Part shown: positions 1 to 35,427 of the stretch, piece after piece
Layout of the letters: every line of letters begins with the position of its first letter
How positions within the stretch are numbered: position 1 is the first letter of the stretch
Source of the DNA: a virus
Strand: one strand, 5' to 3'
IMG/VR virus record: IMGVR_UViG_3300046169_000012
Location: 1 to 35,427 of that record
DNA length: 35,427 nt
Translations under genes and position numbers: made by a program
Notes under the pieces: generated by a model
Told to the model about the DNA's origin: nothing
Seen by the model: only the letters and a program-made list of their open reading frames with translations
Database searches by the model: none

Positions 1-196
1 GACTTATGTTGGTCCCTTTAGGCCTTTCATAACGTGTGCACGTGCGAGTAACATAAGACGACAAAAGCAGTCAACAAATAATTAATGTAAATATTCACAC
101 AAAATAAATGTTGCACTCAGGTTTCATTGTGGCATTATGAACTCAAGCCAAGGCAATCAAGCCAAGGCAAACAAAAGCCCAAGGAGGGCAAGCAAC
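1..196. promoter_or_regulatory. Early-side half of the control region
   Basis: No gene is supported before the start at 197. The stretch is AT-rich from about 60 to 110. Bases 91-99 (ATATTCACA) are one mismatch from a DnaA box. A degenerate minus-strand promoter-like element lies at 46-74 (TTGACT, 17 bases, TTACTC) and resembles the late promoter at 34958-34986. A weak plus-strand candidate (TTGCAC at 111, CATTAT at 133) is the only nearby option for the first gene. If the genome is circular, this is the other half of the region at 34930-35427. Confidence 0.45.
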
Positions 197-382
197 ATGG
201 AAAACATCACACGTTCAAAAATCCTAGGTCGTTCAGTCATCATCCGCAAGCGTAAGATCCTGAGCAAGCCCTTCAGCTATAACCAAGGCGAGTGCTACCA
301 CAATTTGACCGGTGGGCTTTGGTCGCTCTACATTGAGCATAAGAAAGGACGCCCAGTGAACGTATCCATCGACGACCGTTAA
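197..382 (+). CDS. Small basic early protein, hypothetical
   Basis: A 61-residue basic protein of unknown function, and the first gene of the early block. The open frame extends upstream to an ATG at 137, but the ATG at 197 is chosen because a strong Shine-Dalgarno (AAGGAGG, 181-187) lies nine bases before it. The sequence is rich in Arg and Lys near its N-terminus (about residues 6-20), followed by a Tyr/Gly-rich middle. No membrane segment or known motif is visible. Its position suggests an early host-interaction role, which is inference from location only. Confidence 0.65.
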   Translation: MENITRSKILGRSVIIRKRKILSKPFSYNQGECYHNLTGGLWSLYIEHKKGRPVNVSIDDR

Positions 383-400
383 ACAACGGTTAACCCTTGG

Positions 401-421
401 GCCTCGCTTATGCGGGGCTTT
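401..421 (+). terminator. Candidate weak rho-independent terminator
   Basis: GCCTCGC (401-407) pairs with GCGGGGC (412-418) through one G-U wobble around a TTAT loop. Only a short T run (419-421) follows. It sits in the 71-base gap after the first gene and could attenuate early transcription. The short T tract keeps confidence low. Confidence 0.4.
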
Positions 422-453
422 CGGCGTACCAGAAACAAAAGCGAGGTGACAGA

Positions 454-642
454 ATGCGACACATTACACTGACAGGGTACTACGCTGGCGAAACCGTTTG
501 TGGTGCGCCTAAGGACATTGAGGGCGATACATACGCCCACGTTGGCGAGTGGTTAGACAATCCAAAGTGTCGCATTGACCTGTGCGCAGAATGTGCTAAG
601 GTTTGGGACGATATTTTAGCGGAGTCAGAAAACGATGATTAA
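454..642 (+). CDS. Small Cys-containing early protein, hypothetical
   Basis: A 62-residue acidic protein of unknown function. The start at 454 is chosen over an upstream in-frame one at 397 because the upstream stretch would cover the terminator-like hairpin, and a GAGGTG Shine-Dalgarno lies at 443-448. It has one Cys near residue 16 and a cluster of three in the C-terminal third (pattern C-x5-C-x2-C), which could bind a metal. The gene overlaps the next start by eight bases, indicating translational coupling. Confidence 0.65.
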   Translation: MRHITLTGYYAGETVCGAPKDIEGDTYAHVGEWLDNPKCRIDLCAECAKVWDDILAESENDD

Positions 643-1290
643 ACTTTCGAAGGCCTCAAAAATGCCGGGTCGCTCATGGTCACTGCAAGCGCTGGACACT
701 TGTCCCGGTTCAAAGAAACGTGACGGGTCATTAGTGGACGCTTGTTCGGGATGCTATGCCACACAAGGAAACTACCGATTCAAGAACGTCAAAGCCCCTA
801 GAGAGCACAATCGGGAAGATTGGAAGCGAGACCAGTGGGTCGACGACATGGTCTCAGAATTGGATAACGACCGCTATTTCCGATGGTTCGACAGTGGTGA
901 CGTTTACGACGTTAGGTTGGCCCGTAAGATCTTGGAAGTGATGAAGCGAACGCCATGGTGCAATCATTGGCTACCGACACGCATGCATAAGTTTTCAAAG
1001 TTTGGTTCAGTGTTGGCAGAAATGTCAGCATTGCCGAACGTAGTAGTTCGCCTATCGTCCGACAGCATTACAGGGGACACCGTAGAAGGCCCTCAAACGT
1101 CCACCATAGCGACGTTGGACAATGTGCCAGGGGATGCCCTAGTTTGTGAAGCTTATTCACGAGAGGGCAAATGCGGGCCTTGTCTTGTAGGGCATGCTGG
1201 TCTAAAGACGTAGCAGTAGTGTGTTACATTGGGCACGGTAAGAGCATGGAAAAGAAACAACGGGATATAATAGCGAGGGTGGCGGGATGA
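635..1290 (+). CDS. Gp88-family Cys-rich phage protein, frame broken near the C-terminus
   Basis: Resembles the phage Gp88 family of unknown function. It has an N-terminal Cys cluster (a CPGS motif, then C-x2-C-Y-A about 15 residues later) of the kind that can hold an iron-sulfur cluster. A WFDSGDV segment and a WLPTRMHKF segment follow. As written, the frame stops at 1213 after CGPC. A perfect 5-base tandem duplication (CTTGT at 1179-1183 and 1184-1188) shifts the frame. Removing one copy gives CGPCRACW and a frame that runs to a TGA at 1288-1290. That stop overlaps the next gene's ATG at 1287 in the ATGA style used by its neighbours, which supports the restored end. The Fe-S or radical-SAM-like role is inference; the family name rests on motif memory, not a search. 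Confidence 0.7.
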
Positions 1291-1394
1291 TAGAACAATG
1301 GCAACCATGGTTCGACGTAGTGTTATTACTTGGGGTTTGTGGTATACTCACGCCCTTGTTTATTTACATTGATAAAAAGGAGCGAGACAAATGA
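1287..1394 (+). CDS. Tiny single-span membrane protein
   Basis: A 35-residue ORF. After a short Trp-containing N-terminus (residues 1-9) comes one hydrophobic segment (about residues 11-28), then a charged tail DKKERDK. It overlaps the restored end of the Gp88 gene and the next start (ATGA at 1391-1394), as expected in a coupled early operon. Function is unknown; small membrane peptides in this position often modify the host envelope, but nothing here proves that. Confidence 0.55.
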   Translation: MIEQWQPWFDVVLLLGVCGILTPLFIYIDKKERDK

Positions 1395-1582
1395 CAACAT
1401 TCTACATGTGCCAGATCACCGGCAAGTATTTCGAGGACACCTTGATCGCTAAGACAGCGGTAAGGGTGTCAGATTACCCTAGCGAACCATCATGGGGCAT
1501 ATACAAGACGTACGACGGTGCCGCTATACTTTGTGATTGTGACGTGGACCACGCAAAAGGAGAGTTAAACGATGATAGTTGA
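1391..1582 (+). CDS. Small early protein, hypothetical
   Basis: A 63-residue acidic protein of unknown function. Cys residues lie near residue 7 and in a CDCD stretch near residue 49. It starts within an ATGA overlap with the preceding membrane peptide. Shine-Dalgarno AAGGAG lies just upstream (1378-1383). The end overlaps the next start by eleven bases. No family recognised. Confidence 0.6.
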   Translation: MTTFYMCQITGKYFEDTLIAKTAVRVSDYPSEPSWGIYKTYDGAAILCDCDVDHAKGELNDDS

Positions 1583-1901
1583 AATGCTAGACGATAGGAC
1601 ATCCATTGAGGCCTTAGGACTGCTACCGCACTTCTTCGAACGATCACTGTACATTGAAGGGCAATCCATACAGTCAGTCGCTGACAAGATGGACGACCTA
1701 TATCATTATGGCGGCTTTGTGTACCCCTTTGAGGGTACGATAGACGACAAGGGCACTTACATATCGTCCAGTGATGAAGACGATCCCCTTGAGCCTTTGG
1801 CACGTATTGATAAGCTTGGGTTTACCCTTTGGGTTTATCCTTATGCAATCGTAGGGCTTACCGATAACAAAGGTAATCAAAAGGTAGCGAGGTTTGACTG
1901 A
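1572..1901 (+). CDS. Early protein, hypothetical (109 aa)
   Basis: A 109-residue acidic protein of unknown function. Shine-Dalgarno AGGAGA lies at 1558-1563. The N-terminal part looks helical (ALGLLPHFFERSLYI) and the middle holds an Asp/Ser-rich stretch (SSSDEDD). The C-terminal third is rich in aromatic and beta-forming residues. The stop shares bases with the following start (TGATG). No motif allows a function. Confidence 0.65.
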   Translation: MIVEMLDDRTSIEALGLLPHFFERSLYIEGQSIQSVADKMDDLYHYGGFVYPFEGTIDDKGTYISSSDEDDPLEPLARIDKLGFTLWVYPYAIVGLTDNKGNQKVARFD

Positions 1902-1987
1902 TGGAAACGAGCGTATTGTTTTTACTTTGGTTTTGCTGTATACTTGGAGCAGTTTGGATTGTAATTAAAGGGGATAACGATGCCTAG
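1901..1987 (+). CDS. Tiny single-span membrane peptide
   Basis: A 28-residue ORF that is almost entirely one hydrophobic segment (residues 5-22, Trp/Cys/Leu rich) with a short charged tail. It is coupled to its neighbours by TGATG at 1899-1903 and an eight-base overlap with the next gene at 1980. The DNA around its membrane segment resembles that of the 35-residue peptide at 1287 (a shared GTATACT), so the two may be diverged copies. Very short, hence moderate confidence. Confidence 0.45.
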   Translation: METSVLFLLWFCCILGAVWIVIKGDNDA

Positions 1988-2144
1988 GGAATCTTGGGAG
2001 ATTGCACACGATAACTATTATGATGACCTTGAGGCCGATCATTACGACGGCCTTAATGATTCCGAAGCTTGGAAGGAAGAGGAACAGAAAGTAATAGACG
2101 AATTAATACAACGGATGCAGAGGGCTTATGGTGGACTACATTGA
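1980..2144 (+). CDS. Small acidic early protein, hypothetical
   Basis: A 54-residue, strongly acidic protein with a Tyr/Asp/His-rich N-terminal half (residues 8-25) and a helical charged C-terminal half (EEEQKVIDELIQRMQ). GGGGA at 1971-1975 may serve as Shine-Dalgarno. It overlaps genes on both sides. No family recognised. Confidence 0.5.
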   Translation: MPRESWEIAHDNYYDDLEADHYDGLNDSEAWKEEEQKVIDELIQRMQRAYGGLH

Positions 2145-2283
2145 TATACTGTGCTGGACTGTCGTTTGTGTCTTGGGTATCAAGTTTACTTTTGCTATGG
2201 TGGATATACTTTTAACGCCCTTGAATGGACACTTGTCAGATAAGGCACGTAAAGACATGCTGAAGAGGAGAAAAAAGAAATGA
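2128..2283 (+). CDS. Small single-span membrane protein with basic tail
   Basis: A 51-residue ORF. One hydrophobic stretch (about residues 5-30) is followed by a strongly basic C-terminus (residues 38-51, ending RRKKK). By the positive-inside rule the tail should be cytoplasmic. It overlaps the preceding gene by 17 bases and the next by an ATGA junction at 2280-2283. Function unknown. Confidence 0.5.
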   Translation: MVDYIDILCWTVVCVLGIKFTFAMVDILLTPLNGHLSDKARKDMLKRRKKK

Positions 2284-2498
2284 CCATTGACGAGTACGCT
2301 ACCGATAGCGGCGCTTTAGACGACAACTCAGGTCCAACAAAGGACCCCATGGACCAAGCTATGGTCGAACACATAGTAGAATTTGAAACAGAAATGTTTC
2401 GTATGGACTGCTTACGTAAATACTCTAGGCTCAACACTAGACACCTAGAGAAACTAATGATTGAGATACATGGGGAGTACTGGCGAGATGCGTTGTAA
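2280..2498 (+). CDS. Acidic early protein, hypothetical (72 aa)
   Basis: A 72-residue acidic protein. The first 25 residues are Asp/Ser/Gly-rich and probably flexible. The rest is predicted helical (MVEHIVEFETEMF, then basic patches RKYSR and TRHLEK). Shine-Dalgarno GAAGAGGAG lies upstream. It overlaps the next gene's ATG at 2488. Function unknown. Confidence 0.6.
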   Translation: MTIDEYATDSGALDDNSGPTKDPMDQAMVEHIVEFETEMFRMDCLRKYSRLNTRHLEKLMIEIHGEYWRDAL

Positions 2499-2682
2499 AG
2501 CTTGTAATGTAATTTTAGACGATACTGAACTAACCAAAAAAGATGCAAATGGCGACTTTATTGATATGTGTAATTATTGTGTTCATGCTTCTGGGTCTGT
2601 CGAGGTAGATAGTGATACTTTTGTGACAAATTACCCTAATGAGGTATTTACAAATGACGACGATTATGATACCCTCTTCTAA
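2488..2682 (+). CDS. Small zinc-ribbon-like protein
   Basis: A 64-residue protein with two CxxC knuckles (CKAC at residues 3-6, CNYC about 29 residues later), the layout of a zinc ribbon. An acidic C-terminal tail ends in F. Start 2488 is preferred over an in-frame TTG at 2461 because it puts the first knuckle at the N-terminus. Short zinc-ribbon proteins of this shape are common in marine T7-like phage genomes; their role is not known. Confidence 0.65.
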   Translation: MRCKACNVILDDTELTKKDANGDFIDMCNYCVHASGSVEVDSDTFVTNYPNEVFTNDDDYDTLF

Positions 2683-2717
2683 GGTATATACCTAAGAAGT
2701 AAACTAAAGAAGTAAAC
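2676..2717. promoter_or_regulatory. 24-base dyad followed by an 11-base direct repeat
   Basis: Bases 2676-2699 form a near-perfect inverted repeat: CTTCT/AGAAG arms, one A-A mismatch, then the perfect palindrome AGGTATATACCT at 2682-2693. Directly downstream, AAGAAGTAAAC occurs twice (2694-2704 and 2707-2717). It lies at the stop of the zinc-ribbon gene and in the gap before the next gene, a natural place for an operator or RNA-processing site. There is no U-run, so a terminator is unlikely. Confidence 0.45.
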
Positions 2718-2750
2718 AGTAGTAGTTAAACCTAAGGAGCAACTTAAGTT

Positions 2751-2978
2751 ATGCTAATTGACGAAAAGAGTATCTATGTGGTCGATGGTGGTGACTACTC
2801 CATCTACTGCTTAGGCTACACTCAGGCCCGCACAGTGACCAATGACATCATGAAGGCCGACCCTTGGGGTGGTATACCCTTTGTGCTACGTAAGGACCTA
2901 GAGTTTTCTCTGGACGACCGTGGCAATGTGGTCATGCCTAGGGTGGTACTTGACAAGATCCTATTTCTTAGCAAGTGA
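2751..2978 (+). CDS. Small early protein, hypothetical (75 aa)
   Basis: A 75-residue protein of unknown function. It is beta-rich in look (SIYVVDGGDYSIYCLGY) with a C-terminal GNVVMPRVVLDKILF stretch. Shine-Dalgarno AAGGAG (2734-2739) lies eleven bases before the ATG. It follows the dyad and direct-repeat region and may begin a separately regulated unit. Confidence 0.6.
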   Translation: MLIDEKSIYVVDGGDYSIYCLGYTQARTVTNDIMKADPWGGIPFVLRKDLEFSLDDRGNVVMPRVVLDKILFLSK

Positions 2979-2999
2979 TGACCTACCGGAGGGTGACGA

Positions 3000-3146
3000 A
3001 TGAAACAACCAGAGAACGGCCACACGAAGCACTTTGGCAACGACGGACCCATAGGCAACGACGCTGAAATCATTGTGTACTATGAGAACGAGGGCCAGCA
3101 GAGCCAGTCCTACGTATACCCTTTTGGTACTGTAAGGACGAACTAG
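3000..3146 (+). CDS. Small early protein, hypothetical (48 aa)
   Basis: A 48-residue, polar, Gly/Asn/Gln-rich ORF with a Tyr-containing C-terminus. A GGAG at 2989-2992 can act as Shine-Dalgarno. The next gene starts two bases after its stop. No family recognised. Confidence 0.45.
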   Translation: MKQPENGHTKHFGNDGPIGNDAEIIVYYENEGQQSQSYVYPFGTVRTN

Positions 3147-3148
3147 GG

Positions 3149-3277
3149 ATGTACGAGAACTTCGAGGCGTCAGTACGAAGGACAGCCAAGGCGCTCGCAG
3201 AGTCCTACACGTACTGGCCCGACGGGTACGTCCATGTGCAGACAATCATTAATCAGGAGTACGTAAACATACTATGA
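3149..3277 (+). CDS. Small early protein, hypothetical (42 aa)
   Basis: A 42-residue ORF with an amphipathic N-terminal helix (SVRRTAKALAESY) and a Tyr/Trp-rich middle. It is packed between neighbours: two bases from the previous stop, and overlapping the next start at 3274 by four bases. Function unknown. Confidence 0.45.
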   Translation: MYENFEASVRRTAKALAESYTYWPDGYVHVQTIINQEYVNIL

Positions 3278-3426
3278 TGACGGAACAGCAGTTAGAGCAG
3301 TGGATACGGGACAACCCGTGGAAAGCCAATGTGATCTGTCCTGCTGGGGGTATAGGGTTTATGATGTTCATTATGTACACTTGTGTGCAGATCATAGATT
3401 CTTTTTTGACAGGTAAATTCATTTAG
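3274..3426 (+). CDS. Small single-span membrane protein
   Basis: A 50-residue ORF with a polar N-terminus (residues 1-19) and one hydrophobic segment (about residues 20-45, Met/Ile/Phe rich). Its end overlaps the strong promoter for the replication genes, so this gene closes the early cluster. It is the fourth small single-span peptide in the first 3.5 kb. Function unknown. Confidence 0.5.
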   Translation: MMTEQQLEQWIRDNPWKANVICPAGGIGFMMFIMYTCVQIIDSFLTGKFI

Positions 3427-3434
3427 TGTATACT
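3406..3434 (+). promoter_or_regulatory. Strong sigma70-type promoter for the replication genes
   Basis: TTGACA (3406-3411), a 17-base spacer and TATACT (3429-3434) make a nearly consensus host sigma70 promoter. It lies 53 bases before the ssDNA-binding protein gene and should drive the replication module. Its close match fits a phage that relies on host RNA polymerase. Confidence 0.8.
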
Positions 3435-3486
3435 ATTAGTATGATATGCAATAATGCAATCATGAAACGATGACGGAGATTATTCC

Positions 3487-3864
3487 ATGACAGCAACAAC
3501 AATCGAAGGCGTAGTTAACTTCAGCAACCTAACCCAACATGACGTATTCAATGGGCAGGACACTGGTCAGTACTCTTTGACCATTACGATGACTGAAGAT
3601 GACGCCTCAGCGTTGTCCGCAATGGGGGTCAAGATCAAAGACTACCAAGGCGCTAAACAACGTAAGTTTAAATCTAAGTACGACGTAAAAAGCTTTGACG
3701 AAGACGGTAACCCTTACGGTGGTGAGATTCCTTACAATTCTAAGGTACGTCTCAAGTACAAGCTTGGGCCAGCACATCCAGTACACGGTGTGTCAACCTA
3801 TCTCGAAGCAGTGAAAGTCCTTGAGGAAGCTGAGATGGCTGTGGGCGATGCCGCAGACTTCTAA
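3487..3864 (+). CDS. Single-stranded DNA-binding protein (T7 gp2.5-like)
   Basis: A 125-residue protein that should coat ssDNA at the fork and recruit replication partners. It begins with a beta-rich region and carries basic and aromatic residues in the middle (AKQRKFKSKY), as expected for an OB-fold ssDNA binder. The C-terminus is acidic and ends DAADF. In T7 gp2.5 an acidic tail with a terminal Phe docks on the polymerase. Length is about half of T7 gp2.5. It follows a strong promoter and overlaps the primase-helicase by 17 bases. The assignment rests on tail, context and composition. Confidence 0.7.
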   Translation: MTATTIEGVVNFSNLTQHDVFNGQDTGQYSLTITMTEDDASALSAMGVKIKDYQGAKQRKFKSKYDVKSFDEDGNPYGGEIPYNSKVRLKYKLGPAHPVHGVSTYLEAVKVLEEAEMAVGDAADF

Positions 3865-5467
3865 GTTTGTACGTCACGAGAGTTGTCCGGAGTGTGGTTC
3901 TTCGGACGCTCTCGCTATCTACGACAACGGGGGCCAACACTGCTTTGGCTCCGGTTGTGACTACCATGTATTTGGAGACGGTGAAACACCAATGACGACT
4001 CAAGAACTACCAAAGGCTAAACCCCTGAACATGGGCGGTGTAGTGGCGGCAATACCTCAGCGTAGACTCTCGCAGGAAACCTGTAGCCGCTTTGGTGTTA
4101 CCGTTGAGTACTCCAGCACAGGGGAGATTCAGAAGCACTACTACCCTTACTACAATGGCGAGTCAGGGGAAGTGTGTGCAGCTAAGGTGCGTGACGTAAA
4201 AACCAAAGGATTCCACGCAACCGGAGACATGTCCGGTGCTGGTTTCTTTGGACAGCAGCAGTGTAGCGGTAATAAGTACATCACAATCACCGAAGGAGAA
4301 CTCGACGCACTCAGTGTGTACGAGATGTTCAACAAACAGTACGACGTGGTTTCCCTACGGTCAGGTGCTAGTAATGCCGCCAAGGAAATCAAAGAACAAC
4401 TAGAGTGGCTTGAGTCGTACGAAAACATTGTTATTTGTTTCGACAATGACAAAGCAGGAGATGCGGCTCTGGAGCAAGTTAAGGACCTCTTTAGTCCTAA
4501 CAAGCTAAGGATCTGTAAGCTTCCTGTGAAGGACGCCAGTGACATGCTCATGGCTAACAGGGTTAAGGACTTTACGCAAGCATGGTGGAATGCGAAAGTT
4601 TACCGACCTGACGGCATTGTAGCAGGTACTGAAACATGGGACACTCTGGTAGAGAAAAGACAGGTGAAGTCCATCCCGTATCCTTGGGAAGGTCTAAATC
4701 ACATCACAAGGGGACATAGACCTTATGAGTTGGTCACGATCACAAGCGGCAGTGGTATGGGAAAGTCCCAATTTATCAGAGAAATTGAGTACGATCTACT
4801 ACGCCGATGCGAAGGCAATATTGGAGTCTTGGCGCTTGAGGAAGATCTGGCCCGAACAAGCCTTGGTATCATGTCGGTGGCGGCAAACAGGCCCCTACAC
4901 TTGGAAGAGGACACGCCTGTGGACCAACTTCGACCTTTTTGGGAGGCCACACTGGGCACAGGACGTTACTACTTATTCGACCATTGGGGGTCTACTTCAG
5001 CAGATAACTTGCTCGCCCGTGTTCGCTACATGGCAAAAGCGCTTGACTGCAGGTACGTCGTACTGGACCACCTGTCCATCGTCGTGTCTTCCCAAGAGTC
5101 CGGAGACGAGCGTAAGGCCATTGACGAGATCATGACCAAGTTACGTACGCTTGTGGCAGAGACAGGCATTGGTCTGTTCCTCGTGTCACACCTTCGTCGA
5201 TCCCAAGGTAAGGCACACGAGGACGGTGCTCAGATATCATTGGGTGAACTACGGGGTAGTCAGGCGATTGCACAACTGTCCGACATAGTAATAGGCATGG
5301 AGCGTGACCAGCAGAACGCTAACGAAGACATCAGGAACACGACTACTGTTCGAGTCCTGAAGAATCGTTACACTGGTGAAACTGGACCAGCGTGTTACTT
5401 ACAGTACGACAGGACAACCGGAAGAATGACAGAAGTAGCTAACCCTGAAGTAGGAGCAGACTTTTGA
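3848..5467 (+). CDS. DNA primase-helicase (T7 gp4-like)
   Basis: A 539-residue bifunctional replication protein. A zinc-binding domain has Cys at residues 13, 16, 32 and 37. A TOPRIM primase core follows (TEGELDALS, then CFDNDKAGD with the acidic metal ligands). The C-terminal RecA/DnaB-type helicase has a Walker A GSGMGKS at residues 301-307, a Walker B-like VVLDHLS, a VSHLRR segment, and KNRYTGETG near the end as the likely arginine-finger region. The protein ends VGADF, echoing the SSB tail and the T7 gp4 C-terminal Phe that contacts the polymerase. The start at 3848 overlaps the SSB end. Its stop overlaps the polymerase start by four bases. Confidence 0.93.
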   Translation: MPQTSKFVRHESCPECGSSDALAIYDNGGQHCFGSGCDYHVFGDGETPMTTQELPKAKPLNMGGVVAAIPQRRLSQETCSRFGVTVEYSSTGEIQKHYYPYYNGESGEVCAAKVRDVKTKGFHATGDMSGAGFFGQQQCSGNKYITITEGELDALSVYEMFNKQYDVVSLRSGASNAAKEIKEQLEWLESYENIVICFDNDKAGDAALEQVKDLFSPNKLRICKLPVKDASDMLMANRVKDFTQAWWNAKVYRPDGIVAGTETWDTLVEKRQVKSIPYPWEGLNHITRGHRPYELVTITSGSGMGKSQFIREIEYDLLRRCEGNIGVLALEEDLARTSLGIMSVAANRPLHLEEDTPVDQLRPFWEATLGTGRYYLFDHWGSTSADNLLARVRYMAKALDCRYVVLDHLSIVVSSQESGDERKAIDEIMTKLRTLVAETGIGLFLVSHLRRSQGKAHEDGAQISLGELRGSQAIAQLSDIVIGMERDQQNANEDIRNTTTVRVLKNRYTGETGPACYLQYDRTTGRMTEVANPEVGADF

Positions 5468-7098
5468 TCTACCTTGATCTTGAGGCCAACGGTTTAACTC
5501 CCGACACCATTTGGTGTGTTGTAACACGGGAGAACGGTGTTTCACAGGTACATACCAACCGTAGTACCCTCTGTGAGGCCCTGGCTGGCTCTGTGAGCGT
5601 TTGTGGACACAACCTGATAGGTTATGACCTCCCAGTGCTAAAGCGTCTCTGGGGGCTTTCTGTGGCTCCTGAGAGGGTAGTGGACACACTGGTGTTGTCA
5701 CGTTTGTTTGACCCAAGCAGACAGGGTGGACACTCGTTGAGAGCTTGGGGTGAAACCTTGGGCTTCCCAAAGGGTGACCATGACGACTGGTCGTGTTTGT
5801 CTCCCGCTATGATTGACTACTGCATACAGGACGTAGCAGTCACAGAGGCAGTACATCAGCAGCTTGTGAAGGACATGCAAGATTTTGACCCTAAGTGTAT
5901 CGAATTGGAACACAAGGTTCAGTTTGCAGTCCAACAACAAGAGCGTAACGGTTGGGTCTTAGATCAGCAATTGGCTAATGAGTTATGTGCAACATTCAAG
6001 GAAGGCATGAATGCAATTGAAGCCGAACTACAAGAGATGTTCCCGCCCATTGTCGAAGAAAGGATTTCTGAAAAGACAGGGAAACGACTTAAGGACAAAG
6101 TTACAGTTTTCAATGTTGGGTCCAGACAACAAGTTGCAGAACGACTTGCAACTAAGGGTGCGAAGTGGAACGAGAAGACGCCAAGCGGAAAGCCCGTTGT
6201 CGATGAAAAGACGCTTAAGGAGAACAACCACGTCCCTGAGGCAGGAAAAGTTTTGGAGTACCTTACTCTTCAAAAGCGATATGCGCAAGTACATTCTTGG
6301 TTAGAAGCCGTTAAGGAGGACGGTAGAGTACACGGTCGTGTCATTAGTAACGGAGCAGTAACAGGTCGAATGACACATCAGAGTCCCAACATGGCCCAAG
6401 TCCCAGCAAGCCACAGTCCTTATGGACATGAGTGTCGCTCCTGCTGGACTGTACCTGAAGGGAAGAAGCTAGTAGGTTTCGACGCTAGTGGCCTTGAGCT
6501 ACGAATGTTGGCACATTACATGGACGATAAGGAGTTTACCAATGTCCTCCTCACCGAAGACATTCATACACGAAACCAAATGGCTGCAGGGCTTGAAACA
6601 AGACCTCAAGCAAAGACTTTCATATACGCTTTCCTCTACGGGGCTGGAGATGCCAAAATTGGAAGTGTCGTTGGAGGAAGCGCAAGAGATGGCGCAGATC
6701 TTAAACAGCGATTTCTCCGAAATACACCTGCTCTTGAAAGTCTACGAGAACGGGTTACTAGAGCATCTCAGCGAGGCTATCTCAGAGGACTTGATGGTAG
6801 AAGGCTTAGAGTTAGATCTGAACATGCTGCATTGAATACTCTGCTCCAAGCAGCAGGTGCAATCGTAATGAAAAAAGCACTGGTGATCTTGGACGACTAC
6901 GCACAGCAGTGGAACATTGACTATAAATTCATAGGTAACATTCATGACGAAGTACAATCGGAGGTGGCTGCAGACCAAGCAGAGAAGTTTGGCTGGCTCG
7001 CAGTGGAGTGCCTCAAGGCGGCAGGCGTGGAGTATAACCTTAGATGCCCCCTTGACGGAGAATACAAAGTCGGTACAACATGGGCGGAGACACACTGA
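5464..7098 (+). CDS. DNA polymerase, family A (T7 gp5-like)
   Basis: A 544-residue replicative polymerase. The N-terminal 3'-5' exonuclease domain shows DLEANG (D5/E7), GHNLIGYDLP and YCIQDVAVT. The palm and fingers show motif A (FDASGLELRM, D340), motif B (R380, K384, Y388, Y392) and motif C (HDEVQ, D495). All catalytic residues are present. It is shorter than T7 gp5 (704 aa), and I see no obvious thioredoxin-binding insertion in the thumb, so processivity may come from elsewhere (inference). The residue matching E. coli Pol I position 762 is Tyr. It overlaps the helicase stop (ATGA) and its own stop overlaps the next start (TGATG). Confidence 0.95.
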   Translation: MIYLDLEANGLTPDTIWCVVTRENGVSQVHTNRSTLCEALAGSVSVCGHNLIGYDLPVLKRLWGLSVAPERVVDTLVLSRLFDPSRQGGHSLRAWGETLGFPKGDHDDWSCLSPAMIDYCIQDVAVTEAVHQQLVKDMQDFDPKCIELEHKVQFAVQQQERNGWVLDQQLANELCATFKEGMNAIEAELQEMFPPIVEERISEKTGKRLKDKVTVFNVGSRQQVAERLATKGAKWNEKTPSGKPVVDEKTLKENNHVPEAGKVLEYLTLQKRYAQVHSWLEAVKEDGRVHGRVISNGAVTGRMTHQSPNMAQVPASHSPYGHECRSCWTVPEGKKLVGFDASGLELRMLAHYMDDKEFTNVLLTEDIHTRNQMAAGLETRPQAKTFIYAFLYGAGDAKIGSVVGGSARDGADLKQRFLRNTPALESLRERVTRASQRGYLRGLDGRRLRVRSEHAALNTLLQAAGAIVMKKALVILDDYAQQWNIDYKFIGNIHDEVQSEVAADQAEKFGWLAVECLKAAGVEYNLRCPLDGEYKVGTTWAETH

Positions 7099-7637
7099 TG
7101 ACAGAGACGACTAAACAGTGTTCAAGCTGCGGACAAACAAAAGCCGCTACAGAGTTTTATCATACAGGAGTAACTAATGATGGATTAAGTCCTATCTGCA
7201 AAGAATGTCAATTAAAGATAGCTCGTCGAGACAATAAAAACAGAATGTACGTTAACGGGAAGTACATACCTAAAGTACACCCTTTACACAAACCCGGACG
7301 TTACAAGACCTTCGAGGACGCTGCCTTTAGCAGTCTTGAGAAGTACGAAAGCAGTACGGAAGGTCAAGTATATGTAATAGTAAACCCTAACTTCCCTGAG
7401 TGGGTTAAGGTTGGAATGGCTGTTGATGCGGCAGACAGACTTAACGGCTATCAGACTTCTTCACCTTTTAGGGATTTTGTGTTAAACTATAAGTGGAACG
7501 TTAAGGACCGTAGGGCAGCAGAATCAAAAGCCCATAGCGAACTACAGAAGGTGTACGAAAGACGTAGTGAGTGGTTTAAATGCACACCAGAGCAAGCCCA
7601 AGAGGTTGTCTCAGGTATAGTAGGAAGTTACCAATGA
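7098..7637 (+). CDS. T5orf172/GIY-YIG-like nuclease with N-terminal zinc knuckles
   Basis: A 179-residue protein. The N-terminus holds two CxxC pairs (CSSC, then CKEC about 25 residues later), like the zinc-binding start of many HNH or GIY-YIG endonucleases. The second half matches the T5orf172 pattern of the GIY-YIG superfamily: GQVYVIVNPNFPEWVKVGM, a conserved Arg (AADRLNGYQ), SSPF and a late Glu (ESKAHSEL). Start 7098 is chosen over an in-frame ATG at 7080 because it couples with the polymerase stop. Lying between polymerase and exonuclease genes, it may be a homing-type nuclease or a real replication or recombination nuclease. Family by motif, activity inferred. Confidence 0.7.
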   Translation: MTETTKQCSSCGQTKAATEFYHTGVTNDGLSPICKECQLKIARRDNKNRMYVNGKYIPKVHPLHKPGRYKTFEDAAFSSLEKYESSTEGQVYVIVNPNFPEWVKVGMAVDAADRLNGYQTSSPFRDFVLNYKWNVKDRRAAESKAHSELQKVYERRSEWFKCTPEQAQEVVSGIVGSYQ

Positions 7638-8501
7638 AGAATGTATATACATTAGTAGACGACATCTACAAACTTGTTAAGACCAAGAGAGTAGACAAAG
7701 ACGTTGACATCGAAGAGTGCATAGACCAATTCGGTGAAAACGTGAAAGACCTTATGCGTAAGGAGTTTGGACAGAGACGTGCTTGGGACGGTCGTAAGCT
7801 ACGTATGTCCAACATCGGTAAAGGGAGACCGCTTCTTATGGAATCACTACAACAATGTTCAGAAGTCAGAGGAGATGCAAGGACATACTCTTGTTAAGTT
7901 CCTTTACGGCCATCTGATTGAAGAACTATTACTATTCCTAACGAGGGCATCAGGACATGAGGTTACCGCCGAACAGAAGCAGTGTGAAATCAAGGGCATT
8001 ACGGGTTCTATGGACTGCAAAATTGACGGTGTTGTCACAGACGTTAAGAGTGTTTCGAGCTACGGGTTTAAGAAATTCAAAGACGGTACGCTGGCTTACG
8101 ATGATCCATTTGGATACGTCGCTCAAATTAAAGGATATGCAGAGGCAGAGGGTCAGACAACTTTTGGCTGGCTTGCGATGGACAAACAAAATGGACACCT
8201 AACGTACCTCATGTACGATCAGGAGGACACTCAAGCCCCTGTGTACGAGAAGATAGGGTTTGACATCACAGACCGCATTGAGCACGTACAGTTAATGGTG
8301 GAAAAGCAAGAGCCGCCAAAGCAGTGCTACGAGCCAAAGCCAGACGGCAAGAGTGGTAACATGAAGTTGGACATCGGTTGCTCGTACTGTGCGTACAAGA
8401 AAGCCTGTTGGCCCGGCCTACGTGCCTTCTCTTATTCAACAGGTCCAAGGTTTTTAACGGAGGTGGTCAATGAGCCGAAGGTCCAAGAAATCAACATTTA
8501 G
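7634..8501 (+). CDS. PD-(D/E)XK (Cas4/RecB-like) exonuclease, frame broken at about 7822
   Basis: A probable 5'-3' exonuclease for host DNA breakdown or recombination, replacing T7 gp6. The N-terminal part (residues 1-62) is in frame with the start at 7634, and the rest continues in the next frame from about 7824. One extra base within AAAGGG (7820-7825) explains the switch; restored length is about 288 residues. After it come a GHLIEELLLFL helix, a D-x19-TDVKS nuclease core, a YVAQIKGYAEAE motif (QxxxY helix typical of RecB-type nucleases) and a Cys cluster (CSYCAYKKAC). The start overlaps the previous stop (ATGA) and the end overlaps the endonuclease I gene. Confidence 0.72.
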
Positions 8502-8859
8502 AAGCACGTTCGAAGAAGATGTAAGCAAGATACTGAAGGATTTTGATTATGAACCATTCACGGTCCCTTACGTTATTAGTAGGTCTTACCGTCCTGATTT
8601 CGTACATAATGCTTCCGGTACTCTTGTTGAATGCAAAGGATATTTTCGGGACGGAGACACGAAGAAGTACACCAGTGTCAGAGACAGTCTCCCCGAAGGA
8701 CAAGAGCTAGTGTTTGTTCTGATGTCGCCCAACAAAAAGATACGAAAAGGTGCCAAAATGACAATGGCACAATGGTGTGACAAAGAAGGAATACTATGGT
8801 ATAATATAGAGACATTACAGGAGTTGATTAACTATGTCACTAACACTAGAGGAAGTTAA
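8470..8859 (+). CDS. Endonuclease I, Holliday junction resolvase (T7 gp3-like)
   Basis: A 129-residue protein that should cut branched DNA before packaging and may help degrade host DNA. The active-site pattern of T7 endonuclease I is visible: Glu in FEED near residue 15, Asp in RPDF (D43), and Glu and Lys in VECKGYF (E54, K56). Shine-Dalgarno GGAGGTGG at 8459-8466 supports the start, which lies inside the exonuclease gene's end. The C-terminus overlaps the next small gene by 26 bases. Confidence 0.88.
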   Translation: MSRRSKKSTFRSTFEEDVSKILKDFDYEPFTVPYVISRSYRPDFVHNASGTLVECKGYFRDGDTKKYTSVRDSLPEGQELVFVLMSPNKKIRKGAKMTMAQWCDKEGILWYNIETLQELINYVTNTRGS

Positions 8860-9010
8860 GGAACGCCTCTTGAAAACCTTTGACCCGGACGACCTGCTGG
8901 AGGCCCTACAGATAACCTCAGAAGAGATGCTGGACAGGTTTGAGGACAAGCTAATCAACAGACTAGATGTGTTTGAACAAGAGCTAGAGGAGGAAGAAAA
9001 TGAGTATTGA
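8834..9010 (+). CDS. Small acidic helical protein, hypothetical
   Basis: A 58-residue, Glu/Leu/Asp-rich protein that looks entirely helical, with heptad-like spacing of Leu (LLEALQI, MLDRFEDKLINRLDVF) and an acidic end (LEEEENEY), suggesting a short coiled coil. It overlaps the endonuclease I gene at its start and the DUF3310 gene at 9000-9010. Function unknown. Confidence 0.6.
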   Translation: MSLTLEEVKERLLKTFDPDDLLEALQITSEEMLDRFEDKLINRLDVFEQELEEEENEY

Positions 9011-9292
9011 TGATGCGACTCCTGCAGAGTGGGACACGATTACTGCACTAAACAACCTGTCCGTAAGGAACCGAAGAAGGTAGACCCTGTGGAGCAACCT
9101 GACCACTACAACAAAGGATCAATCGAAGCTATCGAAGCAATCAAAGCGTCCATGCCTGAACATGAGTTCAACGGTTATCTCAAGGGTAACGCACTGAAGT
9201 ACCTCTGGCGCTATGACTACAAAGGTAAACCAGTCGAAGATCTACGGAAGTGTCGCTGGTACATCGAACGACTAATTAAGGAACTAAATTAA
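9000..9292 (+). CDS. DUF3310-family protein, probably frameshifted near its start
   Basis: The C-terminal 75 residues show the DUF3310 pattern: a DHYN motif, then EAIEAIKASM, GNALKYLWRY and KCRWYIERLI. The family is common beside phage nucleotide-metabolism genes, with unproven function. The intact frame can only start at a GTG (9029). An ATG at 9000 with a good Shine-Dalgarno (GGAGGAAG) gives MSIDDATPAEWD, a plausible family start, but in another frame. One missing base near 9045 would join the two. The true start is therefore uncertain: 9000 if the indel is an error, 9029 if not. The last base coincides with the RNR start. Confidence 0.65.
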
Positions 9293-11164
9293 TGGACGCA
9301 TATCAACAGTACATACACAAGTCACGCTACGCTCGTTACCTACCAGAGGAGCAGCGACGGGAGACTTGGGAAGAAACAATTGACCGCTACCTAAACTTCT
9401 GGATTGAGAAGGGTAAGCTAACACTAGAGCAGGCTAACGGTATCTTTGCAGACATTCATGACATGGGTGTTATGCCTCCATGCGAGCACTTGATGACTGC
9501 TGGAGAAGCACTAGACCGTGACAATGTAGCTGGGTTTAACTGCTCCTACATGCCTATCGACCACCCTAAAGCATTTGACGAGATGATGTACGTTCTCATG
9601 TGTGGCACTGGAGTGGGCTTTAGTGTAGAGCGTCAGTACGTAACAAAATTACCAGAAGTAGCAGAGGAATTCCATGATACCGATACCGTTATACATGTCG
9701 CCGATAGTAAAATTGGATGGGCTAAAGCTTACCGGGAACTTGTTAGCTTGTTGTATTCAGGCCAACTTCCGAAATGGGACGTGTCTGGAGTACGACTTGC
9801 AGGGGCAACCCTTAAGACCTTCGGAGGTAGAGCATCTGGTCCAGAACCTCTTGTCGATCTGTTCAACTTCACAGTCAGCGTCTTTCGGGAAGCTGCTGGA
9901 CGTAAACTTAGCTCCATTGAGTGCCACGATATCTGCTGTAAGATTGCACAGATCGTCGTTGTCGGAGGTGTACGCAGGTCCGCTCTCATCAGTCTGTCTA
10001 ACCTCACTGACGATAGACTCCGACGATGCAAGTCAGGCCAGTGGTGGCAGGATAACCCTCAGCGAGGACTAGCGAACAACAGCGCATGTTATACAGAGAA
10101 GCCAGACTTTGAGGCGTTTTTAAATGAGTGGAAAAGTTTATACGAGTCCCGCTCCGGAGAACGAGGAATGTTCTCTAGAGTCGCAAGTCAAAAGCAAGCT
10201 GCAAAGAACGAGCGACGAGATGCTACCTATGATTTTGGAACTAATCCATGCTCAGAGATCATCCTCAGGCCCTACCAGTTCTGCAATCTATCGGAAGTTG
10301 TTGTCAGGGCAGGAGATACGTTGTCAGACCTTAAACGAAAAGTACGTGTTGCGGCTATCCTTGGGTCTCTTCAGGCTACGCTAACCGACTTCCGCTACCT
10401 TACGTAAGGTATGGCAGAAGAATACAGAAGAAGAAGCACTGCTAGGTGTATCACTAACAGGCATCATGGATCACGCCGTGTTGTCAGGGAGGGAAGATCG
10501 TGAGAAACTTAAAGATTGGCTCGTGGCTCTCAAAGAGGAGGCGATTAGTACTAATAAGGAATGGGCTACTAAGCTTGGTATTAATATTAGCACTGCCATC
10601 ACTGCTGTTAAACCTTCCGGTACTGTTAGTCAGTTGGTTGATTCTGCTTCTGGCATCCACCCTAGATACTCAGATCAATACATTAGACGAGTTAGAGCAG
10701 ATGCAAGAGACCCGCTCTGTCAAGTCCTTGAGGCAGCAGGAGTGCCCGTAGAGGACGACGTAATGTCACCCACTACCAAGGTATTCTCCTTCCCCATAAA
10801 GTCGCCTGAGGGGGCTGTGGTGGCCTCTGAGATGGGTGCTATGGAGCAACTTGAGCTTTGGGAGATCTATCAGGACTTCTGGTGTGAACATAAGCCGTCA
10901 ATGACGTGTTACTACCGTGACGACGAGTTCCTTGAGGTGGGTCAGTGGTTGTACAACAAGTTCGACAAGATCAGTGGCGTAAGCTTCCTACCCTACTCAG
11001 AGCATACGTACCAACAGGCTCCTTATGAACCTATTGATCTGGAGACGTTTGAGAAGTTGAAGGAGGAGTTTCCTGAGACCATCGACTGGAACATCTCTGA
11101 GAACTCTGACATGACTGAAGGGTCGCAACAGTTGGCTTGTACAGGTAATAACTGCGAGTTGTAA
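9292..11164 (+). CDS. nrdJ: Class II (adenosylcobalamin-dependent) ribonucleotide reductase, frame broken at 10402
   Basis: Makes deoxynucleotides for phage DNA using coenzyme B12, without oxygen. The sequence resembles monomeric RTPR-type class II enzymes. C84 (in FNCSY) and C331 (FCNLSEV) form the redox pair; C320 in NPCSEI is the thiyl site with a nearby Glu. The C-terminus carries a CTGNNC redox tail. As written the frame ends at 10407. The match continues one frame over (KVWQKNTEEEALLGVSLTGIMDHAVL, in two parts) to 11164. One extra base at about 10402 inside the palindrome CTTACGTAAG accounts for it. Restored length is about 623 residues. All three catalytic Cys lie before the break; the reducing tail lies after it. 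Confidence 0.88.
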
Positions 11165-11170
11165 ACAAAA

Positions 11171-11195
11171 GGGGGCCTTAGTGCCCCCGTTCTTT
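11171..11195. terminator. Bidirectional rho-independent terminator
   Basis: GGGGGC (11171-11176) and GCCCCC (11183-11188) form a perfect 6-bp stem with a 6-base loop. On the plus strand it is followed by GTTCTTT; on the minus strand by TTTTGTTT. It lies seven bases after the RNR stop, so it can end both the early (plus) and late (minus) transcripts. Confidence 0.8.
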
Positions 11196-11207
11196 CAAGG
11201 TGTGTTT

Positions 11208-11342
11208 ATGAACATTAAACGTGATATTGAGATACGCATAAGAGTACTTGAGAACAAACTACAGAAGTCTATCCCCGCAGCCCGAAATAACGAAATACGG
11301 GGAGAGATCATGGGCCTGAAGTGGGTACTAGAACGTCTCTAA
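11208..11342 (+). CDS. Small basic helical protein, hypothetical
   Basis: A 44-residue, Arg/Lys/Glu-rich, probably helical protein (IEIRIRVLENKL, then EIMGLKWVLERL). AAGG at 11197-11200 gives a modest Shine-Dalgarno. It lies after the terminator, so expression on the plus strand would need readthrough. Its stop overlaps the end of the convergent late operon by four bases. Confidence 0.45.
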   Translation: MNIKRDIEIRIRVLENKLQKSIPAARNNEIRGEIMGLKWVLERL

Positions 11343-13462
11343 GGCGCTGTTAACATCCCCCTTTCCTGTAAGCTTTGCTGTAACTTCATTTTTGCTCTTT
11401 GAGGATTAATTAAACCACTTCGAGTAATTAGCTCTTGTTGTGTAGGAGGAGGAGGCGCTGTAACTTCCTCTTCTCTTTTACCTACCATTTGTTCCTGAGC
11501 CTGTTCAGAAAGATAATTCATAATGTCTGCTTTTTCAGAGTCAGTCATAGCGTCAAGTGCATCAGACACTATTGCTTGAATAGCAATTTCAGTTTGAATT
11601 GGATCTTTTGTTTTCTTCTTAGTGAGCATGATTAACTTGTTGACGTACTGTGGGTTTGTTACAATGTTTGCAAAGACTTGAGGAACGTACAAAGCAGCAG
11701 CACCCGCAGCAATCAAGGGGGCAGAAACCCCGCTAGTAGCCGCAGTTACGCCCCCGGCTGCGCCAACACCGCTATACAAAGCAGCAGACACCCCTTTAAC
11801 TCCTTTAGCTTCCATGCCTCGCAACATCAGAGTACCGAAGTCTCCTGATGCTGACTCTGAAGCCTCTATAACAGCGTTTAAAAGCTGTTTAAAACGTGGG
11901 TAGTCGTCTCCTAACACCTCTTGATAAACCGCTTTTGTACGAGGTCTTTCAGCGTCCTTAGCAAGGTTACGTAAGTCAGTAATAGCAAAGTTTTCACCAA
12001 AAACGGTTTTAAGCTTATCAGACAAAAAACCCGCTTTAAATAGTTTGTTAGCTTCTTCAAAAGAAGGTACAGCTATCGCTTCTCCCGTTTGCTTTGCATC
12101 TTTTACTGCTTCAGCGTGTGCTCTTCTTAAGCTTAACTTCAGTGCCTTAACCTTGTCTAAATTAAGACCTTTAGCAGCAATGTCCCCTAAACCTACATAA
12201 CTACCATCTTTTGCTCCATTAATAAATGCCTTGTTTATTTTAGGAAACAGTTCATTAAAACCTTCTGCGTACGCTTCCTTAAGGGCCTTGTACTCTTGGG
12301 CTTGTTTAGGCGCTGTCCTGCTTAAAGACTCAAAAATAGTCTCTCGCATTAAGTTAGAAACTTCAGAAAGTTCTGCAAGAACAGTACTGTTAGGAGTAGA
12401 GCCTTGCTTACCAAACATAGCATTAGCTCTTTGTGTGAACGCCTTATCTAAAGTAATTAGCTCTTGAATTGGAAAAGTACCTTCTTCTAGTCCTCTTAGA
12501 CGTGTTAAATTACTTTCAATAAAGTCAAAAGTTTCTCCTAGAAGGTTGTCTACGGCTTCTCCTCTGTTTGCCTTAAGATAGTCATCAATAGGCTTAAGAA
12601 TAAATTCAGCAGGAACACGTCGAGTGTACCTACTACCCCCTAAGCCCCGCATTACGTCGTCTAAACCACGTACGTATTGACTTTGTAAGGCACTTTGGCC
12701 TTCTTCAACAGCGTCTAAAAACACTTGACCCATTGCGTAGGGATCTGTGTTCATTCCCCTTGCGTTTCTATTAATAAGCTCTAACAATTCTTCTTGGATA
12801 GCGTCGTTAACAGCTTCCATGTTTTCTTGCATGGTTTGTCTAGAAACAAGACCAACAGAAGCAATACGCTCTCTAAAGGTGTCCATGCCTGTAGAGCCTA
12901 CCTGTGAAGGTAATAGAGTAGCTCCACGTAAGTTTAGAAGTTTTTGTGTTGCTTCTAAAGACTCAGCAGAGCCTGCAGGATAGGCACCTTCTACAATCTC
13001 TTCTAAAGTTTCCTCTACAGACTGTCCATTCTTCATTCTCATGGCGACCCAAGCTGGCTTGAGTTTTGACATAATACCTAATGTAACAACGTCAAGGCCT
13101 GCAGACCAAGCGGCGTTTTCTACTGCTTTTGAGTAGGCATCAATGTCTGAAGCATTGCCGTATTGGGTTTCAGAAATAACAGTACCGCCAAAAGTACCTG
13201 TTGCTCCTCCAAGCACACTCCCAACTACCCCTCCTATTGGGCCTCCTACGGCAGCACCTGCTGCGCCTCCTGCCAAAGCACCTCCAAGACCCAAAGGAAG
13301 ATCTAAGTTTCTTTGAAGAAACGACGCTTGTTGTTCTTCAGGGGTGACTGCTGGAGGAGGAACGATAGATTCTTGAGTACCCATGCCAGCCATGGTGTCT
13401 GAAAAAGAAGACTGCGCCTCTTCTTCAGCGTACTGCTGCATTATATCATTGAAGTTGCTCAT
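11339..13462 (-). CDS. Internal virion / ejection protein (707 aa)
   Basis: Last gene of the late operon. It is a large protein with an acidic, Gln/Ser-rich N-terminus, then a long Gly/Ala-rich glycine-zipper segment (about residues 55-95, repeated AxGGAxxGAxxG) able to insert into or cross a membrane. A second Ala/Gly hydrophobic stretch lies at about residues 560-600. The rest is long and helical. Together with its place after the tail-tube genes, this fits a podovirus ejection protein (T7 gp15/gp16 or P22 gp16/gp20 role) that leaves the capsid to form the DNA channel. No lytic transglycosylase motif is seen. The start overlaps the upstream stop by one base. Function inferred from context and composition. 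Confidence 0.65.
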   Translation of the reverse strand: MSNFNDIMQQYAEEEAQSSFSDTMAGMGTQESIVPPPAVTPEEQQASFLQRNLDLPLGLGGALAGGAAGAAVGGPIGGVVGSVLGGATGTFGGTVISETQYGNASDIDAYSKAVENAAWSAGLDVVTLGIMSKLKPAWVAMRMKNGQSVEETLEEIVEGAYPAGSAESLEATQKLLNLRGATLLPSQVGSTGMDTFRERIASVGLVSRQTMQENMEAVNDAIQEELLELINRNARGMNTDPYAMGQVFLDAVEEGQSALQSQYVRGLDDVMRGLGGSRYTRRVPAEFILKPIDDYLKANRGEAVDNLLGETFDFIESNLTRLRGLEEGTFPIQELITLDKAFTQRANAMFGKQGSTPNSTVLAELSEVSNLMRETIFESLSRTAPKQAQEYKALKEAYAEGFNELFPKINKAFINGAKDGSYVGLGDIAAKGLNLDKVKALKLSLRRAHAEAVKDAKQTGEAIAVPSFEEANKLFKAGFLSDKLKTVFGENFAITDLRNLAKDAERPRTKAVYQEVLGDDYPRFKQLLNAVIEASESASGDFGTLMLRGMEAKGVKGVSAALYSGVGAAGGVTAATSGVSAPLIAAGAAALYVPQVFANIVTNPQYVNKLIMLTKKKTKDPIQTEIAIQAIVSDALDAMTDSEKADIMNYLSEQAQEQMVGKREEEVTAPPPPTQQELITRSGLINPQRAKMKLQQSLQERGMLTAP

Positions 13463-14697
13463 TATTTAGAACCTCTTGATTTCTCGTAGCTTTTTCGCAC
13501 TTGGTCCAAAGTAAACTGACCCGTATTAATAGCAATTAGAGCATCTTCTCTATCTTCTTTAGGCACAAACGAAAGTTCTTGTTTAGTCACAAAGCCGCTT
13601 CTTCTTAAATAGTCACCGTAGTCTTCTGAAGTAGCTTTAAGAATGCCATCTTGTAGTAGTCTTTCAGCTTGGTCAAGCAACACACGAAGACGACCAAGGT
13701 TACTTTCTTCGCTTTGCATGTAATTACCAATTTGCTCAATTAAGAATAGACGCTCGCCTTCTGAAATTGAACCTTTGAAGTTCTTAAGTTTTGCAAGAAC
13801 GACATTACCAAGAAGTGTTTCAAACTGACCCAACTCTTTAGGCTCTTCCCCTAAGAATTTAGCAACACCCCTTGCAACTTGCGTAGGAAATCCTCCTGTT
13901 TTAAGCTTTTCATCCTCAAGTAAATCAATAGCTTCTTTTAGACCAGAAACGTCTCCTTTTAGAGAAGACAGGTTTTGAATAGCATTTGTTTGCATTTCCA
14001 CAAAACTTTTAACTTCTTCGGTTCTTCCAGCAATTCCCGGTTGGTCAAAAGCACCTGCCCCTGTTCTTTCTGAAATAACTGTTTTGCCTCTACTATAGTC
14101 GGGAGCTTTTGGTGCTCCTGCTTGAGGAATTACTTTAGTTTCAGTAGTGCCGTCTCTGTACTGAATATCGTACTGCTTGTAAGTAGCGTTATTAGCATTT
14201 GTTCTAAAAGTTATTTCAGACCTGCTTTGTACTTGTTTAGCAGATCCGGTCTTTTTTACAGCATTGTATATATCTCTAGCTTCTTTAGCAGTTATTCCGT
14301 AATCAGAAGCAGTGCCAAAGAATTCGGCAGCGTCTCTAGGTCTCTGGTCGATGTTAAAACCTTCTACAGCCGCCAATACTTGAAGAGACTGCTGACCTTC
14401 TGCTTTTTTAGCCGAAATTCCTGCGGTTTGTAGTTTTTCAGCCAACGCCCTAGCCATTTTTTCAGCGTTCAAGGCTTCAGTAATTTTACCTTGTTTGCGG
14501 TATTGTTGAGCCAGTTGAAGAAGTCCCTCAGGTGAGTTAGTGTCAATCTGAGCTAACTGCTGACGCTGTTGTTTCATCTGCTGTTGTTGCCTAAGCTGAC
14601 CCGGAAGCTGTGCCGCTTGTTGTGCAGCAGTAAATAACCCCTGCCCGTAAGCAGGAGTAGCCATCTGTCTTAAAAACTCTTGTGAAAACTTAGCCAT
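13462..14697 (-). CDS. Internal virion / ejection protein (411 aa)
   Basis: A 411-residue protein with an Ala/Gln-rich helical N-terminus (residues 20-50, poly-Gln-like runs), a TPR-like helical stretch (GLLQLAQQYRKQGKITEALN), a mixed middle, and a charged helical C-terminus. It lies between two other Gln/Ala-rich proteins downstream of the tail-nozzle gene, the usual place of podovirus internal core proteins. Two bases separate it from the upstream gene. No enzymatic motif seen; assignment rests on context. Confidence 0.6.
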   Translation of the reverse strand: MAKFSQEFLRQMATPAYGQGLFTAAQQAAQLPGQLRQQQQMKQQRQQLAQIDTNSPEGLLQLAQQYRKQGKITEALNAEKMARALAEKLQTAGISAKKAEGQQSLQVLAAVEGFNIDQRPRDAAEFFGTASDYGITAKEARDIYNAVKKTGSAKQVQSRSEITFRTNANNATYKQYDIQYRDGTTETKVIPQAGAPKAPDYSRGKTVISERTGAGAFDQPGIAGRTEEVKSFVEMQTNAIQNLSSLKGDVSGLKEAIDLLEDEKLKTGGFPTQVARGVAKFLGEEPKELGQFETLLGNVVLAKLKNFKGSISEGERLFLIEQIGNYMQSEESNLGRLRVLLDQAERLLQDGILKATSEDYGDYLRRSGFVTKQELSFVPKEDREDALIAINTGQFTLDQVRKSYEKSRGSK

Positions 14698-14699
14698 GA

Positions 14700-15647
14700 T
14701 TAACCTCCTCCTTGACCAAAGATACTACCTAATGCTGATACCAAGCTAGAGTTACCTGTTGACCTTGGTGTCAAAGCACCTGACAAAAGACCAGCACCTG
14801 TTTGACCCAACAAATTAGCCCGTGCTTGCTCTGCAACCAACTGAGCCTCAAGTCCTGACATAGTAGCTTCACCGAACAAACCAGCGCCTTGTAGCTGTGC
14901 CTGTTGTTGCAACGCTGCCAACTGCTGTGCAGGCTGAGTAGCCGCCAAAAGCTGTTGCTGTGGTAGGTAACCAGCGCCCAAGAATTGTTGACCTAGAGCC
15001 GCCTGTTGCATCTGTTCAGCTTGAGCTTGCTGCATAGCCCCTAACATAGCTCTATTACGTGCCTCATTAATGGCGGTCTCTTGTGCCAATAACTCTGGAG
15101 TAGCGCCACCGTACGCTGCAGAACTAAGCCCAAGACGGCCCTGAGCCGCCATACGCTCTTCTGTAGCAAGACGCTGACGTTGCTCTTCAGGACGCTGTGC
15201 GGACCGCATACGCTCAAAGATAGCTTGCTCACGTGCTACTGTAGGTTGCTCTGCTTGACCAAAGAAACTTCCAGCGCCTCCCATAAGTTGACGTTGTAGT
15301 GCAACTTCTTCAGGAGACAGTCCCATAGTGGTTTCTATAGCTCCTTCAGGAGTAACCTGTGTCCCTAGACCAGCACCAGTAGCGGTAGTCACAGTAAAGG
15401 GTCTAAACTGTGTCTGCTCCATTTGCGTAGCGGCAAGTTCTTCAGCCCCTGTCCTCGCTTGTCTACCTATGTCGCTAAGGCGACCATAAGCTTCTCCTGT
15501 TAGCAGTCCACCAACAACACCCGGAAGCAAGACATCTGGCTGGCTTAGGTACGATCCAAGACCTCCTAGCATATCTAAGAAGCCTCCGCTAACACTATCG
15601 GTTGCCATGTCCATTATATCATCTGTATCATAAACAGTGTCTACCAT
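14700..15647 (-). CDS. Internal virion / DNA transfer protein (315 aa)
   Basis: A 315-residue protein with an N-terminal hydrophobic Gly/Leu stretch (about residues 20-55) followed by a very Gln/Ala-rich helical region (about residues 110-280). This composition is typical of podovirus DNA-transfer proteins that are ejected with the genome. It is first of three such genes after the tail-tube pair. It starts twelve bases after the nozzle gene. Function inferred. Confidence 0.6.
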   Translation of the reverse strand: MVDTVYDTDDIMDMATDSVSGGFLDMLGGLGSYLSQPDVLLPGVVGGLLTGEAYGRLSDIGRQARTGAEELAATQMEQTQFRPFTVTTATGAGLGTQVTPEGAIETTMGLSPEEVALQRQLMGGAGSFFGQAEQPTVAREQAIFERMRSAQRPEEQRQRLATEERMAAQGRLGLSSAAYGGATPELLAQETAINEARNRAMLGAMQQAQAEQMQQAALGQQFLGAGYLPQQQLLAATQPAQQLAALQQQAQLQGAGLFGEATMSGLEAQLVAEQARANLLGQTGAGLLSGALTPRSTGNSSLVSALGSIFGQGGG

Positions 15648-15659
15648 GTCTTACTCCCG

Positions 15660-17183
15660 TTAAAGTAGCTTTCCTATCAAAGCCATTACGTTAATCTCCT
15701 GTAGTGATAATTGAGACCCGTCAATGTCAGCCTCTAGTCCAACTACTATACTTGTGCCATATCCTGTGGCATTTAAACTTTTTTGGTTTGTCAAAGCACC
15801 ACCAGTAAACTCTACGGCGGTATACTCACTTACACCAAAGAAACCAGTAATCTGGTCACCTACTGTAAATTCTGCTGTTGCGTACGAACTCTTGAAATCA
15901 TAAGCCCATTTAAGGAATACTGTTGCGTTGTTTGCACCAACCAGTGTCGGCTTCAACTTCTTCAATATCTTGATTCTAGAGCTATCACCAAAAGTTAGGC
16001 TTGGGCTGTAGTACTTAAAACGGTAAGGGCTTCCGTCGTCTTGGTAGCCTTCGTACTCGCTGATTCCCTTAGACGTTCCAATGAGCAACGTACCGTCTTC
16101 TTGTCTTGTATACGAAGTAAACCCTGTAGACACCCAACGTGTTACACGGTACGACCCATTTTCTGTTGTTCCTCGAACGTCGAAGCAGTAGGTTACGTCC
16201 TGACCTACAAAAGTCAACAGGTAAAAACCTTCTTCTGGACTATAGACAGACCTAAAGAACTGGTTTTCTGTCTGTAGCGCACCAATGATGTCCTTGGTAA
16301 TGTTTCCTGACAAACTACTGATAGGCAGAGACTTCTCTTGTATCGCACGTCCAAAGCTCTTAAGGCCAGTGTGTGACAGGAATAGCACGTCTGTACCTGT
16401 GTACTGCACAGTGTCTCTGTCTACGCAACCTACGCCAGCTACAGTGTCAGCCAGTGTCATACTTGCTGGGGCCTCTGCACCCTGATACGCCACAATACTG
16501 TGCTTACCGAAGATAATCAGAAGGCCGTTATGTGCGGCTAACGCAACAATCTCGTCGTAGCCATCAGGCCATACCTTGGAGATATCAATAGAGCCGCTAG
16601 TGCCACCCGTCCAGTTTTGACCGATTAACAGGTCAGACCAAAAAACAGTAGACTTGTTATCGCTAATATCAGCACACCAAAGGCGACCATAAGCAGACAA
16701 CACTTCGTTGGCCTTTGGAATGTCCGCTGCTGCTGACGCACCTGTAACAGTACTTAGCTTGACAACAGAGCCGCTTGTGTTGTTGTACACCAGCGGTTCA
16801 TACGCTCTCTGGAAGAAATAGGTGTTGTCGTTAAAGTTAACCATCTTCCAGTTGTCAGCAGTGATTGTGTAACTGCCGGGAGTCTCGTCTACTAGTGTAG
16901 TTGTACCGCTAATGATCTTGTTGTTACCAACAGAAAAAACCTTAGTGTTTCCTGCGTTGTCCTTAAACTCTTTCATGGCCCGTATAGAGTCAGATCCAAG
17001 GACAGTCTTGTTAGTCGTAATTACGTCGTGGCCCTTACGTGCAGCAATACGACCACGCTTGTCAATCACAGCGTTGTCTGCGATCTCAGCAAAGGATGGG
17101 TCCTGTGCCAGCGGCGAGTCTTCGGTGTTAACACCTTTGAACGCCGGGGCAACTAAGTTAATGCTACGTAATTCTTGTGCCAT
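15660..17183 (-). CDS. Tail tube/nozzle protein (T7 gp12 / P22 gp10-like)
   Basis: A 507-residue, beta-rich protein starting with the pattern LVAPAFKGVNTEDSPL, common at the N-terminus of podovirus tail-hub or stabilisation proteins. Repeated beta-hairpin units with conserved aromatic and Gly residues (YGRLWCAD, HNGLLIIFGKHSI, SHTGLKSFG) suggest a beta-propeller core. It lies directly after the gp11-like adaptor, matching the adaptor-nozzle order of T7-like tails. It should form the short tail tube end. Confidence is good for the class; the exact homologue is not tested. Confidence 0.75.
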   Translation of the reverse strand: MAQELRSINLVAPAFKGVNTEDSPLAQDPSFAEIADNAVIDKRGRIAARKGHDVITTNKTVLGSDSIRAMKEFKDNAGNTKVFSVGNNKIISGTTTLVDETPGSYTITADNWKMVNFNDNTYFFQRAYEPLVYNNTSGSVVKLSTVTGASAAADIPKANEVLSAYGRLWCADISDNKSTVFWSDLLIGQNWTGGTSGSIDISKVWPDGYDEIVALAAHNGLLIIFGKHSIVAYQGAEAPASMTLADTVAGVGCVDRDTVQYTGTDVLFLSHTGLKSFGRAIQEKSLPISSLSGNITKDIIGALQTENQFFRSVYSPEEGFYLLTFVGQDVTYCFDVRGTTENGSYRVTRWVSTGFTSYTRQEDGTLLIGTSKGISEYEGYQDDGSPYRFKYYSPSLTFGDSSRIKILKKLKPTLVGANNATVFLKWAYDFKSSYATAEFTVGDQITGFFGVSEYTAVEFTGGALTNQKSLNATGYGTSIVVGLEADIDGSQLSLQEINVMALIGKLL

Positions 17184-17184
17184 A

Positions 17185-17832
17185 TTAAATAGTCCTAAAT
17201 ACCATCTCTTCAGGATGCTTTGCAGCGTCTATAGCAACAGCGTCAGACAAAAACTTATCAGCAATAGCAAAGTATTCACCAGTAGAAGTACCGCCTGTTT
17301 CTCCACGCTCACGAGCCAACAAAGCTACCGCAAGGTGGACTACAGGCATCGCTGGTACAAGCAGCACGTCTGTGTTGCTAGTCAAGTCAGCCTGACGCTT
17401 AATTACGTCAAACCGCAAGCTGTAGACACCGTCTGGTGTTGGGCTAACGAGTACTTGCGTGTCACCACTAGAGTCCAAACCGCTGTACGTGTAGTACCGT
17501 GGTGCGCCTTCTACTGCTTCATTAATATATAACTGTTCATTAAACCAGTCTTTAGTTTGGTAACCCATGAAGCAGTTTTGTGTGTCATTAATTACTGACA
17601 TGACTTTTACGTTGTCGTCAGCGCCTGTCAAAGAGTAACTGTTGTCGGAAGCAGTAGTAGTTACAACAATAGTTTCACGCAAGGCAGACCAATCGTTAGA
17701 CTCTTCTACTATCTTCTTAGCGTCATTAATATAATCACTAACCATTTTGCTGTACGTGTTGGCAGTAACTGTAGTAACTTCGTCTTCTCGAAGTCTACGC
17801 AACACGTTGTTCATTAGGTTAAGATATGTCAT
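17185..17832 (-). CDS. Head-to-tail adaptor (T7 gp11-like tail tubular protein A)
   Basis: A 215-residue protein with the typical layout: N-terminal helical LNLMNNVLRRL, a helix with SDYINDAKKIVEESNDWSAL, then beta strands and a C-terminal helical end carrying ALLARERGETGG. Adaptors of this family sit under the portal ring. The gene overlaps the giant repeat protein gene by four bases and is one base upstream of the nozzle gene, matching the usual pair. Confidence 0.8.
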   Translation of the reverse strand: MTYLNLMNNVLRRLREDEVTTVTANTYSKMVSDYINDAKKIVEESNDWSALRETIVVTTTASDNSYSLTGADDNVKVMSVINDTQNCFMGYQTKDWFNEQLYINEAVEGAPRYYTYSGLDSSGDTQVLVSPTPDGVYSLRFDVIKRQADLTSNTDVLLVPAMPVVHLAVALLARERGETGGTSTGEYFAIADKFLSDAVAIDAAKHPEEMVFRTI

Positions 17833-20800
17833 GCTAACATTCCTCGTCTGCGGGTCCGCATTAATAATTGTTGTGCTTCTTCGTTGTAGTCTACTGCTGG
17901 TGTTTTAATAGCAAGCTGGGGTGCTTCTCTAGGACGGTACGTAATTCCTTTCATAAACTCTTCATAAGGTGCTCTAGTAGGAGCAGCAGGAGCAGCGAAC
18001 ATACCTCCAGCAGCTAAGGCAGTTAGTACGTTTCCGCCCATGATCTGTTGTTGTAACGCTTGTTGTTCTTCACCGTACATTCTTTCAAAGTCTGCCTGAC
18101 GTGTTAGTATTTCTTCACGCTCTTCTTCTGCCAAACCTAGTCTTGTAGTAACACTGTCTCTAAACTGACCAAACGCTTCAGCCTGACTAATTTGTCCTTG
18201 CTGTAGACCAACTAGGTTTACATTAAATTCTTCTTGTAGATCAGAAAGGGACAAACCTAATTCAGCAAACCGTTGTTGGCTGTCCGCACTTAGTTCCTCT
18301 ACCTGACCACCAACACTGATTATTTCCTGAGCTAGTGCTAAACGATCTTGCTGTGCTTGACCAAACTGTTCTGTTGTGTACTGTTGGTAAGCGTCAAACG
18401 CTTCTTGTTGTGTTATCTGGCCTTGGCGCAGTGCCTCAATGTTTACGTTAGTGCCAGCAAACAGTTCCTCTATACTCTGGTCCTGTTGTTGGAACCGTAG
18501 CATCATATCGTCACTAAGCTGAGTTACGTCACCACCGACAGCTATAATTGCCTGTTGTAGCTCTTGACGCTCTTCTGATGCAGTAGCAAGCTGTTGACCT
18601 AATGATGTACGCAGTTGCTCTAGTGCTTCTTGTTGCGTTATTTGTCCTGCCTGTAGTGCGTTAATGTCAACACCTACGCCAGCAAACAGATCAGTTATGG
18701 TTCCGCCAAAGTCTGCAAACTGTTGTTGCATATCGGCACTTAGTTGTGTAATGTCACCGTTAGCCGCAATAATAGCTTGCTGTAGTTGTTGACGTTCAGT
18801 TGCTGCAAGTTCAAATTGTTGGGACGTAAACGACTCAAACTCGTCAAAGCGTCCTGCTACGTCTTCTTGCAAAGAGATAAGGTCAGTGCCTAGCATCTCT
18901 AGCTCGCCACTAAGTCCACCTTCTACTGCTGCAAGAGACTGGATCAGAGAAGCCTCAAGTCCTGTGATACTGGCTAGAAACGCTGCTTCTTGGTCGCTGA
19001 ATTGTGTAGCAATACCGTTAACAGCATCGTCAAAGCGTTCGTTAAGATCAGCAAACTGCCCACTAACGTCTGTCTGAAAAGCAGCAAAAGTATCTGCAAA
19101 GTCGTCAAAGCGCCCTGAGAAGTCTGCTCTAACACTGTCTAGGTCTTCACCCAAACCTAACAGTTCGTCTCTTAAAGCACCTTCTGTAGACGCTAACTGT
19201 TGGAATACAGAGGTTTCTAGCCCAAGTAAATCAGCAGCAAATGCGGCTTCCTGCTCTGTAAACTGCGTAGCAACGCCGTTGAGTACGTTGTCAATCTTGT
19301 CATTAAGATCTTCAAAGCCAGCCTGAACGTCAGCAGAAGTAGCAAAACCAAAGCTGTCTACAATGCCACGTACGTCACCCTCTGACAGTCCTTCAGGAAA
19401 CTCTATGTTAGCTATAGCTTCGTTAACTACACCACTTACGTCGTCCAAAGATATACCCGCTGGTATACCGTCAATAGCCTCTTGGATTAACTGTCGTACT
19501 TCTTCTGTAGTTGCGCCTTCGGGTATGACAATGTTAGAGATAGCGTTGTTTACAATGTCTTCTACTTGTTCAGGCGTAGCGTACCCAGCTTCTGCTAGTG
19601 CTAACGTAAGGCGTTCATCTGTGACAAACCCTGAGTCAGCAAGAGCATTTGTAATGTCTTCTGGTGTAGCGTAGCCTGCGTCTGCTAAGGTACTCTAGCA
19701 CTTGCTCTGGTGTAGCAAACCCAGCGTTCTGTATTGCTTCATTAACTTGTTCTGTTGTAGCAACACCAGCCAGTGCTTCTGTCAACTGGTCCTGTGTTAA
19801 ATAACCAGCATTAGCTAGTTCTTGTTGTATACGGTCAAAGTTTTGTTGTGACAGTGTAACGCCGTTAGTTTCAAAGTACTCAGCAATGTCTTCCATTGTA
19901 GGCATTGCATTGTAGTCAGGTAGTGTCTCAACAAAGTTTTGAATGATCTGATTAATCTGTTCTTCCTGACCAGTAAACTGTTCGTCCAGTTGTTCTAAAA
20001 AGTCAGCGAACAAACCTTCAACAACAGAAGTAACATCAGGGTCTGGATCAGGGTCTGGATCAGGGTCTGGATCAGGTTGTGGATCTGGATCAGGTTGTGG
20101 ATCAGGCTGTGGATCTGGATCAGGTTGTGGATCAGGCTGTGGATCAGGCTGTGGATCTGGCTGTGGATCTGGATCAGGTTGTTCAATAGGAGCTTGTTTG
20201 ACTGGGGTAGGTTCAAAAAACTCACCAATGAAGAAGTCGTACTGAGACTGCTCATCCATGAGATTAAAGTCTCCGGGAATTATGCCTCCTTCTTCTTCAA
20301 ACCTTTGTGCTAATGCCTTAATAGAATACTGATAAATATCTTCTTCTAGTGCATGAAACGACAGATCATCGACCAACGACTGATACGTACCAGAGTTAAT
20401 TGTCTCTAGTCCAGTGTTTTCTAACTGCTCTCTGGTGTACTCACCGTTAAGCTCAAAGTCAATGTCTTCGCTTTCTGCTAACTGAAAGTACTCATCTGTT
20501 TCACTGTTAACAAAGTAGTTGTTACCCCTGTTAGTAAACATAAGGGTAGGGTCTTGTTCTGGTGTTTCTTGAGTAAGTGGTAGTTGTTCTTCTGTTGCTG
20601 TGCCTGAGTTTACTAGTACGTTACGTGCCGCACCATAAACAGCACTTCCTACGTTTTCTGCAAGAATACCACCCAGCCAATCAGGTATACCGGAGGGGAA
20701 ACTTCCAGCTAAAACACCACCAATAATTGTACCTGCCTGAGTAGGGTCTGCTACTGCTCCTTGGATCTGTCCAATAATTTTATCAATTTGTTCTTTTACT

Positions 20801-21570
20801 TCACCTACTACTTCTCCACCAGCACCAACAATAATAGTACCAATGTCGTTTAGTATTTCGCCAATGTCGCCTTCTTCAATAGCGCCAGTAATTTCTGTAT
20901 CTGCAATGATAGTACTAATTTTATCAATAGCTTCTCCTACTGTAGGTAAAAATATAACACCAGCAGTAGGCATCCAGTTAGGAAGTGATATTCCGGGAAT
21001 GTATCCTTTTATAGCGTCTAAGATTCCGCCTTCACCAAAAACTTGACCACCAGCATCTACGACTTGTTTAATGTCTACAGTAACGCCAGCACCACCACGA
21101 ATTACTAACTCACCTCCGCCAGTAGTAGTAATAGGAGTAGTAGGAGTAGCTCCAGCAAATTGCATTGCACCACTTTCTAAAATGGTAGTAACCAAAGGAC
21201 CCGGATCTTCCATGTCCGCAAGCGCTTCTGGATTGTCAACCATAGTGTCAACAATGTTTTGAGCTTCAGTACGAGCGTTTTCTAAAGCTCCAATTATTTG
21301 ACCTAATACATTTGCATTAACACCTGAAGCATACTCAATATCAAACGGAGCTTCAGGATTCATTCTTACAGTGTTAGCATCCAGAATTTCCTGCATAGTA
21401 GGATCAGCCCAGATAGCTCCTAACTCAGACTGACCAATACCTCCAAGCAAGGCAAGAAGACGGCCCATAAGACCTTCTCTATCTTCAATCTCTTCATACG
21501 GAGGAATGTCTGGAATGCCTGTATTTTCGTCTGTAAGCATGCCTTTTGTAGGGGGTGGTAGTTTAGCCAT
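17829..21570 (-). CDS. Giant repeat-rich virion protein, frame broken at about 19686
   Basis: Restored length about 1246 residues; one extra base after TACCTT (19686) splits it as written into 644- and 539-residue frames. The N-terminal third has Gly/Ile-rich, partly hydrophobic segments. A Pro-Asp/Pro-Gln low-complexity linker follows (DNA 20036-20183). Next come short A-G-Y/F-A-T-P-E-Q repeats that cross the break and so prove continuity. Then there are two 87-residue repeats (18807-19328) and three 75-residue repeats (18108-18782), Gln/Glu-rich and coiled-coil-like. Lying between the holin and the tail adaptor, it may be an extended fibre, a tape-like or an ejected structural protein. I do not recognise the family. 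Confidence 0.65.
18108..18782 (-). repeat. Three tandem 75-residue protein repeats
   Basis: Three consecutive units of exactly 75 codons, each beginning QAII/QEII plus A/S-x-G-G/N-x and containing F-A-G/E-x3-N/D-I/L-x-A/G-L-x-x-G-Q-I-T/S-Q. Sequence has diverged, but length is strictly kept. This suggests each unit is a structural rod segment in which register matters. Confidence 0.7.
18807..19328 (-). repeat. Two tandem 87-residue protein repeats
   Basis: Two units of 87 codons. Each has FEDLND or FADLNE, NG-V/I-ATQF, QEAAF, a Leu-rich helix (GLETSVFQQLASTEG or its counterpart) and a GRFD-D/E-F ending. They lie just upstream of the 75-residue repeats in the same protein, separated by eight residues. 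Confidence 0.6.
20036..20183 (-). repeat. Low-complexity Pro-Asp-Pro-Gln coding repeat
   Basis: Near-perfect 6- and 12-base repeats (plus-strand GGATCA/GGATCT with GGTCT or GGCTGT units) encode a run of Pro-Asp and Pro-Gln pairs of about 50 residues. It should form a stiff, extended, negatively charged linker. It is prone to slippage and likely to vary in length between isolates. Confidence 0.8.
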
Positions 21571-21572
21571 AA

Positions 21573-21917
21573 TTATTTCTTCCAGTTAGCCAGACCACGT
21601 AGGCCAAACGATGCTGCAACAGCAGCGCCTAGAAAACCTTTGTACCACTCAGGCATAGAATCTAACGCAGCAAACCCTTGCATCACTACAGGAACCATAG
21701 ACGGAAAGAACGCAAGTACACACGGAACTGAAAACAAAACGGTAAACCATTCGTCTTTCCATGAGTTAGCTGCGTTGTTTGCATGGATGTTTTCCCAGTT
21801 ACCGTCCTGTTGTATAGCTACCATCTTAGCTTCATGAACAGCCTTCTTCTCTTCAGACTTACGTTGAAGGTGTCCACCAACAAGATTAACAATAGGGCCA
21901 ATCAAAGCCTGTATCAT
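21573..21917 (-). CDS. Holin, 3-TM type (GTA-holin-like)
   Basis: A 114-residue protein. A short amphipathic N-terminal helix (IGPIVNLVGGHLQRK) is followed by a charged segment (EEKKAVHEAKM), then a DEW motif and hydrophobic segments at about residues 57-80 and 90-108. This pattern matches the three-TM holin family described from gene-transfer agents and marine phages. It should form the inner-membrane lesion for lysis. It overlaps the XhlA-like gene by four bases. Confidence 0.7.
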   Translation of the reverse strand: MIQALIGPIVNLVGGHLQRKSEEKKAVHEAKMVAIQQDGNWENIHANNAANSWKDEWFTVLFSVPCVLAFFPSMVPVVMQGFAALDSMPEWYKGFLGAAVAASFGLRGLANWKK

Positions 21918-22111
21918 CTAGCAAACTCCAAGATAGCAATAGCCATAGTCACGATAATAGCAATAGAAGCAAAGCCACCCGTCATCATCTTCTCTAGTTT
22001 GTCAAAGCGTTGATTGTGTGCGTCCAGTTGCATCTGAATCATTTCATAACGAATACTACACTCACGCTCATGAGCTTCTAACCGACTTAATGCTTGCTCT
22101 AGGTCTGACAT
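21914..22111 (-). CDS. XhlA-like holin-associated membrane protein
   Basis: A 65-residue protein: helical charged N-terminal part (residues 1-42, coiled-coil-like with QRFDKLEKM) and one C-terminal membrane span (about residues 45-62). This topology matches haemolysin XhlA-type proteins that act with holins. It lies between the holin and the spanin-like gene. Function inferred from topology and neighbours. Confidence 0.55.
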   Translation of the reverse strand: MSDLEQALSRLEAHERECSIRYEMIQMQLDAHNQRFDKLEKMMTGGFASIAIIVTMAIAILEFAR

Positions 22112-22113
22112 GA

Positions 22114-22476
22114 CTATTCCTTACCGCTTTGGTGATCTACAGTCACCTGTGCATTTAACTTACCTATCTCTACTTCTATCTTATTTAGTTGCCTGCGTAA
22201 CTCGTGTATCTCTACGTTGCGTTCTTCCAGAGCCATAATCTTAGCGTTCTGTATAAGATCGTCTGGTAACGCACCACGTAGACCTAGAGGCCACTCACGA
22301 ACAAACGCAGAGTTTTCCAGTATGTTCATGTTTTGTATTTCCTGACCGTGTTCAATAGAGATGATACGAGTGTCAAGAGTTACGTAAGCAGTAGTAGCCA
22401 TAACGATGCCAGCACCAAGAGCAACTAAGTTCCTTAGCGGTATAGCTACTCTGGTGTTGTCATCAATCTCAGGCAT
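22114..22476 (-). CDS. Membrane-anchored coiled-coil protein, spanin-like
   Basis: A 120-residue protein with an N-terminal polar stretch, one membrane segment (about residues 16-35), then a periplasmic-type domain ending in a coiled coil (MALEERNVEIHELRRQL onward). The layout is that of an inner-membrane spanin (Rz-like), but no partner outer-membrane lipoprotein was found. It starts within the stop of the upstream small gene. Another structural role cannot be excluded. Confidence 0.5.
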   Translation of the reverse strand: MPEIDDNTRVAIPLRNLVALGAGIVMATTAYVTLDTRIISIEHGQEIQNMNILENSAFVREWPLGLRGALPDDLIQNAKIMALEERNVEIHELRRQLNKIEVEIGKLNAQVTVDHQSGKE

Positions 22477-22727
22477 TATTCAGCGGTGTACCCTTGTCCA
22501 GCAGCAACAGCAGCTTCTGAAGCAGTCATGTCTTCGCCGTCCCAATCGTCCTTGGCAACCATAATCTCAAGGTGAGCTACGTTACGGTCAACGCAGTCTT
22601 GGCGATCTGCGGCTTCCATATCGTCGTCTTGGTTACCAGCAACGATGTCAGTGATTAGATCTACGCTATGGCCCATAGCAGTAAAGTCTTGTGTGCGCTC
22701 TTCAGCGGTTCTTGCTTCGTCAGTCAT
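22476..22727 (-). CDS. Small acidic protein, hypothetical
   Basis: An 83-residue, strongly acidic, Asp/Ala/Met-rich protein, probably helical. It lies eleven bases after the tail fibre gene and overlaps the spanin-like gene by one base. Small acidic proteins just after fibre genes may be fibre chaperones, but that is a guess; no family recognised. Confidence 0.55.
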   Translation of the reverse strand: MTDEARTAEERTQDFTAMGHSVDLITDIVAGNQDDDMEAADRQDCVDRNVAHLEIMVAKDDWDGEDMTASEAAVAAGQGYTAE

Positions 22728-22738
22728 GGATTAAGTCC

Positions 22739-25700
22739 TTAGTTTGATTCAAGTGCGACTATTCTAGCCTCAAGTTCTTGGATTGTTGCCACGAGTAGCG
22801 GCACAAGTTTGGATTGGTCAATGCCTTGGTATACAGCGTTGCCGTCGTCATCAACTGCATCTTTTGCTCCATGTGCGGCTTCTGGCACAACATCGGCAAC
22901 TTCATGTGCTAAGAAGCCATCTACTGTTTCACTGGGATTGTTAATAAAGTTAAATCTGTGGACAGGTAATTGCTTAAGGCGCTCTGTTGCACCTGTTAGG
23001 TCAACTAAATTTTCTTTTAGTCGGTAATCTGAGTTGCTTACTAAGGAAACCGCACTGCCATTACCTAAAATGTATCCACACTGCGTCCCACCTGCCGTGT
23101 AAAACTCAACAAGACCAATATAGGCATCATCGGCTGAAGCAATTTTTAAGGCTGCAATATTGTTACCTTGAGATACTATTTCCGAACCGCCATTTACGCC
23201 TAAACGTGCGCCAGCGGTAGTCATAGATGAACCCGTTTTAGCAACATTTAAATTCCCCGAGCTATCAATATAAACCCGTGGATTACCGTCACCATCTGAC
23301 AAGACGATGTTGTTGCTTGAGGTGCGGATGTCGAGGCCGCCTTGGTTGCCGTTGTAGCCACCGATGATGGTATTCTTTGAGCCTGTGGTTATAGCCCCAC
23401 CAACCCAATCAACAGTACCGCCAACACCAATAAACGTGTTACGAGTGCCTGTTGTTACTTGATAGCCAGCCGCGTGACCGATAAAAGTGTTACCATTTCC
23501 TGTTGAGTCCGTTCCAGCTGCGTAACCTACAGCAGTGCTGTAATCTGAGTCTGCGTTGGTATTAAGGGCATACATCCCTACTGCGACGTTATAATTTCCT
23601 TGGGCATTTGACGACAGCGCGCTTCTGCCTACAGCAGTATTTCTAACACCCGTCGTGTTCGTGTATAGCGCGTTGACACCGACACCTGTGTTATATGAAC
23701 CGGTGGTATTACTGTAACCAGCTTGCTGTCCTAAATAAGTAGCTTCAGTGCCAGTCGTATTGCTATACCCAGCCGCATAACCAACAGCAGTGTTGTTATT
23801 CGCTGTGGTGTTACTTGCCAAAGCGCCGACACCAACAGCAGTGCCATAGCTACCCGTAGTATTAAATCTCATGGCAGGGTTAAGAACGCCGGAGTGCGGC
23901 CCACCTACTGCAACGTTAGCTACACCCGTAGTCGTCGCGTAAAGTGCTGTTTGGCCTACTGCTGTGTTGCTTCCAGCCGTTGAATTGTAGCCCGCCGAAT
24001 TACCTACAAATGTATTAACGGTGCCTGTAACGTTTTGTCGTCCGGCTTCTTGGCCTAAAAATGTATTAGAGCCGCCTGTGGTAGTGCTTGTGCCAGCAAG
24101 AGCACCAACGGCAGTATTGTTTGCGCCGGTAGTGTTTGCACTAAGCGCCGCATAGCCCAATCCAGTGTTGTTTGGCGCAGTAGTGTTTGCATCCAAAGCG
24201 AACGTACCGACAGCAGTATTCTGGTCACCTGTTGTGTTTACACCAAGGCTTGCAGAGCCAATGGCTACGTTGTTATTTGCGGTAGTGTTAGCGTCTAGCG
24301 CTTCAGAGCCTAATGCGGTGTTGTTTGCGCCAGTAGTGTTTGCAGTGAGCGCCGAATAACCAACAGCAGTGTTATTGTTTGCAGTCGTGCCTGAGTCTAG
24401 CGCCCTATAGCCAAGTGCTGTGTTTTGTGTTCCCGAGGTGTTAGCTTGAAGAGCGTTCCAACCTACAGCAGTGTTATTGCTTGCCGTATTATCTTCAAGT
24501 GCCTGATAACCTAGAGCAACGTTACCTGCGCCAGTCACGTTAGCTTTCAACGCATCTCTACCAAGAGCGGTGTTAGCGTCTGCCGTAGTTTGTGAGTACA
24601 TGGCAAACTTACCAATACCCACGTTCGACGATCCCGTCGTAAGCGCTTGACCTGCTCTGTCGCCGATAAGAACGTTATCTGTCGCAGTAGTTGCGACTAC
24701 ACCCGCGTTATATCCAAGGCCAACATTACCCCCAGAAGTAGTAAGGGCCGAGAATGAAGCGTAACCAACAGCCGTGTTTCGGCCACCTGTAGTCACCGCA
24801 TCTAGTGTCGCGTAGCCGATGGCTGTGTTTTCTGTTGCAGTCGTGTTGCTGGATAAAGCGTTGGCACCAACAGCGGTGTTCCGACTTGCAGTTGAGACGG
24901 CAAGTGCGCTTTGTCCTAAAGCTACGTTATTAATTCCAGTGGTAAGGGCGGACAAGACTCCATAGCCAAGACCGGTATTATTTGAACCAGTTGTTACCGC
25001 ATCCATTGCGTAAGGACCGACAGCAATGTTGCCGTCACCTGTTGTCATCGAGGTAAGCGAGTTATTACCAATTGCAACGTTGTTGTTGCCTGTGCTGTCT
25101 ACGCTACCTAATGCGCCAGAACCTAAAGCTGAGTTTGCCGTACCTGTAGGATAGTTACCATTCAGCTTGATTGTGCCGCCATCGACTGACAGGTTGCCTG
25201 CGACTGTTACGCCGTCTGTGACAGCAGTTCCCGTCACGTTGATGCCTGTGGAGGTTGTTGTTAGTTTTGCTGAACCAGCATAATATAATTTAACATCTGC
25301 ATCAGTCGTACCTCTAAGAAATTGTGTCCCGTCTCCATCTGCTAAAATTAAATTATCTGCTCTTACGAATAAATTACCTGTTCCTGATTCTTGTATGTAG
25401 CTATGACTACCATCATGGTATATCTGTAGGTCAGAGCCAGCGCCGAAGATAGCTTTATCATTGTCACCAAAGTTAATATCAGCAGAGGTAGTCATACCGT
25501 CTGTGGTAATAACACCCGTAACGTCGATGCCTGTGGAGGTTGTGGCTAGTTTTTGAGCTGTATTGTGGTATAGACGAGTTGCATCATCTAAGTCAATCTG
25601 AAACACAGTGGCGTTAGAACCATCAAGAAAATTATAAAAGTTACCATTAGACTTGAAGTTTAGGTTTCCTGACCCTGCATCTTCTATATAGTTTTGTGAT

Positions 25701-26899
25701 CCTGTGTGATAAATCTGTAGGTCAGAACCAGCACCGAAGAGAGCCTTGTCGTTGTCGGCAAACAGAATGTCATTGCCATTAGACGCAAGATCACCACCTA
25801 GCTGTGGCGTAGTGTCGTCCACCAAGTTCTGCAACGCAGAGTCAGCAGTAGAGCCTTGTGCGGCTGTAGCGTAATCAGAAGAATCAAACGCCTTTACCTG
25901 TGCAAGGTTAGTAACCTCTGAGTCCATTAACGCACCAGCGGCTGTGACGTTAGCTGTGTCTGTTACGTCTGCTGAGGCTTCGATACCGTCCAGCTTAGTG
26001 TGGTCAGCATCGGTAAATACATTGGAGTCTGTAGCGGCTTCTACTGCGGCTCTAATCTCAGCATCTGTCTGATCTGCTGTAGCACTAGCCTCAATGCCAT
26101 CTAGCTTTGTGTGGTCTGCGTCAGTAAAAACATTGGAGTCGGTAGCAGCTTCTACGGCTGCTCTTATTTCAGCGTCGGTTTGGTCTGCCGTTGCGCTGGC
26201 TTCTATACCGTCTAACTTTGTATGGTCTGCATCTGTAAATACGTTGGAGTCAGTCGCTGCTTCTACAGCGGCTCTGATCTCAGCGTCAGTCTGGTCAGCA
26301 GTAGCACCTGCTTCTATGCCGTCTAACTTAGCACCGTCTGTAGCAACATCACGGCCATCAATAGTTCCGTCTGTAGTCAAGTTGCCAGAGATAACAGGAG
26401 CAGTAAGTGTTTTGTTAGTAAGTGTCTGTGTGCCTGTTAGGGTTGTAACGGTAGAGTCAATATCAAAGGTAACAGTATTGCCTGAGCCAGACGTATCAAT
26501 ACCAGTACCGCCTGTGAAGGTCATGGTCTCAGTATCTAAATCAATGTTTAGTGCGCCGCCTGAGTCTGCTTGAAAGTCTAGGTCTTGCGCTTGGAGTTCT
26601 GTGGTTACAGAGTCAACGTACGCTTTTACGGACTGCTGTGTAGGAACCAACGTTGCACTGTCGGATGACATATCGTCTTCATCAACGAATGCAGTAACAC
26701 CAATAGTTCCGTCAGAAATAGTTTCAAAGGTCAGGGTTCCGGTAAACGTAGGCCCTGCTGTGTCAGCTTTGGTTGTAATGGCTGTGGCAATTGCGTCAAA
26801 CTCAGTTTCAAATTCAGCGCCACGGATGATCTTTCCTGAGTCGCCTGTAGGTAACGAGTCCTTCGCTTCAAAGTCTGTAGTCTTAGTGTAGTTCGACAT
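22739..26899 (-). CDS. Tail fibre with YadA-like repeats and S74 autocleaving chaperone
   Basis: A 1386-residue receptor-binding protein. The N-terminal ~190 residues hold short tail-attachment and beta segments. Next come three perfect-length 37-residue repeats (25997-26329), then a beta-rich region with two similar LQIYH modules. A very long run of roughly 15-residue NTA(V/L)G-type units follows, like the head repeats of trimeric autotransporter adhesins. The last 97 residues form a peptidase S74 intramolecular chaperone: SDYRLKENL (Ser1290 and Lys1295 as the cleavage dyad), DGFLAHEV and a C-terminal helix. The chaperone should trimerise the fibre and then cut itself off before Ser1290. It lies just after the capsid gene and its attenuator. 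Confidence 0.9.
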   Translation of the reverse strand: MSNYTKTTDFEAKDSLPTGDSGKIIRGAEFETEFDAIATAITTKADTAGPTFTGTLTFETISDGTIGVTAFVDEDDMSSDSATLVPTQQSVKAYVDSVTTELQAQDLDFQADSGGALNIDLDTETMTFTGGTGIDTSGSGNTVTFDIDSTVTTLTGTQTLTNKTLTAPVISGNLTTDGTIDGRDVATDGAKLDGIEAGATADQTDAEIRAAVEAATDSNVFTDADHTKLDGIEASATADQTDAEIRAAVEAATDSNVFTDADHTKLDGIEASATADQTDAEIRAAVEAATDSNVFTDADHTKLDGIEASADVTDTANVTAAGALMDSEVTNLAQVKAFDSSDYATAAQGSTADSALQNLVDDTTPQLGGDLASNGNDILFADNDKALFGAGSDLQIYHTGSQNYIEDAGSGNLNFKSNGNFYNFLDGSNATVFQIDLDDATRLYHNTAQKLATTSTGIDVTGVITTDGMTTSADINFGDNDKAIFGAGSDLQIYHDGSHSYIQESGTGNLFVRADNLILADGDGTQFLRGTTDADVKLYYAGSAKLTTTSTGINVTGTAVTDGVTVAGNLSVDGGTIKLNGNYPTGTANSALGSGALGSVDSTGNNNVAIGNNSLTSMTTGDGNIAVGPYAMDAVTTGSNNTGLGYGVLSALTTGINNVALGQSALAVSTASRNTAVGANALSSNTTATENTAIGYATLDAVTTGGRNTAVGYASFSALTTSGGNVGLGYNAGVVATTATDNVLIGDRAGQALTTGSSNVGIGKFAMYSQTTADANTALGRDALKANVTGAGNVALGYQALEDNTASNNTAVGWNALQANTSGTQNTALGYRALDSGTTANNNTAVGYSALTANTTGANNTALGSEALDANTTANNNVAIGSASLGVNTTGDQNTAVGTFALDANTTAPNNTGLGYAALSANTTGANNTAVGALAGTSTTTGGSNTFLGQEAGRQNVTGTVNTFVGNSAGYNSTAGSNTAVGQTALYATTTGVANVAVGGPHSGVLNPAMRFNTTGSYGTAVGVGALASNTTANNNTAVGYAAGYSNTTGTEATYLGQQAGYSNTTGSYNTGVGVNALYTNTTGVRNTAVGRSALSSNAQGNYNVAVGMYALNTNADSDYSTAVGYAAGTDSTGNGNTFIGHAAGYQVTTGTRNTFIGVGGTVDWVGGAITTGSKNTIIGGYNGNQGGLDIRTSSNNIVLSDGDGNPRVYIDSSGNLNVAKTGSSMTTAGARLGVNGGSEIVSQGNNIAALKIASADDAYIGLVEFYTAGGTQCGYILGNGSAVSLVSNSDYRLKENLVDLTGATERLKQLPVHRFNFINNPSETVDGFLAHEVADVVPEAAHGAKDAVDDDGNAVYQGIDQSKLVPLLVATIQELEARIVALESN
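23338..25142 (-). repeat. YadA-head-like repeat array in the tail fibre
   Basis: Dozens of units of about 14-17 residues with the core N-T/V-A-V/L/I-G-x-x-A-L, often followed by x-x-N-T-T-G. In trimeric adhesins such units stack into a left-handed beta-roll. At the DNA level the units are diverged, so the array is probably old and under selection rather than freshly amplified. Confidence 0.8.
25966..26329 (-). repeat. 111-base tandem repeats in the tail fibre
   Basis: Three full 111-base units (26219-26329, 26108-26218, 25997-26107), each encoding 37 residues starting KLDGIEA, plus a partial fourth at 25966-25996. Protein identity is nearly complete, but third-codon positions differ strongly between units. 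This implies that the amino acid sequence is kept by selection. Confidence 0.85.
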
Positions 26900-26936
26900 T
26901 GGAAAGTCCTATTGCAGAGAAGAAGGAGGAGAAAGG

Positions 26937-26960
26937 AAAAGGGGCCATTGCTGACCCCCT
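26937..26960 (-). terminator. Attenuator/terminator after the capsid gene
   Basis: On the minus strand AGGGG and CCCCT can pair around an 11-base loop, followed by TTTCC. It lies eight bases after the major capsid stop and before the fibre gene, as in other phages where capsid mRNA is produced in excess. The stem is short. Confidence 0.5.
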
Positions 26961-26967
26961 AAGATCG

Positions 26968-27948
26968 TTACTCAGCGACTGCGAGTACGAAACCAGCTTC
27001 AGGTCGGTATACTTCAACACCGTAGAGGCAATCAGCCGTGTACAGAGTTGAGAGGTATTCCTGCTTGTACTGAGTCTGTGAACGAACAGCTTGCTGCTCT
27101 GCCATGACAATAGCGTCACGGTGGAACAAGAGTGCTGCACGAGTATCAGCAGATCCAGCAGTGTTGTCTGCTGCTGCTTCGATAGTTGCACAGTTGTTTG
27201 AGACGTAGATGTCTACACCGTACAGGTTACCGATAAGGCCTGAGCTTACTGCTTGACCAGTTACGAAGTCAGAAGACACGTATCGGTCAACACCCATGAT
27301 GGTGTTACGAACCGAAGGTGGGATAACAAGTACACGGCTTTCCATTGGTACGTTGTTGTCGTCAAGCTTCTGAATCATGTCACGGAAGAACGCATCGGTA
27401 AACACGTCAGCAGGAACGATAGTATCGTCAGTGTACTGAGTAGTTGTACCACCGTCGTTGAAGAAACAACCGCTGTGCTGGTAGTCAGTAGGAGCTACTG
27501 AGCCAGAGAACACAACAGAACCACCGTCACCAAAACCAGTACCACAAGAGTGGAGGTCGGTGTCGATTTTTGTAGCAAGAGCATAACCAGCGTCTTCAGT
27601 GTAGAACTGACGGAGGCTAGAAAGCGCCTGTACTTCAACGATGTCTTCGATCAAACGTGAGTACTCGAAGTGACGGTCGATGTCAACAGTCAGTTCGCTC
27701 TCAGTGTTTGCAATGATAGTAACTGCAGTGTCAGCAGCCTTAGCATTTGCATCGCCACGAGTTGGCTTTGGAATGTGAAGCTTGTCGCCCTTCTTGCCAT
27801 TCATAGCGATACGCTTGACAAGTGGAGCCATCTTCAGGTTCTTTTGGTAAGCAGCAATAATCTCATCACTCCAGATTTCTGGAATAAAAGTAGCCGCTTC
27901 AGTCTTCGCAGTATTACCCGCTGCACCGGGATAAGTTGCAGTAGCCAT
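26968..27948 (-). CDS. Major capsid protein (HK97-type fold)
   Basis: A 326-residue shell protein. The N-terminal arm (Ala/Thr/Gly rich) leads into IPEIWSDEIIAAYQKNL, then basic residues, KLHIPKP, and a spine-helix-like region with HFEYSRLIEDIVEVQAL. This is followed by the A-domain segment VLVIPPSVRNTIM and a C-terminal YGVEVYRPEAGFVL. These are recurring features of HK97-fold capsid proteins of podoviruses. It lies directly after the scaffold and is followed by an attenuator. Confidence 0.85.
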   Translation of the reverse strand: MATATYPGAAGNTAKTEAATFIPEIWSDEIIAAYQKNLKMAPLVKRIAMNGKKGDKLHIPKPTRGDANAKAADTAVTIIANTESELTVDIDRHFEYSRLIEDIVEVQALSSLRQFYTEDAGYALATKIDTDLHSCGTGFGDGGSVVFSGSVAPTDYQHSGCFFNDGGTTTQYTDDTIVPADVFTDAFFRDMIQKLDDNNVPMESRVLVIPPSVRNTIMGVDRYVSSDFVTGQAVSSGLIGNLYGVDIYVSNNCATIEAAADNTAGSADTRAALLFHRDAIVMAEQQAVRSQTQYKQEYLSTLYTADCLYGVEVYRPEAGFVLAVAE

Positions 27949-27962
27949 GTCAATCTCCTAGA

Positions 27963-28760
27963 TTATTTGACTCGACCCTCCGCATAAGCCGCCATGATTT
28001 CATCGGACAAAGCTTGATAACGGTCAGGGTCATTTTTCATAAGTTTAATAATGTCGGCCCTGCGATATACCTTCTTACGACTACCTTCAGCACTACCTCG
28101 TGCATTGCCTGTGTTAGCTGCCTTAAGTGTCTGCTTACGTGCCTGTTTTTCAACTTTGGCAGTCTGCTGTGCTACTGTTTTACGTTCTTTCCAGAGTGTA
28201 AACAGTTCGTCAGCAGATTCAGCATCGTACTGTTGGTCAGCTTGTACAAACAACTGAGTCCTAATCTTAGAAGCTTTGATCCATTCTGCAAACTTGGGAT
28301 CACCAAGGATTGTTTGCATATCTGGATGCTTGTTTTGAAGCGTAGCCAAAGATGACTGCTTCTTGTACTGCTCTGAGTACTCTTGTGCTTCTCTTATCTT
28401 AGGATGATTCTCAATAGCACGATTAACAGCGCCTTGAGGATCTGTAAAATAGTCTATATCGTCTTCAGGCTCAACGTATTGTTGAGGTGCTGGTGGTTGC
28501 GTTTGAGTACTAATGTAATCATCTACAACCTTACGAAGTTCTCCTACCTCAGAAGACTGACGACCCAATAGCTTTTCAGCTTCTTGGTGCATCTGTACAA
28601 CTTCTTCTAGAGACTTGTTTTGGTACTTCTCTGGTAGGTTAGGTTCTTCTTGAGGTTGCTCAACTTCCTCTTGGGGTTGTTGAATCTCATCAACTTCGTT
28701 TTCAATGGTGTCCACGTTGTCCTCTTCAGGCTGTGGATCAAGCATCATAGCTTTTGACAT
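27963..28760 (-). CDS. Capsid scaffolding protein
   Basis: A 265-residue, highly charged protein. The N-terminal 60 residues are Glu/Pro/Gln-rich and disordered. The middle is helical (KSLEEVVQMHQEAEKLLG, then GELRKVVDDYI), and the C-terminus is basic and helical (KAEKQARK-like stretch, YRRADIIKLMKNDPDRYQ). A basic helix-turn C-terminus that binds the coat protein is typical of podovirus scaffolds. It lies just upstream of the capsid gene. Confidence 0.8.
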   Translation of the reverse strand: MSKAMMLDPQPEEDNVDTIENEVDEIQQPQEEVEQPQEEPNLPEKYQNKSLEEVVQMHQEAEKLLGRQSSEVGELRKVVDDYISTQTQPPAPQQYVEPEDDIDYFTDPQGAVNRAIENHPKIREAQEYSEQYKKQSSLATLQNKHPDMQTILGDPKFAEWIKASKIRTQLFVQADQQYDAESADELFTLWKERKTVAQQTAKVEKQARKQTLKAANTGNARGSAEGSRKKVYRRADIIKLMKNDPDRYQALSDEIMAAYAEGRVK

Positions 28761-28781
28761 AATTAAACTCCGTGATTATAA

Positions 28782-29006
28782 TCATTGTGGAGATTTCTTT
28801 CTACCTGCTTTTTCGTGTTCTCGTACCCACTTCATGTGCTGACCGGGGAAGTCCCCAGTAGAGCCATCAAGGTGAAAAGACGGGGCAGATACCATTCTTG
28901 TAGAGGGTTCGCCACAGGTTTTGCACCTACTTTCTGTGACGTTATCCTTTACAAATTCTTCTGTGACGTGTCCGTTAGTACAACGGAAGTCGTAGATTTT
29001 ATACAT
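28782..29006 (-). CDS. FmdB-like zinc ribbon protein
   Basis: A 74-residue protein starting MYKIYDFRCTNGH with a second knuckle CKTCG, the zinc-ribbon pattern of FmdB-type putative regulators. A conserved-looking MVSAPSF segment follows. In phages such genes often lie just before scaffold and capsid genes. Regulation of late gene expression is possible but not shown. It overlaps the preceding gene by eight bases. Confidence 0.7.
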   Translation of the reverse strand: MYKIYDFRCTNGHVTEEFVKDNVTESRCKTCGEPSTRMVSAPSFHLDGSTGDFPGQHMKWVREHEKAGRKKSPQ

Positions 29007-29253
29007 CTACTGGGCCTTCTTCTTCTACTTCAGCTTGCTCTCTGGCAACCTCTATAGTACCCTGTAGATTGATTACTGTTGCAAAAGCAGCTACCTGACC
29101 TTTACGAAAGAAGAGATCTTCTACGTCTTTTACAGTCTGTATATCTGCCAACTGTTGTGCGTTTGTGGAAAGCTCTTGCAAGAGTTGTTTGAAACCTTCG
29201 TGATTGAAGAGTTCGTTGTAGTTGTCGAAGTAGGTTTCAAGCTCTGGAGTCAT
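28999..29253 (-). CDS. Small helical protein, hypothetical (84 aa)
   Basis: An 84-residue acidic, helical protein, the first gene after the internal late promoter. Leu and Gln-rich helices (FKQLLQELSTNAQQLADI) and an acidic tail (EVEEEGPVDV) are seen. Shine-Dalgarno AGAGGAAA lies just before the ATG. Conserved context with FmdB-like, scaffold and capsid genes suggests a role in head assembly, by inference only. Confidence 0.6.
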   Translation of the reverse strand: MTPELETYFDNYNELFNHEGFKQLLQELSTNAQQLADIQTVKDVEDLFFRKGQVAAFATVINLQGTIEVAREQAEVEEEGPVDV

Positions 29254-29284
29254 AGTTTCCTCTAATGTTGTTAACTATAGTTTT

Positions 29285-29313
29285 ATTATATCATACTTTT
29301 TAGCAGTTGTCAA
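29285..29313 (-). promoter_or_regulatory. Perfect consensus sigma70 promoter for the capsid/tail genes
   Basis: On the minus strand: TTGACA (29308-29313), a 17-base spacer, and TATAAT (29285-29290), the exact consensus with ideal spacing. It lies 32 bases before the 84-residue gene. The TGA stop of the upstream basic-protein gene is inside the -35 box. It should give strong host-polymerase transcription of scaffold, capsid and downstream genes. Confidence 0.9.
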
Positions 29314-29582
29314 GCATTTCTTGTAGATTTCCTACGTTTGCCTGAAGCAGTAACTGCATGTGCTATACGCTTAGGTCCTGTCTTACGTCGTGCAGAAGAA
29401 GCCTTTTCAGCTTTAGTCATCTTAGCCGCAACAGCTTTAGGACGACAAGAGGGGTACGGACGTTTAGACTCACCCTTTTTTGCAGACTTACGTCCACAAG
29501 GTTTGCCTGTCTTAACGTCTACCCACTCCTCATTAAACCACTTCTTAAGGGCAGCACCTTTCTTACTTTTTCTTACGGCCAC
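29310..29582 (-). CDS. Small very basic protein, hypothetical (90 aa)
   Basis: A 90-residue Lys/Arg/Ala-rich protein. The N-terminus MAVRKSKKGAALKKWFNEEW and the segment KTGKPCGRKS, followed by YPSCRP, recur in small proteins of marine podo- and cyanophages. Two Cys could bind metal. It overlaps the preceding 53-residue gene by 20 bases. Function unknown; strong positive charge suggests nucleic-acid contact inside the head (inference). Confidence 0.65.
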   Translation of the reverse strand: MAVRKSKKGAALKKWFNEEWVDVKTGKPCGRKSAKKGESKRPYPSCRPKAVAAKMTKAEKASSARRKTGPKRIAHAVTASGKRRKSTRNA

Positions 29583-29724
29583 TTTTGTTACCCCAGTTCT
29601 TAGCGCCGACTTTGCGGCATTTAGCTACAGCACCAGAGGCGTATGCAGAAGGCCAGACCTTGTATCTAGACTTGACCTTTTTTGCACAAGCGTCGTTAGC
29701 TTTCTTAGTTTTAGCTTTAGGCAT
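29563..29724 (-). CDS. Small very basic protein, hypothetical (53 aa)
   Basis: A 53-residue protein with the pattern ACAKKVKSRYKVWPSAYASGA followed by KCRKVGAKNWG (written here as two pieces), which I recall from other phage genomes. It has two Cys and a net strong positive charge. It starts two bases after the previous tiny gene and overlaps the next. Function unknown. Confidence 0.65.
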   Translation of the reverse strand: MPKAKTKKANDACAKKVKSRYKVWPSAYASGAVAKCRKVGAKNWGNKSGRKKK

Positions 29725-29726
29725 CT

Positions 29727-29786
29727 TTAGTACCCCTTGGGTTTGCTCTTGCCTTTCTTCTTTCGCTTACCTGAACAGTTTGGCAT
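29727..29786 (-). CDS. Tiny basic peptide (19 aa)
   Basis: A 19-residue peptide, MPNCSGKRKKKGKSKPKGY, half of it Lys or Arg. Despite its size it has one of the best Shine-Dalgarno sequences in the block (AAGGAGG, seven bases before the ATG), and the genes on both sides leave exactly this space. Very short ORFs are easily spurious, but the SD and packing argue that it is translated. Confidence 0.5.
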   Translation of the reverse strand: MPNCSGKRKKKGKSKPKGY

Positions 29787-29796
29787 GGTAGCCTCC

Positions 29797-29943
29797 TTAC
29801 TTTTTGTGAACTTTCTGGACTTCAAAGTTTGCAGACTTAGACGCACCCTTGTGTGGCTTGTAGCCGTCTGCAGGGTCTTTCATTAGTTTATAACCTTTGC
29901 CACTCTTCATCCAGTGATGGCCTTTAGGTGCATTGACTTTCAT
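29797..29943 (-). CDS. Small basic protein, hypothetical (48 aa)
   Basis: A 48-residue, Lys/Gly/His-rich protein (MKVNAPKGHHWMKSGKGYKL at the start). It overlaps the stop of the 113-residue basic gene by four bases (ATGA). Function unknown; part of the run of tiny basic genes between portal and scaffold. Confidence 0.6.
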   Translation of the reverse strand: MKVNAPKGHHWMKSGKGYKLMKDPADGYKPHKGASKSANFEVQKVHKK

Positions 29944-30281
29944 TTTTTAGGCAACCTTACTTCTTTACCATCTTGAAAGTAACGAATACCTTTTCCAGTG
30001 CCACGTACGTCAACACTACGACTCATGTCAGCAACAGGCAAACCGTTACCTTTGTTTAAATCTACGTTGGCTGTTTCATAGCCTGCTGCAGTTGCAACCG
30101 AACCTGCTCCTGCTGCTTTACGCTGTCCTTCACGATAGGTGCGTTGACCTTTAGTAGCTTTTTCAGTTTTTTTCTGGTTAGGCTTCTTTTTTGTTGTAAG
30201 GTCTTTGCCGTGTTTTTTAGCACCTTTTGCAACTTTTTCAGCTACTTTAGCTGCACCTCTAATTACTGCTCCTGCTGCCAT
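29940..30281 (-). CDS. Small basic protein, hypothetical (113 aa)
   Basis: A 113-residue protein with an Ala/Val/Lys-rich helical N-terminus (about residues 1-25), a very basic middle (GKDLTTKKKPNQKKTEKATK) and a neutral C-terminus (YFQDGKEVRLPKK). Shine-Dalgarno AAGGAG lies just upstream. The N-terminal helix resembles histone-H1-like or amphipathic ejection peptides, but no family is recognised. Confidence 0.6.
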   Translation of the reverse strand: MAAGAVIRGAAKVAEKVAKGAKKHGKDLTTKKKPNQKKTEKATKGQRTYREGQRKAAGAGSVATAAGYETANVDLNKGNGLPVADMSRSVDVRGTGKGIRYFQDGKEVRLPKK

Positions 30282-30291
30282 TGTTATCTCC

Positions 30292-30558
30292 TTACCATTT
30301 TTTACACGACCAGTATCGTGCCGTTAGTTTACTAGGTGGATTAGTGTCACACTTGTGACGTGCCCTGAACGACTTACGACGTGCAGGTTGGTCTTTCTTA
30401 ATAGTCATCTTAGCGTCACCAAAACGAATAGTCTTAGTTTTGTCACCTTCCTTGGCTACTACTACAAACTTCTTCGTTGGGTGGCTAGGCGTCCGCTTTG
30501 GTTTGTTGTACCCGCTTACGCCCGCCCGTGCTAGTTTTGGGTCCTTGGACTTTGGCAT
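30292..30558 (-). CDS. Conserved small basic phage protein (88 aa)
   Basis: An 88-residue protein starting MPKSKDPKLARAGVSGYNKP, with a conserved-looking core VVVAKEGDKTKTIRFGDA and a basic end RRKSFRARHKC...ARYWSCKKW. Proteins with this order of motifs recur after portal genes in marine podoviruses; their role is unknown. The ATG sits in the portal stop (TAATG) with a GGAGG Shine-Dalgarno. Confidence 0.7.
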   Translation of the reverse strand: MPKSKDPKLARAGVSGYNKPKRTPSHPTKKFVVVAKEGDKTKTIRFGDAKMTIKKDQPARRKSFRARHKCDTNPPSKLTARYWSCKKW

Positions 30559-30688
30559 TACTGAGTTCCTCCACCTTGGTTTCCAAGTGGTCCACCTTGG
30601 TTTGTAGGTCCGCTAGGTGTTGGAATGTCCCTTGGAAGTGGTTGTGGACTTGGTTGAGTAGGAGTTGGAGTTCCCGGTCGGTTAACAT
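30485..30688 (-). CDS. Possible overlapping coiled-coil protein in a second frame
   Basis: A 67-residue ORF that lies over the end of the portal gene (131 bases) and the start of the next gene (74 bases) in a different frame. It reads as a credible protein: helical start LTDRELQLLLNQV, heptads LQTKVDHLETKVEEL, and a basic tail STGGRKRVQQTKADA. AAGG lies about nine bases before its ATG. The portal's C-terminus in the other frame is Pro/Gly/Gln low complexity, so real dual coding is possible. Could also be a shadow frame. Confidence 0.4.
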   Translation of the reverse strand: MLTDRELQLLLNQVHNHFQGTFQHLADLQTKVDHLETKVEELSNAKVQGPKTSTGGRKRVQQTKADA

Positions 30689-32607
30689 TTGTTTTACCTT
30701 CTATCTGCTTTTCTTTGAGGAGAGTATCGGCCACTTTCATACGGCGTTCAAACTCTTTATCTTCTGCGTCACCTTCACGAAGGTTTCGGGTAACAGCGTT
30801 AATACGGTCGATTTCAAGTTCCTGAGGCACTGCTTGGGCTTCTGCAGCCAGCTTAGTAGCTCGTGCTTGTGACTCTTGAGCCTGAGCAGACAGTGCTGCA
30901 GTTTGTGACTGCTGGAACTGCATTTGCAACTGTTGTGCTTGTTGTTGCATTTGCTGCTGCTGCGGGTTAGGTTGCATAGCTTGTTGCATAGCCGTAAGAA
31001 GCTCTTCACGGTTAGACAAGTTCATGTTATCAATAATGCTTTGAATCAGTGTATTGTACAACGGTGAGTCTTTTTGCATAGTCTGTAGTAGTTGTACAAG
31101 CTGAGTTACTTCGTACTCCCTAGCAATAATACCTAGAGTAGAACTTGCGTTAAACTTGTAGTCTGCTACAGGGTAGTTCTCAGGATCAAACTGCATATAC
31201 CTATAGGCTGCTTTCTTGACAAAAGGTATTAAGAAAGACTGCTGGAAGTTAATCAGTGTCCGCTTATGACGTTTAATAATAGCGCCAAGAGACATACTAA
31301 TACCAGCGGCAGTAGCCTCGCCATTAACACTACCAGCGATTCCTGCTGAGTCCACTGCTCCGGTAGCTTGTTGTACCATCTGCTGCAGTGCTCCGGCTTG
31401 AGCAAAAGTAATTTGGTTAACATTACCAAAGTTAAACGGTTGAAGTACTTCTTTAGGATTTCCACTGGTCAGTATCATCTTTCCGGGGCGTACTTCGGGT
31501 TTAGCACCACGAGGTAGCCTAGTTGCGTCAATAGCCATCATAGGATGGATCGTAAGACTTAGTGCGTCAATTCTTGCACGTAGCTCTGTGTCCAAAGCTT
31601 TTTGAGAGTTGTAGCCTTTTTCACATACGCCACGGCCCCAGAAACGTCCGGGTACTACGTCCCAAGGAAACGCAACAACAGGACGATCTGTCATCATGTA
31701 AGGATTAGCTTCAGCTTTAAGAAGTATGCCGCCGTTAGCAATCACTACAACGGCTTCTACGTACTTTGATTCAGACCCCTCATCTTCTACTAGTTCTTCT
31801 TCATCGTCGCTTGTAGCGGCATTCAGAAGCTCTCGTGGCACTAGACCATAGTACTTAGTAAGACGTACTTTGTCATCGTTGTAGATTGTTATGTCTTGGT
31901 CAGGTTCCAAGTCAGTATCAGGAGCAGCAGGACCAACGTACACGTCACGGTACACGCCTTGTTCCTGCAAAAGTTCTACTTGGTGTAAACTAACAAACTC
32001 ATCCACAGCAACACCCATAGCGTCTTCTACAGACGTTGCTACAGGGTCAATTAGGAAGTTCTGAGGCAGTACAGGCTTAAGTTTAACTTTGACACGGTCA
32101 GTGATGTTTACTCCTACTGCTTGCAAGTCTCCACCCATAATAGGTTGAGTAGCAGGAGCCATCTCCTTCATTTCTTCAATGATGATTTCGCCAACGCCTG
32201 TACCAAAGACTGCTGCGTTAATTAAGCATTCTGCTACTGCTTTACGCACCATACATTCTTCAAAGTCTTCTGTTAGTTTGTTACGAAGAAACTGTACGTC
32301 TTGCTTATTGGTGTCACCAAGGTTGTCACTTACGTCAAACCACTTACCACGCCAAACGTAGCTCTTCTAGTTCCGCTACATTAGACTCAACTGCCTGTTG
32401 AAGTGCAGGAGAAATAATACGGGAACGCTCAGAGCCACGCTGGCTGTCAGCAGGATCCCATATACCACGCCAGAGTCGGTAATACTCCTCAAAACGCTGT
32501 TCATAATTCGACTCATAATAGTCACGCCAATCCTCACATTTGGTAATGACCCAATCCTCAATTGTTTCTTCAACCAGCAAAGGGTCTGTATCGTAAAATT
32601 CTGCCAT
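30558..32607 (-). CDS. Portal protein, frame broken near 32350-32362
   Basis: Forms the dodecameric portal through which DNA enters. The N-terminal 88 residues (to 32344) and the remaining ~590 residues are in different frames. Two missing bases, one at about 32361 and one at about 32350, would give EEATFGRGKWFDVSDN, a typical portal segment; a single extra base is the other reading. Downstream features include long helical and beta segments with RGVCEKGYNSQKALDTELRA, a TGAVDSAGIAG turn and a Gln-rich C-terminal helical barrel, ending in a Pro/Gly/Gln-rich tail. The large C-terminal frame also has its own ATG at 32252. Confidence 0.82.
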
Positions 32608-32608
32608 A

Positions 32609-33859
32609 TTAGTATCCTGCTACCACGTCTAAAATTTCGTGGTCCTCAATTTCGTAGTCGTAGTCGTACGCTACATTTGCCAGTTGGTCAATATACGCCA
32701 AAGCGTCTATCAAGTCGTCATGCGTCAAAGGATCTGGGAATTGAAACAACTGGTCTAAAAACCTAGAATTCCACTCACCTTTGTTTAATGTAATGTAGCC
32801 GTTTTCGAAACGACCTTGTAGTGCCCACATTACTCTGTCGGTCTTCTTTTTGTTACCGTGGGTAAGCTCTTCTACTCTAAAGAACATACCGTATCTTTTC
32901 TGCATGTCAACAAGCGGAGACATTACAGCTTGTTTAGCAATACCTCTTTCGATTCCGACCGACACGGGACGGTAATCTCTAACGGCCTGAAATATCTTAG
33001 CTGCTGTTTCGTCAAGACTCCATCTACCGTATATGATATTGTCAACATACCAACCATGCTCATTGACCTTAACCACTGCGATGGCTGTGTCGTCAAGCTT
33101 GGAGTTCTTAGTCTTTTTCTTGTTGACTTCTTCAAAACCTGCCAAGTCAACTGCAATGTAGTAATCTCCTACTTCCGGCTCATCTTCACTAAACCTAACC
33201 CAATCCTCTTTAAACATTTCTGAACCACGGGCTTCAAACGACGCCATAAACTCCTGACGAAACGCATAAGAAGACATAGAGCGTTTAGCAATGTCGATTT
33301 CACTAGGGTCCAACAACGGGTTATCATAGCTCGTAAAGTGCCAAGCTTTGTACGTAGGGTCATCATCTAAGTCCGCATATTTGTATAGTTCGTAAAAGTG
33401 GTTCCTTCCCATTGGCGTACCAATGAACATTGCACAGCCCTTTTGGTCCGCCAAAGCAGGTCTCAAGATCTGCTCAAACACCTCTGGTTTCATGTCAGCG
33501 TATTCGTCCATGACTAGAAACTTAAGGCTGACACCTCGCATTGTCTCTGGTCTGTCGGCACCTTTGAGGCTGATGGTAGCGCCGTTGACAAGCTTAATTT
33601 GCAAATTATTAATATGGCTACCAGAGATAACAGGGTGTCCCAGTTCCAAAAGGGTTTGCCACATGATGTCTCTGGCTTGTCCCTGAGTAGGTGCGACGTA
33701 AAATACATGGCCTCTGTCCGCCTGAAGTGCGTTAACTATTAACATCCAAGCTGCTAACCTAGACTTACCCGTACGTCGCCCAGCAGCTACTATTTTAAAT
33801 CTTGTGTCGTCTGCCCAGACTTCTTGTTGCCAAGGCAGTAGCTCTATATTAAGATCCAT
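32609..33859 (-). CDS. Terminase large subunit (packaging ATPase/nuclease)
   Basis: A 416-residue DNA packaging motor. The ATPase domain has Walker A AAGRRTGKS (residues 25-33), Walker B FLVMDEY (D118, E119) and the coupling motif GTP (147-149). The C-terminal RNase H-like nuclease has the acidic residue in YYIAVDLAG (D238), GIERG, and HDDLIDALAY near residue 385. All expected motifs are present and the gene is unbroken. It overlaps the upstream small gene by eleven bases and stops one base before the portal start. Confidence 0.95.
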   Translation of the reverse strand: MDLNIELLPWQQEVWADDTRFKIVAAGRRTGKSRLAAWMLIVNALQADRGHVFYVAPTQGQARDIMWQTLLELGHPVISGSHINNLQIKLVNGATISLKGADRPETMRGVSLKFLVMDEYADMKPEVFEQILRPALADQKGCAMFIGTPMGRNHFYELYKYADLDDDPTYKAWHFTSYDNPLLDPSEIDIAKRSMSSYAFRQEFMASFEARGSEMFKEDWVRFSEDEPEVGDYYIAVDLAGFEEVNKKKTKNSKLDDTAIAVVKVNEHGWYVDNIIYGRWSLDETAAKIFQAVRDYRPVSVGIERGIAKQAVMSPLVDMQKRYGMFFRVEELTHGNKKKTDRVMWALQGRFENGYITLNKGEWNSRFLDQLFQFPDPLTHDDLIDALAYIDQLANVAYDYDYEIEDHEILDVVAGY

Positions 33860-34202
33860 TGAAGTTATTAAACACCGGTGATGCTTCTATTAAATCAAAC
33901 GTAACTACTACTTCTACGTTTCCTGCACTACCACTAGATGCCTTGATAATGTCTCCCGGTTGTAGAACAAACACGGCATTACCGTCAATTAGCAGGTTTT
34001 CCTTAGAAGATATGTTAGTACCGTTGTAGATATACACGTCTGTAGTAGGGCTAGGCTTGTCTACAAACAGCGTAATGCTGTTGGTTGAGTTATGTAGATT
34101 AGCAATAAACGCCATATTCCAATGAGCCACGTAACCAGCAGGGATTTCTACGATTGTCTGCGTACTAGTATCTGTTAGGTTCTTGTTCTTTGTGTATAAC
34201 AT
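33849..34202 (-). CDS. Small beta-rich virion-like protein, hypothetical
   Basis: A 117-residue protein from the ATG at 34202, which overlaps the peptidase stop (TAATG); an in-frame GTG at 34214 would add four residues. The sequence alternates hydrophobic and polar residues with Thr/Asn/Ser-rich turns (IPAGYVAHWNMAFIANLH, then ITLFVDK, VYIYNGT, VEVVVTFDLIE), typical of a jelly-roll-like beta sandwich. Such small proteins decorate heads or tails in many phages, but this family is not recognised. Confidence 0.6.
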   Translation of the reverse strand: MLYTKNKNLTDTSTQTIVEIPAGYVAHWNMAFIANLHNSTNSITLFVDKPSPTTDVYIYNGTNISSKENLLIDGNAVFVLQPGDIIKASSGSAGNVEVVVTFDLIEASPVFNNFNGS

Positions 34203-34552
34203 TAGTAAGTCCACATAACAGGAGTAGTACCACGGGTGTCAACGTGGATAAAGTCAGAAGCAACACCGATACCTGTGAATCCTAACTTAAGAGCACTATT
34301 GACAAGCTTAAGGCGATCAGCAGCGTTTGTTATTTTTATGTCCGCTGCGATCCCTTGGGCATGAGTTCCGGGAACATCTTTTCTTGACTCTATTGGATGT
34401 AGTGTCGGGTGTCTATATCCACTAGTAATCACAAAAGGAAATCCACAGTACGCCCTTAACTCGTCTAACTTCTCTAGGAACTCTTGTTCCATATTGTTAG
34501 TACCAGTGACCTGACAATCGAATTCTTCTCTAGTAAAATGCTTAAGAGTCAT
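34202..34552 (-). CDS. M15-family peptidase, endolysin
   Basis: A 116-residue Zn-dependent peptidase that should cut peptidoglycan cross-links or stems at lysis. The M15 pattern is complete: SGYRHP near residue 44, then H64-x6-D71 (HAQGIAADI) and H103-V-D105 (FIHVDTRG), giving Zn ligands H64, D71 and H103. It has no signal peptide, so release needs the holin, which is encoded about 12 kb away in the same operon. It overlaps small terminase by eleven bases. Confidence 0.88.
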   Translation of the reverse strand: MTLKHFTREEFDCQVTGTNNMEQEFLEKLDELRAYCGFPFVITSGYRHPTLHPIESRKDVPGTHAQGIAADIKITNAADRLKLVNSALKLGFTGIGVASDFIHVDTRGTTPVMWTY

Positions 34553-34929
34553 CTTCTACTACTTCTCCTTCGATTATATCAGGAGTAGACACTTCAGCAG
34601 TGCCTACGCCACTAATGTTGATCTGTATAGCGTTTCTACCGTTGTCTTTGACTACGTCCTTCTCAAAGGCACCCACTGGCAGTATACGGTCCATCACAAG
34701 TTTCCAAGCAGCAGCCTGATTCTTATGGTCATGGTCCAAAGCAGCATCAAAAATAGTCTCTAGGACCTTACGTGACTTTGGACTAGCCAACATACGAGCT
34801 TTGTACTCGTTAATTATCGCTGCGTCACCCTTTGGTCGGCCTACTACACCCTTGTTACCGGGCTTTACAGCAGGCTACTTCAGACTTCCGGGGTCTGCCA
34901 CGACCTCTTTTTTTAACTTCTGTGGTCAT
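34542..34929 (-). CDS. Terminase small subunit, frame broken at about 34872
   Basis: Recognises phage DNA for packaging. From ATG 34929 the first frame reads a basic, AT-hook-like start (KKRGRGRPRKSEVA) and stops at 34857-34855. One base later in register the sequence continues as KPGNKGVVGRPKGDAAII and on to 34542; an intact ORF in this frame begins only at 34793. One extra base at about 34872 joins the parts into about 128 residues. The GRPKG motif, helical middle and place right before the endolysin and large terminase support the call. First gene after the late promoter. Confidence 0.7.
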
Positions 34930-34957
34930 GAAAAAAATTATCCCTTAATATGACTAT

Positions 34958-34986
34958 AGTATAACATAAGTCTTCACAAAAGTCAA
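34958..34986 (-). promoter_or_regulatory. Strong sigma70-type late promoter
   Basis: On the minus strand: TTGACT (34981-34986), a 17-base spacer, TATACT (34958-34963). It lies 28 bases before the small terminase ATG and should start the whole late block. Its spacer (ending GACTTATGT) is nearly repeated across the joined window ends. Confidence 0.82.
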
Positions 34987-35023
34987 GCTATTTTAGAGGT
35001 AATTCCAGGGACTATTGAAACTT

Positions 35024-35098
35024 GAGTAAAAACAACAGGTTATACTGCTTTTATTTTTACTTAATTTTTCTAATTTTGGCTTATTTTGTGCTTAAGGT
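35024..35098. other. AT-rich segment beside the DnaA-box array
   Basis: A run of about 75 bases rich in A and T, with repeated TTTT and TTAATTT-like tracts. It is placed between the late promoter and the DnaA-box cluster, as the unwinding element is placed in bacterial origins. No gene is seen here. The role as a duplex unwinding element is inference. Confidence 0.45.
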
Positions 35099-35143
35099 GC
35101 TGCTACTATAGCCACAACATAAGTTCCCCCTCCCCCGCCCAAG

Positions 35144-35315
35144 TTATCCACAGGTTATTCACAAGTTATCCACAGGTTATTCACAGGTTGTGGACATCTT
35201 GGGGATAACCTGTGTTTATCCTGTGGATAACTCTAGGGTTGTGGATAAAGTTATGCACAGGTTATCCACAGGCTATGCACAGGGTCAACCCAAGTTATCC
35301 ACAGGTTTATCCACA
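35144..35315. other. DnaA-box array, oriC-like
   Basis: Ten exact TTATNCACA sites in 172 bases. Plus strand: 35144, 35155, 35166, 35177, 35251, 35262, 35295, 35307. Minus strand: 35222-35230 and 35240-35248. Seven of them are the highest-affinity form TTATCCACA. One-mismatch sites lie at 35200-35208 (minus) and 35273-35281. The first four, and then 35251/35262/35273/35295, step by 11 or 22 bases, so boxes face the same side of the helix. No comparable cluster was seen elsewhere in the window. Host DnaA binding is the direct prediction. Use as replication origin, DnaA sink or promoter control cannot be told apart from sequence alone. Confidence 0.85.
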
Positions 35316-35427
35316 TGGTCCTGAGAGGCCCTGAGAAGCCGCTCAAGGGGTTTTAACCTTGGGGTATACCATAAGACCAACTAAAGTTTATTCGAGTTTT
35401 TACACTTTGGGGGTTGACAAGTGTGAG
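35316..35427. promoter_or_regulatory. Window-end region with a -35 box
   Basis: No gene seen. It contains CAAGG...CCTTG (35344-35361, a short hairpin), a GGTATACC palindrome around 35363-35370, and TTGACA at 35414-35419 followed by only eight bases before the window ends. Joined to base 1, the next 17 bases end in GACTTATGT as in the late promoter, but the -10 position would read TGGTCC, which is poor. Confidence 0.4.

Follow-up and report, generated by a model that had tools for sequence, protein, structure and literature searches.

In oriC of the E. coli and B. subtilis type, DnaA boxes with 2-bp gaps are clustered beside an AT-rich, duplex-labile stretch, and their helical spacing matters (PMC4285127). 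Transcription is also known to be regulated by DnaA, phage lambda being one case (PMC8203912, PMC3985674); there the host protein stimulates transcription in pR/pO-ori lambda, a phage early and replication control region, and activation of ori lambda by DnaA is the subject of works cited in the latter source. The lytic replicon of phage P1 (oriL/repL) has DnaA sites beside an AT-rich region, only two in number, whose mutation is immaterial to RepL replication (PMC9948254). The E. coli datA locus is a non-coding DnaA-box cluster as well, with fewer consensus boxes than the array described here and with a required IHF site (PMC5835720). T7-like phages of the Berlinvirus/Eapunavirus type (P483, nasanit, A7, NJ2 and phiEap-1) have 3-5 exact boxes in or beside a non-coding early leader.

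An array sharing features with each of these systems lies in the window, the stretch of 35,427 nucleotides of viral DNA that was analysed. Unlike oriC, it is composed mostly of consensus high-affinity boxes and is dispensable in close relatives. The Fis consensus and GATC of the E. coli type are absent from the control region, and the IHF consensus has no match at 34793-35600, the consensus being that of E. coli, from which that of the host could differ. Lambda has few boxes and its own O and P initiators, whereas the window has ten phased, mostly consensus boxes with a fixed spacing on the promoter side. P483 and the phages grouped with it differ in encoding an RNA polymerase (shown for P483, annotated for phiEap-1), in their unrelated backbone and in their fewer boxes. 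DnaA sites in a phage control region are already known; the present arrangement is undescribed in the open literature searched, which contained no description of DnaA arrays in this phage family.

The box array and its genomic setting

A direct scan bears out the count given in the first-pass annotation, ten exact TTATNCACA boxes in 172 bp, of which seven are TTATCCACA (Table 1). The whole window contains one further exact copy, at 34191 on the minus strand, while shuffled windows contain 1.6 +/- 1.2 and none of 100 shuffles reached at least 11; with ten boxes in 172 bp against 1.6 expected across the window, the cluster is indeed non-random. Neighbouring exact boxes are separated, start to start, by 11 bp five times and otherwise by 45, 18, 33 and 12 bp. 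The initial description of spacings of 11 or 22 bp stands for the former, and for the latter only if the one-mismatch box at 35273 is counted, which, as does the one at 35200, fills a gap in the spacing pattern.

Table 1. Positions in the window of the elements of the control region and of the genes discussed. A slash within a sequence marks the window ends.
Feature	Position	Strand	Remark
DnaA-box array	35144..35315	.	ten exact TTATNCACA and two one-mismatch boxes
Exact TTATNCACA boxes	35144, 35155, 35166, 35177, 35251, 35262, 35295, 35307	+	
Exact TTATNCACA boxes	35222, 35240	-	
One-mismatch boxes within array	35200(-), 35273(+)		
Promoter-proximal (last) box	35307..35315	+	84 bp from TTCGAGTTTTT, 107 bp from TTGACA
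Conserved early-side motif TTCGAGTTTTT	35391..35401	+	putative promoter or protein site; kept in relatives
TTGACA of conserved block GGTTGACAAGTGTG/(G)ACTTATGTTGG	35414..35419	+	block spans window ends
Least stable 150 bp of genome	34928..35077	.	possible DNA-unwinding region, from duplex stability
T-tracts every ~10 bp (TTTTATTTTTACTTAATTTTTCTAATTTTGGCTTATTTTGTG)	35049..35090	+	from sequence
C-rich tract, between AT-rich stretch and array	35126..35140	+	kept also without array
Sigma70-like leftward promoter of terS/structural operon	34958..34986	-	predicted; TTGACT-17-TATACT, extended -10; conserved in relatives
terS candidate, first leftward gene	34542..34793	-	position near terL; no Pfam match
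Terminase large subunit	32609..33859	-	
First early gene of array cassette, family 12	137..382	+	
Early gene, gene product 88-like (PF17338)	635..1213	+	same array cassette
gp2.5-like ssDNA-binding protein	3487..3864	+	
T7-type primase-helicase	3821..5467	+	
Family A DNA polymerase	5464..7098	+	

The ends of the window join: relatives such as L002 read through GGTTGACAAGTGTGAG/GACTTATGTTGG without a break, which places the array within the intergenic region between the divergent terS and early operon. This region extends for 770 bp across the window ends, from the leftward terS (34793) to the rightward early operon (from 137). It is the largest non-coding region but not the only large one, as had been stated, because stretches of 508 bp (2979-3486) and 357 bp (29583-29939) also exist. 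The block GGTTGACAAGTGTG/(G)ACTTATGTTGG is present in array-minus relatives too. No canonical -10 element is located 16-18 bp from its TTGACA, and the early strand, joined ends included, yielded no convincing sigma70 promoter. The sigma54 motif TGGCAYR-N4-TTGCW, present in relatives, has zero occurrences in the window, also at the offset that it takes in those relatives. A further repeat, AACATAAG, occurs four times in the control region, at 34963, 35116 and 50 (+) and at 3 (-), with two more copies in the genome, and is possibly an operator common to the terS promoter and the early leader.

The window derives from a marine, podovirus-like phage without its own RNA polymerase. The absence of a visible RNA polymerase, pointed out from the start, was confirmed: the T7-type enzyme (PF00940) is missing from 15 records, the window and 14 relatives, in a search that detected the polymerase of P483 as positive control. 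Rightward genes include a gp2.5-like SSB, a T7-type primase-helicase, a family A polymerase, endonucleases and ribonucleotide reductase; the leftward genes are structural, among them terminase and portal. Neither a phage-encoded DnaA (DnaA C-terminal domain) nor a recognised phage initiator was found. Among the best matches listed, named phages reach up to ~42% identity in the terminase and less than 50% in the primase. Assignment of the host through genomes was abandoned, as the TerL matches fall in marine metagenome bins of many phyla and are probably misbinned.

Some other genes deserve mention. Ribonucleotide reductase is split over two ORFs, 9292-10407 and 10466-11164 (profile positions 32-441 and 478-695), through a frameshift, an insertion or a sequencing error. 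The structural-region protein encoded at 19636-21570 has a long PDPQPDP repeat tract, whose codon repeats yield several one-mismatch TGATCCACA boxes. An early protein of ~67 aa in the early region of L332 matches sigma70 region 4 (PF04545, E 8e-10), with counterparts in L074, L072, L052, L327, L080, L029, L039, L063 and L061, and may be a phage protein that regulates host RNA polymerase.

Conservation of the boxes and exchange with sigma54-type motifs

Except for the named phages, the relatives compared are metagenome contigs, in which chimeric assembly could mimic module swaps, yet many independent contigs agree. About half of the IMG/VR primase relatives that reach the region have 4-10 exact boxes at the same place, and the others few or none. 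In terminase relatives the density of boxes is 0.69/kb upstream of terL versus 0.012/kb downstream, a count that includes loci fetched by the box pattern; without these loci, three or more boxes within 300 bp occur in 31 of 121 relatives and five or more in 20, compared with 0 of 605 shuffles. The distance between neighbours in the arrays of relatives is mostly 11 bp (49 cases), then 12, 33 and 22 bp. A conserved array at the same place in related phages, the check proposed at the outset, was found in part: it recurs upstream of terS/terL across the marine family, although many relatives are without it.

Among 25 pairs of relatives at least 80% identical, differences affect 5.2% of the fixed box bases, 22.8% of the bases at free position 5, 16.9% of the spacers and 12.6% of the flanks, so that within a box the fixed bases vary ~4 times less than the free base at position 5. 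Position 5 is free, position 3 accepts T and G above all, and the tolerated changes fit the DnaA consensus TTWTNCACA, which is assumed to hold for the true host. Judged from these sequence comparisons, the array is a conserved functional element with DnaA-type sites under selection. The tandem, iteron-like arrangement and the many early genes without known function could also indicate iterons for a phage-encoded protein that merely resemble DnaA boxes. This explanation is very improbable, given that the free fifth position and the A/T at position 3 match DnaA's own consensus, that arrays of this 9-mer occur also in unrelated phages that infect other hosts, and that none of the early gene families both occurs in every array phage and is restricted to such phages.

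Mapped onto the terminase tree, presence of the array takes 18 changes, of which at least 13 fall on well-supported branches. L312, the nearest terminase neighbour (99.8% identical), has no box and carries three sigma54-type motifs; the near-complete array-minus genomes G002, G003, G010 and G011 have sigma54-type motifs and no box cluster anywhere, G003 having two boxes 57 bp apart in the slot. Among the array-minus relatives without a box cluster are some with a near-identical terminase and a primase 82-91% identical to that of the window, and the slot of such relatives is occupied by tandem TTGGCAYG-N4-TTGCW motifs (110 distinct sites), which match the known -24/-12 consensus of sigma54 promoters and are putative binding sites. 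The TTGGCA-N6-TTGC spacing is constant in 126 of 127 cases, and the motifs are on the early-ward strand 126 times versus 6 on the other. The tandem motifs in the control regions of L070, L033, L042, L065, L035 and L312 are as surprising as the DnaA array. A strict exclusion of array and sigma54 motifs throughout the family was rejected (Fisher p 0.09, independent pairs also checked), being nearly true in the window's clade only. Capture of the array from a plasmid or a known phage was also discarded, the search yielding a single weak plasmid match, 60 bp long, besides repeats of the box.

The array co-occurs with certain first early genes, those of families 12, 7, 10, 14 and 15; family 12 is found in 13 of 23 array-plus phages versus 2 of 49 others. 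The SSB, the primase and later early genes are common to array-plus and array-minus types. This early-gene linkage, together with the shared replication genes, characterizes the slot as an exchangeable control cassette, and on these comparisons the array travels with the first early genes and not with the replisome genes.

The placement of the boxes relative to promoter-like motifs is also maintained. The window's clade, in which the sigma54 motif is missing, includes 12 phages with identical distances: exactly 84 bp separate the last box from TTCGAGTTTTT, and exactly 107 bp separate it from TTGACA. Two of these phages are only 55-61% identical over the 107 bp, and array length ranges from 129 to 185 bp in the same 12; the exception is L054, where the last box is 117 bp from TTGACA. 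In members with both elements, the start of a plus-strand box precedes the TGG of the sigma54 motif by 20 bp. IMG/VR was scanned for boxes 0-30 bp upstream of a sigma54 motif, 68 of 120 contigs among the matches listed belonging to the family. Among these matches, 43 of 95 family placements had the plus-strand box 10 bp upstream of TTGGCA (about -46 to -38), with 16 distinct spacer sequences, many of which look homologous, so that independent origins are fewer than the counts. The gap of 10 stayed constant while the spacer sequences changed; unrelated contigs among the matches listed in the same scan showed no gap-10 peak. For minus-strand boxes upstream of sigma54 motifs, the gap peaks at 3 and 14, 11 apart.

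Possible roles in transcriptional control, replication and titration

The sequences themselves show the boxes, the selection acting on them, the constancy of their placement and the swapping of modules in company with the first early genes; we infer that host DnaA binds and that the early promoter is its target, for activation or repression. We propose a model, to which we give an even chance, in which the array is a host-DnaA docking element controlling the early operon. In the model, host DnaA assembles along the 11-bp-phased boxes and, from the promoter-proximal box, would act on RNA polymerase at the rightward early promoter, by contact or exclusion. Early expression would thereby depend on a host cell-cycle protein, and the phage probably senses or exploits this protein to launch its own programme. 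The slot would accept interchangeable host-factor modules, either the DnaA array or tandem promoters of the sigma54 type or a combination of the two. The same DnaA complex may secondarily help to open the neighbouring AT-rich stretch for replication.

Early control is favoured because of the exchange with promoter motifs, the early-gene linkage and the fixed spacing, and regulation of the flanking promoters by DnaA has the strongest comparative support among the readings offered in the first-pass annotation. Two points count against it. The window has neither a sigma54 motif nor a canonical sigma70 promoter on the early strand, so that no early promoter was found for it or for its clade; and ten or more boxes are, to our knowledge, far above the number used by known DnaA-regulated promoters.

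The usual activators of sigma54 promoters are enhancer-binding proteins, whereas in the relatives it is DnaA boxes that are found at about -46 to -38. Host DnaA, itself of the AAA+ class, might directly control sigma54 RNA polymerase from about -42 in the composite early promoters of the family, perhaps replacing the usual AAA+ enhancer-binding protein, and the array of the window would be a form that lost or replaced its sigma54 partner. We consider this unlikely; the open literature searched contained nothing on DnaA-controlled sigma54 transcription.

An origin dependent on host DnaA, alone or besides control, would use the array differently: DnaA would melt the AT-rich stretch 34928-35090 and the self-loading T7-type helicase-primase would enter the bubble. 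The genome's least stable 150 bp adjoin the array, so that a non-coding DnaA-box cluster and an adjacent AT-rich region of low stability, both oriC-type features, are present. The boxes are phased and of high affinity, the phage has no T7-type RNA polymerase and no recognised initiator, the distance from terS to the first box is nearly constant (350 or 371 bp, a 21-bp shift), and in all seven genomes examined the cumulative GC-skew minimum falls beside the slot's terS end. However, the AT-rich stretch is there equally with or without the array, ranking first or second in instability in 7 of 7 genomes, and it also houses the conserved leftward promoter. The skew switch tracks gene orientation, with its maximum at the orientation switch at ~11.3 kb and not at the antipode of the array; skew, whether of GC or at third codon positions, reflects gene direction and individual genes and was discarded as independent support for an origin. 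Above all, relatives with near-complete genomes keep the replication genes while lacking any box cluster, an outcome named in advance as refuting, and L312, with a terminase 99.8% identical, carries sigma54 motifs instead; an obligate host-DnaA origin of this replication machinery is therefore not supported, nor does an origin predict the fixed spacing to sigma54 motifs. We regard an origin here as possible but less probable than early control. The two roles are compatible, as lambda ori illustrates, where the effect of DnaA passes through transcription (PMC3985674).

Multiplied phage DNA could also serve as a sink that titrates DnaA or, as datA does, promotes its ATP hydrolysis, halting host initiation. 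Seven perfect consensus boxes per genome would suit this purpose, as would the 3-5 exact boxes clustered in the early leaders or early regions of the unrelated P483, nasanit, A7, NJ2, phiEap-1 and Vibrio BD1/BD5. A single genome, however, supplies only around twelve sites when infection begins, the IHF consensus needed by datA in E. coli is missing from the region, and a sink requires neither a fixed distance to promoter-like motifs nor exchange with sigma54 modules. Such a role is quite improbable.

Clusters of 4-5 exact boxes were observed in L204 (P483, 2431-2533), L378 (phiEap-1, 2533-2636), L376/L377 (Vibrio BD1/BD5) and L379 (Lactococcus AM4), most of them in non-coding early leaders or near early genes. 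IMG/VR phages with 5-7 DnaA boxes are L152 (787-850), L164 (6870-6943), L187 (1524-1674) and L193 (5791-5921); in L152, six boxes follow one another at intervals of exactly 11 bp, close to a repressor-like gene. G012 (contig L360, 35752 bp) has boxes at both ends, 43-74 and 35649-35680, apparently another array split by the contig ends. The arrays of the named phages make DnaA boxes in early regions a recurring theme among unrelated phages.

The exchange of array and sigma54 motifs in one slot, with a fixed spacing when both are combined, offers a direct experimental handle, and parts of the question can already be tested in culturable T7-like phages of E. coli, P483 and its relatives, whose arrays are similar but smaller. 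If either role is real, phage take-over would be tied to the host replication initiator, through a cell-cycle gate on early transcription or through an origin free of a phage initiator, and this would account for how T7-type replisomes function in common marine phages without an RNA polymerase.
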